From positions 2,790,001-2,854,000 of the forward strand of contig NC_018691.1 in assembly GCF_000300005.1 (NCBI RefSeq): a stretch of DNA of 64,000 bases, read 5' to 3'. The DNA is from Alloalcanivorax dieselolei B5 (lineage in GTDB: Bacteria > Pseudomonadota > Gammaproteobacteria > Pseudomonadales > Alcanivoracaceae). Below are positions 1-64,000 of this stretch, piece by piece. Each line of letters begins with the position of its first letter. The first letter of the stretch is position 1. A model generated the notes under the pieces. It was not told the origin of the DNA, did not search any database, and saw nothing but the letters and a program-made list of their open reading frames with translations. A program made the position numbers and the translations under genes.

Positions 1-1
1 G

Positions 2-1423
2 GGCGGCGAGTTGACCCTGGAACTCAACGCTCATCGTCGCGAAGCTACTGGCCGCTGGTTGCTGAAAACCGTGCGGCCCGACACCGGTGTGCTCCACGCG
101 GAACTGCCGCCGGGCTTTTCATTGTTGTCGTCACGGGTCGACGGCCAGGCGGTCCGGACCGATCAGGGCAACGATCATTTGACCCTGCCCCTGGACCACT
201 GCGCCGCTGACGGCTGCGACGTGGCACTGACCTGGCGTGTGTCCTTTACCGCCTGGCCGGCGGACGCTTCCCCGCCGGCGCTGGCGGAGAGCGGCATCTG
301 GCTGCGGGCCAGCCAGGTCGCCCCCCGGCTCGGCATCGATCCGGACCGGGCATTACGCGGCGCGAACGCCAGAACCCGCTACGGCCTGCCCGAGAATTAC
401 GCCGTGCCACCGGCCGAGGCCACCGCCTCCGTTGCCGGTATTGCTCCCGCCGGGCACTGGCGCTGGCGACTGAGCGCGGATCTCGAAGAGGGCGGACATT
501 CCGAACAAGGCCAAAGCGCTGGAGCCCTTGATTTCAGTCTGTATTTACCGCATCGAGCCCGCGAACAGACGTTGGAGGGGCTGACCGTCATCAGTGACCC
601 GGGGCGTACCGCCGCCGCGCGCGGCGTCGCCGACGATGTGCGACGGATGCAAGCCTGCGTGTCGCGCCGGCTGGGGAGCGATATCCAGGTCGATACCGTA
701 CAGCAGTGGCCGCGAGGACAGCGGGTCACTGGCTTCGCCCAGGGCGTGCTCAGGCTGGCGGAGGACCCGGATTGGGACGTGGCCGATCAAGGCGTGGGCC
801 GCTGGCGGCGACAAGCCCACATCGCCACGGCCCTGGCCCGGCAACATCTGGTCGAGGCCGCCGAGTTGCGCCGCGGCCCCGGGGCCGCGTGGCTGAGCGA
901 GGGCGTGGCCGGCGCCATCGGCCTGCTGTGCGTGGGCGACGCGGACGGCATGAACGCTCTGCGGGCGGTGGTCGAACGCCAGGCGCAAGACACCACTCAA
1001 CGCCTCGCCAACAGTGATATTCCCATTACGTCGCTGCGTACCGCGCCCGGCCAAGGCTGGGTGTCCCTCTACGCGCCCCTGGCCAGCCTCGATTGGACGG
1101 CCCGGCAAAGCGCCTCCGACCTGACCGCCCTGCTCGCGGATATTCGCCAACAGGGGGACGTGGACCAGGCGCTGGCCGCACGACTGGGATCCGACACCAC
1201 CCAGCACCTGCTCGGCCCGCCCCTGGCGTTCGGTCCTGACGGCGAACGCTGGCATTGGCGTGAAGGTGGCTGGCAGCCGCTGACCACCCCCGCCCGCTAC
1301 CAAAGCCTGATACGCCACGATGGCCGGATCGTTTCAAAGCCAGGCCCCGCCGATGAGCCGGGTCTGTTACTCGACCGCTGGCCGGCGTATCCCCGGTTTC
1401 CACAACACCACGATAACAAATGA
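2..1423 (+). CDS. M1 aminopeptidase-like protein, C-terminal part (cut by window edge)
   Basis: The frame is open to the left edge, so the N-terminus and the true start lie outside the window. The visible 470 residues resemble the extracytoplasmic M1-peptidase-like region found in ABC-permease/aminopeptidase fusion proteins. There is a beta-rich N-terminal part, then a helical stretch ending in WLSEGVAG, which matches the WLNEGFA element that follows the zinc site in M1 enzymes. The HExxH zinc motif expected just before it is absent; the equivalent stretch reads RQAHIATALARQH. If the assignment is right, the protein is probably not an active metallopeptidase. It ends 23 nt before the first TonB receptor, which suggests co-transcription and a role in the same uptake process. 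The family assignment rests on these motifs only. Confidence 0.45.
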   Translation, partial: GGELTLELNAHRREATGRWLLKTVRPDTGVLHAELPPGFSLLSSRVDGQAVRTDQGNDHLTLPLDHCAADGCDVALTWRVSFTAWPADASPPALAESGIWLRASQVAPRLGIDPDRALRGANARTRYGLPENYAVPPAEATASVAGIAPAGHWRWRLSADLEEGGHSEQGQSAGALDFSLYLPHRAREQTLEGLTVISDPGRTAAARGVADDVRRMQACVSRRLGSDIQVDTVQQWPRGQRVTGFAQGVLRLAEDPDWDVADQGVGRWRRQAHIATALARQHLVEAAELRRGPGAAWLSEGVAGAIGLLCVGDADGMNALRAVVERQAQDTTQRLANSDIPITSLRTAPGQGWVSLYAPLASLDWTARQSASDLTALLADIRQQGDVDQALAARLGSDTTQHLLGPPLAFGPDGERWHWREGGWQPLTTPARYQSLIRHDGRIVSKPGPADEPGLLLDRWPAYPRFPQHHDNK

Positions 1424-1446
1424 CACCTCATCCACAGGAGACACCG

Positions 1447-3567
1447 ATGTTAGAAAAAGGATTGCCCAAGACCGTGGGGAGCTTTGGCAAGGCCGGGAAG
1501 GCCGCGACGTTCTCCATGCTGTTTCTGTTTTCGCCTCTGGCCGCCGCGCAGGACGACAATAACCATGAACTGGACGCCATCACCGTGACCGCGCGTCAAA
1601 GCGAGGAGCGGGCCAAGGATGTGCCCTTCGCGATCAGTGTGGTCGACGGCGGCACGCTTACCGACCAACGGCTCGACAATGTGGAGGACGCCTTGCGCTC
1701 GGTGCCCGGCGTCAATATCAACTCCTCCGCCGGCGCCAACGATTCCAACGTCTATATTCGCGGGGTCGGGTCCCTGTATCAGATGAACATGGACGACAAC
1801 TCGGTCGCCCTGATCATGGACGGCGTGACCCTGTCACCTCGCTCGATCTCCCTGGGCACTCTGGATGTGGAACGGGTGGAAGTGCTGAAAGGCCCCCAGG
1901 GCACACTGTTCGGCGGCAACGCCGAGGCCGGCGCCATCAATGTGGTCAGCCGCCGCCCCACCCGTCACCGGGAAGGGTATCTGCGATTGGAAGGCGGACA
2001 GGATGAGCAGTGGCTGCAGGAGGGGGTGATCAGCGGACCGCTCAGTGACCGGTTCAGCGGCCGCTTCGCCCTCCGCCATGCCGCGGCCGACAACTGGGTG
2101 AACAACAAACAAACCGGCGATCCACTGACCGATCAGGAGGATCTGGCTTTTCGCGGTAGCCTGCTCTGGGACAATCACGACGCCACCACCGCGCTGTTCA
2201 TCGCCGAGCGGCAGAAAGTGGAAGGCCGTACCAGCGTGCTGGTGTTGCGGCCCTACGGCGACGACCCGGCCAACGATCTGACCCCGGGCTTGTTCGACGA
2301 CAACGAGAAAACCATGGAGCGCTATTCCATGGAGATCAATCACGATCTGGCCAACAGCCGGATCACCTCGGTCACCGCGATGACGCGCATGGATCTCACC
2401 GACCCGGTGGTCTACGACCGCGACATCATGGAAGCCATGTACGGCACCCCCATGGTGGCCTGGTTGAACAAAGAAGCGGACGAGCACACCTACAGCCAGG
2501 ATCTGCGTATCGGTTCCCTGCCTTCCAGCCCGGTGTTCTGGACCAGCGGGCTGAGCGTTGCCCGCTCCGAACGGGGCTATGACACCACCTACGATTCCCG
2601 TGACCCGTCCAGCGCCAAGTTTCGTGATTTCACCACCGAACAATACGGCCTCTACGGTGAGATCACCTGGCCCTTGCTCGACGATCTCAAATTGACGGCG
2701 GGGGCACGGCATTCCTGGGATCGCAAGGAATACGACGCGGTGTACCGTTCCAGCGCCGGGGCCGTGCGGGACCAGCGGGATCTGGACGACGACTTCACCA
2801 CCGGCCGTCTGGCACTGACTTATGTGCTGACGCCGAGCACCAATCTCTACACCCAGATCGGGCGCGGCTATAACCCCGGCGGGTTCAACGATTACGCGTC
2901 GCAGAGAGCGGATAGCGAACCTTACGACGCCGCCACCGCCCACTCCTGGGAACTCGGCTTCAAGACCGAAACAGACAGGCTGATGCTCAACGGCAGCGTC
3001 TTCCTGACCCGGGTCAAGGACGCGCACCTGATCGATTATGACGTCCTCACCTGGGCCTCGCGGGCGGTCAACGCCGACACCCGCAGCCGCGGCGCCGAAC
3101 TGGAAGGCCGTTACCGGCTCGGCGGCGGCTTGTCCCTGGCCGGTTCGGTCAGCTACATCGATGCCGAAATCACCGATGACGTTATCGGGATCAGCGGTGG
3201 CGACGTCCATTCCGGCAATCAGGTGCCGGACGTCTCCGAATGGAGCGGGTATGCCGCGATCCATTACGACCGGCCGCTGCCGGATAACTTCATCGGCCTG
3301 TACGCACCGGCCCTGAACGCCCGGATCAGCTATCAGTATGTGGGCGAACGCCCCGCCGACCCGCAAAACCACTTTGATCTGGATGACTACGGCATGCTCG
3401 ACGCGCGCCTGGGCATCGCCAGTGGCGCGGTGGAACTCTATTTGTGGGGGGAAAACCTGCTGGACGAAACCTATGATCTCTACGGGTACTACGAATCCAG
3501 CACCGTAACGTACGGCGCCCCCGGCCGGGGACGCACCGTTGGCGCGGGCTTGAGCTACTACTTCTGA
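1447..3567 (+). CDS. TonB-dependent outer-membrane receptor (first of tandem pair)
   Basis: This 706-residue protein starts at the ATG preceded by AGGAG at 1436-1440; an in-frame ATG 27 nt upstream lacks such a site. It has an N-terminal signal segment ending near AAAQ, a TonB-box-like stretch (ITVTARQ), a plug domain with the ERVEVLKGPQGTLFGG element, and a long beta-barrel ending in an aromatic residue (SYYF). These mark an energised outer-membrane transporter for a siderophore, cofactor or similar large ligand; the ligand cannot be read from sequence. The next gene is a clear paralogue, sharing blocks such as NVVSRRPT and RPADPQNHFDLD. It follows the M1-like gene closely and is probably in the same operon. 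Confidence 0.9.
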   Translation: MLEKGLPKTVGSFGKAGKAATFSMLFLFSPLAAAQDDNNHELDAITVTARQSEERAKDVPFAISVVDGGTLTDQRLDNVEDALRSVPGVNINSSAGANDSNVYIRGVGSLYQMNMDDNSVALIMDGVTLSPRSISLGTLDVERVEVLKGPQGTLFGGNAEAGAINVVSRRPTRHREGYLRLEGGQDEQWLQEGVISGPLSDRFSGRFALRHAAADNWVNNKQTGDPLTDQEDLAFRGSLLWDNHDATTALFIAERQKVEGRTSVLVLRPYGDDPANDLTPGLFDDNEKTMERYSMEINHDLANSRITSVTAMTRMDLTDPVVYDRDIMEAMYGTPMVAWLNKEADEHTYSQDLRIGSLPSSPVFWTSGLSVARSERGYDTTYDSRDPSSAKFRDFTTEQYGLYGEITWPLLDDLKLTAGARHSWDRKEYDAVYRSSAGAVRDQRDLDDDFTTGRLALTYVLTPSTNLYTQIGRGYNPGGFNDYASQRADSEPYDAATAHSWELGFKTETDRLMLNGSVFLTRVKDAHLIDYDVLTWASRAVNADTRSRGAELEGRYRLGGGLSLAGSVSYIDAEITDDVIGISGGDVHSGNQVPDVSEWSGYAAIHYDRPLPDNFIGLYAPALNARISYQYVGERPADPQNHFDLDDYGMLDARLGIASGAVELYLWGENLLDETYDLYGYYESSTVTYGAPGRGRTVGAGLSYYF

Positions 3568-3573
3568 CGATCC

Positions 3574-3605
3574 GGCCTCGCCGCCGTGCGCTCGGCGGCG
3601 AGGCC
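3574..3605 (+). terminator. Stem-loop between the two TonB receptor genes
   Basis: A perfect 12-bp GC-rich stem (GGCCTCGCCGCC pairing with GGCGGCGAGGCC) with an 8-nt loop starts 6 nt after the stop codon of the first receptor. No strong T-run follows directly; only a weak T-rich patch lies about 15-25 nt further on. It may be a weak terminator or an mRNA 3'-end stabiliser that uncouples the two receptor genes. Confidence 0.5.
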
Positions 3606-3649
3606 CCCCGCCGCTCGCATTTTATATTTTTGCGCCAATCTTTTAATGT

Positions 3650-3663
3650 TACGTTATAACGTA
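3650..3663. promoter_or_regulatory. 14-bp perfect palindrome, candidate operator
   Basis: TACGTTATAACGTA reads identically on both strands and lies immediately upstream of the ribosome binding site of the second receptor. Its position would let a bound dimeric repressor block transcription or early translation. It suggests that the second receptor has its own promoter and control. No matching regulator family was recognised. Confidence 0.4.
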
Positions 3664-3679
3664 TTTGGAGCTATCAGAC

Positions 3680-5788
3680 ATGTTTCCCTTACGTCGTCAT
3701 CCTACGGTCGTCGCCCTGCTGATGGGGCTTGCCCTGCCCCCCTTGTCGTCACACGCCGACACTCGGAAGGACGGTGCTGAATCCGTTGCCCCTCACGAGC
3801 TGGAAAGCGTCACGGTTACCGCCCGTCGCGGCGAGGAACAGGCCAAGGAGGTCCCCTTCGGCCTCAGTGTGATCGACGCCGAGACATTGGAGTCCAAAGG
3901 AAACGCCGACCTGGAAACGGTCCTGAGGGATACCGCCGGCGTCAACATCAGTTCGTCCGGCCCCTATGACGCCAATGTGCTGATCCGTGGCGTGGGGTCG
4001 CTCAATCAGATCAGCCAGGAGGACGGTTCCGTGGTGCTGAATGTGGACGGCGTCGCGCTGTCCGCCCGTCAGATTTCCCTGGCGACCCTGGATATGGAAC
4101 GGGTAGAAGTGCTGAAAGGACCACAGGGCACCCTGTTCGGCCGCAATAGCGAGGCCGGCGCGATCAATGTGGTTAGCCGCAGACCCACCGATTATCGTGA
4201 GGGTTATCTGCGCGGGGAGTACGGCCAGGACAACCAATACCGCCTTGAAGGCGCGCTCAGTGGTCCGCTCGGTGAACGGCTCAGCGGTCGTCTGGCGGTG
4301 CGGCAAAGCGGGGAGGACCACTGGGTGGAAAACGTCAACGACGGCGATCCCATATCCCAGCCCCGTTCCCTGGCGTTTCGTGGCAGCCTGCTCTGGGATG
4401 TGGGTGAGCGCACGTCCATGTTATTCATCGCCGAACGGCAGCGCATACGGCACGATGCCAGCGTCCAGGTGCTTTACCCGTTCGGCGATCCCCCCGGGAT
4501 CGACATGACGTCGGGGCGCTTCGATGATAACCAGAACACCGTGGAACGCTATTCCGCCGAGGTCCAACACGACTTCGCCGGCAGCCGCCTTACTTCCACC
4601 ACCGCTCTGGTTCGAACCGACATGAGCCTGGTCACCGGCTATGGGCGCCGCATCTCCGAAATACTTTATGGCGCTCCCATGGAGTTCATGAAAGAGGACG
4701 ACTCCGACCAGCGTGTGGTCAGTCAGGACCTGAATTTGTCCTCACTGCCCGGTGCCCGGGTGTTCTGGGTTGCCGGTCTCTATGCTTCCGATTCCCGTCG
4801 CAATTTCGATTCGTTCTTCGAAACCACCGGCAACCGGCAGAACCGTGACTACGACACCCGCAGTTCCGCCCTCTATGGCGAAGCGACCTATCCCCTCACC
4901 GATCGCCTGGACTGGACCTTCGGCCTGCGCCACACCTGGGACCGGAAAACCTACGAAGCGGATTACTTCAGTGGCTCGTGGCAACATGACAAGCGCGACC
5001 TGGACGATGACTACACCACCGGACGCACTGGCCTGTCCTTTGCCGTCATACCAGACCTGAACCTGTATGCCATGTTGGCGCGGGGCTACAAATCCGGACT
5101 GTTCAGCGACTACGCCACCCAGGTCGAGGACAGCAAGCCCACCGATGCCGCCAAGGTGAACAGCCTGGAAATCGGCTTCAAGCTGGAACCGGCGCACCAG
5201 CGCTACGCGATTAATGGCGCGGTGTTCATCAGCCGCGTCAAGGACGACCATTTGCTGGGCTACGATGCCGCCACCCAGGCCACCAGCGCGATCAACGCGG
5301 ACACCCGCAGCCAAGGCGCGGAGCTGGAAGGCACCCTGGCGCTGACCCCGGCCCTGGCACTGTCCGCCTCGGTGACGTACATCGACGCGGAAATCACCAG
5401 CGATGCCCCCGGTGTGCAGGGCGGAGACGTGGCGTCCGGCAACCGGGTTCCCCAGGCCGCGCGGTGGAGTGGCGATCTGGCGCTCACCTACCAGCGCGAA
5501 CTGCCGGAATTCCTGGGCCTGCCCTATCCGATGCTGAAAGCCCGCGCGGGTTACCATCATGTGGGCACGCGCCCCGCCGATCCACAGAATCATTTCGACC
5601 TGGATCACTATGATCTGGTGGACACACGGGTGACGTTACTAACCGGGAACGCCGAGTTTTATGTCTATGGCGACAACCTGCTCAATGAACGCTACGAGCT
5701 GTCCGGCTATCAACTGGCCCCGGGCGTGCGCACCGGGGCCATGCACCGCGGCCGTATCATCGGCGTTGGTGCCGGTTACTACTTCTAG
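3680..5788 (+). CDS. TonB-dependent outer-membrane receptor (second of tandem pair)
   Basis: This 702-residue paralogue of the preceding receptor uses the ATG at 3680, with GGAG about 9 nt upstream, rather than the TTG at 3665. It has a signal peptide (to about residue 27), a TonB-box-like VTVTARR stretch, a plug with VEVLKGPQGTLFGR, and a C-terminal barrel ending AGYYF. Plug and barrel landmarks align throughout with the first copy, so the pair arose by tandem duplication. The two have diverged most in barrel strands and loops, where ligand specificity resides. Each is probably an active transporter with a related but different ligand. Confidence 0.9.
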   Translation: MFPLRRHPTVVALLMGLALPPLSSHADTRKDGAESVAPHELESVTVTARRGEEQAKEVPFGLSVIDAETLESKGNADLETVLRDTAGVNISSSGPYDANVLIRGVGSLNQISQEDGSVVLNVDGVALSARQISLATLDMERVEVLKGPQGTLFGRNSEAGAINVVSRRPTDYREGYLRGEYGQDNQYRLEGALSGPLGERLSGRLAVRQSGEDHWVENVNDGDPISQPRSLAFRGSLLWDVGERTSMLFIAERQRIRHDASVQVLYPFGDPPGIDMTSGRFDDNQNTVERYSAEVQHDFAGSRLTSTTALVRTDMSLVTGYGRRISEILYGAPMEFMKEDDSDQRVVSQDLNLSSLPGARVFWVAGLYASDSRRNFDSFFETTGNRQNRDYDTRSSALYGEATYPLTDRLDWTFGLRHTWDRKTYEADYFSGSWQHDKRDLDDDYTTGRTGLSFAVIPDLNLYAMLARGYKSGLFSDYATQVEDSKPTDAAKVNSLEIGFKLEPAHQRYAINGAVFISRVKDDHLLGYDAATQATSAINADTRSQGAELEGTLALTPALALSASVTYIDAEITSDAPGVQGGDVASGNRVPQAARWSGDLALTYQRELPEFLGLPYPMLKARAGYHHVGTRPADPQNHFDLDHYDLVDTRVTLLTGNAEFYVYGDNLLNERYELSGYQLAPGVRTGAMHRGRIIGVGAGYYF

Positions 5789-5834
5789 CAGCGCCTTCCA
5801 GCCAATCGGTATCAACCCTGCGTCAAGGATCGCC

Positions 5835-5864
5835 AGCCCGCTCAAGCGCGAGCTCGAGCGGGCT
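5835..5864. terminator. Inverted repeat at the convergent 3' ends
   Basis: AGCCCGCTC pairs perfectly with GAGCGGGCT across a 12-nt loop. It lies at the end of the minus-strand desaturase gene and about 50 nt past the second TonB receptor. No T-run is present, so it is at best a weak bidirectional terminator. Confidence 0.3.
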
Positions 5865-7035
5865 CCGGCGGCAACTTCCCGCCCGGGAATGCCAGCCTCA
5901 GGTTGTTCAGCCAAGTGGTCCCGAACTGCCGCCATAGCGGCGCGGTGTTGTACGGCAGACCGTACCGCGCCGCCAGCGCTTTCACCCGTGGCGCCACTTC
6001 CGGATAGCGGTTGCTGCACAAATCCGGAAACAGATGGTGCTCGATCTGATGGCTGAGATTGCCGGACATCACGTGGAAAAACGGGCCGCCGGTGATGTTG
6101 GCGGAACCGAGCAACTGGCGGATGTACCACTGGCCACGGGATTCGCCTTCCACCTGCTCCTCGGTGAAGTTGTAGACGTCGGCGGGGAAATGCCCGCAGA
6201 AGATGATCACGAACGCCCAGATGTTGCGGATGATATTGGCGACGGCATTGGCCCCGGCCACCAACAGAAACACCGTCAGCGGTGCCCCCGGCACGTAAAG
6301 GGAAATCGGGATCGACACCAGGGCGGCGAGGCCGGGCCACATGATGTAATCCTTGCGCACCTGGCCCCAGATTTTCCGGCCGATGTGCTTCATCAGCGGC
6401 AGGATTTCCCGGTGCTTTTTCTTGCGCTCCATGACGTCGACGATCGCCTGCTCGTGCAATGCCACGCCTTCCTCGAACAGCAGCATCAACAGCACGAAAT
6501 AAATAGGCTGCAGCAGATAAGCCGGCTTCCAGGGCTGCAGGGGTGTCACGCGCATGATGCCATACCCCACGTCCAGGTCTTTCTCCAGCACATTGGTCCA
6601 GGTGTGGTGCACCACATTGTGCGAATGCATCCAGCGATCGGAGGGGCTCATGGTGTCCCACTCCCAGGTGTTGGACTGGATCTCCGGATCTTTCATCCAG
6701 TCCCACTGGGCATGCAGCACGTTGTGGGCGATCTCCATGTTTTCAAGGATCTTGGCGACGCCCAGCATAATCACGCCAAGCGCCATGACGATCAGCGTGG
6801 CGCCCCAACCGGCCAGGGCGTGGGGCCAGGCCGGCAACAGCAACAGACTGGCATAGATAGTCAGCCGGCCAATCAGCGCCAGACTGCGTTGAATGCGGAT
6901 CAGACGCAGGATATAACGCCGATCCCTCTCCCCCCGGGACTCCAGGGTTTCGTAATAGATGGCATCCATTTCACGCCCGAACTCGTCGATCTGTTCTTCG
7001 GTGAGGTCCACCGGCAAGCCTCGTCGTGTCGTCAT
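5842..7035 (-). CDS. Membrane fatty acid desaturase (DesB/DesA3-like acyl-CoA desaturase)
   Basis: The 397-residue integral membrane protein carries the histidine clusters of di-iron acyl desaturases: HNVLH near residue 100, HSHNVVHH about 35 residues later, and HQIEHH near the C-terminus, between hydrophobic segments. Such enzymes introduce a double bond into acyl chains using O2 and electrons from a reductase. The upstream gene encodes exactly such a ferredoxin reductase and ends 10 nt before this start. The arrangement matches the Pseudomonas aeruginosa desCB operon and the mycobacterial DesA3/Rv3230c pair. The ATG at 7035 was chosen because the 30 extra upstream residues overlap the reductase gene and look non-coding. 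The likely role is aerobic adjustment of membrane unsaturation. Confidence 0.88.
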   Translation of the reverse strand: MTTRRGLPVDLTEEQIDEFGREMDAIYYETLESRGERDRRYILRLIRIQRSLALIGRLTIYASLLLLPAWPHALAGWGATLIVMALGVIMLGVAKILENMEIAHNVLHAQWDWMKDPEIQSNTWEWDTMSPSDRWMHSHNVVHHTWTNVLEKDLDVGYGIMRVTPLQPWKPAYLLQPIYFVLLMLLFEEGVALHEQAIVDVMERKKKHREILPLMKHIGRKIWGQVRKDYIMWPGLAALVSIPISLYVPGAPLTVFLLVAGANAVANIIRNIWAFVIIFCGHFPADVYNFTEEQVEGESRGQWYIRQLLGSANITGGPFFHVMSGNLSHQIEHHLFPDLCSNRYPEVAPRVKALAARYGLPYNTAPLWRQFGTTWLNNLRLAFPGGKLPPEPARARA

Positions 7036-7045
7036 ACCTGGCTCC

Positions 7046-8158
7046 CTAGATATCCAATTCACAGTCACCGGCGGCCGCGCAGACGCATATCTGCACCATC
7101 GCCCCCGGTTCATTGATGAAGTCACCGCTGCGCAGATCGCGAACGCAGCCGGATTTCAGCGTGGTGTTGCAGGTGTGGCAAATTCCCATACGGCAACCGT
7201 GGGCCGGGTTGAGCCCAGCGTCCTCGGCGACACTCAGTAAATTGGCCTGGCCGTCGGCATTGACCTCGATATTGTTTTGCGTGAAACGCACCAGGCCGCC
7301 TTCGGCATTGTCCGGGATAGGCGCGAAGTCGGCGCGGAAACGTTCGATATGCAACCGTTGCGACAGGCCGGCTTCCGCCCAGGTTTCTTCCAGCACGGCC
7401 AACAGGCCCGGCGGACCGCAAGCGTAACAATCCCGTTCACGCCATCCCGGGCAGAACCGCTCCAACGCTTCGCGGCTGAAGTAAGCCATGTTGCCGGCTT
7501 GCTTTCGGGTATGTATTTCGTGCAGACGGTAATGGCACTGTTCGGCGCTCAACTCGCGCAGTGCCTTACCAAAGATGGTGTCGAACTCGTGGGGTGCGTA
7601 GTGAATGTGCACCGTGTCCGGCAGACGCTGCTGTAATACCAGGCTGCGCAACATACTCATTATCGGTGTGATGCCGCTGCCGGCGGTAATGAACAACGGC
7701 TGGATCGGCGAAGCGTCCGGCAGATAGAAATCCCCCTGAGGCAACCCCACCGGAACGTAATCCCCCACCTTCAGATGACGCACAATGTGGTGCGACAAAC
7801 GGCCACCGTCGATCTTCTTGACGGTGATGGTGAAGCAACCATCGTCCCGTTCCGGTGGTGAGGAAATCGTGTACGTGCGGGTATAGTGCCGCCCGTCCAC
7901 CGGAATGCCCACGCGAACATGCTGACCGGGGCGGTGTAACCGCCAGTTGGCCCCGGGCTTCAGTGTGATGGTGCGGGCGTCCCTGGTCTCATCCCAAACG
8001 GCCACCACCCGGGCATGCATGCGATGGGTGGTCCATAGCGGGTTCACCAGCTCCACATAATGAGAGGTTCGCAATGGGTAGGCGAACAGGTCAGTGAGGG
8101 TCGCCAACCCGGCCAGCCAGCCCTTGCCGGGCCTATGTTCGGGTTCCTGGGTGGTCAT
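7046..8158 (-). CDS. Ferredoxin reductase (FAD / 2Fe-2S) electron donor of the desaturase
   Basis: This 370-residue flavoprotein has an N-terminal FAD domain with an RTYTISSP motif (near residues 115-122), an NAD(P)-binding domain with GSGITP, and a C-terminal plant-type 2Fe-2S domain with the cysteine pattern CRMGICHTC plus a later cysteine. It should pass electrons from NAD(P)H through FAD and the iron-sulfur cluster to the membrane desaturase encoded directly downstream. An AAAGGAG site precedes the ATG. Domain order and linkage agree with DesC (PA4889) of Pseudomonas. A divergent DesT-type TetR regulator gene, present next to that locus, is not seen here. Confidence 0.88.
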   Translation of the reverse strand: MTTQEPEHRPGKGWLAGLATLTDLFAYPLRTSHYVELVNPLWTTHRMHARVVAVWDETRDARTITLKPGANWRLHRPGQHVRVGIPVDGRHYTRTYTISSPPERDDGCFTITVKKIDGGRLSHHIVRHLKVGDYVPVGLPQGDFYLPDASPIQPLFITAGSGITPIMSMLRSLVLQQRLPDTVHIHYAPHEFDTIFGKALRELSAEQCHYRLHEIHTRKQAGNMAYFSREALERFCPGWRERDCYACGPPGLLAVLEETWAEAGLSQRLHIERFRADFAPIPDNAEGGLVRFTQNNIEVNADGQANLLSVAEDAGLNPAHGCRMGICHTCNTTLKSGCVRDLRSGDFINEPGAMVQICVCAAAGDCELDI

Positions 8159-8183
8159 GCCTGGGCTCCTTTTACCTCAAATG

Positions 8184-8197
8184 TGTACACTTGTGCA
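8184..8197. promoter_or_regulatory. DesT-like imperfect palindrome upstream of the desaturase operon
   Basis: TGTACACTTGTGCA is an imperfect inverted repeat (5 of 7 positions symmetric; extending one base each side gives 6 of 8) located 26 nt upstream of the reductase start. It resembles from memory the CTTGT-containing sites bound by the TetR-type acyl-CoA sensor DesT in Pseudomonas. A repressor bound here would control both genes. The DesT link is an inference from layout. Confidence 0.45.
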
Positions 8198-8430
8198 CTC
8201 TATAGTGAGGTAATCCCCTTGGAAAGAGGCAATTTTATGCAAATGCCAAAACCGGACGCCCTGAACATCCTGTGAAAACGGATGGTGAGGCGCCCCGGCG
8301 AACCGCGGGATTCCGAGACCGCAAAGGCCCAGCGTGCCTGACCAAGGGCAATGACCTTAAAGGATGAGCGATACCGGCACGAGAAGCGCTGTCCATTCCC
8401 TACCTAATATTTGTCAATAACGGCACTTCC

Positions 8431-8871
8431 TTGGGAGTGAAGAGAATTAATATTGATCCAACCCGATCGTCTAAAAACATAGGGCTGGTGACAACCTTGG
8501 CTTTTTGCTCCGCGGCACTGGCGGTCAGCGCGACCGCCCAGGCGCAAAGCCAACGAAACTCAACGCCAGTGGGCCACAATGGATTTTCCTGCACCTACGC
8601 GCAGTTGGCCTATGATCGCTGGGGTTTGGAGTGCGGCGAGCATTGCGACCTGGATCTCGACGTGGTTTCCATTGAAGGTAGCCACGGTCTAAATCGCCAT
8701 CCTCACTGGCTTGGCGGCACCATCCGCCCCTCCCTGGCAGTCCGCTTCAACCCCGATTCCCTTGATTCGAGTATCAGTGATACGACCTGGACGCCGATGA
8801 TGATCCGTGTCAGGCGGCGCTCTCTCCGCGCTTTTTGTAACGGCGCTGCCAGTCGTTCAGATCGTCGGTGA
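8431..8871 (+). CDS. Small putative secreted protein, possibly 3'-truncated
   Basis: The open frame of 146 residues begins with TTG (a GTG two codons later is an alternative). Residues 17-38 form a good Sec signal peptide ending AQA. The mature part includes cysteines (FSCTYAQL, GLECGEHCDL). The last 20 or so residues are arginine-rich and overlap the end of the minus-strand neighbour, as if the original 3' end had been lost and replaced. No family was recognised. It could be a degenerate gene; the start site lacks a good ribosome binding site. Confidence 0.4.
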   Translation: MGVKRINIDPTRSSKNIGLVTTLAFCSAALAVSATAQAQSQRNSTPVGHNGFSCTYAQLAYDRWGLECGEHCDLDLDVVSIEGSHGLNRHPHWLGGTIRPSLAVRFNPDSLDSSISDTTWTPMMIRVRRRSLRAFCNGAASRSDRR

Positions 8872-9502
8872 GTGCCGCTTCCAAAGCCTGTGCCGGTGCT
8901 CTTGTGGCCGCCAGCGCATCGCGTTGCTCGCGGTATACCGAGGATAAGGCTTCCGTGGGGATGTCGTTCCCTTCATCGTTCATCCGCCGCCGCAACGCCG
9001 AAAAGAGCGCCGGCTCCGGAGTCCGCGTCAGTAAACGCTCCCGGTCGGTATCCTCGATGGCGTGTTCCTCGGCCCAGAACATCACCGCGTCCCGCCAGAC
9101 CGCGGAGTACGGAGCGTGCTCGAAAGTGAAGCGCCGATCCGCTTGCGGACGCCCCAGCACATCCGGGTTGCGTGCCACGGAGAAGGCCGGAATCCAGTCG
9201 TCTCCGGACGCATAAAAGGCGGCGGTGAGGCCATGAACACCCAGGCCGCGTCCCGGCCGTGTGTCGGGGTGATCGCTGGTCACGAATCGCTGATAGTGCC
9301 GTTCCCGTTTCTCGATTTTCCATTCCAGGTCCATCCCCACGGCGCTTAACCACTGGTATTGGACCCATAGGTTGGATTTCTCCTGGGATGACGCTGTCCG
9401 GGTGGAGAACGTCGCTTTTCTGGTATGACCGTCGATACGGGCCGTCACCAGGAACCCGACGAAACCGCGCGGGTGTTCGCCTGGGGCAAAATACTCAATC
9501 AT
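8810..9502 (-). CDS. Conserved-looking protein of unknown function
   Basis: A 230-residue soluble protein beginning MIEYFAPGEHPRGFVGF is the most plausible form; a GAGGA sits about 11 nt before this ATG. A TTG 69 nt upstream is in frame but has no near ribosome site. The protein has a mixed N-terminal half and a charged, helical, alanine-rich C-terminus (about residues 140-230) with many arginine/glutamate pairs. No signal peptide, membrane segment or catalytic motif was seen and no family was recognised. Its 3' end overlaps the small secreted-protein frame on the other strand. Confidence 0.6.
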   Translation of the reverse strand: MIEYFAPGEHPRGFVGFLVTARIDGHTRKATFSTRTASSQEKSNLWVQYQWLSAVGMDLEWKIEKRERHYQRFVTSDHPDTRPGRGLGVHGLTAAFYASGDDWIPAFSVARNPDVLGRPQADRRFTFEHAPYSAVWRDAVMFWAEEHAIEDTDRERLLTRTPEPALFSALRRRMNDEGNDIPTEALSSVYREQRDALAATRAPAQALEAALTDDLNDWQRRYKKRGESAA

Positions 9503-9598
9503 TGACGTGATGGTCCTCGTTTCGCCGCCCACCGGGATCACACCGGCCCTGGCGACAGATTGACGATTCAACCGCGTCCCAGCGAATCAAACCTCCTT

Positions 9599-9612
9599 TA
9601 CCGTAAACGGTA
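9599..9612. promoter_or_regulatory. Small palindrome in the divergent gap
   Basis: TACCGT and ACGGTA flank a 2-nt centre, about 90 nt upstream of the unknown minus-strand gene. A good AGGAGG-like sequence (minus strand, about 9592-9597) lies just beside it but is too far from any start codon of that gene. It may be an operator or a chance palindrome. Confidence 0.25.
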
Positions 9613-9711
9613 GTGTAGTGCATCTTTGGCCATTTTTACGTTCCTTTTGCTGCCCCGTTTACGTTTTTACACGCTTTTTTCACATCAAATGGAACCGAAC
9701 CCAGCGGCCGG

Positions 9712-10842
9712 TCACGGCGTGCCGCCGTACGTCCAGGCTCGCAACAGCGCCTCAAGAGGGCCGCGTTCAAACCGTTTCGCCAGGACACTGACAATCGCCA
9801 TCGACATCACCGCCACCGCGATGGCGACGAAGAACAGCGCGCCCTGCCCCATCGTCCCGAACAGCCCCAGTCCGTAGCCGCCGAACACGGCACCGGCGAG
9901 AATACCTTGCAGCACATACACTGAAAGCGAGTTACGCCCCGCCCTCATCAACCAGTCTGGCAGCGTGTACCGCTCGGTCAGCTTCAGCAGCAGTCCCAGA
10001 TAAGCGGCGGAAAGCAGTGGAGCACCAAGCACCAGGACGACCAGGCCGGCCAGCGAGTGCAGGCCCCGCTCAGGGGGAATCATCCAACTCATGGCGGCGG
10101 CGTAGTAGAGATTGAAGGTAACGCCGAAGAAAATCAGCCAGGGCAGCCCTTTGTTCAGGGAGACACGCCCCCGGTTCAACGGCGTTTCAAAGAAGCCGCT
10201 CTTGGCCGCGGCAAGACCGGAAGCAAAGGCCGCGAACGCCAACGGTCCCTGGAACAGCAACAGAAACGCAAATGTCCCTGGCCAATCAAGCCAGCGGGTC
10301 CGAGTCGCCTCCCAATATCCCCCACCCAATGTCGTGCCCGAGGACAATGTGTCCGGCAGCAATATTCCCAGAGAGGTCAACGACACCACGCCCAGCGGCA
10401 CCATGGTCAGCGCGATGCGTATCAGCGTGGCCGGGTCGCGCTGACGCAGAGGCCAGATCACCAGGCCCAGCAAAACGTAGAGCAACAGGATATCCCCATT
10501 GAAAACCAAGACCGCGTGAAGTACGCCAAGTACCGCCAGGCCCGACAAGCGCCGGGCGTAGCGACGATTGAAGGAGACGCCCTTTTTTTGAGCGGATTGC
10601 GCTTGCTGATGCAGGGACCAGCCGAACAAGAAAGAAAACAGCAAGAAAAATTTCGCCTGAAAGAGCCCCTCCACCAGAAAGGCCGCCACCTGATCCAAGG
10701 CGGCTGACGGCGGGACCAGACTGGCTTCCACCGGCAACGCCATGAACGGCACGTTGACGATGCAGATGCCCATCAACGCGGTCACGCGTACCGCGTCCGG
10801 ATGGGGATTACGTCCGGATGACCGGTGTCCTGAGGATGGCAT
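9712..10842 (-). CDS. DUF418-family (YeiB-like) integral membrane protein
   Basis: The 376-residue protein consists almost entirely of hydrophobic segments (about nine to ten helices). The C-terminal region with RAGRNSLSVYVLQG is the conserved core of the DUF418 domain, which is related to membrane acyltransferases such as YeiB. The reaction is unknown. The ATG at 10842 is preferred because the 66 upstream in-frame residues overlap the regulatory region and the divergent TetR gene. No clear ribosome site precedes it, so the start is uncertain. It is transcribed away from the TetR regulator across shared operators, which points to repression by that regulator. Confidence 0.8.
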   Translation of the reverse strand: MPSSGHRSSGRNPHPDAVRVTALMGICIVNVPFMALPVEASLVPPSAALDQVAAFLVEGLFQAKFFLLFSFLFGWSLHQQAQSAQKKGVSFNRRYARRLSGLAVLGVLHAVLVFNGDILLLYVLLGLVIWPLRQRDPATLIRIALTMVPLGVVSLTSLGILLPDTLSSGTTLGGGYWEATRTRWLDWPGTFAFLLLFQGPLAFAAFASGLAAAKSGFFETPLNRGRVSLNKGLPWLIFFGVTFNLYYAAAMSWMIPPERGLHSLAGLVVLVLGAPLLSAAYLGLLLKLTERYTLPDWLMRAGRNSLSVYVLQGILAGAVFGGYGLGLFGTMGQGALFFVAIAVAVMSMAIVSVLAKRFERGPLEALLRAWTYGGTP

Positions 10843-10885
10843 GGATGTGGGCTGTGGTTGTGAAAACACGATTAGGGTCTCGATT

Positions 10886-10923
10886 TTGAGCGATTGTTCA
10901 ATTAATATTGAGCGTATGTTCAA
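10886..10923. promoter_or_regulatory. Two tandem 16-bp operator-like repeats
   Basis: TTGAGCGATTGTTCAA (10886-10901) and TTGAGCGTATGTTCAA (10908-10923) differ at two central positions and are spaced 22 bp start to start, about two helical turns. Each is itself partly palindromic (TTGA...TCAA). They lie between the DUF418 gene and the divergent TetR gene, the classical position for autoregulation by a TetR dimer pair. Confidence 0.65.
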
Positions 10924-10946
10924 CTCTGTCAAGACGGGAGAGAAAA

Positions 10947-11525
10947 ATGAGCACCCGAAAATCCCGGGAACGTCAGGCGACGTTGATTGACGCGACCATC
11001 GAGGTACTCGTCGAAAGTGGGCTGACGGCCGCGACGACACGGGCGGTCACTCAGAGGGCCGGTGTCGGCACCGGGCTGCTCAATCACTACTTTCGCTGGC
11101 CCGAGTTGCGTGCCGCGGCCTGGCAAGCCCTGTTCGAGGAAGTGGCCAAGGATCAATTCGAACAGGAGCAGACAGCACAAATCGTCATGGAACGTTACTT
11201 CCGAGAGGCCTTTGTCGAGGCCGCTCGTCCCTATTGGCGGCTGTGGATCGAAGCCACCGAACTGGCGGCGAGCGACAAGCCGATGAGAAACGCTTTGAAG
11301 TCCATCCAGGCGCGTATGCAGGACGGCTTGGCCAGGGTGCTCAGCGACGGCTGTGAGTCCGGCTCATGGCGACTGCCGGATCCCGAGGCAAGCGCGCTTC
11401 GACTGGGTGCTCTTTACGATGGCCTGGCCGGGCTGTTGATCTCTGGTATCAGCCCGGTAAGCCCCGATTCGGCGGAAAAGCACTTGCGCAAGGCGTTCGC
11501 TCTGGAATGTGGTGCAGAGCAGTGA
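10947..11525 (+). CDS. TetR/AcrR-family transcriptional regulator (BetI-like)
   Basis: This 192-residue protein has an N-terminal helix-turn-helix (about residues 10-55, including TTRAVTQRAGVGTGLLNHYF) and a BetI-type C-terminal ligand domain. The ATG at 10947, preceded by GGGAGAG, is preferred over the GTG-type start 39 nt upstream, which lies in the operator region. It diverges from the DUF418 membrane gene and is followed 28 nt later by a secreted-protein gene. Both are candidate targets. The inducer is unknown. Confidence 0.88.
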   Translation: MSTRKSRERQATLIDATIEVLVESGLTAATTRAVTQRAGVGTGLLNHYFRWPELRAAAWQALFEEVAKDQFEQEQTAQIVMERYFREAFVEAARPYWRLWIEATELAASDKPMRNALKSIQARMQDGLARVLSDGCESGSWRLPDPEASALRLGALYDGLAGLLISGISPVSPDSAEKHLRKAFALECGAEQ

Positions 11526-11553
11526 AAGGGATTCGACCGTGGGGAGAACGAGA

Positions 11554-12357
11554 ATGACCAGGATGGGAAAAGTGCTTTGGGCCGCGTATATGGGAATGTG
11601 CTCCGCCTCCGTCGCGGCGGCGGAACGGGACAGCGTGCGTTACTCGGTACTCTCCGACGACAAATACCTCGGTGAGATTGTTCATTTGGAAGAACGGTCC
11701 GGTACAGAGAACAGCAAGGATAAAGTGATCTCGGTCAGTGGCGACCTGTCCCTCTCCGGATGGTGGGGAAGCTGGTCACGCAAGTATCAGATACGAAGTC
11801 GCCTGCGGAATCACAAACCTGTCAGTCTGGATATGAAGCTCTTCAAAAACGGGAAGGGATTCTATATTCACGGGGAAGAATATGAAGGGCAGTTGTGGGT
11901 GACCGCGTCCGAAGTCAAGAGCGGCCGGCAAAGAGAGGATGAGCAGGTCGTCGACGTATCGTTCTCCATCTTGACCGAGTTCTTCCCTGAGCTGGGCTTC
12001 CTCTCCGTGTTCGGCGGCGAGGACTCGGATCAGGGCATCATGGTGCCGTTGACCAGCTTCGACGTGGTCGATGAAGCCTTGCCGGATTACATTCACGATC
12101 ACGATTACCGGTTCAATGAGACCGCCGTAAGAGTTTTTGAACCCGAGAACATGGAGATTCTGACTTACACCCTGACCGCCCGCGGCGAAAAATACATCGA
12201 CCTCGCCGGCACACGCTACCGATGCCAGGAAGTGGAAATCCATAATCGGGATAAAAGCAGCGTGTATTGGATCGCGCGGAAAAATGGTCAGGCGCTTCTG
12301 GTTCAGGAGACCGGCACCGACAAAGAGGGCCACTATCAAGTCACGCTGATGGAATAG
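11554..12357 (+). CDS. Exported protein of unknown function (DUF3108-like pattern)
   Basis: The 267-residue product starts at ATG 11554, 7 nt after GGGGAG, and has a signal peptide cleaved near VAAAE. The remainder is beta-rich with no cysteine cluster. The C-terminal section (YRCQEVEIHNRDKSSVYWIA followed by LLVQE) has the spacing of DUF3108-type periplasmic proteins, in which a substituted glycan-like core is capped by a YW element; that similarity is tentative. It follows the TetR gene by 28 nt and may be in its operon. Function unknown. Confidence 0.7.
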   Translation: MTRMGKVLWAAYMGMCSASVAAAERDSVRYSVLSDDKYLGEIVHLEERSGTENSKDKVISVSGDLSLSGWWGSWSRKYQIRSRLRNHKPVSLDMKLFKNGKGFYIHGEEYEGQLWVTASEVKSGRQREDEQVVDVSFSILTEFFPELGFLSVFGGEDSDQGIMVPLTSFDVVDEALPDYIHDHDYRFNETAVRVFEPENMEILTYTLTARGEKYIDLAGTRYRCQEVEIHNRDKSSVYWIARKNGQALLVQETGTDKEGHYQVTLME

Positions 12358-12482
12358 CCGCCCGCCTCCCCGCCGTTGGGGCCGGTTCATTTCTCCTTGA
12401 AGGATGGAAGAAACCACGGACCGTGCCCCGATTTCCAACAACTGACTCTGGCTTGCCCCGAATCAAGAGGCCTGTGCTCCGA

Positions 12483-12932
12483 TCACGAACGGTGATGAAC
12501 GTAATGCCGTTCCCGGCTTTCCTGGCGTGCTTTCACGTCGATGGAATACTCCGCCGTCGGCCTGGCCAGCAGCCGCTCGATACCGATCGGTTCGCCGCTT
12601 TCCAGGCAGTAACCATAGTCTCCGGTAGCCAGCCGCCGTAAGGCGCCATCCACTTTTTTCAGCAACCCGATGTTACGCTCAATGGTCCTCAACAGATAGC
12701 GCCGATCTTCCTCCGCACTGGCCAGGTCGAAGTCGTCCGGTTGCCGCTCATCGGACTGCAACGCCAGGCGGTAAGTGGCCAGATCCACTTCAATCTTCTC
12801 TCTCATCGCCAGCAAACGCTGCCGGAAGAACATCTGTTGGCGCCGGTTCATGTAGTCCCGTTTGGGCATCCGCCGCAGCGCCGCTTCCGTCGGCGGCTGG
12901 TCCATGGAAGACGTGGCGGTGGCATCAGACAT
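12483..12932 (-). CDS. dksA2: DksA2-like RNA polymerase-binding regulator lacking the zinc finger
   Basis: The 149-residue protein has the long coiled coil of DksA with the tip motif DxxDxA (D66, D69, A71) and the C-terminal globular segment GDYGYC..GEPIGIERLLARPTAE. Of the four zinc-finger cysteines only C109 remains; the others are replaced (S112, S130, V133). This is the hallmark of DksA2 paralogues such as PA5536 of Pseudomonas aeruginosa, which are made under zinc starvation and replace zinc-dependent DksA in the ppGpp response. A Zur-box candidate lies 42 nt upstream of its start, shared with the divergent zinc-import operon. Confidence 0.85.
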   Translation of the reverse strand: MSDATATSSMDQPPTEAALRRMPKRDYMNRRQQMFFRQRLLAMREKIEVDLATYRLALQSDERQPDDFDLASAEEDRRYLLRTIERNIGLLKKVDGALRRLATGDYGYCLESGEPIGIERLLARPTAEYSIDVKARQESRERHYVHHRS

Positions 12933-12973
12933 GAGGCACTCCTGTTCAGGAAGGATGGTGTTGGTTTCTCAAT

Positions 12974-12988
12974 TGTTATGATATAACA
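12974..12988. promoter_or_regulatory. Zur box (zinc-uptake regulator binding site)
   Basis: TGTTATGATATAACA matches the gammaproteobacterial Zur consensus (tGTTATannATAACa type) at nearly every position and is palindromic except for one pair next to the centre. It lies between dksA2 and the divergent TonB receptor gene. A wider inverted repeat (TCTCAATT at 12967-12974, AATTGAGA at 12996-13003) surrounds it. Zur bound with zinc should repress both directions; zinc depletion should open them together. Confidence 0.75.
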
Positions 12989-13118
12989 TAATTTAAATTG
13001 AGATCCGGAACCACCCTTGGAACCGGTCCACCGTGCTCTTTCCTCGGGGGAGGAACAGAGCCTTTTGCCGCCGTTATTCTTTTTTGGCGCCACCTGGCGC
13101 CCTTCTCGTGAGGCTCCG

Positions 13119-15071
13119 ATGTTCCGACGTTCGCTGGTATCCCTTGTGCCGCTCTCTGCCCTTGTCACCGCCAGTCCGGCCCTCGGTAAGGAGTCCCCGC
13201 CGCGCCATCAAGTCGCCACCCTGCCCGCCATTGTGGTCACCGCCACGGCCTCGGAGCGGAACGAGGCGGATACCCCCGCCAGCGTATCGGTGATCAATGG
13301 CGATGACCTGCGGCAAAGACCCGTTCATGATCTTTCCGACGCGGTCAGGGATGCCGTCGGCATCGACGTGGAGAGTGTCGGTCTCGGCCGACGCGGCATC
13401 TCGATCCGGGGCATGAGCTCCGAACACACCCTGGTACTGATCGACGGCCAGCGCATCAGCAACTCCGCCTCCGCCATCGCCCACTCGGACTTCGAGCTGG
13501 GCTGGATGCCGGTGGAAGCCATCGAACAGGTGGAGGTGGTGCGCGGGCCGATGTCGTCGCTGTACGGCTCGGAAGCGCTGGGTGGCGTGGTCAATATCCT
13601 TTCCCGTTCCGCCACCGATCAGTGGCAGGGATCGTTCAGCAGCCAGGCCCTGATCAGCGATCACAGCCTGGACGGGAACCACTATAAAGGCGGTTTCTAC
13701 GCCGGAGGCCCACTGGTACCAGGAACCTTGGGGGTCAACGTCTGGGGTGAATACCGCCGCCGCGACGCCCTGCTCGACGCCACCGACCCCGAACTCACCG
13801 CCCTGGACGAACAGCGCGCCACCAGCGGCCACGTGGGCCTGACCTGGACACCGGATCCCTATCAACGCATCGATCTCTCCGTGGACGCCGGCAACGAGGA
13901 TCTGGAAGGCGTTCGCGGCAGCAGCCGCGCCAGCCCCTACCAATCCGACAATGACGTCCAGCGCCGCCGTTATTCTCTCTCCCACCGGGGCGATTGGGGC
14001 TGGGGCAACAGTCAGGTCCGGCTCTATCGCAGCACCCTGGATCGCGAGACCTACCGCAGTGACGGCGCGGATACCACCGGCCCCAACCGGTTCACCGACA
14101 CTGTGCTGGACGGGCGCGTGGGCTGGATCGCCGGCGGCATGCACAAGCTCACCGTCGGCAGTGAAGTCCGGCACGAGGAACTGGAAGATCCCAATATCAA
14201 CCGCAAGGGCAAGGACGACCTGACTCACTACGCCGCCTTTGCCCAGGACGAGATTTTTCTCGGTGAAAAATGGGAGCTGGTGCTCGGCAGCCGCTTTGAT
14301 CATCACCAGGACTTCGGCTGGGAAACCAGCCCACGTGCCTATCTGATGTTCCATGCCAGCGAACAGCTGACGTTCAAGGCCGGCGCCGGTCACGGCTTCA
14401 AGGCACCGACCCTGAAACAACTGTCGCCGGAATTCGAATCCCGTGCCGCCATGGGCGGGCGCGGTATCATCCGGGGCAACCCGAACCTGGAACCGGAGAC
14501 CAACCGTTCCTTTGAACTGGGTGCCACGCTCACTCAGGACCGCTGGTCCGCCGGTGCCACCCTGTTCCACAACGACGTGCGCAACCTGATCGAAACCGTG
14601 CGCCAGCCGACCTGCTTCGAACCCGGTTATGTCTGTCTGGAATACGACAACATCGCCAAGGCGCGCCTGCGCGGACTGGAGCTGACCGCCGCGGTGGATC
14701 TGCTCGAACGCTGGCGGCTGGAAGCCAACTACACCTATCTGGATGCCCGCGACCGTACCAACGACGAACGCCTGGCCGACCGTTCCCGGCACCGCGCCAA
14801 CACCACACTGATCTGGCGGACCACCGACCGGATCAGCACCCGTGTCCGCGCCGAGTACGTCGGTTCCCAGTATCGTTCCGACACCGAGCGCGACCGGCCG
14901 GATCACACCTTGTTGTACAGCAATGTGGACTACGCCTTCAGCCCCGGGATCAGCCTGCACGCCGGTGTCGAAAACCTTACCGACGAGCGCCTGGCCAATG
15001 ATGACCCCGATCTCTACGACCGTGCCGACGAAGGGCGGCGGTACTTTGTCGGCCTGACGGCCACATTCTGA
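13119..15071 (+). CDS. TonB-dependent receptor of the zinc-responsive operon
   Basis: This 650-residue outer-membrane receptor starts at ATG 13119 with GAGG 5 nt before it. It has a signal peptide (to about residue 24), a TonB-box-like VVTATASER, a plug with EVVRGPMSSLYGSEALGGVVN, and a FepA/CirA-type barrel ending LTATF. Its stop codon overlaps the start of the CobN-like gene by one base (TGATG). In Pseudomonas aeruginosa the equivalent PA1922-PA1925 operon (TonB receptor, CobN-like, ExbD-like) is Zur-regulated and linked to zinc acquisition. The ligand is probably a zinc complex, by inference from that context. Confidence 0.88.
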   Translation: MFRRSLVSLVPLSALVTASPALGKESPPRHQVATLPAIVVTATASERNEADTPASVSVINGDDLRQRPVHDLSDAVRDAVGIDVESVGLGRRGISIRGMSSEHTLVLIDGQRISNSASAIAHSDFELGWMPVEAIEQVEVVRGPMSSLYGSEALGGVVNILSRSATDQWQGSFSSQALISDHSLDGNHYKGGFYAGGPLVPGTLGVNVWGEYRRRDALLDATDPELTALDEQRATSGHVGLTWTPDPYQRIDLSVDAGNEDLEGVRGSSRASPYQSDNDVQRRRYSLSHRGDWGWGNSQVRLYRSTLDRETYRSDGADTTGPNRFTDTVLDGRVGWIAGGMHKLTVGSEVRHEELEDPNINRKGKDDLTHYAAFAQDEIFLGEKWELVLGSRFDHHQDFGWETSPRAYLMFHASEQLTFKAGAGHGFKAPTLKQLSPEFESRAAMGGRGIIRGNPNLEPETNRSFELGATLTQDRWSAGATLFHNDVRNLIETVRQPTCFEPGYVCLEYDNIAKARLRGLELTAAVDLLERWRLEANYTYLDARDRTNDERLADRSRHRANTTLIWRTTDRISTRVRAEYVGSQYRSDTERDRPDHTLLYSNVDYAFSPGISLHAGVENLTDERLANDDPDLYDRADEGRRYFVGLTATF

Positions 15072-18000
15072 TGAGCGCACAGCCCTTGCACTATTTCCGG
15101 TTGCTCCTGACCTGCCTGCTGATCAGCCTGTCAGGAGCGGCCGCCGCCACCGCCGAACCATTGATACAGGTCTTTCACAACGATTTCGTGTCGGCGGAAA
15201 AATTTCAGCAGCTGCGAACCTTCGCCAAACAGGAAGGCATGGCGCTGCGGCACCTGAACGTGGAGACCAGCACAGCGGCCACACTGCGGCAAGCGGCACG
15301 CTCCGCCGCGCTGATCGTCCTGGACGTACCGCGCCCGAATGATCGCGTGATGGTGACGCAAAAGCTGGACGTCATTCCGGAGTACAGCGAACGCCCCCTC
15401 TTGATCATCGGTGGCGGCCGCCCCGACTGGGAACAGTTACAGCCCCGCCACGGCGGCGTCCTGAGCGCCCTGTACGTCGCCGGAGGCGAGCACAATTTCC
15501 GTCGTTTCTTTGCTCTGGCCAAAGCGTTGCAAGGCGGCGCCCCGACCCCGGCGCATCTGCTCGAGGCCCCCGAATCCTTGCCCGGCAACGGCTTCTACCA
15601 CCCGCGCGCGCCCCGTGTTTTCGAGCACATTGGCGACTATCTTGGCTGGCATGGCACACAGCGGCAGAGCCGGCCCGAAGGCCGGGTGGCGTTCCTGATT
15701 CACCGGGGCGTGGTCTCCGACCTGCTCACCCGCGAAGTGGATACCCTGATCGCCCGCAGCGAAGCCGCCGGTCTGCTGCCGATCGTATTCTGGTTCGACG
15801 CCGCCGGTTCGGAAGGGCTGAGCGGCGTCCTCGGCAACGGGCAGGTGGATGTACTGGTCAACCTCACCCACCTGCGTGACGGCAAGGCGCGCCGCCGGGA
15901 TTTCCTCGCACTGGACATTCCGGTGATCCAGACATTGCGGTTCCGTGACGGGGAAGCCAGCGACTGGCCCGACGCCAAAAGCGGCGTGGCTCCACGTACT
16001 ACCGCCGTGTTTCTGGCTACCCCCGAAGGCTGGGGCATCAGCGATCCCACCGTGCTTTCCGCCACCACCGGCGGCGTGGACGATCTGTTGCCGGCACAAA
16101 CCGATGCGCTGATCGGCAAACTGCGCAGTCTGGTGGCGCTGCGCCATATACCGGCGGCGGACAAGAAACTGGCGCTGATGTACTGGAATTACCCGGCTGG
16201 CGAGAAGAACCTGGGCGCATCGAACCTCAACCTTCCACGCAGTATTGTGTCCATTCAGACTGCCCTGGCCGAGGCGGGATACTCGGTGGGTGAACCGGTG
16301 ACCGAGCAGCAGGTGATCGCCGCCGGCCAGCGCATGCTCGGCGCTCTGTACGGCACGGTATCGCTGGACGAGTTGCTGGCCGAGGACATGGCCGCGCTGT
16401 TCCCCGTGGACGAATACCAGCAGTGGCTGGCGCGGTTGCCGTCATCACGTCGAGCCGAACTGAAGCGCGGCGGTGAACCCGAACGCCATGACGCTGTGCG
16501 GGAGGTGGACGGCAAGCGCTATTTTGTCATTCCGCGCTGGCGGCTCGGGCAGCTGCTGGTGATGCCGCAAATGCCGCGCAGCGGAGATCCATCGGCACAT
16601 TACCATGACACCGACAGCATCCCCGATCCTCTCTATATGGCCGCCTATCTGTATTTGCAACGGCAATACCAGGCCAACGCGCTGATCCATCTGGGCACCC
16701 ACGGCACCCAGGAATGGCTGCCCGGCAAGGACCGCGGTCTCGCCGCCAGCGATTACCCTTGGCTGGCGGTGGGCGATCTGCCGGTGTTTTATCCCTACAT
16801 TCAGGACAACGTCGGCGAAGCCATCCAGGCCAAGCGACGTGGCCGCGCCGTCACCATCAGTCATCAGACACCGCCGTTCGCGCCGGCCGGGCTGTACGAC
16901 CAGCTACGTGACCTGCACCATCTGATTCATGAATATCAGCAACTGGATCCCGGCATGGTGCGTGAGCAAGTCAGTGCGCGTATCCGTGAAACCGCCATCA
17001 GCGCGCACCTGCATGAAGATCTGGGCTGGACGGCGCAACAGACCGAGCAGGACTTCACCACTTTCCTGCAACAGCTGCACGATCATCTGCACGAGCTGGC
17101 GCGCGCCGCCATGCCGCTGGGGCTGCATACCTTTGGCGAACCCGCCAAGGACGAACATCGCATCAGCACTGTCATGCAGCAACTCGGCGAGCCGTTCTAC
17201 ACCGCCCTGGGAACAGACCATGAAGAACTGTTCGCCGTCGACCAGGATGACTTGAGCACCACTCTCCCCTATCAAACGGTGCGTCGTTTCCTCGACCCCG
17301 AAGCCTCGCGGGATACGCCCGATGACCTTGCGGACTTTGCCGGTCGAGCGCGGCAACTGAATCAGCACTTGATCAATACCCGAGAGAACGAAGCGCTGCT
17401 GGCCGGGCTGGCGGGCCGCTTCATGCAGCCCGGCTCTGGTGGTGATCCGATCCGCAATCCGGACGTGGCCAGCGGCCGTAATCTGTACGCCTTCGAAGCC
17501 GACAAGATCCCGGCCCGGGCCGCCTACGACGCCGCCGGCACCGCCTATACACAACTGGTGCAGGCCTTCCACGCCGAGCATGACGGCGCCTCGCCGCGCA
17601 AGCTGGCGTTCAGCCTGTGGGCTTCGGAAGCGATTCGTCATCTCGGCGTGACCGAAGCACAAATCCTGCACGCGCTGGGCCTGCGGCCGGTGTGGGACAG
17701 CGCCGGCCGGGTCACCGAGCTGGAGATCATTCCCGCCGCGGAACTGGGGCGCCCCAGGACCGACGTGGTGGTGCAGGTCACCGGCGTTTATCGCGATCAA
17801 TTCGACAGCTTCATGCGACTGCTCGACGATGCGCTGACACGACTCGCCGAACGGGACGAGCCCGGCAACCCGATCGCCGCCAACAATCAACGCATCGCCG
17901 CCGCTTTGCGGCAACAGGGCCTGTCGGACGCCGAAGCGGAAGCCGCCGCACGCTATCGGCTCTTCGGCAATGCCTCCGGCAAGTACGGTACCGGTGTGCC

Positions 18001-18988
18001 CGATCTGGCCCTGCGTTCCACCGAGTGGGAAGACGACGACGCCCTGGCACGGCAATTCCTCGCCAGCAGCCGCCACGCTTACGGTGGCCAAAGCTGGGGT
18101 GACAGTCCCGGGACGGCCAACCTGCTGGCCGAGCAACTGCGCGGCACCGAGGCGGCGATCATGTCACGCTCGTCGAACCTGCACGGCGTGCTGTCCACCG
18201 ACCATCCCTTTGAATTTCTTGGCGGCTTGTCGTCGGCCATTCGTCATCTGGACGGCAAGGCGCCGCAGTTATTGATCTCCGACTTGCGCGGCGGCGCCGT
18301 CAACACCACCGGCCTGGATCGCTTCCTCGCCAACGAATTGCGCGTGCGTTACCTCAACCCGCAATGGATCGGCGCCATGCAGCAGGAAGGCTACGCCGGC
18401 ACCCTGCAAGTCCTCAACGCCACCAATAATCTGTTCGGCTGGCAGGTGATGGATCCCAACACCGTGCGCGACGACCAGTGGCAGTCACTGTTCGATACCT
18501 ACGTGACCGACAGCCGTGAACTGGGCACCAACGAGTGGTTCGAGCAGCACAATCCCACTGCTCAGGCGCAAATGCTGGAACGCATGGCCGAGGCCATCCG
18601 CAAGGGCTACTGGGACGCCTCCGAGCAAATCCGCCGCCAATTGGCGCAACGCTGGCAAACCCTGTCGGAGCAGCTCGAAGTGGACACCGGCACCGAGGTG
18701 ACCCGCCGCTTCATCGCCGACATGGCGCGCGGCTTCGGGCTTGATGGCGGCGCCAAACCGGACACCGCCGCTGCCCCCAACCCGGCGCAGCCGTCGCCGT
18801 CCGACGAGTCCGATGCACCGCAGGCGGTTCAAGGGCGGGTCATGGAGGCAGTCGCCGCTGAGTCCCCGGACGCGCCCCGCCTGTTGTGGGCGCTAACACT
18901 GATGGGGCTTCTGATCGGCGCCGGCGCCCTGTGGCAGGCCCGTGGCCAACGTGCACCGCGGTTACTTTCCCGGAAAATCGAATCCTGA
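15071..18988 (+). CDS. Exported, membrane-anchored CobN-like (cobaltochelatase large-subunit family) protein
   Basis: The 1305-residue protein belongs to the CobN/magnesium-chelatase H family, seen in blocks such as HLGTHGTQEWLPGKD, the region with YWNYPAGEKNLGASNLNLP, and GGLSSAIRHLDGKAPQLLISDLRGG. Unlike cytoplasmic CobN it begins with a signal peptide (to about residue 29, ending AAAATA) and ends with a single hydrophobic helix (about residues 1276-1294) followed by basic residues, so its catalytic-size body should lie in the periplasm. It sits in the receptor/CobN/MotA-like/DUF2149 operon behind a Zur box and contains no linked cobalamin genes. A periplasmic role in extracting or handling metal from an imported complex is likely; the chemistry is unknown. 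Confidence 0.88.
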   Translation: MSAQPLHYFRLLLTCLLISLSGAAAATAEPLIQVFHNDFVSAEKFQQLRTFAKQEGMALRHLNVETSTAATLRQAARSAALIVLDVPRPNDRVMVTQKLDVIPEYSERPLLIIGGGRPDWEQLQPRHGGVLSALYVAGGEHNFRRFFALAKALQGGAPTPAHLLEAPESLPGNGFYHPRAPRVFEHIGDYLGWHGTQRQSRPEGRVAFLIHRGVVSDLLTREVDTLIARSEAAGLLPIVFWFDAAGSEGLSGVLGNGQVDVLVNLTHLRDGKARRRDFLALDIPVIQTLRFRDGEASDWPDAKSGVAPRTTAVFLATPEGWGISDPTVLSATTGGVDDLLPAQTDALIGKLRSLVALRHIPAADKKLALMYWNYPAGEKNLGASNLNLPRSIVSIQTALAEAGYSVGEPVTEQQVIAAGQRMLGALYGTVSLDELLAEDMAALFPVDEYQQWLARLPSSRRAELKRGGEPERHDAVREVDGKRYFVIPRWRLGQLLVMPQMPRSGDPSAHYHDTDSIPDPLYMAAYLYLQRQYQANALIHLGTHGTQEWLPGKDRGLAASDYPWLAVGDLPVFYPYIQDNVGEAIQAKRRGRAVTISHQTPPFAPAGLYDQLRDLHHLIHEYQQLDPGMVREQVSARIRETAISAHLHEDLGWTAQQTEQDFTTFLQQLHDHLHELARAAMPLGLHTFGEPAKDEHRISTVMQQLGEPFYTALGTDHEELFAVDQDDLSTTLPYQTVRRFLDPEASRDTPDDLADFAGRARQLNQHLINTRENEALLAGLAGRFMQPGSGGDPIRNPDVASGRNLYAFEADKIPARAAYDAAGTAYTQLVQAFHAEHDGASPRKLAFSLWASEAIRHLGVTEAQILHALGLRPVWDSAGRVTELEIIPAAELGRPRTDVVVQVTGVYRDQFDSFMRLLDDALTRLAERDEPGNPIAANNQRIAAALRQQGLSDAEAEAAARYRLFGNASGKYGTGVPDLALRSTEWEDDDALARQFLASSRHAYGGQSWGDSPGTANLLAEQLRGTEAAIMSRSSNLHGVLSTDHPFEFLGGLSSAIRHLDGKAPQLLISDLRGGAVNTTGLDRFLANELRVRYLNPQWIGAMQQEGYAGTLQVLNATNNLFGWQVMDPNTVRDDQWQSLFDTYVTDSRELGTNEWFEQHNPTAQAQMLERMAEAIRKGYWDASEQIRRQLAQRWQTLSEQLEVDTGTEVTRRFIADMARGFGLDGGAKPDTAAAPNPAQPSPSDESDAPQAVQGRVMEAVAAESPDAPRLLWALTLMGLLIGAGALWQARGQRAPRLLSRKIES

Positions 18989-18995
18989 GAATCTC

Positions 18996-19514
18996 ATGAC
19001 CTTTTTTGCTGACATCGAAACCCTGCTTTACGCCGTCTCCCGTATTTTTCTGGCACCGGTTCTGGCCCTGATCGCCCTCGCCCTGGGCTATGCCCTGGTG
19101 ATGCTCGGCGCCTTCCTGGTGGAAACGTGGCAACGCCACCGTGGTGATCATACCGGGGAGCTGTTCGCGTTCGCCCGGCAAGATATCGGCCCGGACGAGG
19201 CGAAACGACAGCCGGCCAGCGACGATCTGGAACTGTGGATCATGAGGCGCCTGGAATGGCTGCGCATCGTGTCCCGCACCGCGCCCATGCTCGGCCTGAT
19301 CGCCACCATGATCCCCATGGGGCCGGCGCTGTTGGCACTGGGGAATAACGACGCCGGCGCCGTCGGCAAAAACATGGTGGCCGCGTTTTCCGCCGTGATC
19401 CTGGCTCTGTTGGCGGCCAGCATCTGCTTTTTCATCCTCACCGTTCGCCGGCGCTGGTTGCTGCAGGACCTGCTCGAACTGGAACAGCAACGCCACCAGG
19501 AGGGGCGGCACTGA
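18996..19514 (+). CDS. MotA/TolQ/ExbB-family proton channel-like protein
   Basis: This 172-residue membrane protein has three hydrophobic segments, with the conserved block RLEWLRIVSRTAPMLGLIAT and the following MIPMGPALLALG typical of MotA/TolQ/ExbB proton channels. ATG 18996 lies 8 nt after the CobN-like gene; the longer frame from 18942 overlaps that gene and is rejected. The stop codon overlaps the next start (TGATG). With the DUF2149 partner it is likely to form a dedicated ExbB/ExbD-like motor that energises the operon's own TonB receptor or the CobN-like protein. Confidence 0.82.
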   Translation: MTFFADIETLLYAVSRIFLAPVLALIALALGYALVMLGAFLVETWQRHRGDHTGELFAFARQDIGPDEAKRQPASDDLELWIMRRLEWLRIVSRTAPMLGLIATMIPMGPALLALGNNDAGAVGKNMVAAFSAVILALLAASICFFILTVRRRWLLQDLLELEQQRHQEGRH

Positions 19515-19822
19515 TGCGCTTTCTGGACGACGAGGACGCCAACGATCCGATGCTCTCGGTGGTCAATCTGATCGACCTTTTCCTGGTCATCATCGGCATG
19601 CTGATGGTGGTGATCGCGCAGAACCCGCTGAATCCGTTCTCGCGGGACAAGGTGGTGGTAGTGGAAAACCCGGGCGAGGCGGACATGCGCATCACCATCA
19701 AGGACGGGCAGGAACTGACGCGCTACGAATCCAACGGCGAAGTCGGCCAAGGCCAGGGATCACGGGCCGGCATCACCTACCGCCTCGATGACGGGCGCAT
19801 GATCTACGTGCCGGAGGAATGA
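19514..19822 (+). CDS. DUF2149 protein, ExbD-like partner
   Basis: The 102-residue protein has one N-terminal membrane helix (about residues 15-35, VNLIDLFLVIIGMLMVVIAQ) with an aspartate at its start, as in ExbD/TolR/MotB. A short extracytoplasmic domain with GITYRLDDGRMIYVPEE follows, the signature of the DUF2149 family found next to CobN-like genes. Translation is coupled to the channel gene by stop/start overlap. It probably forms the second subunit of a small proton-driven motor. It closes the zinc operon. Confidence 0.8.
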   Translation: MRFLDDEDANDPMLSVVNLIDLFLVIIGMLMVVIAQNPLNPFSRDKVVVVENPGEADMRITIKDGQELTRYESNGEVGQGQGSRAGITYRLDDGRMIYVPEE

Positions 19823-19828
19823 ACCGGA

Positions 19829-20644
19829 CTATTCCGCCCGGTACTGTTCCTTCAGCTCCGCCAGACGCTGCCCCGCGGTTTCGCTGAACGCATGATCATC
19901 GAACAGCGGCTCGCCCTCCGCGCCGTCCAGCCCCACCACGGTGACACTGAACTTCGCGTCTTCGGGAACATCCGGGTCACCCCAGGGGCCAAAACGGCTC
20001 GGTGACAGGCTCCAGGTGGCTTTCTCTCCCGGCTCCAGACCACCGGGAATCTCGTAGCTGAAATCGTCCTCGAACCAGGGCACGCTGCGATCCGGGCTGA
20101 TGAAACGCCCCTGGAAATGCGCCCGGGACACCGGCTTATCGGTACCGTTCGTCACTGACAGTTCAATGACCGGTTCCTTGCCGAACATCTTGCGGTCCTT
20201 CATGAAGAAATTCGCCGAGGCCACCTGAAACCGGGACAGTGCCGCCCGGTCCTGGTCGGCTCTGGCTTTCTCCGCCTCCAGGGCTTTGATTTCTTCCTCC
20301 GCCTTGTCCCGGCGAGCCTGCTCCCGGGTTTGCTGAATGCGATCCGCCTGAGCGATCACCGCCTTACCGGTCTTGCCATTCAGAGCGAGCCGCAAAATCT
20401 CTTTCACGTCTTCCGGATCGCCTTCCACGGAGGCGGCGAAAGTCACTTTGTCGGAGGCGACCACCTGCAGCGCTTGCTCGAAACGATCAGCCTGCTCCGG
20501 CGGCAAACCATCGCGGACCTGGGCGATGGACGTTTGCAATGCCTGTTCGGAGCCGCCATCAATGGTGGGCTCGGAGCAGGCGGTCAATGCCACCGTGGCG
20601 ACGGCCACCAGCAGAGCGCCACGGCATCGGGATATTCCTTTCAT
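19829..20644 (-). CDS. DUF6694-family lipoprotein
   Basis: The 271-residue precursor starts at ATG 20644 and has a lipoprotein signal with lipobox LTAC (lipidated cysteine near residue 23). The stretch SEPTIDGGSEQALQTSI and following amphipathic helices match the DUF6694 lipoprotein pattern. Residues about 95-140 are a charged coiled coil rich in K, E, R and A, and the C-terminal half is a beta-rich domain of about 120 residues. It is convergent with the zinc operon, separated by only 6 nt. Upstream in-frame residues to 20809 run through the REP hairpin and are not coding. Function unknown; probably tethered in the periplasm. Confidence 0.8.
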   Translation of the reverse strand: MKGISRCRGALLVAVATVALTACSEPTIDGGSEQALQTSIAQVRDGLPPEQADRFEQALQVVASDKVTFAASVEGDPEDVKEILRLALNGKTGKAVIAQADRIQQTREQARRDKAEEEIKALEAEKARADQDRAALSRFQVASANFFMKDRKMFGKEPVIELSVTNGTDKPVSRAHFQGRFISPDRSVPWFEDDFSYEIPGGLEPGEKATWSLSPSRFGPWGDPDVPEDAKFSVTVVGLDGAEGEPLFDDHAFSETAGQRLAELKEQYRAE

Positions 20645-20740
20645 AGAACCTCCGTGATCAGTGCAGGCCGGACTATAGCACCCCGCCGTAAAAACGAACC
20701 ATACCGGGCGCACAACGCAGATCCTCTTACCGATCCGGCA

Positions 20741-20825
20741 AAGCCGTTGTAGGAGCTTGCCCTGCAAGCGAATTCGGTTTCCGGGCCAAAAGATTCGCTT
20801 GCAGGGCAAGCTCCTACAGCGGCTT
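20741..20825. repeat. REP-like palindrome (complete, near-perfect)
   Basis: Two 32-nt arms, identical as inverted repeats except for one base, flank a 21-nt loop. The core of each arm reads GTAGGAGCTTGCCCTGCAAG followed by CGAA. This is the best-preserved member of a family found in gaps across the window. It lies in the divergent promoter gap between the DUF6694 lipoprotein and the endonuclease, unlike the others at operon ends. Confidence 0.85.
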
Positions 20826-20948
20826 CGTACCCCTTCTGATCGCGCTTTTACATTGTCATATTCCCCTTTCCCCGGCCGATCAAATCGCTATACTGCGCGC
20901 CGCTCACTTCATGCCGTTCCCACACTGTAAAACAAGGCTTTTTTGTTA

Positions 20949-21899
20949 ATGACATTGTTGAAACGCGGGCTCCTCGCTCTGTTTGTTTGTCTTTTCACCT
21001 TATCGGCGCTGGCCGCGCCACAACACTTCGCCGAAGCCAAAAAAGAACTGCGCGATCACGTTTACAACGATCGCAATCAGGTCGGCGACGCCTACTGCCA
21101 ATGCACCTGGGACTGGACCGGCCGCACCGGCGGCCGGGTGCATCTGCGGGAATGCGGTTACCAGGTGCGCGCGCAGGCCAATCGGGCCGCGCGCATTGAA
21201 TGGGAACATATCGTTCCCGCCTCCAACTTCGGCCGCCAACGCCAGTGCTGGCAAAACGGCGGGCGCCGCAACTGCGTATCGGAAGATCCCGTATTCCGCG
21301 TCATGGAAGCGGACATGCACAACCTCACCCCGGTGGTAGGCGAGGTCAACGGTGATCGCAGCAACTACAACTTCGGACCGGTTCGGAACGTGGCGGCTCA
21401 ATATGGCGCCTGCGATTTCAAGGTCGATTTCAAACACCGCACCGCGCAACCGCCACCGGCACTGCGCGGCCAGGTCGCCCGCGTCTATTTCTACATGGCC
21501 GACCGCTATGATCTGCGCCTGAGCAAACAACAGCAACGGCTATTGATGGCCTGGGACCGTGGCCATCCGGTGTCCGCCTGGGAGCGCCAGCGGGACCGCC
21601 GCATCGCCGCGATCATGGGGCACTCCAATCCGTTCGTTACCGGCGAACGAAGCTGGACGCTGAACCACCGCAACAGCCGCGAGGGCCTGGTCTCCTCCAT
21701 CGCCGATTCCCGGCCGCCGGCCAACGCCGAAAGCGTCCGGCCCACAGGCCCCATTCACGGCAACCGCAACAGCAAGGTCTATCATCTGCCCCAGGGCTGC
21801 CCCAGCTATAACGCCATGAAACCCAGCAACCGGGTGAACTTCGATAGCGAAGCCGCCGCCCGCGCCGCCGGCTACCGCAAGGCCGGTAACTGCCGCTGA
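20949..21899 (+). CDS. Secreted endonuclease I (EndA/Dns family) with C-terminal extra domain
   Basis: The 316-residue precursor (ATG 20949) has a signal peptide ending ALAA. It carries the EndA nuclease core with the beta-beta-alpha metal site RIEWEHIVPASNFG and the downstream NLTPVVGEVNGDRSNYNFG that is diagnostic for periplasmic or extracellular endonuclease I. It should cut DNA non-specifically outside the cytoplasm. Residues about 265-316 (KVYHLPQGCPSYNAM ... AAGYRKAGNC) form a small cysteine-containing domain often appended to secreted nucleases, resembling the Ada-type metal-binding fold. Likely uses are nutrient scavenging or protection from incoming DNA. Confidence 0.88.
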   Translation: MTLLKRGLLALFVCLFTLSALAAPQHFAEAKKELRDHVYNDRNQVGDAYCQCTWDWTGRTGGRVHLRECGYQVRAQANRAARIEWEHIVPASNFGRQRQCWQNGGRRNCVSEDPVFRVMEADMHNLTPVVGEVNGDRSNYNFGPVRNVAAQYGACDFKVDFKHRTAQPPPALRGQVARVYFYMADRYDLRLSKQQQRLLMAWDRGHPVSAWERQRDRRIAAIMGHSNPFVTGERSWTLNHRNSREGLVSSIADSRPPANAESVRPTGPIHGNRNSKVYHLPQGCPSYNAMKPSNRVNFDSEAAARAAGYRKAGNCR

Positions 21900-22018
21900 C
21901 GCCATAGCCGTGGCCGGTCTATTGGTTTACGAGCGATGAGCTTGTGCTGTATTCGCTGCCAAGGCAGCGAACGCAAAGCACTCCTCTCCTGTTTACAGCC
22001 ACCGCCTTATCGTCATAT

Positions 22019-22047
22019 TCTAAATTGGATCCAGGATCCAATTTAGA
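22019..22047. promoter_or_regulatory. 29-bp perfect palindrome, operator of the GntR-leuA operon
   Basis: The arms TCTAAATTGGATCC and GGATCCAATTTAGA are perfect inverted repeats around a single A. The element ends 8 nt before the GTG start of the GntR regulator and overlaps its ribosome site, the expected place for autorepression. The length and perfection are unusual and argue for strong selection. Confidence 0.75.
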
Positions 22048-22055
22048 GGTGCACC

Positions 22056-22796
22056 GTGCCCCGCAAACCCATTCCCACGCTCTCCGGTGTCTTCACGCCC
22101 ACCGAGACCCCGGCTCATCTGGCACGGGACGTGATCGAAAGCGCGCTGCGCGAAGCAATCATGGACGGCCGCATCCCGCCGGAAACCCCACTGCGCCAGG
22201 AAGAAATCGCCGCCCTGTTCGGCGTCAGCCGCATGCCGGTGCGCGAAGCCCTGCGCCGGCTGGAGTCTCAGGGGCTGCTGCACATCCAGCCGTACAAAGG
22301 TGCCGTGGTAACCGCACTGATCAACCAGGACGCCATGGACACCTACGGCGTGCGCCTGCTGTTGGAACCGGAAGCCTTGCGTCTATCGCTACCGCATCTG
22401 AGCGACACCGATCTGGCCGAAGCCTCCGCTCGTCTGGCCTCCCTGCGAAGCGCCAGGGACAGCGCCACCCTCGCCCGCCTCAACCGGGAGTTCCATATGG
22501 CGCTCTACCGGCGGGCCGGCAACGCCCGTCTGCTGTACCTGATCGAACAGGAACTGGAGCAGGAAGAGCGCTTTTTGCGTTTCCATCTTTCCGCCATGGG
22601 CACCGGCCACCAGGCCCGCGATGACCACGATGCCCTGCTCGATGCCGCGCGGAGTGGCGACGAGAGCCGTGCCCTGGCACTGCTACGCCGCCATCTGAGC
22701 CAGGCCGAACAAGCCATCCGCCACTATCTGGCGGATCAGGACAACGCGGAGTCACCCGCGGGTGATGCCCCCCGAATCGCAGGAGAATCGAAATGA
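22056..22796 (+). CDS. GntR-family regulator (FadR/FCD subfamily) of the leuA operon
   Basis: The 246-residue protein starts with GTG 22056 after AGAGGT. It has an N-terminal winged helix (about residues 20-85; [19 protein letters not shown] is typical) and an FCD ligand domain with metal-ligand histidines in [27 protein letters not shown] and RRHLSQA. Its stop overlaps the leuA start as ATGA, so the two are translationally coupled. A regulator physically coupled to 2-isopropylmalate synthase suggests control by a branched-chain amino-acid intermediate; the ligand is inferred only from the linkage. Confidence 0.88.
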
Positions 22797-24505
22797 TGTT
22801 GAAGGACCCGTCCAGCAAATACCGCCCCTTCCAGACCGTCCAACTGCCGGACCGCCAGTGGCCCGACCGGGTTCAGAGGCACCCACCGGTCTGGTGCAGC
22901 GTGGACATGCGCGACGGCAACCAGGCCCTGATCGACCCCATGAGCCTGGAACGCAAGCGGCGCTTCTTCGATTTGCTGGTACGCACCGGCTTCAAGGAAA
23001 TCGAGGTGGGCTTCCCGGCGGCCTCGCAGATCGATTACGACTACGTCCGCGAGCTGATCGAGACCAACGCCATCCCCGATGACGTCACCATCCAGGTGAT
23101 GACCCAGGCCCGGGAAGATCTTATCGAGCGCACTTTCGAGGCGCTGCAAGGCGTGCCCCGCGCCATTGTTCACGTCTACAACGCCACCGCCCCGGTATTC
23201 CGTGAAGTGGTGTTCAATGTGGACCGCCAGGGCTGCATCGACATCGCCACCCACGCCACCCGGCGGATCCGGGAACAGATGGCGCGCTATCCGGACACCG
23301 ACTGGACTTTCCAGTACTCCCCGGAAACTTTCTGCTTCACCGAGCAGGATTTCGCTCTGGAAATCTGCGAGGCGGTGATGGACGTGATGGCACCCACGCC
23401 ACGGCACAAAATGATCCTCAACCTGCCCACCACCGTGGAGGTCGCCACCGCCAACGTGTTCGCCGACCAGATCGAGTGGTTCTGCCGTCACGTTTCCCGG
23501 CGGGACAGCATCATCATCAGCGTGCACCCGCACAACGACCGTGGCACCGGCGTTTCCAGCGCGGAACTGGCATTGCTGGCCGGCGCCGAGCGGGTCGAAG
23601 GCACCTTGTTTGGCAACGGCGAACGCACCGGCAATCTGGACCTGCTCAACCTGGCCATGAACCTGTACGCCGCCGGCGTCAGCCCGGGCCTGGATTTCTC
23701 CGATATCCACCACACCCAGCGGGAAGTGGAATATTGCAACCAGTTGCCGGTGCATCCGCGCCACCCCTATTCCGGTGATCTGGTTTTCACCGCCTTCTCC
23801 GGCTCCCACCAGGACGCCATCAAAAAAGGCTTCGCCGCCCGCGCCAACAACCCGCAAGGGTTCTGGGAAGTGCCTTATCTGCCGGTGGACCCGGCCGACC
23901 TGGGGCGCAGCTATGAAGCGGTGATCCGCGTCAACAGCCAATCCGGCAAAGGCGGCGTGGCCTATCTGATGGAACAGCACGGCATCACCCTGCCCCGCCG
24001 TCTGCAGATGGAATTCAGTACCGCGGTGCAATTGATCGCCGACCAAACCGGCCGTGAAATCACCGGCGACATGATTCTCGAGTGCTTCCGCAAGGAGTAC
24101 CTGTTCGACGCGGCGCCCCTGGCGCTACGGGATCCGGTGGTGACCACCGCCGACGGCCGGGCCCGTCTGCGTGGTGCCCTGCAAACGCCGGAGGGCGAAT
24201 TCACCCTGCAGGGCAGCGGCAACGGACCGTTATCGGCACTGGTGGACGCCTGCGCCCGACTGGGGCTGGCCTTCGACATCGCCGACTACCACCAGCATTC
24301 CGCCGGTGATGGCGCCGACTCGGAAGCTTACGCCTACGTGGAAATCCGGGTGGGTACCCGGCAGTTGTTCGGCGTGGCCCGGGACCAGAATGTGCTCACC
24401 GCCTCCCTTCAGGCCCTGGTCTGCGCCCTCAACCGGGCGATCGGCAAAGGATGGCTGGCCTTGGAAAGCCGCCAAAATGTGACACGCATAACACTAAAAG
24501 ACTGA
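22793..24505 (+). CDS. leuA: 2-isopropylmalate synthase
   Basis: This 570-residue enzyme condenses acetyl-CoA with 2-oxoisovalerate, the first committed step of leucine biosynthesis, in the cytoplasm. The N-terminal TIM barrel has the metal/substrate motif [11 protein letters not shown] (from about residue 36), a GFPAASQ block and HPHNDRGTG. The C-terminal leucine-sensing regulatory domain follows after about residue 430. Length and motifs match the long class of bacterial LeuA (about 550-570 residues). It is coupled to the upstream GntR gene, and a terminator lies 130 nt downstream. Other leu genes are not in the window. Confidence 0.95.
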
Positions 24506-24637
24506 TTTATAGGCATTTTACACACAGTTACCGTCACTTGTGAGACAGTAGTGTCCTCGCTGGCGACCAAGGATTCGGTCACACCCGCCCCCAACGGGTG
24601 CCAATCAGTGAGACCCCTTCTTTCAGGTATTGAAAGC

Positions 24638-24683
24638 ATGGCCGTTCTAATCCCCCCCCCCCAAGAACGGCCATCTCTTTTTT
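24638..24683 (+). terminator. Rho-independent terminator with a C11 loop
   Basis: An 11-bp perfect stem (ATGGCCGTTCT with AGAACGGCCAT) is followed by CTCTTTTTT. The 15-nt loop contains 11 consecutive Cs (24652-24662). It terminates the GntR-leuA transcript. A smaller stem (CACCCG/CGGGTG, 24582-24600) precedes it in the same 3' region. Confidence 0.75.
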
Positions 24684-24710
24684 CCTCCTTCTCCTGCTTA
24701 CGCTATGAAG

Positions 24711-24803
24711 TCCCTGTAGGTGCTTGATCCATTCGCTGGCAAGCCAGCTTCCCACGGATTGTGCTACGAAGCCGCTGTGGGAACTGCCTTGGCGGCGAAT
24801 ACA
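24711..24803. repeat. Degenerate REP-like palindrome
   Basis: CTGTAGGTGCTTGATCC, then an arm with TTCGCTGGCAAGCCAGCTT CCCAC, and a return arm GTGGGAACTGCC..GGCGGCGAAT form an imperfect hairpin that matches the window's REP family in layout but with several substitutions. GAAGCCGCTGTGG is the tail seen as AGCGGCTTC in other copies. Confidence 0.55.
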
Positions 24804-25317
24804 GCGCGAATCCATATCTCCAGAATCAATAGCTCTCCACAGCCACTCAACACTCCGTGCACATCCGTTTACTTTTTGGTTATAAACCGCTGCCGTACAA
24901 ATACCTCCTCGCATCCCCTTAAAAGAAAAACGGCCCAATAGGAATATTGGCCGATATCTTTCCTGTCCCCTTTTTTTGGCGCATCAGGTGCAGATTGGTA
25001 GCACCTGCTTTTTCTCAATCAAAAATTGCTTTTGCAAAAGGCCAGCGCGCCGTCCTTTCCCCTTTAAAAATCATTGCAAATCGTGCTCTCCGCTTTTAAA
25101 TGGCGCAGAAGATAAAGGTCAACTCATTGATTTATAAGGCCTTATTTTCAGGGTACAACTCACTGTTTGAAACTTTAGTGCCAACTTGTTACGTGCCCCC
25201 ATTCTTATGGGGTACTCTCCATTGAACCGGAGAAGCCGCCCGGGGATGGGCAAGCGCCGGCCTCTCAAACAATAAAACATCACTACGATAAGAAGATAAT
25301 CAGGAGGATTGTCAGCA
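24804..25317. other. Gene-free AT-richer gap before the FadL-like gene
   Basis: No convincing gene is seen. The stretch has a 17-nt sequence TTTCCTGTCCCCTTTTT (24959-24975) that recurs at 36448-36464, a T-rich patch, and at its end the AGGAGG ribosome site (25302-25307) of the FadL-like gene. The promoter of that gene must lie here but no clear -35/-10 pair was identified. Confidence 0.5.
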
Positions 25318-26634
25318 ATGACACTAAGCCCCGTATTGAACCGTGGCCTCGGTGCCGCGGCGCTGTTGCTTGCCCCGGCGATCGCTTGCGCGAACATGGG
25401 TAACCTGGGCACCACCTACGGCGTCATGCCCAGCGATGTCGCCACCGTCCAGGCCCTGTCCATGTTCAACACCCAGGTCTCCACCGCCTACTACAACCCG
25501 GCCTTTCTCGCCCGCGACACCCGTGGCGAAATGACCGCCGGACTCATGCACGCCGATCCCAACCTCAAGGCCGACAGCCAGAACCACGGCACCTACAAGG
25601 TCCAGGACGACCCCGCACAACAAATCCTCCTCGGCCTGCGCACCGATCTCTCCGACATCGCCGAACTCGGCCAGCCCCTGGTCCTCGGCCTGCTGCTCGG
25701 CTCCGAGAAATACTCCGAAGAACTGATGGCCTTCACCTCGCAAACCGCGCCTTATGGCCAGTACTTCAGCCATGGCCGCGAGCCGCTGTTCCTGTCCCTC
25801 GGCATCGGCACCAACATCTGGCGTGGCCTCGCCATCGGCTTCGCCACCCGCGTCACCCTCCACTCCGACGCCAAGCTGGTCGCCCACACCGACCTTTCCG
25901 GCAACACCCAGTACGAGGCCCTCGACGTCACCGCCAAGCCGGTGCTGCGGCCCATCCTCAGCATGAGCCTGGACTGGAAGGAGACCTTCTGCCCCGACGC
26001 CGACTGCTGGTACAACGGCGTGGAAACCGCCTTCGCCTTCCGGGGCTATTCCTACGCCCGGGTCAGCGTCGACGCCAACACCATCATTCCCGGCACCATC
26101 CCCGAGCCCGGTCTGTTCATCAACCTGAGCACCATCGACTCCTACCAGCCCAACACCTACGTGTTCGGCACCCAGGTGAAAAAAGGCAAGTGGCGTACCG
26201 GCGTCGCATTGGAGTTCCAGGAATGGTCCAAGCTGGAAGACAAACTCACCGCCGGCCACGATGACATCAAGGACGTGGGGGATCTGCAGTTCCGGGACAC
26301 CTTTATTCCCCGCATCGGCGTGGAGTACGAGTTCGAGCCCGGCATCGGCTTCTCCGGCGGCATCGCCTATCAAGAGTCACCGCTGGAGACCGGCGTCAAC
26401 AAAGAGGTCAACTATCTGGACGCCCGCCGCACCATCTTCGGCCTGGGCTTCCACGCCACCGCCCAGCGGGTCTATGGCTTCAAGCACCCGGTGCGCTTCG
26501 ATCTGGCCTACCAGTACCACGCCATCGGCGAACGGGACTTCCGTTTGATCTCCGACCAGACCGGCAACAACGACCGCGTCAAGACCGACGGTGACGTCAA
26601 CGTCTTCGCCGCCTCCATCAGCATGCAGTTTTAA
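25318..26634 (+). CDS. FadL/OMPP1-family outer-membrane hydrophobic-compound porin
   Basis: The 438-residue precursor uses ATG 25318, 10 nt after AGGAGG; the upstream TTG is too close to that site. After a signal peptide ending ACA, the mature protein begins near MGNLGTTYGVMPSDVATVQALSMFN, where family members have the N-terminal hatch and a run of small residues. The rest is a 14-strand-type barrel with aromatic girdle residues, ending ISMQF. FadL-type porins move long-chain fatty acids, alkanes or aromatics across the outer membrane. The large lipoprotein gene begins 14 nt after its stop, so the two are one operon and probably act together at the cell surface. Confidence 0.82.
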   Translation: MTLSPVLNRGLGAAALLLAPAIACANMGNLGTTYGVMPSDVATVQALSMFNTQVSTAYYNPAFLARDTRGEMTAGLMHADPNLKADSQNHGTYKVQDDPAQQILLGLRTDLSDIAELGQPLVLGLLLGSEKYSEELMAFTSQTAPYGQYFSHGREPLFLSLGIGTNIWRGLAIGFATRVTLHSDAKLVAHTDLSGNTQYEALDVTAKPVLRPILSMSLDWKETFCPDADCWYNGVETAFAFRGYSYARVSVDANTIIPGTIPEPGLFINLSTIDSYQPNTYVFGTQVKKGKWRTGVALEFQEWSKLEDKLTAGHDDIKDVGDLQFRDTFIPRIGVEYEFEPGIGFSGGIAYQESPLETGVNKEVNYLDARRTIFGLGFHATAQRVYGFKHPVRFDLAYQYHAIGERDFRLISDQTGNNDRVKTDGDVNVFAASISMQF

Positions 26635-26648
26635 GGGGGGAGAACCTT

Positions 26649-29600
26649 ATGATTCGCGGAACCTTTAACCGGACCCTCTACGGGACCTTAGTCGCCACCG
26701 CCTGCGCCACCGTCCTCACCGCCTGTGGCGGCAGCGACGGCTCAAGTATGCCCGGCAATGATGCCAACGACGCCCAACGACAGAGCCTGCTCTATGCCTA
26801 CCCCGATGACGGACAGGCCGAAGTCCCCACCATGGCGCCGGTGGTGCTGCGCTTCACCAGTGACGTGTCACTCGGCGACGTGGAACAGAGCGTCACCCTG
26901 TGCTGTGACGCCGAAGGCGGCAACCTGGACTACACCGCCGAAACCGTGGGCCCGGACCCGCGCGGCGTGATCCTCACACCGGCGCAATCGCTGAGCCCGC
27001 TCACCGACTACACCATCGCCATCAAGAAACTGCGCCTGCGCAACGGCACCTCCGCCGACCGCACCCTGCGCTTCACCACCCGGCCACTGGCCGAAGGGCC
27101 CAGAAGCCTGGTGGTCAAGGACGAAGGCTTCGCCATCGACCGGCAGATGCCCAATGGCGACACCAACGAGCCGGTCATGGATTTCTCCAGCTTCCGGTTC
27201 CAGTTCACCCAGCCGGTGGACCGCGCCAGTGCCCGCTACGGCGACACCGTGGTGCTGACCGACAGCAGCGGCGACACCGTGGAAGCCACACTGCTGATCA
27301 ACGGCCATTACATGACCGTGGACCCGAAACCGGAGTACCTGACACCCGGCCAGAACTACACGCTGAGCCTCACCAACGGCCTCACCAGCACCTTTGATGA
27401 AGCCTTCGCCGGCACCGAGATCAGCTTCACCCCAGCGGACTCCTCACCGCGTGGCGAACCGGCCATGCTGGTGCAGCGGATCACCCAGAGCGGCCTGTCC
27501 CGCCTCACCGGCAAGAACATCAACCAGGTGCCCGTCAACGGCACCCTGCTCGGCGAAGACGTCAACGTCACCCAGGCCAGCGCCGACGCTGTCGTCGCCG
27601 AACTGGCGGACGTCACCGAATACCCGGACGTCACCCCGATCCGCCTGCCCCGTGGCACCAAGCTCACCGGCAGCGCCATCGAAATGGTGATGATCGGCGG
27701 CGAAGTCCCCGCCGGCTTTGGCTCCGGCCCCGTGGACATGCGCCTCACCAGCGACGCCACCGGCTACCTGGTGCCCAACCCCTACAACGTCCATAACCGA
27801 GCCGACGCCCTGCGCATCGTCCACCTGCTCATGGACGTGGGCATCGCCACCGAGGACCCGCGCGCCAACGGCGGCTTCACCCAGGACATCATGCACATCG
27901 AACTGGTGGGCGTGGCCGAAGTGGACACCGACGCCGGCGTCCTTAACCTGGACGCCGTCGGCATGGTGGAACCCAACATCCTCGGCCAGGAATACGGCTA
28001 CGGCCTGCTCAGCTTCCAGCTGCAGTCCTACAAGGATCAGATGAACACCCCCACCGCCCCGGAAGACAAAACCGGCCCCACCCTGCAGAGCTGGACCCTG
28101 GGCACGGATACCATCACCGGCGAGGACAAGTCCCTGCTGGCCAAGCCGGGGGATCCGATTATTTTGAACTTTGATGAGCCGATCGATCCGCAGAGCGTGG
28201 AAGGCAATGTCACCCTCTATAAAACCGTGAACGGTGGAGCGGAAGAGGAAATGCCAGCGCAGGTGTATGTGGATGGCGCGGCGATCGTGGTGAAGCCGGA
28301 GGAGGATTTGGTTTATAGCCCGGAGAATAGCGAAACTCTCTATCGGCTAGAGATCAACAATCAAGTTAGTGATACTTTGGGCAACATCCTCACCACAACG
28401 CTGGAGAAGAGCTTCCAGCTACCAATGTTAGTTGAAAACAAGGAGATAATAATTCCACCGAGCCCCAGTGGCTTTTTAGATGATTTCATGAGCTCTCCAA
28501 AATCGCCCATTGTATTATCCGTATATCCCGGCTTCCCTTGCGCACTATCGGAGAATGATCGTGATCTAAGCATGAATTTCGCCGGACGTTGTGCCGGTGG
28601 CTTTCCTGGTATCGGAGAGGGCCCATCCCCTGAATTCCCAACACCCGGGACAGAGATCGATAACAAATCCAAAGACGATATCATTCCGGTAATTCCACTT
28701 CCTACCAACCACCCGATTATCGTTCAATTCTCTAAAAATATGGATACGGAGAGTATTAACAAAGACACCTTCTTCGTAGAAAAACTAAATCAGGACGGGC
28801 AAGTCCAAGGGACTGTTGAGGGCCAACTAGAAGCAACCTCCAGGCAAGTAAAGTTCATTCCCGAGGAACCCTGGGAGGAAGGGGCTCTCTATCGTTACAC
28901 TCTATCTTCGTCAGGATATACGATTGCCGAAGACAGTACCGGGGCGCGCAAAATTTACGCAGCTGACAACTATCAATGCGGGGAGACTAGCATCTGTGAC
29001 ACTGAGGGACTGCCTCTCCAAACTCAGCCTATCGGTGAAACATCCATTTCTTATATCGGCCCGACAGGTGAACAACGAGACTACGCGGTCCTGACAACAG
29101 CTACAGCATACACAGCGGGCGGCCCGCCTATGGTTCAATTCTTTCGCGGCGCCCCGAAGAGAAATACAGTTATCCAAGTTCTGAGCACCCAACCCATATC
29201 CGATGTAAATGGTAATTTTTATCATGACTTTTCTAATATCGGAACAGCCAATGGAGACCCAAATGGGTTAGGAGAATACTTATTTAACGTTGAAGAGTAT
29301 GGGCCAAGTGTCTTAGCCGATGATAGCAACCCCGACTTCGACCCCGGCGGACTGAAACCAGCCCCCAACAGCTCCAAGATCTTATCCAGATACGCCTCAC
29401 AACCGGAGAACTTTGGTGCTGTCAAAGGACTAAACTTTGGGTGCTCCTACACGGGCATTCCCTTTGTAACCCCTTTAACTCCAATGGAGTGCCCTGAACA
29501 CAAGTTTGCTTATCTCATCAGCGGTATGGTTGCAGAGGTTACAGATGTTGTTACCGATCAAGGATTGGAAGTAAAGATATGGCCATCCCAGGTATTGACT

Positions 29601-30065
29601 ACTTCTCTTAATCTATACGCTCGAACCGCATTTCCAGCCTTTGATCTTCCGATACCGGGCTTTACAGGAGTTCAAATACTGAGGATGCGATTCGACGAAG
29701 ACACGTCTTCACAATACCGAAATCGGCCAATTACAGGCTGGATTACGGAACAAGAAGGGAAGCTTATTATGAATGCAAGCCTGGACCTTTACGTGGATGC
29801 ACCATCCGTACCCGAAACAGGCTTGCCCCCCTCAAACGATGGCAATACTACCAATGTTCGATCTTATCCTATAAGTATGAGTCTAACTGGTGGGATTAGT
29901 TTTATGGATGATGGCCGTATGGTTGTCGAGCAGTACAACACCGAAGATGTAGATATACTCATACGTTTCCATAACGCAAAAAATGGTACAGGCACAGGCT
30001 ATGCCGACACTTTTATACCTGCCTATGGCAGTCGATTAAATTTCCTTTCAGAATCAATGAAATAG
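26649..30065 (+). CDS. Large Ig-like-domain lipoprotein, mosaic in base composition
   Basis: The 1138-residue precursor has a lipoprotein signal with LTACGGS (lipidated cysteine near residue 26). Several bacterial Ig-like (SbsA/Big_5) repeats follow, recognisable by blocks such as VPTMAPVVLRFTSDVS, PGDPIILNFDEPIDPQSVEG and HPIIVQFSKNMDTESINKDT. Such lipoproteins often partner outer-membrane lipid porins; the gene follows the FadL-like gene by 14 nt. Codon use is strongly GC-biased up to about 28,150-28,320, then becomes AT-rich to the stop while the frame stays open. The 3' part therefore looks replaced by foreign DNA. No catalytic serine motif was found, so a lipase role is not supported. 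Confidence 0.8.
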   Translation: MIRGTFNRTLYGTLVATACATVLTACGGSDGSSMPGNDANDAQRQSLLYAYPDDGQAEVPTMAPVVLRFTSDVSLGDVEQSVTLCCDAEGGNLDYTAETVGPDPRGVILTPAQSLSPLTDYTIAIKKLRLRNGTSADRTLRFTTRPLAEGPRSLVVKDEGFAIDRQMPNGDTNEPVMDFSSFRFQFTQPVDRASARYGDTVVLTDSSGDTVEATLLINGHYMTVDPKPEYLTPGQNYTLSLTNGLTSTFDEAFAGTEISFTPADSSPRGEPAMLVQRITQSGLSRLTGKNINQVPVNGTLLGEDVNVTQASADAVVAELADVTEYPDVTPIRLPRGTKLTGSAIEMVMIGGEVPAGFGSGPVDMRLTSDATGYLVPNPYNVHNRADALRIVHLLMDVGIATEDPRANGGFTQDIMHIELVGVAEVDTDAGVLNLDAVGMVEPNILGQEYGYGLLSFQLQSYKDQMNTPTAPEDKTGPTLQSWTLGTDTITGEDKSLLAKPGDPIILNFDEPIDPQSVEGNVTLYKTVNGGAEEEMPAQVYVDGAAIVVKPEEDLVYSPENSETLYRLEINNQVSDTLGNILTTTLEKSFQLPMLVENKEIIIPPSPSGFLDDFMSSPKSPIVLSVYPGFPCALSENDRDLSMNFAGRCAGGFPGIGEGPSPEFPTPGTEIDNKSKDDIIPVIPLPTNHPIIVQFSKNMDTESINKDTFFVEKLNQDGQVQGTVEGQLEATSRQVKFIPEEPWEEGALYRYTLSSSGYTIAEDSTGARKIYAADNYQCGETSICDTEGLPLQTQPIGETSISYIGPTGEQRDYAVLTTATAYTAGGPPMVQFFRGAPKRNTVIQVLSTQPISDVNGNFYHDFSNIGTANGDPNGLGEYLFNVEEYGPSVLADDSNPDFDPGGLKPAPNSSKILSRYASQPENFGAVKGLNFGCSYTGIPFVTPLTPMECPEHKFAYLISGMVAEVTDVVTDQGLEVKIWPSQVLTTSLNLYARTAFPAFDLPIPGFTGVQILRMRFDEDTSSQYRNRPITGWITEQEGKLIMNASLDLYVDAPSVPETGLPPSNDGNTTNVRSYPISMSLTGGISFMDDGRMVVEQYNTEDVDILIRFHNAKNGTGTGYADTFIPAYGSRLNFLSESMK

Positions 30066-30077
30066 GCACCCAGAATA

Positions 30078-30107
30078 ACACCACCTTTCCATCTAGAGAG
30101 GTGGTGT
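30078..30107 (+). terminator. Stem-loop after the lipoprotein gene
   Basis: ACACCACCT pairs with AGGTGGTGT around a 12-nt loop, 13 nt after the lipoprotein stop codon. The T-run is poor, but position and stem favour a terminator. Confidence 0.5.
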
Positions 30108-30195
30108 CTGAGCAACACTTTAGTTAACAATAAAATATTCATTAACAATATCCCTCTGTAATTCCCCCATTTTTAACCGCCGGTTTGAGTAGAGG

Positions 30196-31071
30196 TTAAC
30201 CGGTTTGTAGCCGTTGGGCCGGCGGCACGCCGCCAATAGCCGAGTTCGGTCGCTCGTGATTGTAATGCCAGAGCCATTGGGTCGCTAATAGCTGGGCGTG
30301 GGCAACGCTGGTGAACTCATGCCGATCCAACCATTCGTGCCGTGCGGTTCGGTTGAACCGCTCAATGTAAGCGTTCTGGGTCGATTTGCCTGGCTGGATA
30401 TAGATCAGGGTTATCCTTTCCCGGTTGGCCCACTCGACCAGCGCCTGTGAGATATATTCCGGGCCGTTGTCACAGCGTAGAGCGGCGGGCTTTCCCCGCC
30501 ATTCTATGATCTGATCAAGCGCACGTATCACCCGTTGTGCAGGCAGTGACAGGTCAACTTCAATGCCAAGCCCTTCCCGATTGTAGTCGTCGATCACATT
30601 GAACGTTCTCAGCGACTTGCCGCTGACGAGCTGGTCGCCCATGAAATCCATCGACCAGACTTGATTCGGCGCCGCCGGCACCGCCAATTCGCCCGGATAA
30701 TCCCGCTTGATCCGACGTCTGGGCTGGATCCGCAGGTTGAGCTCCAGCTCCCGGTAGATCCGATACACCCGCTTGTGGTTCCAGGTATACCCCTTCACAT
30801 TACGAAGATACAGGAAACACAGCCCGAAGCCCCAGCGCTTGTGGGCCTGCGTGAGCTTGAGCAGCCAGTGCGCAATCAGGGCGTTGTCGCCGCTGAGCTT
30901 TGCCTGGTAGCGGTAGCAGGTCTCACTAATGCCGGACACCACATAGGCCAACCGAATACTGATCCCGCGCTTGACCACGCCCTTCATGGCCATCTCCCGG
31001 CGTTGAGATGGCCTTACAACTTTCCCCCAGGGCTTCCTGGCGCAGCTCCGCTTTGAGCCGTTCTTCCGCAT
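30196..31071 (-). CDS. IS3-family transposase orfB (DDE integrase core)
   Basis: This frame contains the IS3 orfB with HTH-like N-terminal segment, then the retroviral-type integrase core. Visible are WSMDFMGD (first D), LRCDNGPEYIS (second D) and STQNAYIERFNRTAR (catalytic E), and the C-terminal HYNHERPNSAIGG. OrfB is normally made as an OrfAB fusion by -1 frameshifting; the run GGGGGAAAG where the orfA frame (EALG) passes into KVVRPSQRREMA is a plausible slip site. The annotated start at 31071 is formal. Because orfA carries an upstream frameshift, a functional fusion is unlikely. Confidence 0.88.
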   Translation of the reverse strand: MRKNGSKRSCARKPWGKVVRPSQRREMAMKGVVKRGISIRLAYVVSGISETCYRYQAKLSGDNALIAHWLLKLTQAHKRWGFGLCFLYLRNVKGYTWNHKRVYRIYRELELNLRIQPRRRIKRDYPGELAVPAAPNQVWSMDFMGDQLVSGKSLRTFNVIDDYNREGLGIEVDLSLPAQRVIRALDQIIEWRGKPAALRCDNGPEYISQALVEWANRERITLIYIQPGKSTQNAYIERFNRTARHEWLDRHEFTSVAHAQLLATQWLWHYNHERPNSAIGGVPPAQRLQTG

Positions 31072-31080
31072 ACATCTTCT

Positions 31081-31278
31081 TCAGACGGGCGTTCTCCGCC
31101 CCAGCTCCTTCAGCCGCTTCATCAGCGACGCGTCCATGCCGCCAAACTTCGACCGCCACTGATAGATCAGCGCCGTACTCACGTTGTGTTCGCGGGACAG
31201 TTCCGCCACCGGAACCCCGGCTTCGTGCTGCTTCAGAATCGCTACTATCTGACTGTCGGAAAATCGAGACTTCTTCAT
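31081..31278 (-). pseudogene. IS3-family orfA, frameshifted
   Basis: It starts with MKKSRFSDSQIVAILKQHEAG, the helix-turn-helix of IS3 orfA, after GAGGAG. The frame runs correctly to KRLKEL and then changes to GRRTPV and a stop. The expected continuation (AENARLKKMYAEERLKAELRQEALG) is present in another frame (within 30926-31159). One missing base near 31100 (CTGGGGCGGAG in place of CTGGAGGCGGAG) explains the shift. The transposase is therefore probably inactive unless the base is a sequencing error. Confidence 0.8.
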
Positions 31279-31433
31279 CCTTCGCTCCTCAATGCGATCA
31301 GTGTAAAAGTCTCTACTCAAAACCTCGATTACTTTTCGGGGGAATTACAACTCAGTCGCGCCATAAATACCCGGCCAACAATAAATACAACAAGTGCTTA
31401 ATCTGCATCCCAAGTTCAACTTTCGCCATGCCC

Positions 31434-31474
31434 AAAAAAGCCGCCTGAACGACTAGCTCAGGCGGCCATTTTTT
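31434..31474. terminator. Bidirectional rho-independent terminator
   Basis: A 9-bp stem (GCCGCCTGA with TCAGGCGGC) is flanked by A6 on the left and T6 on the right, so it can stop transcription from both strands. It lies just past the 3' end of the minus-strand secreted-protein gene. Confidence 0.8.
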
Positions 31475-31488
31475 AACTTATTGTATAA

Positions 31489-32133
31489 TCAAAAAATCTC
31501 CAGTGTCTCGCCATTATCCAAGACAAGATCACCTTCAACGGTACAGTCACTGGGAAGGAGCGCATCATCAAAAGAGAAAGTACTGTTATCATAGACTACA
31601 TTATTAATGCGCAAATCGCTTCCCACCACATTGACATCGATCTCACCAAAGGCGCCAGTGTACGGGCCAGGACCGCTATACACAACACCACTATCTTCAT
31701 CAAACGTAGTTGTATTATTTTCTGCGAGATACCAAGGGAAACCGCCAACTGTAATAATGCCGCATAGCAACCCCGAGCCCGATACGCTGCCACTATTTAC
31801 TCGGATGCCAACACGCCAGTCGTTATTAGGATCCTGGAATTTCTTCACCTGACCATTTAGCGTCAACGTGCAAACAGCTGCGGGCAGGGACGGACAAGAA
31901 AGGTCTGTCGTGCCCGAGAAGGTAAAATCACCCCCGCTGGGATGACCATGCCAAACATCGGCGTGGCCTCCAGAGCCGTTGAAGTGTTGGGTACTGGAAC
32001 CATCACTCCACTGGATACAGGGAGCAGGGCCACCACCGGCACAAGCACCAGAATCCCAACCAGCATTAGCCGCCTGAGTCAGCCCAAATGATGCGACACC
32101 CAGTACCGACAACATGATGATTTTCGCTTTCAT
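31489..32133 (-). CDS. Secreted protein of unknown function in low-GC DNA
   Basis: The 214-residue precursor starts after a strong AAAGGAG site and has a signal peptide cleaved near ANAGWDSG. The mature part is rich in glycine, serine, asparagine and aspartate, with a few cysteines (GACAGGGPAPC, LSCPSLPAAVC, GLLCG, SDCTVEG), suggestive of a beta-structured extracellular protein. No known family or catalytic motif was recognised. Its AT-rich codon use matches the lipoprotein 3' part and suggests transfer together. It ends at a bidirectional terminator and has a gene-free leader upstream. Confidence 0.7.
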   Translation of the reverse strand: MKAKIIMLSVLGVASFGLTQAANAGWDSGACAGGGPAPCIQWSDGSSTQHFNGSGGHADVWHGHPSGGDFTFSGTTDLSCPSLPAAVCTLTLNGQVKKFQDPNNDWRVGIRVNSGSVSGSGLLCGIITVGGFPWYLAENNTTTFDEDSGVVYSGPGPYTGAFGEIDVNVVGSDLRINNVVYDNSTFSFDDALLPSDCTVEGDLVLDNGETLEIF

Positions 32134-32423
32134 AATCTTTCTCCTTTATTTCCATTTCACATGAGGAATATTTGTTATTTCCTGCCAAGCTCAAGGCGAC
32201 CCTCGGCTGCCTTACTGCTTTGTTCCCACGCTTCTCTGAAGCGCCCTACTCAGCCCTTACGGACCTTCCTTGAAGCCAAGCCATTACGACCGTACCAATC
32301 CCCAAAAAATTAACAATACGTAACTCGATTAAATTCAGATGCAAACCAGACTTTATTTATGTAACAGAAAAGACCCTTTTAAAATCAGACACTTAACCTT
32401 TCACTTCTGCGCCATTTTCAGGG

Positions 32424-32499
32424 AACTTCTGGGGTATTTTTTGGATCTTTTCGGGCATTTTAATTACCCCAGAAGTTGCCGGGACTTCTGGGGTAATTA
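32424..32499. repeat. Three copies of ACTTCTGGGGTA in alternating orientation
   Basis: Copies lie at 32425-32436 (+), 32465-32476 (-) and 32484-32495 (+). Copies two and three form a perfect 16-bp hairpin (TAATTACCCCAGAAGT with ACTTCTGGGGTAATTA, 7-nt loop) followed by ATTGTTTTT; copies one and two can pair instead. The gap 32134-32748 holds no other convincing gene. Confidence 0.65.
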
Positions 32500-32574
32500 T
32501 TGTTTTTCTGGAAATCGGCAAAAAAAGTGTTATGGCTGGCTATCGGGATGTTTGAGAGAGAAGAGCGGCGGTTA

Positions 32575-32604
32575 TTCGCTTGCAGGGCAAGCTCCTACAG
32601 CGGC
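32575..32604. repeat. Single-arm REP-like element
   Basis: TTCGCTTGCAGGGCAAGCTC CTACAGCGGC is identical to one arm of the element at 20.8 kb. No second arm is present nearby, so it is a solo half-unit upstream of the Rpn gene. Confidence 0.7.
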
Positions 32605-32748
32605 GTTGTAGTGAGGTGGTGTGCTATTCGAGGGGGGGTTTTCCTACACTACCCGCGTCTTCCCGCCGACAGAGTATTCCGTCAGGGCTGACAGACCCGC
32701 CTTCGTCTCCACGCCATACTGCCCCGGTGATGTGGAAGGGGGGGCACG

Positions 32749-33690
32749 ATGGATCACGATACCGGTTACAAGCTGCTGTTCTCTCATCCGAGGATGGTCA
32801 GGGATTTTCTTGAGGGATTCGTCTCCGGAGAGTGGCTCAGGACACTGGATCTGGATTCCCTGGAAAAGATGAACGGCAGCTATGTCAGTGATGATCTGCG
32901 CAGCCGTCACGATGACGCGGTCTGGCGGGTGCGATGGGGACGGGACAGGGTTCATCTCTATCTGCTGCTGGAATTTCAATCCACCGTGGAACGGTTTATG
33001 CCGGTACGGGTTCATACCTACACCGGATTGCTGTACCAGGATCTCATTCGCCGCCATGAGCTGGATGACAACCAGAAGCTCCCCTCCGTTCTGCCAGTCG
33101 TGCTGTATAATGGAGAATCCCGTTGGCGGGCTCCGATTCATGTCCGGAATTTGATTCAGCCAGGCCCGGCGGAGTTTGCGGGACTTCAGCCAGAGCAGGC
33201 TTTTCTGCTTTTGGACCAAGGCGCTTTTGATCTGGATCAACTGGCATCAATGCGCAACTTGGTCGCCGCTCTGTTCCGTCTGGAGCATCATCGCTCCTTT
33301 GCCGAGGTGCCCCAGGTTCTTGATGATTTGATAAACTGGCTGCGCCCAACGGAACTGGCGAGCCTACGGCACAGCTTCGTAGCGTGGTTGTACCGCCGGC
33401 TGCCCCAATGGATGCCGGGCGTAACAATTCCTCAAATGCTGAACTTGCAGGAGATTCAGGAGATGACGCGCAACAGTGCACAGGAATGGAAAGACATGCA
33501 CCACCAGGCTGGCTTGCAAGAGGGGCTCGTCAACGAAGCCCGTAATATCCTGCGACGCCAACTGGTGCGACGCTTCGGCTCTCTTTCCGAACGTATTGAA
33601 GCCAAGTTGAACGGCGCCAGCCGAGAACAGCTGGAGGACTGGATCGACCGGCCTTACGAGGTGGAAGAGCTGGAAGACGTCTTTCGCTGA
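32749..33690 (+). CDS. Rpn-family recombination-promoting nuclease (Transposase_31-like)
   Basis: The 313-residue protein matches the Rpn/Transposase_31 group of PD-(D/E)XK nucleases. It has an N-terminal block MDHDTGYKLLFSHPRMVRDFLEGFV, and the catalytic region around SRHDDAVWRVRW and YLLLEFQST (acidic residue and E-x-Q of the active site) at about residues 53-78. A central helical part and a C-terminal charged tail follow. Rpn proteins are DNA endonucleases that raise recombination when overproduced and are commonly found in accessory DNA. ATG 32749 follows a G-rich ribosome site. GC content has returned to a higher value than in the preceding low-GC zone. Confidence 0.85.
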   Translation: MDHDTGYKLLFSHPRMVRDFLEGFVSGEWLRTLDLDSLEKMNGSYVSDDLRSRHDDAVWRVRWGRDRVHLYLLLEFQSTVERFMPVRVHTYTGLLYQDLIRRHELDDNQKLPSVLPVVLYNGESRWRAPIHVRNLIQPGPAEFAGLQPEQAFLLLDQGAFDLDQLASMRNLVAALFRLEHHRSFAEVPQVLDDLINWLRPTELASLRHSFVAWLYRRLPQWMPGVTIPQMLNLQEIQEMTRNSAQEWKDMHHQAGLQEGLVNEARNILRRQLVRRFGSLSERIEAKLNGASREQLEDWIDRPYEVEELEDVFR

Positions 33691-33797
33691 TCAGGTTTGG
33701 GGGCCGGGTTCGGTATCGCGGCTGGTGAGCCGGGATTCGCTTGCGAGCAAGTTTGCCGCAGCGACTTCCCAGCTCCAGACGAGAGTCCCTTTTGCTC

Positions 33798-34508
33798 CTA
33801 CGGCTTGTCCGTTTGCTGGAACGCTGCGTCGAAGTAGATCACCTTGTTGTTCGGTGCCCCTTTCATCGCGTCCTTGAGTTCCCGCAGCACCGCCCATTCA
33901 TCCACATCATCCACGTCGTCCACCGTGAGGCTTTCAGTCACCTTTTTCACCAAGGCCGGATCGTCGTAACCCCAGGCCACCGGGCGAGGCTGGAAAATAC
34001 TCCAGTAACCGTTCCCCGGCATTCCAAACATCGACACACAGGGCACTTTCTCATCAATGGCGATGGTGTGATGGGGCAGCTGCTTGACGGGCAGCTTCAG
34101 ACAACCCCACACCAGATCCACATCCTCCTGGCCACGCATATCGGCCAGGGCCAGCAAGGTCAGTGGCTGGGTGTCGATCACGATGGCGGGGATCAGCAGG
34201 CCGTTTTCATAAGCGATGTCTTTGAGGTCGTCCGGCTTGGGAAAGCGGCGCAGAGCGAAGAGCAGCAGTAACGTTACCACCAGCAGGACCAGCCACCAAG
34301 TGGTATTGCCACTCTTGTATGAGGCGAAACTGCCGACAGCGGAGAGCACGGTAAGGGCGATCACCACGAAAAACAGGGGGCTGAACTTGCTCGGGTATTC
34401 GTCATAGGTCTCCATATGAACGGGATCCGGCGGCATGTTCATGGCCCGTGTGGCAAACGTATCATTCCAGGACTCACCGACCTGCCCGACCCGGCTGTCA
34501 TCATTCAT
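33798..34508 (-). CDS. Membrane protein, DUF3239-like
   Basis: The 236-residue protein starts at ATG 34508 after GGAGAG. Residues about 45-90 hold two adjacent membrane helices, followed by a cytoplasmic domain with GLLIPAIVIDTQPLTLLALADM, a pattern like DUF3239 domains, and a C-terminal acidic VDDVDDVDEWAVLRELK segment. The family call is tentative. Function unknown. It is followed on the same strand by no gene in this window within 100 bp and lies just downstream of gspC, with a gap of about 110 bp. Confidence 0.65.
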   Translation of the reverse strand: MNDDSRVGQVGESWNDTFATRAMNMPPDPVHMETYDEYPSKFSPLFFVVIALTVLSAVGSFASYKSGNTTWWLVLLVVTLLLLFALRRFPKPDDLKDIAYENGLLIPAIVIDTQPLTLLALADMRGQEDVDLVWGCLKLPVKQLPHHTIAIDEKVPCVSMFGMPGNGYWSIFQPRPVAWGYDDPALVKKVTESLTVDDVDDVDEWAVLRELKDAMKGAPNNKVIYFDAAFQQTDKP

Positions 34509-34617
34509 TCCGCTCTCCTTGCACAAGGGATGATTCGAACGGGAAAACCTTAGCACACCCTTCTACTGCCCCACAGCTTGAAAGCGGCGTGCCTGCGACC
34601 CTGGTGATCTGTGGGAG

Positions 34618-35508
34618 CTAGCCGCCCTCGGTTTTTTTTGTGGACAGAGCCGCCATGCCTCGAATATCGCTCTTGCCGGTGCGATACTCGATCAGAAATT
34701 CCTTGCTTCCCCGCCTGACGATGATCTCGCCGATGCCGCTATCCACCACGGAGCGGCGGGCCAGCAGATCGTCTTCCTTGGTACCCAGCGGATAGCCATT
34801 GGCGGAAAAGATAACGTCGCCTTTTTGGAAACCGAACTTCTTGACCAGGTCGCCCTCGTCATCGATTACCCGGTAGCCATTGGCCGTCTCCGGGCTCACC
34901 GGTTCAACTCCCATGGTTTTCATGGCCTTTTCCCGGTCACTCAGCAGCTTTTCCACTTCCGAATCGTCGCCTTCCTTGTCATCCGGCGCCGGCTCCGCCG
35001 AGGCCACGATGCCCGGCATCGACTCCCAATCCAGTAGCGGCAGCTTCTCCAGGCGCCCTCCCCGCTTAAGCAGCACGTGATCCACCCGTAAGGCATTCAG
35101 TGTGGCGCCACGGACCAGCTCATCGCCCACGTGATATAGCCCTGCGTCGCCACCTTCCGGCTGGATGATCGCCCAGCCGTGCTCGTCCACCCGGTTATGG
35201 AAAACGCCGAGCAAGGTGAGTTTCATCCGCGTCTCTGGTGCATCGGAATGCGCTTTGGCCGTGCCGCTCTCGGACAGGTGCTCGCCGAACAGATTCCAGC
35301 CCGCGATCTCCGCCTTTGTCAGCGCCAGATCTTGCGCGGACGCGGTTACGGGAAGGCCATCCGCCGACATCCGTTCCGGCGGCTTGGGACCGTGGATCAG
35401 CAATCCCGCGGTCCATACCACCAGGTACACCAGCACGCCAAGCAGCGCCAGCGATATCAGATAACGCCCGGCCCGGCCCAGCACGGCGATCAGAGTGGGA
35501 CGATTCAT
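34618..35508 (-). CDS. gspC: Orphan type II secretion GspC-like protein
   Basis: The 296-residue protein uses ATG 35508 with GAGGT about 9 nt upstream. It has one membrane helix (about residues 13-38) and a periplasmic homology region around KLTLLGVFHNRVDEHGWAIIQPEGGDAGLYHVGDEL, which binds the GspD secretin. The C-terminal PDZ domain (about residues 205-280, including FGFQKGDVIFSANGYPLG) completes the GspC layout. No other gsp gene is nearby; it may serve a dispersed secretion system. The TAG stop lies in GGAGCTAGCC (minus-strand GGCTAGCTCC), which resembles the REP core. Confidence 0.82.
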   Translation of the reverse strand: MNRPTLIAVLGRAGRYLISLALLGVLVYLVVWTAGLLIHGPKPPERMSADGLPVTASAQDLALTKAEIAGWNLFGEHLSESGTAKAHSDAPETRMKLTLLGVFHNRVDEHGWAIIQPEGGDAGLYHVGDELVRGATLNALRVDHVLLKRGGRLEKLPLLDWESMPGIVASAEPAPDDKEGDDSEVEKLLSDREKAMKTMGVEPVSPETANGYRVIDDEGDLVKKFGFQKGDVIFSANGYPLGTKEDDLLARRSVVDSGIGEIIVRRGSKEFLIEYRTGKSDIRGMAALSTKKTEGG

Positions 35509-35541
35509 TGCCAAAGGACCTCGTGATCAGCACGCCGTCGG

Positions 35542-36273
35542 CTATTCTTCACTGTCGTCGCCCGGGGGGCCGTCGCTGTCCTGCCTCGGTTTCTTCCTGG
35601 GTCTTCCCCGGGGCCGGCCATAGACCCGCTCGCCGTACTTTTCCGCCACCTCACGGATAAAGCGATCCGAACCGGTGACCAGCCCCCGGGTAACCGCGTT
35701 GACAATGAAGTCCACTTCCTTCGGATTATTACCCAGCCGCAGGTAATCCCGGTAAGCGAGGCGCCGCTCATCCCGGTCTTGTCCCAAACGCAGGTACTCT
35801 TCCGGGTCGTCCAGCCAACTCGTCTGAGTCTTCTCGCAACGCATGCGCAGGCTGCTGTGGGCGTATTGGTTGATCTTCTGCACCAGTCCCCGTGTCACCG
35901 GCAGCAGTTCGATCATACGCATGATGGTCAGTACCCACTGGCTGGGCTGTACCGGCGTGGACAGGAAGCGGCTTTCCCAGGGCGACTCTTCCCCATGGAT
36001 CTTCTTGAAGAACAGCGCGGTGCGACAGGACAAGCCCTTCATGAAGCGGGACACTTCCGTGGCTCGCCCGGTGGGGGTGATCAACAAATGGACTTCGCCG
36101 GGCAGCAGGCACCAGGCGTGGATCTCGACTTCGTACTCTCTGCGTAACTCCAACAATTGCCGCTCGCAGTAGTTGAAGTCCACCGTGGTGCGAAAGATCG
36201 GGCTGCCGTCTCGGGTTTTATGCACTACATAGTGAGGGACACCTTGCAGCAAAACGCGTTCCTTGCTGCTCAT
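35542..36273 (-). CDS. RAYT-like (Y1 HUH, COG1943) protein with lost catalytic residues
   Basis: The 243-residue protein aligns by landmarks with REP-associated tyrosine transposases: VPHYVVHKTRDGSPIF at the start, an alpha-beta core, WESRF, and the IELLPVTRG helix. At the HUH site, where the family has NHVHLL, it reads GEVHLL (E60 for the first histidine, H62 kept). At the nucleophile, where the family has YIELNPVRAG, it reads MIELLPVTRG (M120 for tyrosine). Both changes should abolish DNA cleavage. An AT-hook-like GRPRGRPRKK lies near the C-terminus. AAGGAG precedes the start. It likely binds REP DNA without cutting it; the window contains about seven REP-like elements. Confidence 0.8.
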   Translation of the reverse strand: MSSKERVLLQGVPHYVVHKTRDGSPIFRTTVDFNYCERQLLELRREYEVEIHAWCLLPGEVHLLITPTGRATEVSRFMKGLSCRTALFFKKIHGEESPWESRFLSTPVQPSQWVLTIMRMIELLPVTRGLVQKINQYAHSSLRMRCEKTQTSWLDDPEEYLRLGQDRDERRLAYRDYLRLGNNPKEVDFIVNAVTRGLVTGSDRFIREVAEKYGERVYGRPRGRPRKKPRQDSDGPPGDDSEE

Positions 36274-36833
36274 AGCGCTTCTCCTTGTTATTGATTTCGC
36301 TGAGCTTCCCCGACCCAGACTGCGCCGGGCTTACATAACATTACTTCCTGGTATGGTTATGAAACTAAAACCCTAACGCTTTTAGAGCTCTTTAGGAACC
36401 CTTTAATATTTACAGTCGTACACTTTTAATAAGGCAATGAATTTGTATTTCCTGTCCCCTTTTTAAGCCTCCCATTTAAAGCCTATTCCGGGATTAGCAA
36501 ACGCTCACTTGGTTACAAATCGGTGTATATTGAAACCGCCTTTGTATACCCCTTTTTGCGCGGCTTTCAGGTCTTCCGAGACGGTTTTTTGCGTCCATAC
36601 ACAGGAACCAAATAAATCGCAATAAGCGCGTCTTCGCTTAGTCCTTTTGGTCAGCATGAAAATGCCACTAAGCGTCCATCTGTTCTCTTCTGGTGAGAGG
36701 TAAACCGGAGCGGTTTACAAGGTCACCCGAGCTCCCCTGAATAGCGGTAACGAAATTTTAGGGACGCTTCCTGGCGCGCAAAGAAGGGAAAGAGGCCCCC
36801 GGGCTGAAGCCGGCAGGCCAAGGGCCGTCGATA
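36274..36833. other. Gap upstream of the RAYT-like gene
   Basis: No convincing gene. It holds the second copy of the 17-nt TTTCCTGTCCCCTTTTT (36448-36464), an AT-rich part that probably contains the RAYT promoter, and a 19-bp palindrome (GTAAACCG, GAG, CGGTTTAC at 36700-36718). The composition is AT-richer than the flanks. Confidence 0.5.
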
Positions 36834-36962
36834 TCAGCTGGCTGGTCGGACCGTATAATGCATGTCGGAGCGGACAAAACGCGTATCATCGCCCAGAAAC
36901 TCCAGGGTGTATGGCGTGCTCTGGAATACGTGGCGGGACTCGCCTTGATCCGAGGTCAGCAC
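36834..36962 (-). pseudogene. Orphan C-terminal coding fragment
   Basis: A 42-codon frame (GTG at 36962) reads like the end of a real protein, with VFQSTPYTLEFLGDD and FVRSDMHYTVRP before its stop. An in-frame TGA directly precedes it, so it cannot belong to a longer intact gene. It is probably the remnant of a gene largely deleted from this junction; the parent family was not identified. Confidence 0.4.
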
Positions 36963-37203
36963 TCAAGGTCCTTTGTTCCATCACTTTAAAGCATAACCAT
37001 CTGTAACATTCTCGAGATCAACACATCCAATGTTCGGGTCCCGTTGCACCGTGCTCGTACGCGCCTGTTTCAGATGGTGGATCATTTTCAGGAGACCGGT
37101 GAATGTTGAAATACACGGAAGTAGCCAACTGACTCGTATGTGTCCTCGTCATCAATCACATCATGTACCGCACCGAGATGCCAACAGCCACGGGAAGATA
37201 ACC

Positions 37204-38127
37204 ATGAACACTGTTTTCACGCGAACCGACAAGATCCATGACGGCCCCAATCAAACCCGAAGACCGGATTTCCCGGCCCCACTTTTGCTGTGCTTGTTCC
37301 TGGCCATGTTGCCAGCCATGGCCCTGTCCGGCGGCCAGCGGGAGGGATCGACATCCGCTCAGCCGGATGCTGTTCAACAGGCCCTGGAAGGCAATCACCG
37401 CAGCGTCGCCAACCGGGCCCGCGACGACGCAAGAAAGCCGGGCGAGACGTTGACTTTTTGGGGCTTTCAGCCGGATATGACGGTAGTGGAAGTCTGGCCC
37501 GGCGGTGGTTGGTACACCGAGATTCTGGCCCCCAGCTTGCGCGATCGGGGCAAACTGATCGCCGCCAACTTTCCCGATGATGCCAAGCCAGACTGGCGCG
37601 CGGCGATGGCCCGGGCATACCGAGAAAAGCTGGCCGCCCATCCACAAGTGTATGACCAGGTGAAGATTGTCCCTTTCGACCCTCCCGCTCATCCCGATCT
37701 CGCCCCCTCGGGTACGGCGGACATGGTCATCCTGTCCCGTCACTTTCATAACTTCATCCTCGGCGGCATTGTCGACGAGGTTCTAAGCGCCTCACGGCGG
37801 GCCCTGCGCCCCGGTGGTGTTCTCGCCATTGTTCAGCATCGTGCTAAGCCGGACGCGACGCCGGAAGCGGAGCAGCGTACCGGTTATGTACGCGAGCAAT
37901 GGCTGGTCAAAAAAGTGGAATCGGCCGGGTTCATTCTGAAGGCATCCAGCCCCCTCAATCACAACCCCCGTGACAGCCGCGAGCATGAGGACGCGGTCTG
38001 GTCGCTGCCGCCATCCCTGCGTACCTGCAAACAGCTGGCTGACCCGTCAAAACAGATAGCCTGCCGGGAAAAGTACACCGCCATCGGTGAAAGCGACCGA
38101 ATGACGCTGCGTTTTATCCGTCAGTAA
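37204..38127 (+). CDS. Exported class I SAM-dependent methyltransferase (COG4798-like)
   Basis: The 307-residue precursor starts at ATG 37204 after GGGAAG. It has a hydrophobic N-terminal export segment (about residues 18-40), then a Rossmann-type methyltransferase domain with EVWPGGGWYTEILAP as the SAM-binding motif I variant (about residues 98-112), DMVILSRHFHNF and an RALRPGGVLAIVQH strand/turn. This matches a group of predicted periplasmic methyltransferases (COG4798) of unknown substrate. The longer frame from 37030 has no ribosome site. It stands alone between gaps. Confidence 0.8.
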   Translation: MNTVFTRTDKIHDGPNQTRRPDFPAPLLLCLFLAMLPAMALSGGQREGSTSAQPDAVQQALEGNHRSVANRARDDARKPGETLTFWGFQPDMTVVEVWPGGGWYTEILAPSLRDRGKLIAANFPDDAKPDWRAAMARAYREKLAAHPQVYDQVKIVPFDPPAHPDLAPSGTADMVILSRHFHNFILGGIVDEVLSASRRALRPGGVLAIVQHRAKPDATPEAEQRTGYVREQWLVKKVESAGFILKASSPLNHNPRDSREHEDAVWSLPPSLRTCKQLADPSKQIACREKYTAIGESDRMTLRFIRQ

Positions 38128-38443
38128 ATCGTTACTCATTGCCGCAAGGAGCGTTTCGATGAGCAATTGAGGCAAAATGCCGATAGAAGCCACCGTGAGT
38201 CAGCCCCGCGGCCCGCGGCCCGCGTCTACCCTGCCCGCCAGCAAGGCAATTGGCTGTGTCTGCGCCCTTCCATGGCGATGCGGCCAGTGCGGTAAATTGA
38301 TCGCCCCCATACCCGCTGATACATTCAAATGCGTATCGTCACGATGCCCTCGTGGACGCGTTTCCACCCACGCCTAGCGAAGCCAGCCTCTCGACAGCGA
38401 AAACAGACCCGATTTCCTTTTCTTTTCGGATCACGGAGCCCTC
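38128..38443. other. Gene-free gap before the DUF6091 gene
   Basis: Only a short frame is open here, with an unnatural composition, and nothing coding is supported. A tandem CGGCCCG run occurs near 38210-38222. The promoter of the next gene must lie in the last 100 bp. Confidence 0.4.
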
Positions 38444-39436
38444 ATGAAAAGAACCGCGTTGTACTTGCTTACCCCTCTGCTCATCGCTCTCTCCCTGCCC
38501 ACCCTGGCGGAGCCGATCAAGCGTAAAGTGTGTGTGTTCGACATCGTCGGCAACGCCGGGCCGATCATGAACAGCGCCCGCGACTGGAAAACCACCGCGC
38601 TGTCCTGGGGCCTGGATGTGGAACTGCTGCCCTACACCAGTGAGCTGATCGCCACCGAGGACCTGAAGGCCGGTGTCTGTGACGCCGCTCTGGTGACCGG
38701 GATCCGCGCCCGCGGGTTCAATAAGTTCGCCGGTACCATCGATGCCATCGGTGCCGTGCCCAGCATGGATCACTTGCGCATCATCTCCCAGGTTCTGGCC
38801 AGCCCGAAGATGGCGGACAAGCTGGAAGGCGGCAACTACTCCGTCGCCGGTTTCGCTCCGGCGGGCCCCGCTTATATCTTCGTCAATGATCGCAAGATCA
38901 ATACGCTGGACAAGGCCGCTGGCAAGAAAGTGGCGGTGTTGGAATACGATGAAACTCAGGCCGGCCTGGTGTCGCAGGTGGGCGCCACGCCGGTGGACTC
39001 CGATGTCACCAATTTCTCCACCAAATTCAACAACGGCTCGGTGGATGTGATCTTCGCGCCCCTGGCGGTCTATCAGGCCCTGGAATTATATAAGGGGCTC
39101 TCTCCCGATGGCGGCATCATCGACTACCCGCTGGTGCAACTGACCCTGCAGGTTATCGCTAAAACCGACCGTTTTCCCAAAGAGATGTTCCAGAAATCAC
39201 GCAGCTATTTTTATGAAAACTTCGACCGCTTCCGGCAGCAGGTGGAACAGGAATCAAAGGCGGTGGACTCAAAATGGTGGGTGAAGATCCCCGATGAAGA
39301 CAAAGCGGAATACGAATTGATGATGCAGGAAGCCCGCGACCAGCTCCGTGATCAAGGCTATTACGATGCGGACATGCTGACCATCATGCGCAAGATCCGC
39401 TGCAAACTGGACGCCTCCCGGGCCGAGTGCACCTGA
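38444..39436 (+). CDS. DUF6091-family putative solute-binding protein
   Basis: The 330-residue precursor has a signal peptide ending TLAEP. The mature part resembles periplasmic solute-binding proteins: KVCVFDIVGNAGPIMNSARDW, a hinge-like VAGFAPAGPAYIFVNDRKI, and KVAVLEYDETQAG. The C-terminal helix pair (EYELMMQEARDQLRDQGYYD) is followed by RKIRCKLDASRAEC, a conserved cysteine-containing end. Such DUF6091 proteins are common in oil-degrading marine gammaproteobacteria; no transporter gene is adjacent. A decayed paralogue lies downstream on the other strand. Confidence 0.75.
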   Translation: MKRTALYLLTPLLIALSLPTLAEPIKRKVCVFDIVGNAGPIMNSARDWKTTALSWGLDVELLPYTSELIATEDLKAGVCDAALVTGIRARGFNKFAGTIDAIGAVPSMDHLRIISQVLASPKMADKLEGGNYSVAGFAPAGPAYIFVNDRKINTLDKAAGKKVAVLEYDETQAGLVSQVGATPVDSDVTNFSTKFNNGSVDVIFAPLAVYQALELYKGLSPDGGIIDYPLVQLTLQVIAKTDRFPKEMFQKSRSYFYENFDRFRQQVEQESKAVDSKWWVKIPDEDKAEYELMMQEARDQLRDQGYYDADMLTIMRKIRCKLDASRAECT

Positions 39437-39464
39437 GGTTGTCGGCTGAAGCATTAATTCTCTT

Positions 39465-39542
39465 CTGTAGGAGCCTGCCTTGCAGGCGAATCACCCTGGC
39501 GGTGGGAGAAAAAGCATTCGCCAGCAGGGCTGGCTCCTACAG
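39465..39542. repeat. REP-like palindrome
   Basis: Arms CTGTAGGAGCCTGCCTTGCA GGCGAA and the return arm from 39517 (TTCGCCAGCAGGGCTGGCTC CTACAG) enclose a 26-nt loop. It lies between the DUF6091 gene and its convergent decayed paralogue, a position in which it can act as a bidirectional terminator. Confidence 0.8.
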
Positions 39543-39566
39543 TAGATGGAAATCGGGTCAACCGCT

Positions 39567-39755
39567 CTATTCCACCGGATTGACGCACTCCCCCCGATTG
39601 GGGTCCAGCTTGCAGCGCACCTTGCGTTCCAGGGTCAACATATCCGCGCTGTAATACCCCTTCCCGCGCAGGGTCAAACGGGCATCCTGCATCATCATCT
39701 CGTACTCGCGTTTATCCTGGACCGGATGTAATCCAATACCGCCCCCGAATGCCAA
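39567..39755 (-). pseudogene. 3' remnant of a second DUF6091 gene
   Basis: The last 50 residues (EYEMMMQDARLTLRGKGYYS ... RKVRCKLDPNRGEC) match the C-terminus of the neighbouring DUF6091 protein residue by residue in most positions. Nothing upstream on this strand continues the homology; the sequence runs into the pqqA promoter region. It is a truncated paralogue facing the intact copy across a REP element. Confidence 0.75.
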
Positions 39756-39962
39756 GGCCCGGGCGCTCGTATTGGCGACTCCCCCACAAACCTGGGAGGC
39801 TCTCGATCGACCGCGATAAGCGTGTTAGCGCGTTCAAACCGACACCTATGGACCGGCCCATTCGGTACTAAAGTAGTAGTGATCCGGCTCCCTCGGCGGT
39901 GTTCAAATGAATCGGCCGATCACGGCCAATCTCTGACACGAATAATAATCGAGGAGCTCGCT

Positions 39963-40034
39963 ATGTGGACCAAACCCAGCTATGTGGACATGCGCATCGG
40001 CTTTGAAGTCACCATGTACATTTCCAATCGCTGA
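39963..40034 (+). CDS. pqqA: PQQ precursor peptide PqqA
   Basis: A 23-residue peptide, [20 protein letters not shown] followed by SNR, contains the invariant glutamate and tyrosine (E-V-T-M-Y) that PqqE cross-links to build pyrroloquinoline quinone. A strong GAGGAG site (39951-39956) precedes the ATG. It is the first gene of the pqq operon, too short for ordinary gene finders. Its high expression relative to later genes is usually set by a following stem-loop, which is present here. Confidence 0.95.
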
Positions 40035-40036
40035 TG

Positions 40037-40079
40037 CCGGTTCCCGCGGGCCCACCTTAGTGGGATCCGCGGGTTCCGG
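40037..40079 (+). terminator. Stem-loop between pqqA and pqqB (attenuator)
   Basis: CCGGTTCCCGCGGGCCCA can pair with the downstream TGGGATCCGCGGGTTCCGG around a short loop, starting 2 nt after the pqqA stop. It lacks a T-run. Such a structure can stabilise the short pqqA mRNA and reduce read-through into pqqB. Confidence 0.6.
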
Positions 40080-40090
40080 GTCTCACGCCC

Positions 40091-41002
40091 ATGCATATCC
40101 GAATTCTCGGCTCGGCGGCCGGCGGCGGCTTTCCCCAGTGGAACTGCCAGTGCGCCAATTGCGCCGGGCTGCGCCAGGGCACCATCGACGCGGTGCCCCG
40201 TACCCAGTCTTCCATCGCGCTGTCCGACGACGGCGAGCACTGGATTCTGTGTAATACCTCGCCGGACATTCGCGCCCAATTGGAAAGCACGCCGGAACTG
40301 CGGCGGACGGACGGCAAACGCGGTACCGCCATCGGTGCCATCGTGCTGATGGACAGCCAGATCGATCACACCACCGGCCTGCTGATGTTACGCGAGGGCT
40401 GCCCCCATGAGGTCTGGTGTACCGAGATGGTCCATCAGGATCTGTGCTCTGGCTTTCCACTGTTCCGCATTCTGGATCACTGGAACGGTGGGCTGCGCTG
40501 GAACCCGATTCCGTTGGCCGGTGAGTTCCGCATCCCCTGCTGTCCGGGTCTGAGCCTCACGCCGATCCCGCTGCGCAGCGCGGCACCGCCCTATTCTCCG
40601 CACCGTAATGATCCCCACCCCGGCGACAACATCGGCCTGCTGGTGGAGGACGCTGACGGCAAGCGCCTGTTCTATGCGCCCGGCCTTGGCCAGGTGGACG
40701 CCGAACTGCGCGCCCTGATGGCCAGTGCCGATTGCCTGTTGGTGGACGGCACTTTCTGGCGCGAGGATGAAATGCGCCACGCCGGCGTCGGCACCAAACC
40801 GGCCAGCGAAATGGGCCACCTGCCGCAGAGCGGCCCGGGCGGCATGCTGGAACTGCTGGCCAGTCTGCCGGAACCCCAACGCCGGATACTCATCCATATC
40901 AATAACACCAATCCGATCCTCGACCACGGCTCCGAGGAGCGCGCCCGGGTGGAACGCCAGGGGGTCGAGGTGGCCTACGATGGAATGGCGATTCGATTAT
41001 GA
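40091..41002 (+). CDS. pqqB: PQQ biosynthesis protein PqqB
   Basis: This 303-residue metallo-beta-lactamase-fold protein starts [20 protein letters not shown], with the two CxxC-type cysteines (NCQCANC) of PqqB that bind zinc. Further blocks are [17 protein letters not shown] and the C-terminal [13 protein letters not shown]. PqqB acts as a hydroxylase-type enzyme on the diamino-acid intermediate in PQQ maturation and is cytoplasmic. Its end overlaps pqqC by 4 nt (ATGA). Length is standard for the family. Confidence 0.95.
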
Positions 41003-41763
41003 GCGAGCTGGCCTCCGCCCTGCCACTGAGCCGCGCCGAGTTCGAACAGGCGCTGCGCGACAAGGGCCGTTACTACCACATCCATCATCCTTATCACGTG
41101 GCCATGTATGAGGGCCGCGCCAGCCGCCGGCAAATCCAGGGCTGGGTGGCGAACCGGTATTACTATCAGGTGAATATTCCGGTGAAGGACGCCGCCATCC
41201 TCGCCAACTGCCGGGATCGGGATGTCCGCCGCGAATGGGTGCAGCGTATTCATGACCACGATGGCGCCGCCGGCGGCGAAGGCGGCATCGAAGCCTGGGT
41301 CCGCCTGGGCGAGGCGGTGGGCCTGAGCGCCGAAGAAATACGCTCCCAGGAACATGTGCTGCCCGGGGTGCGCTTCGCGGTGGACGCCTACGTGCAGTTC
41401 GCCCGCACCGCCAGTTGGCAGGAGGCGGCCTGTTCGTCCCTGACCGAGCTGTTCGCGCCGCGGATTCACCAGTCGCGGCTGGACAGCTGGCCCCGGCATT
41501 ATCCGTGGATCGGCGAGGATGGATATCACTACTTCCGCAACCGCATGGGCGAGGCACGGCGGGACGTGGAACACGGCCTGCGCATCACGCTGGATCATTT
41601 CACCACCCGCGAGGCCCAACGGCGGGCGTTGGACATTCTGCAGTTCAAGCTGGATATTCTGTGGACCATGCTCGACGCCATGAGCATGGCCTACGAACTT
41701 GAACGGCCGCCCTACCATACCGTCACCGATGAAGGCGTCTGGCATCGGGGGTTGCAGCAATGA
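40999..41763 (+). CDS. pqqC: Pyrroloquinoline-quinone synthase PqqC
   Basis: The 254-residue all-helical, cofactor-free oxidase carries out the final ring closure and eight-electron oxidation of AHQQ to PQQ. The family blocks [38 protein letters not shown] and [19 protein letters not shown] carry the active-site H, R, K and Y residues. Start and stop overlap pqqB and pqqD by 4 nt each, indicating tight translational coupling. Confidence 0.95.
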
Positions 41764-42038
41764 GCGCACCACATCAGGACGCCATTCCACTGTTGCGCCG
41801 GGGCTTCCGTCTGCAATGGGAACCGGCGCAACAGACCCATGTGCTGCTGTACCCGGAAGGCATGGTAAAACTGAACGAGAGCGCCGCCCAGATTCTCACG
41901 CTGGTGAACGGCGAGCGCAGCGTCGCGGACATTGTCGCCACTTTGCATCAGCGCTTCCCGGAGGTACCGGATCTGGAAGCGGACGTGTTGGATTTTCTCG
42001 AGGCCGCCCATGGTAACCACTGGCTCACCGAACGCTGA
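41760..42038 (+). CDS. pqqD: PqqA chaperone PqqD
   Basis: The 92-residue RiPP-recognition protein binds PqqA and presents it to PqqE. It shows the PqqD fold with [20 protein letters not shown] and a C-terminal helix ([20 protein letters not shown]). It begins in an ATGA overlap with pqqC and its last 29 nt overlap the start of pqqE. Confidence 0.93.
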
Positions 42039-43158
42039 GATCCGCCCGGGACCGCCGTTATGGCTGTTGGCGGAGCTGACCTACCGCTGCCCGCTGCAAT
42101 GCCCCTATTGCTCCAACCCGGTGGACTTCGCCGACCAGGGCCAGGAGCTGGACACCGGGCAATGGCTGGACGTGTTCGCCCAGGCACGGGCCATGGGCGC
42201 GGCCCAGTTGGGCTTGTCCGGCGGCGAACCGCTGACCCGGCCGGATCTGATCGAGCTGGTTTCCGGTGCCCGCGAACTGGGTTATTACAGCAACCTGATC
42301 ACCTCCGGCATGGGGCTGAACCGGGACAAGGTCCGCGCCCTGGCGGACGCCGGCCTGGACCACATTCAGATCAGCTTCCAGGACGCCGAAGAGGCCGGCA
42401 ATCAGTTGATGGCCGGCTCCCGCAAAGCGTTCCAGCATAAGTTGGAAATGGCCCGGGCGGTGAAGGCGCATGATTTTCCCATGGTGCTCAATATCGTCAT
42501 TCACCGGCACAACATCGACCGCATCGGCGACATCATTCAGCTGTGCCTGGACCTGGAAGCCGACTATGTGGAACTGGCCACCTGCCAGTATTACGGCTGG
42601 GCCCACTTGAACCGGCAAGGCCTGATGCCCTCGCGGGCGCAATTGGAACGAGCGGAACACGTGGTGGCGGACTATCGGCGCCGCCTGGAAGACGCCGCCA
42701 ATCCCTGCCAGTTGATCTTCGTGGTACCGGACTATTATGAAGAGCGCCCGAAACCCTGCATGAACGGCTGGGGCAGTATGTTCCTGACCATCACCCCGGA
42801 CGGCACCGCGCTGCCCTGCCACAGTGCTCGGCAATTGCCGATCGACTTCCCCAACGTCAGGGACCACACCATTGAGACCATCTGGCATCGTTCTCCCGGC
42901 TTCAATCATTTCCGCGGCGACGCCTGGATGCCCGAACCCTGCCGCTCCTGCGACGAGAAGCACGAGGACTTCGGCGGCTGCCGCTGCCAGGCCTACATGC
43001 TCACCGGCGATGCCGCCAACGCTGACCCGGTGTGCGCCAAGTCGCCGCATCACCACACCATCGTGGCGGCACGGGAACAGGCCGGCACGCCCCTGGATCA
43101 GGTGCCGCCACTGACCTACCGCAATGAACGCAATGCCCGGCTCATCTACCGGGGCTGA
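42010..43158 (+). CDS. pqqE: PqqA peptide cyclase PqqE (radical SAM)
   Basis: The 382-residue radical SAM enzyme forms the carbon-carbon bond between Glu and Tyr of PqqA. The SAM-cluster motif CPLQCPYC is at residues 27-34. The GGEPL strand follows, and the C-terminal SPASM region has its cysteine array ([20 protein letters not shown] and DPVCAKS). The ATG at 42010, within the end of pqqD, was chosen because it gives the usual family length; the longer frame from 41932 reads out of pqqD. It overlaps the S9 peptidase gene downstream by 35 nt. Confidence 0.95.
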
Positions 43159-45019
43159 TCCGGCCCCGCCACCGCCACCATCGCCACTGAGCGCCCGCCA
43201 GGCGGTGGCGGCCACGGTGGAGTTCGGCGAGTTGCACAGCAACGCGCAACGGGTGATCTGGACCCGTAGCGATCCCCGCGACGGCCGCTTTCGGGTGCAG
43301 GAATGGACAGCGGCGGGCCGCCGCACCCTGACGCCGGAAGGGTTCAGCGTGCGCTCGCGGGTCTACGAGTATGGAGGCAGTGCTCTGTGTCTGGGCCAGG
43401 ACGGCCTGGCCTTTGTCAACGAAGACGACCAGCAGCTTTATTGGCAGGGGTTTTCCGAGTCGCGGTGCCATCCGCTCACCGACCACCCGGATCGCCGCTA
43501 CGGCGGACTGGCCTACGACCACCACCGTGACCGGATCATCGCCGTGGAAGAATGGCGGGAGGACCAGGAAACACGGCACCGGCTGGTGACGGTGGGGCGA
43601 GACAGGACCTTGCGGGTACTGAGCGAGGGCGCCGATTTCTATGCGTCCCCCGCCATCAGTGACGACGGCCATCAGCTGGCCTGGGTGGAATGGGATCGCC
43701 CCCATCAGCCCTGGACGGCCAGCCGCCTACGCCACGTGAAACTGACCGGCGACGGCCAGCCCGGGACGGCCCTGCCCGGCCTCGACAAACCGGAGCATTC
43801 GGTGCAACAACCCCGTTTCGACCGGCAAGGGCGTTTGCTCTGCCCGTTCGACGGCAGCGGGCATTGGCGCCCATGGCGGTTCGAACACGGCCAATGGCAA
43901 TGTCTGCCCGGCATGGAAGCGGATCACACCTCCAGCCCCTGGCTGCTCGGTTCCCGCCATTACGATACACAGCCGGACGGCAGCCCGGTGACGGCCTGGT
44001 GGCGGGACGGCCGGGGCCATCTGAGCGTTGCGGGAGACGCCGTCCCGCTGGCGGCGATGCCCGCGGACTATCATCATTTTCTTGCCATCAGCGCCAGCCC
44101 CCTGGGCGTGTTCTGCCTCGCCGCCGGGCCACGCCGGGGCACCACGTTATTGCATCTGCACACAGAGGAAGACGGCGATGTCTCCATACTCGATGCCGCG
44201 CCGCTGCCCCTGGAAGCGGCCACGGTATCGGAACCGCAAACGCTGATGTTCGCCAGCGCCGACGACACCCGCTGCCAGGGCTTTTATTACCCGCCCAGCC
44301 CCGGCGACAGTGCGCCGCCGCCGTTGTTGGTGACGGTTCATGGTGGCCCGACTTCGGCCAGTTTTCCGCTGTTCAATCCGGCGATACAGTTCTGGACTCA
44401 GCGCGGCTTCGCCGTGCTGGACCTGAATTACCGTGGCAGCGTCGGCTTCGGCCGTGAGTATCGTCAGTCCCTGGCCGGACAGTGGGGCGTCAGCGATGTG
44501 GACGATGTGCTGTACGCGGTGGAGGCACTGATAAGGGAACGGCGGGCGGATCCGCGCCGGCTGTTTTTGCGGGGACAAAGCGCCGGCGGCTTCACCGTGC
44601 TCAACACTCTGGTGCGCGCGCCGATGACCTTCCGCGCCGCCGCCAGCTTGTACGGCGTCAGCGATCCGCTCCGGTTGCGCCGGCAAACGCACAAGTTCGA
44701 AGCGGACTACATCGACTGGCTGATCGGTGACCCAGAACGGGATGCGGGCCGTTATCAGGCTCGCTCACCACTGGCCAACGCCGCCCGCCTGCGCACTCCG
44801 ACCCTGTTTTTCCAGGGCCTGCGCGACGCCGTCGTGCTACCGGAACAAACCGAAGCCATGGTGGCGGCGTTGCACGCCAACGGCGTGCCGGTGGAATGCG
44901 TACGCTTCGCCGATGAACAGCATGGCTTCCGCTCACCGCGCAACCGGTCACTGGTACTGGAACGGGAACTGGCCTTCTACCGGCGCCATGACCCCGTCGG
45001 CCGGGAGTCCGGCCAATGA
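43124..45019 (+). CDS. S9-family prolyl oligopeptidase/acylaminoacyl peptidase in the pqq operon
   Basis: The 631-residue enzyme has an N-terminal beta-propeller-like domain (to about residue 380) and an alpha/beta-hydrolase domain with GQSAGG (Ser about 486), DAVVLPEQ (Asp about 568) and DEQHGF (His about 602) as catalytic triad. Proteins of this kind close several Pseudomonas pqq clusters, where they are thought to trim PqqA-derived peptide. ATG 43124 overlaps pqqE by 35 nt (an alternative ATG is 9 nt on), and its end overlaps pqqF as ATGA. It should be cytoplasmic; no signal peptide is seen. Confidence 0.88.
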
Positions 45020-47520
45020 CCGCATTCACAGTCCACGACCCGCGACGGTTGCCACGCTCTGATGCCCGGGCACGCCTTTATCAGCACGAAAATGGCCCGC
45101 GCACCCTGCTATTACCGGCACCGGGCTCACGGGTGACGGCGTTGCTGCAAGTCGGCGTGGGCAGTCACGATGAACCCGAAACCCGCCCCGGACTGGCGCA
45201 TCTGCTCGAACATGTCCTGTTCACCGGCAGTGAACGTTATCCCGATGTCCATCACTTCGCCCACCGCATCCAGGGCTGGAATGGCCGCTACAACGCCAGC
45301 ACCCTGGACGACACCATGGCGTTCTTTTTCACCGTGGACGCGGAAGGGCTGGCGCCCTGCCTGGCCCATCTGGTCGACATGTTGAGCCGGCCCTTGCTGA
45401 CAGCGGAATCGGTGGCACGGGAGCGACGGATTCTGGACGCCGAGTTCCGAACCCGGCTGGCGGATCCGCGGCTGCATCGTCAGGCGCTGTTGGCGCGACT
45501 GGCGCGGCCATCGCATCCGCTGGCCCGCTTCACCGCCGGCAACGCCCACAGCCTGAGCGCCCCCCTGGCCTCCCTGACCGGGGAGGTCCGGGCCTTTCAC
45601 GCTTGCTGGTTCCGCGCCGGCAACATGACTCTGGTTCTGCAAGGCGCGCTACCGGACAACGTGGATAGCGTGCTGGCGGAAACGCTCTCGCTGCTGCCCA
45701 GCGGCCCGATCCCATCCCGGCCCGCTCTTGCCACGGCTTTCCCCAGCGACATCCGGCAACAAGACTGGCTCTGGCAGGCCCCGCAGTCCGATACCAGTTG
45801 CACACTGCTGTTTCCCTTGCCCGAGGACGAACGGGTCTGGCCCTGGTTGCGCCACTGGTTGCGGGAACCCGGCCGTCACGGCGCACTGGGCAGCCTGCGC
45901 GCCACCGGCATGGCGTCAACGATCACCGTGACCGGGCAGCGCCGCCGACGGAACCAGGGGAAGAACCAAGGGCAAAACCAAGGGCAAAACCAAGGAGAGT
46001 GCCTGATTGAGCTGGACGCCCCCGGACGCGGCCAGGAGTGCGCCGCCGCTCTGGAGCATTGGCTGGCACGAATGGCCACCTGCGGCCCCTCCCAATGGCC
46101 GCCAACCATGCGATTGGAGAGCCCGGACCCGGAAGGCTTTCCAGGCCCACCGGATTCCGCGCTGGCGCGTTTGTGCTATCTGGCGCGCCGCCTTGCCAGG
46201 GAGCCGGAAACGGACGCCAACACTCTGCTTGCGCCCCCGACGCTGCCCGATGACCCCGCCTGGCATAACACTCTGCGGGGGCTGAGCGACACCGGTGCCA
46301 TGGTCATCGACCACGACAACGGCCGGGACTTCACTCGCTTCACACCCTGGACCGGCACGCCCTACCGCGCCATTCCACGGCAACGGCCGGCGGCAACCGA
46401 TCTGTTCCAGACATCGCTGGCACTACCGGCAACGGCCACCGCGGCCCCGCCTTCCTTGAAGACGCTCATCCGCGTCCCGCTTGACACCGAGGACACCCTC
46501 AGGCTCGGTTGGCGCTGGCCCGGTGATCAGGCAACCGCGGTGGAACGGCTGAGCGTGTATTGGCGCCTGTTGCTGGAGCACGCCTCTTTCACTAGCCCCA
46601 AAGCCCGTGTCCATCAAAGCGGCACCAATCTGATACTGGACCTTCCCGCTGAGGACACCGCTCTCCGGACAACACTGGCAACCCTGTTCGCGCCGATGGA
46701 GGCCGGCTGGGAACGTCTGACCGAACACCAGCATCGGATCTGGCGTCGACAACACGACGCGGCAGCGCCGGCGCACCGCCTGCTTCAGGTTTTGCGGGAT
46801 CGCCTTGATGGCGTAACGCGGGAAAACCAGGGGCCGCTTTCCTCTCCCACGTCGTGGTACTGCGCTTACCCACAAGCCTGGCCGGAGACATGGCTGGCCA
46901 CGGGACTGTCCCCCATAACCGCCCGCTTTTTTCCCGATGCGGCCACGGACACCACCGGCGCCACGGCGATTCCCACCGGGGAACAGGCGATTCCCTGCGC
47001 CTACCCCGATCACGCTCGTCTGCTTTATCTGCCGGCGCCGCATCGCCATGCACTGGACCGACTGTGCTGGCGATTGCTGCAACGCCATCTGGCCGCCCCC
47101 TTTTATCAGCAATTGCGACTGCGGCAACAGCTGGGCTATTGGGTGGACTGCCGTTATCAGGAGGAAGCGGACGGCCGCTGCGGCCTGCTTCTGCTGGTGC
47201 AGTCACCGGATCATAGGCAGAGGGTGCTGCAGGCGGCCCTGGCTGGCTTTCTTGAAAACGCTGGCGCGCTTTTGACGGCGGCGTCCCTCGACGACTGGCA
47301 AAGGACGATACGATCACTGCGGGCGGAAGTGGACCGGGAACACAGCGCCTCCGGATACACTTTTGAACAACGCTGGAATCAGGCGTTTTATCAGCGCCCC
47401 GCAGAAGCCGACGCGGAGCTTCCTCTGTTGGACCGTCTGACAGCAAAGAACTGGCGCGACGAGGTACTGGAACGGTACGCCATGGCCCGGCCGTTTACCC
47501 TCTATTCCATCGCCGGGTGA
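45016..47520 (+). CDS. pqqF: M16 metallopeptidase PqqF
   Basis: This 834-residue insulinase-type zinc peptidase has the inverted HxxEH motif (HLLEH, residues 62-66) and a downstream conserved glutamate in the ARERRILDAEFRTRL region. The C-terminal domains lack the metal site, as usual in this family. PqqF is thought to release the cross-linked dipeptide from PqqA. The gene is coupled to the S9 peptidase gene by a 4-nt overlap and ends the operon. About residues 313-328 form a 12-bp-encoded NQG(K/Q) tandem repeat not expected in the family. Confidence 0.9.
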   Translation: MTAFTVHDPRRLPRSDARARLYQHENGPRTLLLPAPGSRVTALLQVGVGSHDEPETRPGLAHLLEHVLFTGSERYPDVHHFAHRIQGWNGRYNASTLDDTMAFFFTVDAEGLAPCLAHLVDMLSRPLLTAESVARERRILDAEFRTRLADPRLHRQALLARLARPSHPLARFTAGNAHSLSAPLASLTGEVRAFHACWFRAGNMTLVLQGALPDNVDSVLAETLSLLPSGPIPSRPALATAFPSDIRQQDWLWQAPQSDTSCTLLFPLPEDERVWPWLRHWLREPGRHGALGSLRATGMASTITVTGQRRRRNQGKNQGQNQGQNQGECLIELDAPGRGQECAAALEHWLARMATCGPSQWPPTMRLESPDPEGFPGPPDSALARLCYLARRLAREPETDANTLLAPPTLPDDPAWHNTLRGLSDTGAMVIDHDNGRDFTRFTPWTGTPYRAIPRQRPAATDLFQTSLALPATATAAPPSLKTLIRVPLDTEDTLRLGWRWPGDQATAVERLSVYWRLLLEHASFTSPKARVHQSGTNLILDLPAEDTALRTTLATLFAPMEAGWERLTEHQHRIWRRQHDAAAPAHRLLQVLRDRLDGVTRENQGPLSSPTSWYCAYPQAWPETWLATGLSPITARFFPDAATDTTGATAIPTGEQAIPCAYPDHARLLYLPAPHRHALDRLCWRLLQRHLAAPFYQQLRLRQQLGYWVDCRYQEEADGRCGLLLLVQSPDHRQRVLQAALAGFLENAGALLTAASLDDWQRTIRSLRAEVDREHSASGYTFEQRWNQAFYQRPAEADAELPLLDRLTAKNWRDEVLERYAMARPFTLYSIAG
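45952..45998 (+). repeat. In-frame 12-bp tandem repeat within pqqF
   Basis: About four units of AACCAAGGGCAA (first and last variant) encode NQGK NQGQ NQGQ NQGE. Copy-number change by slippage would keep the frame. Confidence 0.8.
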
Positions 47521-47547
47521 CTTTATCCGGCCACTTCGTAGTGGGGT

Positions 47548-47625
47548 TTGTAGGAGCTAGCCCTGCTGGCGAATTGACTTTGACGCTGGGAATATTCGCC
47601 TGCAGGGCAGGCTCCTACAGCGGCT
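47548..47625. repeat. REP-like palindrome between convergent pqqF and GST genes
   Basis: The left arm has core GTAGGAGCTAGCCCTGCTGG CGAA (47550-47573). The right arm (TTCGCCTGCAGGGCAGGCTC CTAC, 47595-47618) is followed by AGCGGCTTCGTAG as in the copy at 20.8 kb. It can serve as a bidirectional terminator. Confidence 0.8.
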
Positions 47626-47636
47626 TCGTAGCGACC

Positions 47637-48230
47637 TTAAACCCCGGGCATGGGCTGAAACCCGGGCAGCGCCTTGATCCGCTCCATCCAGGCGTTCACA
47701 TGCTGATAGGGACGCGGATCCACGCCACCTTCCCAGGCCACCGCCAGATAGGGAAACACCGCGCATTCGGCGATGGTGGGCCGGCCAGCGGCGAGCCATT
47801 GGTGAGTGGCCAAATGATCGTCCAGCAACCTTAAAATCCGTTCACTTCGTTCCAGCGCCAGCGCCTTGTCCAGGGCATAACCGAATTTGTCGACCAGACG
47901 CGCGGCGTTGGGACCGTGCTGAATTTCATTGGCGGCCACCGACAGCCATTGCATCACTTCCCCCTGAAGGTGCGCTTCCCCTGGCCACCACGCCTCGCCG
48001 CCATAGCGCCCGGCCAGATAGACCAGTATCGCCTGGGAATCCCGCAACACCAGTTTACCGTCCTCGAGGATGGGCAGTTCTCCCCAGGGGTTCAGCGCGG
48101 CAAGACGTTCCCCTTTATGTTCGCCAGCGAGAAAATCCACCGCTTCGATCTCCAGTGGCAGCCCCGCCAGCGCGGCAAACAAACGCACCTTATAGCAATT
48201 GCCCGAAGGCTCCAGGTCATACAGTTTCAT
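47637..48230 (-). CDS. Glutathione S-transferase family protein
   Basis: The 197-residue protein has an N-terminal thioredoxin-like domain (MKLYDLEPSGNCYKVRLFAAL, and the cis-proline/glutathione-binding NPWGELPILEDG and DSQAILVYLA) and a C-terminal helical domain with the N-capping AECAVFPYLA-type block. It probably conjugates or reduces electrophiles with glutathione in the cytoplasm. ATG 48230 is preferred over the adjacent ATG at 48233 for spacing to AGGAGAG. It follows the VOC-family gene by 14 nt in one operon. Confidence 0.88.
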   Translation of the reverse strand: MKLYDLEPSGNCYKVRLFAALAGLPLEIEAVDFLAGEHKGERLAALNPWGELPILEDGKLVLRDSQAILVYLAGRYGGEAWWPGEAHLQGEVMQWLSVAANEIQHGPNAARLVDKFGYALDKALALERSERILRLLDDHLATHQWLAAGRPTIAECAVFPYLAVAWEGGVDPRPYQHVNAWMERIKALPGFQPMPGV

Positions 48231-48244
48231 CATTGCTCTCCTAC

Positions 48245-48712
48245 TCAAGAGTCGGTCCTGTTCAAGAATCCGTCCTGTTCGGGAATCAGTTGATTGAATT
48301 CAAGAACATTGCCGTCGGGATCACGGATAAACAGCGCCACCCGGCGCGGACCGATCCGTTTGGGGCCTTCGGTAATAACGATGGCCTCCCGCTCCAGCCA
48401 GGCCTGCAGCGCGGCCAGATCCTCCACCAGGAACGCCGGGTGCGTCATACCGGGCAGTTTCACCGGTTCATCCAGCAACACATTGCGGCCACCGGGCCGA
48501 TGGGCGCCATTGAAAATCAGATTGATCCGCACCCCGGCCTCGGTGACCATTTCGTTGGCCTCGGCGCCGGGAAAATGGTGGGTTTGGCGGAATCCCAGGC
48601 GTTCATAAAAGCGCAGTGACCGGCGCCGGTCGGTTACCCGGATGCCGACGTGATCATAGCCGGTCGCCGTCACCGGGCAGTCTTGCGACGTCGTCGGGTC
48701 GTTCACCTGCAT
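48245..48712 (-). CDS. VOC-family (glyoxalase/dioxygenase fold) protein
   Basis: The 155-residue protein has two beta-alpha-beta-beta-beta modules, with YDHVGIRVTDRRRSLRFYERLGF at the start, THPAFLVEDLAALQAWLE in the middle and RDPDGNVLEFNQ at the end. The histidine and glutamate positions that bind metal in glyoxalases are recognisable (DH near 20, LE near 137). Likely a metal-dependent detoxification or ring-modifying enzyme; the substrate is unknown. It forms an operon with the GST and diverges from a LysR regulator that may control both. Confidence 0.83.
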   Translation of the reverse strand: MQVNDPTTSQDCPVTATGYDHVGIRVTDRRRSLRFYERLGFRQTHHFPGAEANEMVTEAGVRINLIFNGAHRPGGRNVLLDEPVKLPGMTHPAFLVEDLAALQAWLEREAIVITEGPKRIGPRRVALFIRDPDGNVLEFNQLIPEQDGFLNRTDS

Positions 48713-48853
48713 AGTCCCAAACCTCCACTTTCGGCCTATTGATTGGCCACCGATGCTGACCTAGTTTGGATAGGTGAAAAATGGCCCCGAACGCAGAACA
48801 CTATTACGCGCGGCGCACAAGTCAGCTCGGCCCAACAGCCCGGAGAGCGAAGC

Positions 48854-49744
48854 ATGGATAAACTCAAAGCGATGGCCACCTTCGTGCGTATCGTCGACGG
48901 CGGTAGTCTCAGTGCGGCGGCGGACGCCCAAGGACAATCCCCGGCTTCGGTGGTGCGCAGCCTGGCGGCGCTGGAGCGTTCCCTGAACGTCCGTCTCCTC
49001 AATCGCACCACCCGCCAACTGTCCCTCACCGAGGAAGGCCGGGACTATCTGGCGCGCTGCCGGCGCATTCTGGCCGAGGTGAGCGAGGCGGAAAGCGCGT
49101 TGCAGGAACGTCAGAAAGGGCCTTCCGGCACTGTGGGAATCACCGCTCCGGAAACCTTTGGCCGCTATCACGTGGCGCCCCTGGTGAACCGCTTTCTCAG
49201 CGACCACCCCGCCATGCGCGTCAATATGGTGCTGGATGACAAGGTGGTGAACCTGGTCGAAGCGGGCCTGGATCTGGCGATACGAATCGGGCACCCACGG
49301 GATTCGTCCCTGGTCGTCCGTCCCCTTGGACACATGTCGACGGTGGTGTGCGCCAGTCCGGACTATCTGGCGAGCAAGGGAGAACCATTGACGCCGCAAG
49401 AACTGGAACATCGGCCCTGTGTGCTGTTCGCACCGCAAGGGCCGCTTTGGGGCTTTCACGACAGGACGGTACGGATTGATCCCACTCTGGTCACCAACCA
49501 GATCGAAAGCGCCCGGCAGGCCTGCATCGCCGGCCTCGGCTTCGGGCGCTTCTATCACTATCAGGTGCGGGAAGCCCTGACGGACGGCACTTTGGTGAGA
49601 GTGTTGGAAGCCTTCGAACCGGATCCCAGCCCCGTGCTGTTGACCTACCCGCACTCGCAACTGCTGTCACGCCGGGTACGCTATGTGATCGACTGGCTGG
49701 CGCCGCGCCTCACGCCGCCTCAGGACGACCGCGCCCAGCCATGA
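48854..49744 (+). CDS. LysR-family transcriptional regulator
   Basis: The 296-residue regulator uses ATG 48854, after GGAGAG; the longer frame from 48743 extends into the promoter region. The N-terminal winged helix includes MATFVRIVDGGSLSAAADAQG and RLLNRTTRQLSLTEEG, and the co-inducer domain follows (about residues 90-290). It is divergent from the VOC-GST pair, the classical LysR arrangement. Its last 25 nt overlap the 3' end of the igaA-like gene on the other strand. Confidence 0.9.
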   Translation: MDKLKAMATFVRIVDGGSLSAAADAQGQSPASVVRSLAALERSLNVRLLNRTTRQLSLTEEGRDYLARCRRILAEVSEAESALQERQKGPSGTVGITAPETFGRYHVAPLVNRFLSDHPAMRVNMVLDDKVVNLVEAGLDLAIRIGHPRDSSLVVRPLGHMSTVVCASPDYLASKGEPLTPQELEHRPCVLFAPQGPLWGFHDRTVRIDPTLVTNQIESARQACIAGLGFGRFYHYQVREALTDGTLVRVLEAFEPDPSPVLLTYPHSQLLSRRVRYVIDWLAPRLTPPQDDRAQP

Positions 49745-51876
49745 AGCCGGGCCAGATCCGCTTCACGGCGCCGCCGGGCACGGTACTGTTGTACCGCCAG
49801 CCAGACGTGAACCGGCAGCAGCACGGCGCACAGCAATATCCAGAATGTGAGCAGCAGCGAACGCCAGGGCCAGTCCAGTTGGCGGGTGACATCCACCACC
49901 AGTATCGGCGCGCCCGAATCGTCCTCGCCGCGATGAACCAACATCCCTTTTGCCGAGAATGGCGCCGCGCTGCCCGGCGTGGTCAGTTCGGCGAAACGCC
50001 GCCATAACTGGATATCGGTCATTGATGCCGGCGTCAGTCCCGGGTCCCCGATCATGTGCACCAGCACACCGCCTTTTTCGTTCTCATGGATCTGGCGGCC
50101 AAGATCCGGTACCGCCTGTTCCGCCCGTTCCCGCCCCACCGCGCGCAAACGACGCTTCACCAGACCAAGCTGAGAGCGCCCGATTACCGCCTGCAGAGGT
50201 TTCTCACCGTCATAGCCGACCACCTCTTCACGCAGCGTCCGCCAATCAGTGGGCCGTTCCGGCAAGGCGACACGGAGGTGTTCAACGATGGTGTCGCGAA
50301 GGGAAGCGCAGGCTAGCTGTTGCCGCGACCCGCAAGCGCTGTCCACCAGTTCAATCAAATCCCGGGGATTGCTCACCACCAATGGCGCCTGACCCGGATC
50401 CCGGCCGTACAGCTTCACCATCATTTCCACATAAGGATCCCGGCGCGTTTTCACCACCTCGTCGGCGAACAGCGCATCGGTGAGTTCATCGACCTCCACC
50501 CGGGGCAGTGCGGAGGTATCGCCTCCCCAGCGGATCCAGTCACAGTGCACTCTGGGGTACAGCCAGTCCCCCATCGATGCGCGCACCTGGCACCGTCCCG
50601 AACCGGACAGGTCCACCATGGTGCCGGGACCCGGCGGCGCCGCCAACAGATCCGACGCTTCCCGCGCCTCCACATAACCGCCCCCGGACATCGCGTTCCA
50701 GGCCAGCATCAGATCGGCCCAGGGCGCCCGTGACAGCATCAGCGCCGCCAGCAGCGCCACACCCGCCACCAGCGCCATGGTGAAGTGGCGCCCCCAATAG
50801 GCCGGGGGGAAACGCCGGATTTCTTCGTCCAGGGACAGCTGGCGGTTGTAATTGACCACCGAGTAATCGTCCACGCGCAGATCCATCTCCAGGCGCTGGC
50901 CGTCCTCATAGCTCACATGGGGACGCCAATGTTCCGGCAGGCTGAAGGTCAGCTTGTCGCCCAGAGTGGCGGCCACGGTCACACGGTTGTTGCTTTCATC
51001 GAACAACAGTGGCGTCAGATTCAGGGTGCCGGTAACCGTATTCACCTTCTGCGGCGGACCGGGGCGCCAGCGGCGCCAGAACAGCCACAACGCCCAGACC
51101 GTCAACAGCACGGCGGCACCACTCCACAGGGACATTGCCAACACACTGGTCCGGGCCGTGGCGATCCCCAAGCCGATGAACGCCAAAGTCAGCAACAACC
51201 CCGGCAAGAGCCCCACGCCACGGCCACGACGGGCCTCGATCTCCGCCACGGTCTCGTCCCGCTGGGCGTAAATGTCCACCCGGCGTTTACGCGCCGCTTC
51301 CTCTTCGTCCTTTTCCTTGCCCCGATCCGAATCGCCACCGTCGTCTTCGTCGTTGTCGACGAACACATCCTGCAAAGCGCCGCGAGCACCGTCCTGCCAT
51401 TGCTGATCAGCGGTATTGCGACGCTGGTCCCGCTCCTGGGCACCGGGCAGATCGAATTCCTGATTCAGCCCGACCACCACCGCCATCTTGCCGGCGAACA
51501 CCACTTCGGCGCGGTTATGCTCGGCCAGGAACAGATCGGCGTCGTAAGGCAGAAAGACCTCCACACCGCCAATAATGTCGTGCCAGGTACTGGTTCCGTT
51601 GGATTCGAGACCGTGCCGGGAATAGGCGCCTTCCAGCAGGAACACGTCATCGCTTTCCACCGCCAGCGGACGCTTCGGTTTGGCCGGATCGTAAACCGGC
51701 GGCAAGGCCCGCCGCTCCGTTTCGCTCAATCGGCGAATCGCGCCGCCCTGCTCGCGCACCTCGGACAGCGCCTTCGCACTCCGGCGGCGACGGGATGAAT
51801 AGCCGATCAGGCTGCTGACGGTAAGCCCCAGCACCACCAGAATGAACAGCAGTTTGAGCAGTCCCAATAACTCCAA
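49720..51876 (-). CDS. igaA: IgaA/UmoB-family membrane protein
   Basis: The 718-residue protein matches the IgaA (YrfF) family along its length: an N-terminal membrane helix with a following LSETERRAL block, GGVEVFLP, two central helices (about residues 230-275), HWRPHVSYEDGQRLEMDLRV..LSLDEEIRRFPPAYW, a further helix, the extracytoplasmic SGSGRCQVRA...HCDWIRW region with its disulfide cysteines, and a last helix near the C-terminus. IgaA holds the Rcs phosphorelay in check in enterobacteria. No rcs genes are present here. The start is a TTG at 51876, placed 8 nt after AAGGAGG; no ATG exists in a suitable place. Confidence 0.85.
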   Translation of the reverse strand: MELLGLLKLLFILVVLGLTVSSLIGYSSRRRRSAKALSEVREQGGAIRRLSETERRALPPVYDPAKPKRPLAVESDDVFLLEGAYSRHGLESNGTSTWHDIIGGVEVFLPYDADLFLAEHNRAEVVFAGKMAVVVGLNQEFDLPGAQERDQRRNTADQQWQDGARGALQDVFVDNDEDDGGDSDRGKEKDEEEAARKRRVDIYAQRDETVAEIEARRGRGVGLLPGLLLTLAFIGLGIATARTSVLAMSLWSGAAVLLTVWALWLFWRRWRPGPPQKVNTVTGTLNLTPLLFDESNNRVTVAATLGDKLTFSLPEHWRPHVSYEDGQRLEMDLRVDDYSVVNYNRQLSLDEEIRRFPPAYWGRHFTMALVAGVALLAALMLSRAPWADLMLAWNAMSGGGYVEAREASDLLAAPPGPGTMVDLSGSGRCQVRASMGDWLYPRVHCDWIRWGGDTSALPRVEVDELTDALFADEVVKTRRDPYVEMMVKLYGRDPGQAPLVVSNPRDLIELVDSACGSRQQLACASLRDTIVEHLRVALPERPTDWRTLREEVVGYDGEKPLQAVIGRSQLGLVKRRLRAVGRERAEQAVPDLGRQIHENEKGGVLVHMIGDPGLTPASMTDIQLWRRFAELTTPGSAAPFSAKGMLVHRGEDDSGAPILVVDVTRQLDWPWRSLLLTFWILLCAVLLPVHVWLAVQQYRARRRREADLARLHGWARSS

Positions 51877-52035
51877 GGCCTTATCCTCCTTGATAAAAGT
51901 GGCGCGTATGCTACCGCATTCGCGCCGGTACGAAAAATCGCCGCCCGGCGCTTTCCCCGCGAGCCGACGACATTTTCTCCACACCCGCGACGCTAGGGTG
52001 AGTCTCCTGGCCACACCGGCCGATCGGAGGAGAAC

Positions 52036-52863
52036 ATGTTCCCATCGTCTACACTTGCCCCCCGCCCTGGCTGGCGGGACGCGCGAGCAATCCGTCTGAT
52101 TCTGTTATTGGCCCTCCCACCCACCGTATTCGCTTCCCCCACGCCTTCCGACGAAGAGCACGACAGTAAATCGAACTGGAGTCTTATCCTCGGCGCGGGC
52201 GCTCTTTACCGTCCCGATTACCCGGGCTCCGACGACCTCGAGACACGCGCGGTACCGTTGATCTTCGCCGAGTACGGAGAGCGCTTCTATCTGCGTGGTA
52301 CCACCGCCGGCGTGCGATTATGGGGCAATCGCATGTGGGGGCTGGATGCGGTGGCCCGTTATCATTCCGCCCGCGACAGCGACGACAATTCGATCCTGGA
52401 GGGTTTGGAGGAAATTGATGCCGGTATCGACGGGGGGCTTGCCCTGAATGTCGGTCGGGGCCCCTGGAAAGCACAACTGGCCGTCTATCAGGATCTCTCC
52501 GATAGCCACGACGGCCTGCAAATTGATTTGGAGGCAGGCCGAACTTTCACCCTCAACCCGCGTCTACAACTGGAACTGGAGGCCAACGCCACCTGGGCCG
52601 ACGCCGATTTCACCGACACCTATTTCGGCATCACGCCGGATCAGGCGCTTCGAACCGGTCTGCCCGCCTATGAAGCCGAGGCCGGTATGCAAAGCGCCGG
52701 GCTGGACCTGGGCCTGAACTATTCCCCGGGCCGGCATTGGCTGGTGCGCGCACAGGTGGGTGTGGCTCGTTTGCTCGGCGACGCCGCCGACAGCCCTCTG
52801 GTGGAGGACCACGGTTCCGCTACTCAGCCACGGGCGGCTCTGTACATCGGCTACCGCTTCTAA
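52036..52863 (+). CDS. MipA/OmpV-family outer-membrane protein
   Basis: The 275-residue precursor starts at ATG 52036 after GGAGGAG and has a signal peptide ending FASP. The mature barrel opens with WSLILGAGALYRPDYPGSDDLETRAVPLI, the signature of MipA/OmpV proteins, and ends ALYIGYRF. Members are scaffolding or stress-induced outer-membrane proteins. The response regulator begins 20 nt downstream, so this gene is likely both in and under the control of the two-component operon. Confidence 0.85.
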   Translation: MFPSSTLAPRPGWRDARAIRLILLLALPPTVFASPTPSDEEHDSKSNWSLILGAGALYRPDYPGSDDLETRAVPLIFAEYGERFYLRGTTAGVRLWGNRMWGLDAVARYHSARDSDDNSILEGLEEIDAGIDGGLALNVGRGPWKAQLAVYQDLSDSHDGLQIDLEAGRTFTLNPRLQLELEANATWADADFTDTYFGITPDQALRTGLPAYEAEAGMQSAGLDLGLNYSPGRHWLVRAQVGVARLLGDAADSPLVEDHGSATQPRAALYIGYRF

Positions 52864-52883
52864 GGCTTCACAGGAGGGACACC

Positions 52884-53591
52884 ATGATCCGGTTGGCGGG
52901 CTGTAACCACCTGCAGGTTTTGATCATCGAGGATAACAGCGCCCTGGCGGGCAATCTGTTCGATTACCTGGAAGCCCATGGCCACTATCCGGATGCGGCA
53001 CCGGACGGCCTGTCCGGACTGCATCTGGCCACCCATAACCACTACGATGTCATCGTCCTGGATTGGATGTTGCCACGCCTGAGCGGGCTCGATTTCCTGA
53101 AGCGCCTGCGCGCCGAAGCCGGCCTCGCCACGCCGGTGCTGATGCTCACCGCCAAGGACCAGCTGCCGGACAAAATCGCCGGCTTCGAGGCCGGCGCCGA
53201 CGACTATCTGATCAAACCCTTCGCCCTGGCGGAACTGGAAATCCGCCTGCGGGCGTTGGTCAGCCGGGGCTGGGATGCCGGCTCCGCCGACCTCTGCGTG
53301 GGTGACTTGCGGTTTGATCCTCACACACTGGAAATCAAGCGCGGCGGTCGCATGCTCTCTCTGCCGCCAGCCGGTCGGCGACTACTGGAAGTTTTGATGC
53401 GGGCATCCCCCAAGGTCGTGCCCCGGGAAAAACTGGAGTCCACTCTCTGGGGCGACGGCCCACCGGATCAGGATATTCTGCGCTCGCACATGTACCACCT
53501 GCGCAAGGTGGTGGATCGCCCGTTCAGCAGAAAACTGATTCACACCGCGCCACGGGTGGGCTACCGGTTGTGCCAGCTAGACCATGAATAG
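52884..53591 (+). CDS. OmpR-family two-component response regulator
   Basis: This 235-residue regulator has a receiver domain with acidic pocket (IIEDN), phosphoacceptor Asp in VIVLDWMLP, MLTAKD threonine and IKPF lysine, then a winged-helix DNA-binding domain (about residues 140-230, with LWGDGPPDQDILRSHMYHLRKVVD). ATG 52884 follows AGGAGGG; the longer frame from 52737 overlaps the MipA gene. It overlaps the kinase gene by 8 nt. Confidence 0.93.
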   Translation: MIRLAGCNHLQVLIIEDNSALAGNLFDYLEAHGHYPDAAPDGLSGLHLATHNHYDVIVLDWMLPRLSGLDFLKRLRAEAGLATPVLMLTAKDQLPDKIAGFEAGADDYLIKPFALAELEIRLRALVSRGWDAGSADLCVGDLRFDPHTLEIKRGGRMLSLPPAGRRLLEVLMRASPKVVPREKLESTLWGDGPPDQDILRSHMYHLRKVVDRPFSRKLIHTAPRVGYRLCQLDHE

Positions 53592-54897
53592 CTGCCGGCA
53601 TACCAGTCTTCGCCGGCGGATCAACAGCAGCTTCCTGCTGGTGATCATCCTTTTGACCGCCGTCATCGCCTTCCATAGCTACCTGTCCCAGTCCCTGCTG
53701 GAAAGTCAGTACTGGCGCATCATTCTGGAATCCACCCTGGCGGACCTGGATGCCGACAAACCCCTGAAAACCCGGGAGCTGCCACAAGTAGGCCCCCTGC
53801 ACGGCTGGCACATCCCCACGCAGGGAACGGAAGCCCCCGCGCCCGCTCCCTTTCGCACCTTGCCCTTGGGATTCCAGAGCCGCCACATCGAATGGCGGGG
53901 ACGTGCCTACGTGGCACTGGTGCACCCCAATGGCCCTGGCCGTGTCGTCCTGGCGCTGGATATCACCGAGCTGGAAACACAACAAAACAGGGGCGCGCTG
54001 CTTGGAGCTCTGATCGCCGCGCTCAGCCTGCTGCTGGCGATCCTGCTGATGCGTTCACTGGCCCGGCGTCTCTCCGCGCCGGTCAAGGACATCGCCCGAC
54101 GCATGGCCTCTCTGGACCCGCGGCAGGCCGGCGCCCGCCTGCCGGTCGACTACAAGGAAATCGAGATTCATCACATCGCAGTGGCGGCCAACGGCTACCT
54201 CGATCGGGTCGACAGTTTCATTGAACGGGAGCGGCAATTGATCGACCAGGCCAGTCATGAATTCCGTACCCCCATCGCCGTCATCGCCAGCGCCGCCGAC
54301 GTGCTCGACACCCTGCCATCGTTACCATCCACCGCCCGCCGTCCGCTTCATCGCATCCGCGAAACCGTGGACAACCTGCATGAGATCATGGCTGCCCTGC
54401 TGTTTCTTTCACGGGAACAGCATTCGGGAAACGACGAACTGGACGACTGCGACCTGCGTCAACTCATCCCCAAACTTATCGCCGATCATCAACACTTGCT
54501 GTCGGACAAACCGGTGCGCTTCCAGCTTGCGCCGCTGCCCCCCATCACCCTGAACGCACCGGACGCCATGATCCGTATCGCGGTGAGTAACCTGCTTCGC
54601 AACGCGGCGGAAAACACGCATCAAGGCTGTATTCACGTCAATCTCTCCACCACCGAAGGGGCGCTGCTTCATATCACCGATACCGGAGTGGGATTTGATC
54701 CGGAACAGGTCGCCCGGAACTACACACGCCGCTTGCAGGCCTCGCCCAAGGCGGGGGCAGGCCAAGGACTCGGACTCTTCCTGAGCCAACGCATTTGCGA
54801 ACATTTCGGTTGGACACTGAATTTCGATTCGATACCGAACGGCGGAACCCGGGCCACTCTCGATCTGAGTAGCAGTGTCGCTACGCCACAGCTGTAG
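53584..54897 (+). CDS. Sensor histidine kinase
   Basis: The 437-residue kinase has a first membrane helix at about residues 16-36, a periplasmic sensor region of about 100 residues, a second helix near 142-162, a HAMP-like linker, the phosphoacceptor QASHEFRTPIAV (His about 224), and an ATPase domain with SNLLRNAAEN, DTGVGFDPEQ and GQGLGLFLSQ. It should phosphorylate the regulator encoded upstream. Its stop codon TAG lies inside the first arm of a REP-like element (CTGTAGGAGC), so the element has set the protein's C-terminus. Confidence 0.92.
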   Translation: MNSCRHTSLRRRINSSFLLVIILLTAVIAFHSYLSQSLLESQYWRIILESTLADLDADKPLKTRELPQVGPLHGWHIPTQGTEAPAPAPFRTLPLGFQSRHIEWRGRAYVALVHPNGPGRVVLALDITELETQQNRGALLGALIAALSLLLAILLMRSLARRLSAPVKDIARRMASLDPRQAGARLPVDYKEIEIHHIAVAANGYLDRVDSFIERERQLIDQASHEFRTPIAVIASAADVLDTLPSLPSTARRPLHRIRETVDNLHEIMAALLFLSREQHSGNDELDDCDLRQLIPKLIADHQHLLSDKPVRFQLAPLPPITLNAPDAMIRIAVSNLLRNAAENTHQGCIHVNLSTTEGALLHITDTGVGFDPEQVARNYTRRLQASPKAGAGQGLGLFLSQRICEHFGWTLNFDSIPNGGTRATLDLSSSVATPQL

Positions 54898-54982
54898 GAG
54901 CCAGCCCTGCTGGCGAATGATTTGCCGTGGATGATGGAATGATCCGCCAGCTGGCAGAGGGCCGCCCCGACTGGCTCCCACA
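54892..54982. repeat. REP-like element overlapping the kinase stop codon
   Basis: The left arm GTAGGAGCCAGCCCTGCTGG CGAA (54894-54917) contains the kinase TAG. The right arm is the longer variant containing AGAGGGCCGCCCCGACTGGC TCCCAC, also seen at 59.9 kb. It separates the kinase from the amidase leader. Confidence 0.75.
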
Positions 54983-55101
54983 TCGGTTTGGTGTGCTTGA
55001 CAGGGGCGGCAAAGAGCGCCTATAACGTGACAAACAGGTGGCGCCCATCAACGGCGATGCGGCTACGCCAACCAGATTGCACAATGCCAACAGAGCAAAT
55101 G

Positions 55102-55139
55102 GGCTCTTCCGGGACTTGTCCCGGAAGAGCCTTTTTTTT
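55102..55139 (+). terminator. Leader terminator upstream of amiE
   Basis: GGCTCTTCCGGGAC and GTCCCGGAAGAGCC form a perfect 14-bp stem closed by TT and followed by T8 (55132-55139), 65 nt before the amiE start. In Pseudomonas aeruginosa the amidase leader has such a terminator, which AmiR overcomes by binding the leader RNA. The antiterminator hairpins expected between the promoter and this stem were not resolved by eye. Confidence 0.9.
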
Positions 55140-55200
55140 GGGCCGTCATCCGTGACGGCCACTCCATTTGCCCTAATGAAAACGACAACAAGAGGTATGA

Positions 55201-56244
<1,044 letters not shown>

Positions 56245-56339
56245 TCCGCGGCGGCGTGCCGACCGGCACGCCGCCTCCGCGATTGCTTTCCCGGACAGCC
56301 TTTTTTCGGACAGCTTTTTCCGGACAACAGGGACCCGCC

Positions 56340-57461
56340 ATGCCCTTTCTCAACGATATGATCGAACAAAATCAGAGACAACGGGATCAACACCGGGCTC
56401 TGAATCATGAAAACGCGGCGCCGCACAATGTGGTGCAAGCCCATTTGCGTCATCAATCCGCCCTGCAAAGCCGCTATCGTTTCGATGTGAGCACCATCAT
56501 GGCCACCCTGCGCGGCGAAATTCTCGGCCAGGATCCGGCCCTGCAGGCGGTGGAAGACATTCTCAAGGTGGTGCGCGCCGATATCACCGACCCACGCCGG
56601 CCCTTGTTCACCGCTCTGTTTCTGGGCCCCACCGGAGTCGGCAAAACCGAGATCGTGCGCGCCCTGGCGCGGGCCCTGCATGGTGACGCCGACGCGTTCT
56701 GCCGGGTGGACATGAATACCCTGTCCCAGGAGCATTACGCGGCCGCACTGACCGGCGCGCCACCGGGCTATGTAGGCGCCAAGGAGGGCACCACCCTGCT
56801 CGACCAGGACAAACTGGAGGGCACCCAGGGCCGCCCCGGCATCGTGCTGTTCGATGAACTGGAGAAAGCCAGTGACGAAGTGATTCAGGCGCTGCTGAAC
56901 GTATTCGACAACGGCATGCTGACCGTGGCGTCCGGTGAGCGCACCTACAGCTTCCGCAATACCCTGATCTTCATGACCAGCAATCTCGGCGCCCGGGATA
57001 TTCAACATTACGACGAACGACGCGCGCGCTTTCCCCGCTCCCTGCTGCCAGGACGGCGCGACCGCCGCCATCACCACATCGACAAACTGGTACGCGGCAA
57101 ACTGCTCAAGGCGTTCTCACCGGAGTTCGTCAACCGCATCGACACCACCATCACGTTCAACTGGATCGAAGCGGACATCGTCGAACAACTGGTGGCGCTT
57201 GAAATCCAACGCCTGAATCAGCGCCTGATCAAACATCATTGCCATCTCGATGTGGATCCGAAGGTGGTGTCATTCCTGGCCCGGCAGGGGTTCGATCGCC
57301 AGTTTGGCGCCCGCTCCCTGCGCCGTGGCGTTCGCCGGCATCTGGAGGTGCCGTTGGCGGAGTATCTTCTGCGCCATCATCACCCCTGCGACAATGGTGA
57401 TACCCCGACGGCGTACTGGGCCCGGTTGGAAAACCAGCGCGTGGTCTTCCTGCCACTGTAA
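56340..57461 (+). CDS. amiB: AmiB, ClpA-type AAA ATPase of the amidase operon
   Basis: The 373-residue ATPase has a Walker A motif (GPTGVGKTE, about residues 95-103), Walker B (IVLFDELEKA) and the arginine-finger/sensor parts of Clp-type AAA proteins (FMTSNLG, FSPEFVNRID, FGARSLRR). The start at ATG 56340 is preferred over an in-frame upstream codon at 56256 in the spacer. In Pseudomonas, AmiB is encoded second in the operon and is thought to assist the AmiS transporter; the precise role is not established. Confidence 0.9.
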   Translation: MPFLNDMIEQNQRQRDQHRALNHENAAPHNVVQAHLRHQSALQSRYRFDVSTIMATLRGEILGQDPALQAVEDILKVVRADITDPRRPLFTALFLGPTGVGKTEIVRALARALHGDADAFCRVDMNTLSQEHYAAALTGAPPGYVGAKEGTTLLDQDKLEGTQGRPGIVLFDELEKASDEVIQALLNVFDNGMLTVASGERTYSFRNTLIFMTSNLGARDIQHYDERRARFPRSLLPGRRDRRHHHIDKLVRGKLLKAFSPEFVNRIDTTITFNWIEADIVEQLVALEIQRLNQRLIKHHCHLDVDPKVVSFLARQGFDRQFGARSLRRGVRRHLEVPLAEYLLRHHHPCDNGDTPTAYWARLENQRVVFLPL

Positions 57462-57464
57462 TGA

Positions 57465-59251
<1,787 letters not shown>

Positions 59252-59296
59252 AGAGCCGCCCCCGAATCATGCCAATAACAACAAGGAGCACACATC

Positions 59297-59815
59297 ATGA
59301 TACTCGGACTCACCCTGCTGTACGTCGGCGCCGTGCTGTTTCTCAACAGCCTCTGGCTGATGAACAAGATCAGCGGCCGCGAGGTCGCCGTCATCAATCT
59401 GTTCGTCGGTGCACTGAGCCTGTGCATCGCCCTGTTCCTGATTCTCGCCGAGCCCTCGGGCCCACTGTCGATCAAGGCCGGCGCCTTCACCCTGTTGTTC
59501 GCCTTCACCTACCTGTGGGTCGCCGCCAATCAGTTTCTCAATGTGGACGGTAAGGGGCTGGGCTGGTTCTGTCTGTTCGTCAGCCTCACCGCCGGCACCA
59601 TCGCGATCCAATCACTGGCGGACATCGGCGGCGATTTCGGTCTATGGAATACCTTCAACTGGGTAGCCTGGACCGTGCTGTGGTTCAGTTTCTTTTTGCT
59701 GTTGGGGCTGTCGCGGAACATTCAAAAGCCGGTGGCATGGCTCACTCTGTTGTGCGCCGTATTCACCGGCTGGATACCGGGATTGTTACTGCTTGAACAA
59801 GTCGTGCAGGCCTGA
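59297..59815 (+). CDS. amiS: AmiS/UreI-family amide transporter
   Basis: This 172-residue membrane protein has six hydrophobic helices and the AmiS/UreI pattern ([67 protein letters not shown]). It forms a channel for short amides or urea across the inner membrane and feeds the amidase. It ends the amiEBCRS operon; a REP-like element follows after about 40 nt. Confidence 0.94.
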
Positions 59816-59856
59816 TCGATCGGCATACATACCCGGCACTTGCCTCTCTACCCCTC

Positions 59857-59944
59857 CTGTAGGAGCCTGCCTTGCAGGCGAACCGCCCTGGCGTCTTAAA
59901 AAATTCGCCAGCAGGCGGAGGGCCGCCCCGACTGGCTCCTACAG
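59857..59944. repeat. REP-like palindrome after amiS
   Basis: The left arm is GTAGGAGCCTGCCTTGCAGG CGAA (59859-59882). The right arm (from 59904) has the long variant with GGAGGGCCGCCCCGACTGGC TCCTACAG shared with the copy at 54.9 kb. It sits between convergent amiS and the minus-strand effector cassette. Confidence 0.8.
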
Positions 59945-59969
59945 GAGAACATTTGAGAGTCAGGTCTTT

Positions 59970-60992
59970 CTATCGATTATTCGGATGTTCAAAGCACTCC
60001 CATTCGTTGCCGTCGAAGCGAAGCAGCTTTTTCGGCGAAAGAGCCCAAAGAACCCCATCCTTGGCTTCAATATCAGAGACGTCTCGCAGATTCAGTTGGT
60101 CACTGATATCCAGACGCTCCGGGTTCAGGTTCCGCATGGAATAAATACCATCGTCAGCGGAAAGATAAACGACACCGTCATAGGACGTTATGGACAAAAA
60201 GTCCCACTCCGAGGTCTTGCGAGCAATGACTTTAAAGCCTTCCCGCGCGTTGCCTCGCAAGATCGTCCCCGCACTCCCTGCGATCCATAGTTCCGAAGGC
60301 GATGCGACATGAATACAATTCAGATGAGAGCCGGTAACGCGATCCAGCCTGCTCCACTCCCTGCCATTGTAGTGAGCTATAAAGCCATCGCTGCCGACGA
60401 CATACAGGTCATCCTCATCCGGACCGTTGACGTCGTAAAGCGCAATCTCATTATCCATCGCATCGATCATGCTCTGGATCATGCGTTGCCGCTCTTCTTC
60501 CGTGATTCCCGAAGACGGCTGAGCGGAGACCGGAGCCTGCAGCAAACCAGCATCACAATGCTCCCAACCTGTATCCACCCTCCTGTAGACCTGGCCACCA
60601 TGGCCGCAAACGTACAGGTGTTTTCCCAGCTTGCGAATTCTGTTCACCGGACCGTAATTCGGGCCGCTTTCCTTATCGCCCGCATCGTCGATCACCTCAA
60701 CAATGGTGCCATCCCGGCTGTAGCATTCGACCTCGCCGTCTATGTTGAGCGCATAGGCTTTTCGCGTTTCATTGGCCATCGGTTCCGGGAAACACGTTGA
60801 GACCACCTCCCAGTCCGGCAGCTCATGATAGAACCATTTCTCTTCCGTCTGATCCTGGTAAATAAACATCACGGAATAAGGAGTATCTTCCGACTCGGCC
60901 CAAACGTCCGGGGAAGAAGCGATGTAATACATATCCCGATTTATTGCGCAGCCATTTACGAATGTAATCGGTGAGCCTTTCGTGTTTGACAT
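59970..60992 (-). CDS. Beta-propeller-like protein, putative immunity or accessory protein of the adjacent toxin
   Basis: The 340-residue protein (ATG 60992) is composed of repeated short strands typical of a beta-propeller, with units such as KHLYVCGHGGQVYRRVDTGWE, DDLYVVGSDGFIAHYNGREWS, ELWIAGSAGTILRG and GVVYLSADDGIYSMRN. It has no signal peptide or membrane helix. It begins 14 nt after the GHH-toxin gene on the same strand. Proteins of this kind often follow T6SS effectors and are candidate immunity proteins; that role is an inference. Confidence 0.75.
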   Translation of the reverse strand: MSNTKGSPITFVNGCAINRDMYYIASSPDVWAESEDTPYSVMFIYQDQTEEKWFYHELPDWEVVSTCFPEPMANETRKAYALNIDGEVECYSRDGTIVEVIDDAGDKESGPNYGPVNRIRKLGKHLYVCGHGGQVYRRVDTGWEHCDAGLLQAPVSAQPSSGITEEERQRMIQSMIDAMDNEIALYDVNGPDEDDLYVVGSDGFIAHYNGREWSRLDRVTGSHLNCIHVASPSELWIAGSAGTILRGNAREGFKVIARKTSEWDFLSITSYDGVVYLSADDGIYSMRNLNPERLDISDQLNLRDVSDIEAKDGVLWALSPKKLLRFDGNEWECFEHPNNR

Positions 60993-61005
60993 AGTATTGC
61001 CTTCT

Positions 61006-62208
61006 CTAGAATTCCCCGGGGCCTTCACTACCCAAGTCGCCAAACGACAGCTCACGCGTCAGTTTGCCGCTCTTATTAGCCCTGACCTTGAAATCCGGCC
61101 CCATTCCCTTCGCCTGATGGTAAGCGCGTAACTGAGCCGCGAGGCTGGATGTCTTGCAACCGGTGACCGAAGCCGCAGCTTTAGCCCCCGCCATCTCTAA
61201 AGCAAGCAGGCTGGCCGTTCCCGGAGGGGAACCCAGTGCGCCGATTCCAGGCTCATACTTTTGATCGTATAGCCGGTGCACTCGGGTATGCTGGCTTCTA
61301 GTCAGGCAAATCACAAGGCCCTCTGGCTCGGATAAACCACCAGGAATCTGACGTCTTCCAGCGCCTTTACGAGTTCCAAGTCTGAACGCTCGATCAGGAA
61401 CGACGTGATGTCCAATCTTACCTTCCGCCTTACATGTGTCGGGCCGGTAAGGCCTGAGAACACATTTCCCCCGCCCCTTGGTTTTAGCGCCATCGCCTTT
61501 CCCATCTTTACCGCCGCCGCCCGTCGAAGGCTCATCCGCCCTTTTCGCCCCCTGCTCCGTCGCTTCTCTGGCCCCCTTGCCCGCACCTTCCAGGGCGTCG
61601 GCTCCCTTACGCACGCCCTTGGCGGCGGTGGCGCCCCAGCCGGCGAAGGGAATCATGGCGGCGGCGGACAGGGCGGCGCCGGCGTAATCGCCGCGCGCCA
61701 GGCTGACCAGGGCATTGATACCGTCAGCCACCTCTCCGACCACGGGAATCAGGCCCACGCCATCCAGGGCTAACTGGGTGCCATCCAGAATACCTTCACC
61801 GTTCCGGGACCAGAACCCTTCTTCCTCCTCGGTTTCCGGCTCCACCGGAGGGTTGGCCTCACTGGCCGGTCCCGGGGTGGCGCCGGTTTCGCCGACCACC
61901 CGCCCTATGGTGTTGCCGCCGCCGTGGCTCTGAATCGAGCGGTTCTGGCGGCCGATAGGCGCTTCCTCTTCTTCCTCGTCCGGCGGTTCGAACTCCGGCA
62001 GATCCAGTTCCGGGTGCGCCTCCCGATAGGCGGCGTAGTCATCGTAGCTGAGCAGTTCCCGGGACAGCGGCGTTTCAATGGTTTCATCCGCCGGGAACAC
62101 CTCCATGAGAACCCCTTCGGTTCTGGGGTCCACATGCAGCCAATCGCCGTTCGGCAGTTCCCGCCCCGCGTAGATTGTTATCGGATCCAAAACGATGACG
62201 TCATCCAT
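61006..62208 (-). CDS. Polymorphic toxin with C-terminal GHH-type nuclease domain (T6SS effector)
   Basis: The 400-residue protein starts best at ATG 62208, 8 nt after AAAGGA (an ATG at 62217 is an alternative). It has an acidic, proline-rich N-terminal region, a glycine/alanine-rich hydrophobic segment (about residues 145-205, DGVGLIPVVGEVADGINALV ... AAMIPFAGWGA) like the pre-toxin TG domain, a low-complexity KDGKGDGAKTKGRGK linker, and a C-terminal domain with IGHHVVPDRAFRLG and LTRSQHTRVHRL, resembling GHH/HNH-type toxin nucleases. It would cut nucleic acid in a target cell. The downstream gene is the candidate immunity gene. Confidence 0.75.
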   Translation of the reverse strand: MDDVIVLDPITIYAGRELPNGDWLHVDPRTEGVLMEVFPADETIETPLSRELLSYDDYAAYREAHPELDLPEFEPPDEEEEEAPIGRQNRSIQSHGGGNTIGRVVGETGATPGPASEANPPVEPETEEEEGFWSRNGEGILDGTQLALDGVGLIPVVGEVADGINALVSLARGDYAGAALSAAAMIPFAGWGATAAKGVRKGADALEGAGKGAREATEQGAKRADEPSTGGGGKDGKGDGAKTKGRGKCVLRPYRPDTCKAEGKIGHHVVPDRAFRLGTRKGAGRRQIPGGLSEPEGLVICLTRSQHTRVHRLYDQKYEPGIGALGSPPGTASLLALEMAGAKAAASVTGCKTSSLAAQLRAYHQAKGMGPDFKVRANKSGKLTRELSFGDLGSEGPGEF

Positions 62209-62247
62209 CTCAGGCATCCTTTCCCATAGCCGCTACGGTCCCGCTGT

Positions 62248-62724
62248 TTATCGGCCCCGCACCTTGACGATGATGACGTCCGTTATCCGCCAGCGGCCGT
62301 CTTCGTCCAAGGCAATCGGCGCATGGAAAAAACGCATCAGCGGCGCCCGCGGCATCTGTTGCCGTTCGAACACCGGCCTCCCGGAAATCTCCGTGAGGCG
62401 CCAGCCACCTATCCTGGCCACACCGTCTTCGCTAATCATGGGCGCGGAATGATCACGCAGCTCGCCGATAAGGAAGCCGTAGTCCTGCTCCGGCTTTTTT
62501 TCGGACAGGACTTCAATCAGGTTCGCTTTGAGCGCTTCCAGATCCGCCAGGGTGAGCGGGTGGACGCCATCGGCGGTGTTCACTTCGATACTGATCATGG
62601 TGGTATCCATTGGCGGGGGCTGCCCGCTGTTGTTTCCGTTGTTGTTTGCAACGCAGGCCTGAGTCAGGGCGGTCAGGCACAAGAGCCCCAACAAAAACGA
62701 GCAACGCTCCATGGCCCTGAGCAT
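62248..62724 (-). CDS. Small lipoprotein, putative periplasmic immunity protein
   Basis: The 158-residue precursor has a lipoprotein signal with LTQAC (cysteine near residue 24). A linker rich in N, G and P and a compact domain (about 100 residues, with LADLEALKANLIEVLSEKK and WRLTEISGRPVFERQ) follow. ATG 62724 gives 7 nt spacing to GGAGG; the ATG at 62730 overlaps the upstream stop codon. It is tightly linked to the PAAR-like/HExxH gene, as would suit an immunity lipoprotein guarding the periplasm or outer membrane. No family was recognised, so the immunity role is an inference. Confidence 0.6.
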   Translation of the reverse strand: MLRAMERCSFLLGLLCLTALTQACVANNNGNNSGQPPPMDTTMISIEVNTADGVHPLTLADLEALKANLIEVLSEKKPEQDYGFLIGELRDHSAPMISEDGVARIGGWRLTEISGRPVFERQQMPRAPLMRFFHAPIALDEDGRWRITDVIIVKVRGR

Positions 62725-62726
62725 AT

Positions 62727-63725
62727 TCATTCCTCCACAGGCGGGGTGTCGCCTTCACCCGGGCACTTCCACACCGAGCGGGGTACTTTTCTTTTACGGG
62801 CCGTCTCCTCCAGTCCCGCTATGCGGTCTCCTTTCTCCGGTGGTCGCGTATTTCCATCGCTCAGTTGCACGTCACCGGAAGCGGTCACTCCCACCGGAAA
62901 AGCCGCGTTTGGATCCGCCGGAATAGGATAAGCCTCTTGTACGAACCGCTCGATGTCATCACTGTTAGGCACGAGCGCGCCATCCGCGTTGGTGGTCCGG
63001 AACTCGAACCCGTCGATATCCGGGGCTGGCATCCCTCGTTCAATGGCCCACGCCTCGGTTCTGTAGTAGGCATCTTCCTCCATCGCCTGCCAGCTCATGG
63101 ATGGGTCCTGATGTTTGTGTATCAGCTCGTGATAGGCGGTGGTCGCGGCGGACTGTGCGGAACCGGTGGCCAGCATCAACAGCGAATCACCACTCCAGGA
63201 GCCGCCGCCAGGAAAGCGATCAACAATCCATTCGCTACCGTCGTAGATAAGGTCGTCGTAGTAGATATCGTCAGCCAGGTAGACATCCGTTTCGGCCAGA
63301 TCGTCCACCACGTCCTTATCCTCGGGACATAACACTTTCAGTAGTTGGGCGATGCTCCAGTTTCCGCCATGGCTGCCGTTCATCCAGAATTCGTCGTCGT
63401 GGCGAACAATCGGCTTGCCCTGTACAAAGACACTGCTGCTGCGTCCCTTGGGCCAGCTCGCCGCCCCCACCGTACCACTCTTCACCCCCTTGGCACTGCC
63501 GGCGGCATCCCCCAGGGTTTTGGACACCAGGCTGGCATCGAACAGCACCAGTTCATGGCCGTTGGCGCGCACCGTGGCCGCGGTCTTGCCGCTCTGCGCC
63601 AGCTCGGCGGTAACCGGGTACGGCACCGGCGGCGTGCTGCTGCCCATGGGAGTCTTGCACACATCCGGAGCCAGGCTCACTACCTTCCAGCCCCCTTGCT
63701 TGCGGGCGATGTAATCATCCGCCAT
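62727..63725 (-). CDS. T6SS PAAR-like (DUF4150) protein fused to a HExxH metallopeptidase-like domain
   Basis: The 332-residue protein opens with a PAAR-like DUF4150 domain (about residues 15-130), recognisable from VCKTPMGSSTPPVPYPVTAEL, GHELVLFDASLVSKTLGDAAG, and GKPIVRHDDEFWMNG. Residues about 185-230 hold TTAYHELIHKHQDPSMSWQA and a following EEDAYYRTEAWA, a HExxH zinc site with a downstream glutamate as in gluzincin-type peptidases. PAAR-like proteins tip the T6SS spike and carry effectors, so the second domain is likely the toxin. It overlaps the DUF2169 gene by 11 nt and is followed directly by a lipoprotein gene. Confidence 0.8.
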   Translation of the reverse strand: MADDYIARKQGGWKVVSLAPDVCKTPMGSSTPPVPYPVTAELAQSGKTAATVRANGHELVLFDASLVSKTLGDAAGSAKGVKSGTVGAASWPKGRSSSVFVQGKPIVRHDDEFWMNGSHGGNWSIAQLLKVLCPEDKDVVDDLAETDVYLADDIYYDDLIYDGSEWIVDRFPGGGSWSGDSLLMLATGSAQSAATTAYHELIHKHQDPSMSWQAMEEDAYYRTEAWAIERGMPAPDIDGFEFRTTNADGALVPNSDDIERFVQEAYPIPADPNAAFPVGVTASGDVQLSDGNTRPPEKGDRIAGLEETARKRKVPRSVWKCPGEGDTPPVEE

Positions 63726-64000
63726 CCGTGGTTTCCTCCACTTCGATCCCGGCCTGATCCACCTTCACCAGCGGCGCTTCCGGATCGGTCTCAAAGCGGG
63801 CTTCGATCACGCGTACCGGCGTCCCCTCGGGAATGGAAATCCGGTGGGTCACATGCAGTTCCATGGCTTCGGTATCGACGATCAGGGTGTCGGTCAGCAG
63901 CGGCATCGGCACCATGGCGCCATTGCTCATTCGCAACAAAACAAAGGGCTTGTGCTGCGGCAATTCGGTTCGCAGATAGCCGCGCGGCGTCTGCGAGGGG
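63715..64000 (-). CDS. DUF2169 T6SS adaptor protein, C-terminal part (cut by window edge)
   Basis: The frame is open through the right edge of the window. The visible C-terminal residues include GYLRTELPQHKP, LLRMSNGAMVPMPLLTDTLI and VDTEAMELHVTHRISIP, the last resembling the WVDTDAM-VHLVWR end of DUF2169 domains. These proteins load PAAR-like effectors onto the VgrG spike. The overlap with the PAAR-like gene by 11 nt fits that partnership. The start lies outside the window. Confidence 0.7.
   Translation of the reverse strand, partial: PSQTPRGYLRTELPQHKPFVLLRMSNGAMVPMPLLTDTLIVDTEAMELHVTHRISIPEGTPVRVIEARFETDPEAPLVKVDQAGIEVEETTDGG

Follow-up and report, generated by a model that had tools for sequence, protein, structure and literature searches.

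The segment between positions 12483 and 19822 of the window, our term for the whole 64,000-nucleotide stretch of DNA analysed, is composed of a minus-strand gene for a DksA paralogue (dksA2, 12483–12932, 149 aa) and a divergent plus-strand operon of four genes (13119–19822). A Zur-type palindrome, TGTTATGATATAACA, lies between them at 12974–12988, upstream of both sides, at a distance of 41 bp from dksA2 and 130 bp from the first operon gene. That gene (13119–15071) encodes a 650-residue TonB-dependent outer-membrane receptor whose best NCBIfam model is CirA, at 410 bits and under the cut-off of 745; its leader has no Rfam match and a folding z-score of -1.46. The receptor is followed by a 1305-residue HmuS-like member of the CobN/ChlH/HmuS chelatase superfamily (15071–18988; PF02514, E = 1.9e-296), a MotA/TolQ/ExbB-family channel protein (18996–19514; PF01618, E = 8.3e-8) and a 102-residue DUF2149 protein (19514–19822). 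The channel frame is open from a GTG at 18942, within the CobN-like gene, and alignment with relatives, judged by eye, suggests that the protein starts at the Met codon at 18996. An earlier note on this DNA had described the operon as TonB receptor, CobN-like protein, MotA/TolQ-like channel and DUF2149 protein, and the Pfam matches bear out this content.

The palindrome differs at one position from TGTTATANTATAACA, which we take to be the Zur consensus. When up to three mismatches are allowed, the window contains two matches, compared with a chance mean of 0.17; the second, at 3647–3661, has three mismatches. A chance origin of the box is rejected at up to two mismatches. In an alignment of four genomes from the genus all 15 of its bases are unchanged, compared with 131 of the 172 other columns. 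The near-consensus site that had been placed between dksA2 and the operon holds. Three further sites with up to two mismatches occur in the genome, two before COG0523 genes (with an amidohydrolase gene intervening at one of them) and one before a TonB receptor gene. When up to three mismatches are tolerated, 25 sites per strand are counted genome-wide and the backward pattern gives 30 at that same threshold, so weak sites alone mean nothing. The genome contains two FUR-family genes. One of these, encoding 151 residues and positioned behind a COG0523 gene and a two-mismatch box, is probably zur and not another Fur. Zur very probably binds at 12974–12988, and a zinc response on both sides of the box is likely; predicted Zur-type regulation of the locus is well supported by comparison.

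The dksA2 product matches the Pfam domains DksA_N and zf-dskA_traR and falls below the NCBIfam dksA cut-off (106 vs 115.5 bits). Its closest solved chain is 4ijj (112 bits), with E. coli DksA (1tjl) at 68 bits. As the earlier note had read it, one of the four zinc-finger cysteines remains, in YCLESGEPIGIERLLARPTAEYSIDVK; it is the sole cysteine of the whole 149-residue protein. Two acidic residues at the tip of the coiled coil, which have a functional role in DksA, align with those of E. coli DksA. The same genome has a separate C4 DksA containing YCEACG...CIDCK (C-x2-C...C-x2-C; L026, 1269–2372). Sequence identity to the DksA2 orthologues of three sister genomes is 100, 90 and 96% across the full 149 residues, and the objection that cysteines had been misread finds no support in them.

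Every sister genome that has a close operon, three in all, retains the box and dksA2, which supports the proposal that dksA2 and the operon share one divergent control region. The linkage is kept in these sisters but is not unique to the genus: dksA2 is linked to the operon in seven Pseudomonadaceae loci, following it in three and facing it in four. Of the genes for zinc-free paralogues in the set of 33 Pseudomonadaceae loci, dksA2 is linked in 5 and rpmE2 in 14, with rpmE2 leading the operon in 13; L078 and L128 also carry dksA2. Castellaniella (L060) and Comamonas (L133, outside the box-bearing clade) also have DksA genes close to the module; these were dropped because each encodes a protein like the only or best-scoring DksA of its genome. 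These comparisons bear on whether the two sides are accidental neighbours, with Zur controlling one side only and dksA2 present by chance. There is a single box, nearer to dksA2, and no consensus sigma-70-type promoter was found on either side of it, both of which would suit such an arrangement; however, the retention of dksA2 in the sister genomes and its recurrence beside the operon in other arrangements make it improbable.

Boxes upstream of the operon recur in relatives from several proteobacterial classes. We scanned the 500 bp before the operon in 77 relatives (80 loci minus L099, L116 and L120, where upstream sequence is absent) and found a box with up to two mismatches in 23 and the backward pattern in none; at up to three mismatches the counts are 36 and 7. 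For some loci the scanned region precedes another long open reading frame or the chelatase gene, with no adjoining receptor match, and boxes just outside it (L078 at 7590, L088 at 7560) are left uncounted. All 23 box loci fall among the 50 whose large protein has the HmuS-type His/Glu pair and an equivalent of His-254, and none among the other 27 (Fisher 4.9e-6, a value that makes too much of the evidence, as the sequences are related). Within this class, 27 of 50 loci have no box at up to two mismatches in the region scanned. The backward pattern at up to three mismatches is also confined to the box-bearing class (7/50 vs 0/27), so part of the contrast may reflect base composition. In a tree built without the partial proteins L099 and L120, one clade of 57 rows (local support 98) holds all 23 box loci, and the cleft residues, the His pair and Glu among them, are kept throughout it as far as the rows reach.

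The Pseudomonadaceae form a second set, which shares at least eight genomes with the 77 relatives. The box was sought in the 32 of its 33 loci that have upstream sequence (all but L194) and is present at up to two mismatches in 24, with the backward pattern in none; at up to three mismatches the counts are 28 and 2. The His/Glu residues are found in 32 of 33 loci, L188 being off the motif pattern. An extract of PMC10393844, where 150 bp in front of each gene were surveyed, says of Pseudomonas that P. aeruginosa alone seems to have this operon under Zur control; the 24 loci whose box lies no more than 500 bp ahead of the first gene qualify that statement.

The best-scoring solved relative of the large protein is HmuS (9d26, 412 bits), a heme de-chelatase. 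By eye, the large protein has a signal-like N-terminus and a C-terminal hydrophobic stretch, and it is therefore taken to be periplasmic and membrane-anchored. The catalytic His-538 of HmuS, in HFG(T/A)HG, has its counterpart in H544 of HLGTHG, and the HmuS motif LSLDHxxEFMGG (Asp-1208, His-1209, Glu-1212) corresponds to LSTDHPFEFLGG, which supplies D1044, H1045 and E1048 and differs at two other motif letters. The heme ligand His-254 is matched by H267 in NLTHLRDG, with Leu replacing the Gly of the HisGlyArg motif (254–256), and where HmuS has Trp-1202 and Gln-1198 the protein has His and Ser. For the head site the comparison was with a Bacteroides finegoldii protein encoded in a plasmid record and regarded as HmuS because of its operon. 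In this alignment the heme ligand Met-79 is absent, with Pro87 in its place, and there is no stretch like the methionine-rich insertion of HmuS. The first 350 residues alone gave no HmuS match in the PDB.

Annotation pipelines would call this protein CobN, the cobaltochelatase of B12 synthesis, and the NCBIfam model NF004644 ('cobaltochelatase subunit CobN') indeed scores 1693 bits, above its cut-off of 1248. CobN works with CobS and CobT in the cytosol. The signal-like N-terminus and hydrophobic C-terminal stretch speak against that assignment, as do the cleft residues, where DHPFEF occupies the place of the DD...Q of CobN (7c6o). CobT (TIGR01651) was not found in the genome at E up to 0.001, and profile scans of the locus revealed no cob gene among the neighbors scanned. 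We consider a role in B12 synthesis extremely improbable. The label 'exported CobN-like' given earlier is correct as to family (PF02514) but misses the more revealing resemblance, which is to the HmuS heme de-chelatase. De-chelation is an even prospect as the activity of the protein, and a zinc tetrapyrrole as its substrate is a more tentative suggestion. A literature search returned no paper on a zincophore–coproporphyrin link by title.

The channel protein is modeled with a pLDDT of 91, and its best Foldseek matches are TolQ and ExbB, with E = 0.015 at best; a profile search against solved chains returned MotA chains only (E = 0.7–0.8). The DUF2149 protein has one predicted helix (residues 12–35) containing an Asp, D21, that all 80 aligned rows share. 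We propose that it is a counterpart of ExbD/TolR on the basis of this single transmembrane helix and the invariant Asp. Identification as ExbD by fold was rejected: the predicted model is poor (pLDDT 64.5) and gave no fold match at E up to 0.001, a profile search found no ExbD, and the ExbD family PF02472 matches at six places in the genome, none of them the DUF2149 gene. One relative has ExbB-ExbD-TonB beside MotA-DUF2149, and together with the six ordinary ExbD matches this indicates that the MotA-DUF2149 pair need not be just another TonB energizer. That the motor acts on the de-chelatase is doubtful. DUF2149 also occurs in Methanosarcina acetivorans, which is not known to have an outer membrane. 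The 'dedicated, self-energised zinc uptake' attributed to the operon is an inference, zinc being its putative cargo.

These features suggest a mechanism in which, when zinc is plentiful, zinc-bound Zur would occupy 12974–12988 and repress both divergent transcripts, and when zinc is short both dksA2 and the operon would be derepressed. DksA2 would then save zinc by substituting for the zinc-finger DksA. The receptor would carry a metal in chelated form, with a zinc tetrapyrrole the most likely cargo, through the outer membrane, and the anchored HmuS-like protein would hold the chelate in its cleft and free the metal in the periplasm, with His544 and His1045 serving as ligands and acids in metal release. 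The ExbB-like/DUF2149 pair would provide proton-motive energy. This would drive the receptor or, on a bolder reading, the de-chelatase, the motor then replacing the ATP-driven CobST/ChlID partners, which an enzyme in the periplasm could not use. We infer the substrate and the energizing of the system from these resemblances. As a whole, the reading of a Zur-controlled zinc-starvation locus whose products take up a metal chelate (probably a zinc tetrapyrrole) and remove its metal in the periplasm, a proton-driven ExbB/DUF2149 motor perhaps taking part, has in our estimate a probability of roughly 0.5.

The operon could instead import zinc, either free or bound to a small metallophore. The large protein would then be a non-enzymatic periplasmic zinc adaptor or chaperone that accepts zinc from the receptor and hands it to an ABC importer, with the ExbB-like/DUF2149 pair powering the receptor. 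The Zur boxes across the clade and the COG0523 matches close to several modules are compatible with this, and PA1922 is described as a receptor and route for free zinc (extract of PMC10393844). Clade-wide conservation of the cleft residues, including the His pair and Glu, as far as the rows reach, exceeds the needs of a zinc shuttle, however, and the characterized members of the superfamily act on tetrapyrroles; we regard such an importer as possible but unlikely. Less likely still is acquisition of cobalt under zinc starvation, from a chelate or corrinoid, with cobalt replacing zinc in metalloenzymes. Cobalt is raised in a P. aeruginosa znuA mutant and relieves zinc starvation (extracts of PMC4542158 and PMC13083405), but the cobalt routes shown in P. 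aeruginosa are PA2911–2914 and a second operon, with pyochelin, not PA1922–1925. One distant relative of the operon does lie beside corrinoid genes, but it has the CobN-type Asp/Gln and falls outside the box-bearing clade.

The confinement of the box to relatives with HmuS-type cleft residues, within the thresholds given above, makes it a testable question whether zinc is taken from porphyrin. If the chelate-stripping reading is true, tetrapyrroles are a zinc source and de-chelation serves more than iron. A broader, speculative proposal is that the alpha-, beta- and gammaproteobacterial clade of periplasmic 'CobN' proteins comprises Zur-controlled, zinc-harvesting de-chelatases of HmuS type, which would strip zinc from imported tetrapyrroles with an ExbB/DUF2149 proton motor replacing the AAA+ ATPases of cytosolic chelatases and would in places be packaged with DksA2 or RpmE2 for joint sparing and mining of zinc.

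The locus resembles PA1922–PA1925 of P. aeruginosa, which by description comprise a receptor, a CobN-like protein, an ExbD-annotated protein and a small protein. Binding of Zur to the PA1922 promoter has been shown in vitro, and PA1922–PA1925 are induced 45- to 147-fold in a znuA mutant (extracts of PMC4542158 and PMC8531726). Although zinc starvation turns these genes up sharply in what is an opportunistic pathogen, their precise role 'remains to be determined' (extract of PMC4542158). PA1922 has also been treated as derived from a cobalt importer (PMC11761036). As the earlier note had stated, PA5536 (dksA2) and PA1922–PA1925 are separate Zur-linked loci (Table 2, extract of PMC4542158). DksA2 is shared with PA5536–PA5534 and other Zur-controlled clusters of zinc-free paralogues; in P. 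aeruginosa it sits elsewhere with COG0523 genes, whereas the Alloalcanivorax dksA2 stands alone, facing the import operon. The second likeness is to HmuRSTUV of Bacteroidota, where receptor, chelatase-family protein, MotA/ExbB protein and DUF2149 protein also occur in one operon and HmuS has the same His-538/His-1209/Glu-1212 set and His-254. Of the six-gene hmuYRSTUV operon, Alloalcanivorax has counterparts of R, S, U and V only; in contrast to HmuRSTUV, its locus carries a Zur box, lacks HmuY, HmuT, Met-79 and the methionine-rich insertion, and is distant in sequence. In the HmuS paper, HmuU and HmuV power the receptor, not HmuS. CobN of aerobic B12 synthesis belongs to the same superfamily (PF02514) but has Asp/Gln (7c6o) where the HmuS-like clade has His/Glu.

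The locus occupies 12483–19822 of the window, where a minus-strand dksA paralogue (12483–12932) is separated by 186 bases from a plus-strand operon (13119–19822). The protein families are those named by the earlier note: DksA_N with zf-dskA_traR, a TonB receptor, a CobN/Mg-chelatase, MotA/ExbB and DUF2149. The DksA2 contains a single cysteine, and its best match among solved chains is 4ijj, which we take to be P. aeruginosa DksA2; a C4 DksA is encoded elsewhere in the genome. The Zur-type palindrome proposed for the intergenic region is present at 12974–12988, with one mismatch over its 15 bases, and the window holds two matches with up to three mismatches vs 0.17 by chance. This is a real, conserved zinc-starvation locus, and comparison across genomes makes its regulation by Zur very likely. 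The receptor leader contains inverted repeats at 13035–13061 and 13086–13101, whose arms are conserved across four genomes of the genus; their folding is ordinary (z −1.46) and an Rfam search gave no match. The sole ARAGORN call in the window, a tRNA-Val at 9872–9965, lies inside a same-strand 442-residue reading frame (9712–11040) and may be a false call.

Of 46 family genomes, 5 encode the operon chelatase; all five belong to the window's genus (13 of the 46), and one of them carries a distant copy (31%). The three sisters with close operon copies (G028, G018 and G029) all retain the divergent dksA2 and the box. The 15 bases of the box are identical in four genomes of the genus, as are 131 of the other 172 spacer columns; because the whole spacer is well kept, this footprint is modest evidence. 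DksA2-like matches (E up to 1e-22) occur in 15 of the 46 genomes. Those of 90–100% identity fall in exactly the four genomes with a close operon, and the other eleven (48–56%) are DksA2-like by match score. The distant chelatase of G019 (L036, 7587–11537) lacks the HxGTHG motif and adjoins a DksA fragment of 51 positions (11565–11771), which looks like a decayed form of the dksA2–operon pairing.

The 4.93-Mb genome contains four sites with up to two mismatches, including that of the window. The others lie at a TonB receptor gene (L020), at an amidohydrolase–COG0523–ZrgA–ABC cluster (L021) and at a COG0523 gene with a FUR-family gene behind it (L022). The L021 site is inside the amidohydrolase frame in its longest reading, ahead of the Pfam match. 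Allowing three mismatches gives no genome-wide excess (25 sites vs 30 for the backward pattern, per strand), and surroundings were examined for three (L023–L025) of 21 such sites. One of these (L023, 3001–3015; genome 831640–831654) lies between divergent PhoA-type (Alk_phosphatase) and PhoX-type alkaline phosphatase genes. PhoA requires zinc and PhoX does not; the site may be a chance occurrence.

The joint arrangement of dksA2 and operon, which the earlier note set against the separate loci of P. aeruginosa, is real and conserved, but it is not unique and recurs in other genomes. A scan of named genomes with an alignment query gave 578 loci; in 79 of the best 80, MotA and DUF2149 matches share a stretch with a CobN-like gene, and the one exception runs to a contig end. 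The loci where a zinc-poor DksA2 adjoins the operon are L061 and L063, both from the window's own group, L078 (Stutzerimonas stutzeri SD25545) and L128 (Pseudomonas sp. MYb185). In L078 and L128 it is divergent from the operon, has COG0523 behind it and retains two of the four finger cysteines. The DksA neighbours of L060 and L133 were struck from the linkage count.

Among 398 Pseudomonadaceae genomes, 41 contain a chelatase match at E up to 1e-200 (48 rows). We sampled 33 of the 35 better rows, the other two being L078 and L128, already in the named set; 12 rows at 36–44% identity and one contig fragment were left out, and at least eight of the sampled genomes overlap with the named set. dksA2 adjoins the operon in 5 of the 33 loci, either downstream on the same strand (L162–L164) or divergent with COG0523 (L170 and L178). 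rpmE2, assigned by eye and encoding an L31 protein without cysteines, adjoins it in 14 (L169, L170, L172, L175, L178–L185, L187 and L188); in 13 it precedes the receptor in the same orientation, and in L188 it is divergent. One Pseudomonadaceae chelatase copy (L190, genome G789), downstream of a one-mismatch box, has an inner TGA, reflecting a pseudogene or sequencing error.

Across a wider sample of the class, DUF2149 matches occur in 21 of 369 genomes. With the window excluded, 19 of 20 such loci also have CobN-like and MotA matches. The stretch examined shows no DksA match at any of the 20, and the 19 are without a box at up to two mismatches; the sole box is at the twentieth locus, L056. 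The gene kit is therefore wider than the zinc link.

A stronger result concerns the chelatases, among which Zur-type boxes single out one HmuS-like clade. Within 500 bp upstream of the operon, a box with up to two mismatches is present in 23 of 77 loci, vs none for the backward pattern or for an equal-length stretch within the chelatase gene itself; the counts become 36, 7 and 0 when three mismatches are allowed. The corresponding Pseudomonadaceae counts are 24 of 32 vs 0 (two mismatches) and 28 vs 2 (three). By residues, the 77 loci comprise 50 with HmuS-type His/Glu and a His-254 equivalent, 9 with His/Glu only and 18 with Asp/Gln. All 23 boxes fall in the first class (Fisher 4.9e-6, kinship uncorrected); at three mismatches the three classes have 35, 0 and 1 boxes, and 7, 0 and 0 backward matches. 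In a FastTree tree built without the cleft and His-254 columns, box-bearing loci lie within one clade of 57 rows (local support 98), with 3 changes of residue state and 15 of box state; placement of long rows (the Bacteroides protein and L036) is uncertain. A cyanobacterial assembly (Kaiparowitsia; L106, region 6247–7510 noted) also encodes a chelatase of the box-bearing clade, and a COG0523 gene lies directly behind a one-mismatch box ∼3.7 kb upstream of the chelatase match.

Published work describes PA1922 as Zur-bound and PA1922–PA1925 as strongly induced without zinc, with their role unproven (PMC4542158, PMC8531726, PMC10393844, PMC11761036, PMC13083405). The main text of a paper on Zur-regulated transport (PMC11481552) does not mention PA1922–PA1925 under the terms searched. 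Clusters of COG0523 and paralogues of zinc-dependent proteins, including DksA, under Zur sites were already noted in a 2009 survey (PMC2770081). Among the matches listed, at the level of titles, abstract starts and passages and outside subscription journals, we found no report of dksA2 next to the operon or of a Zur-controlled operon tied to HmuS.

The single helix of DUF2149 carries an Asp that is conserved in all 80 aligned rows, a feature expected of an ExbD/TolR partner. Neither fold nor profile searches confirmed it as ExbD, and PF02472 does not detect it; ordinary ExbD matches occur at six places in the genome. In Trichlorobacter lovleyi, MotA–DUF2149–CobN adjoins a complete ExbB–ExbD–TonB set; this plasmid locus (pGLOV01; L140, 252–15865) encodes a TonB receptor, DUF2162, MotA, DUF2149 and a CobN-like protein, next to both the separate ExbB–ExbD–TonB set and genes for the corrinoid lower ligand (bzaF and the cobT of that pathway). 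We therefore consider two possible motor targets: the pair may power the receptor, the role suggested for HmuU/HmuV, or it may drive the chelatase. An Azospirillum brasilense plasmid (ABSP7_p4; L141, 4596–9327) also carries cobN-like, MotA and DUF2149 genes, with no receptor directly upstream; downstream are an iron ABC transporter, a TonB receptor ∼4 kb away and nikR.

The best solved relative of the large protein is HmuS (9d26, 412 bits), followed by ChlH (355) and CobN (354); CobT is absent from the genome. The signal-like start and C-terminal hydrophobic stretch, noted by eye and shared with the Bacteroides protein, would place the chelatase body in the periplasm. HmuS takes iron out of heme, with His-538 essential and His-1209 across the cleft from it, holds a second heme by His-254 and Met-79, and requires NADH, viewed as the heme reductant (PMC12583661). 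The window protein retains His-538 and Glu-577 as H544 and E583, Asp-1208/His-1209/Glu-1212 as D1044/H1045/E1048, and His-254 as H267. Neither Met-79 nor the methionine-rich insertion has a counterpart, and Ser-1014, Ser-1067, Gln-1198 and Trp-1202 are replaced by Ala, Thr, Ser and His, respectively. Given these differences we do not file it as HmuS, but it may act in a similar way. Demetallation of zinc porphyrins would need no reductant, and reductant-free zinc release would fit the loss of Met-79. Given that the boxes mark one HmuS-like clade, the leading hypothesis, which can be tested, is that the chelatase releases zinc from a tetrapyrrole.
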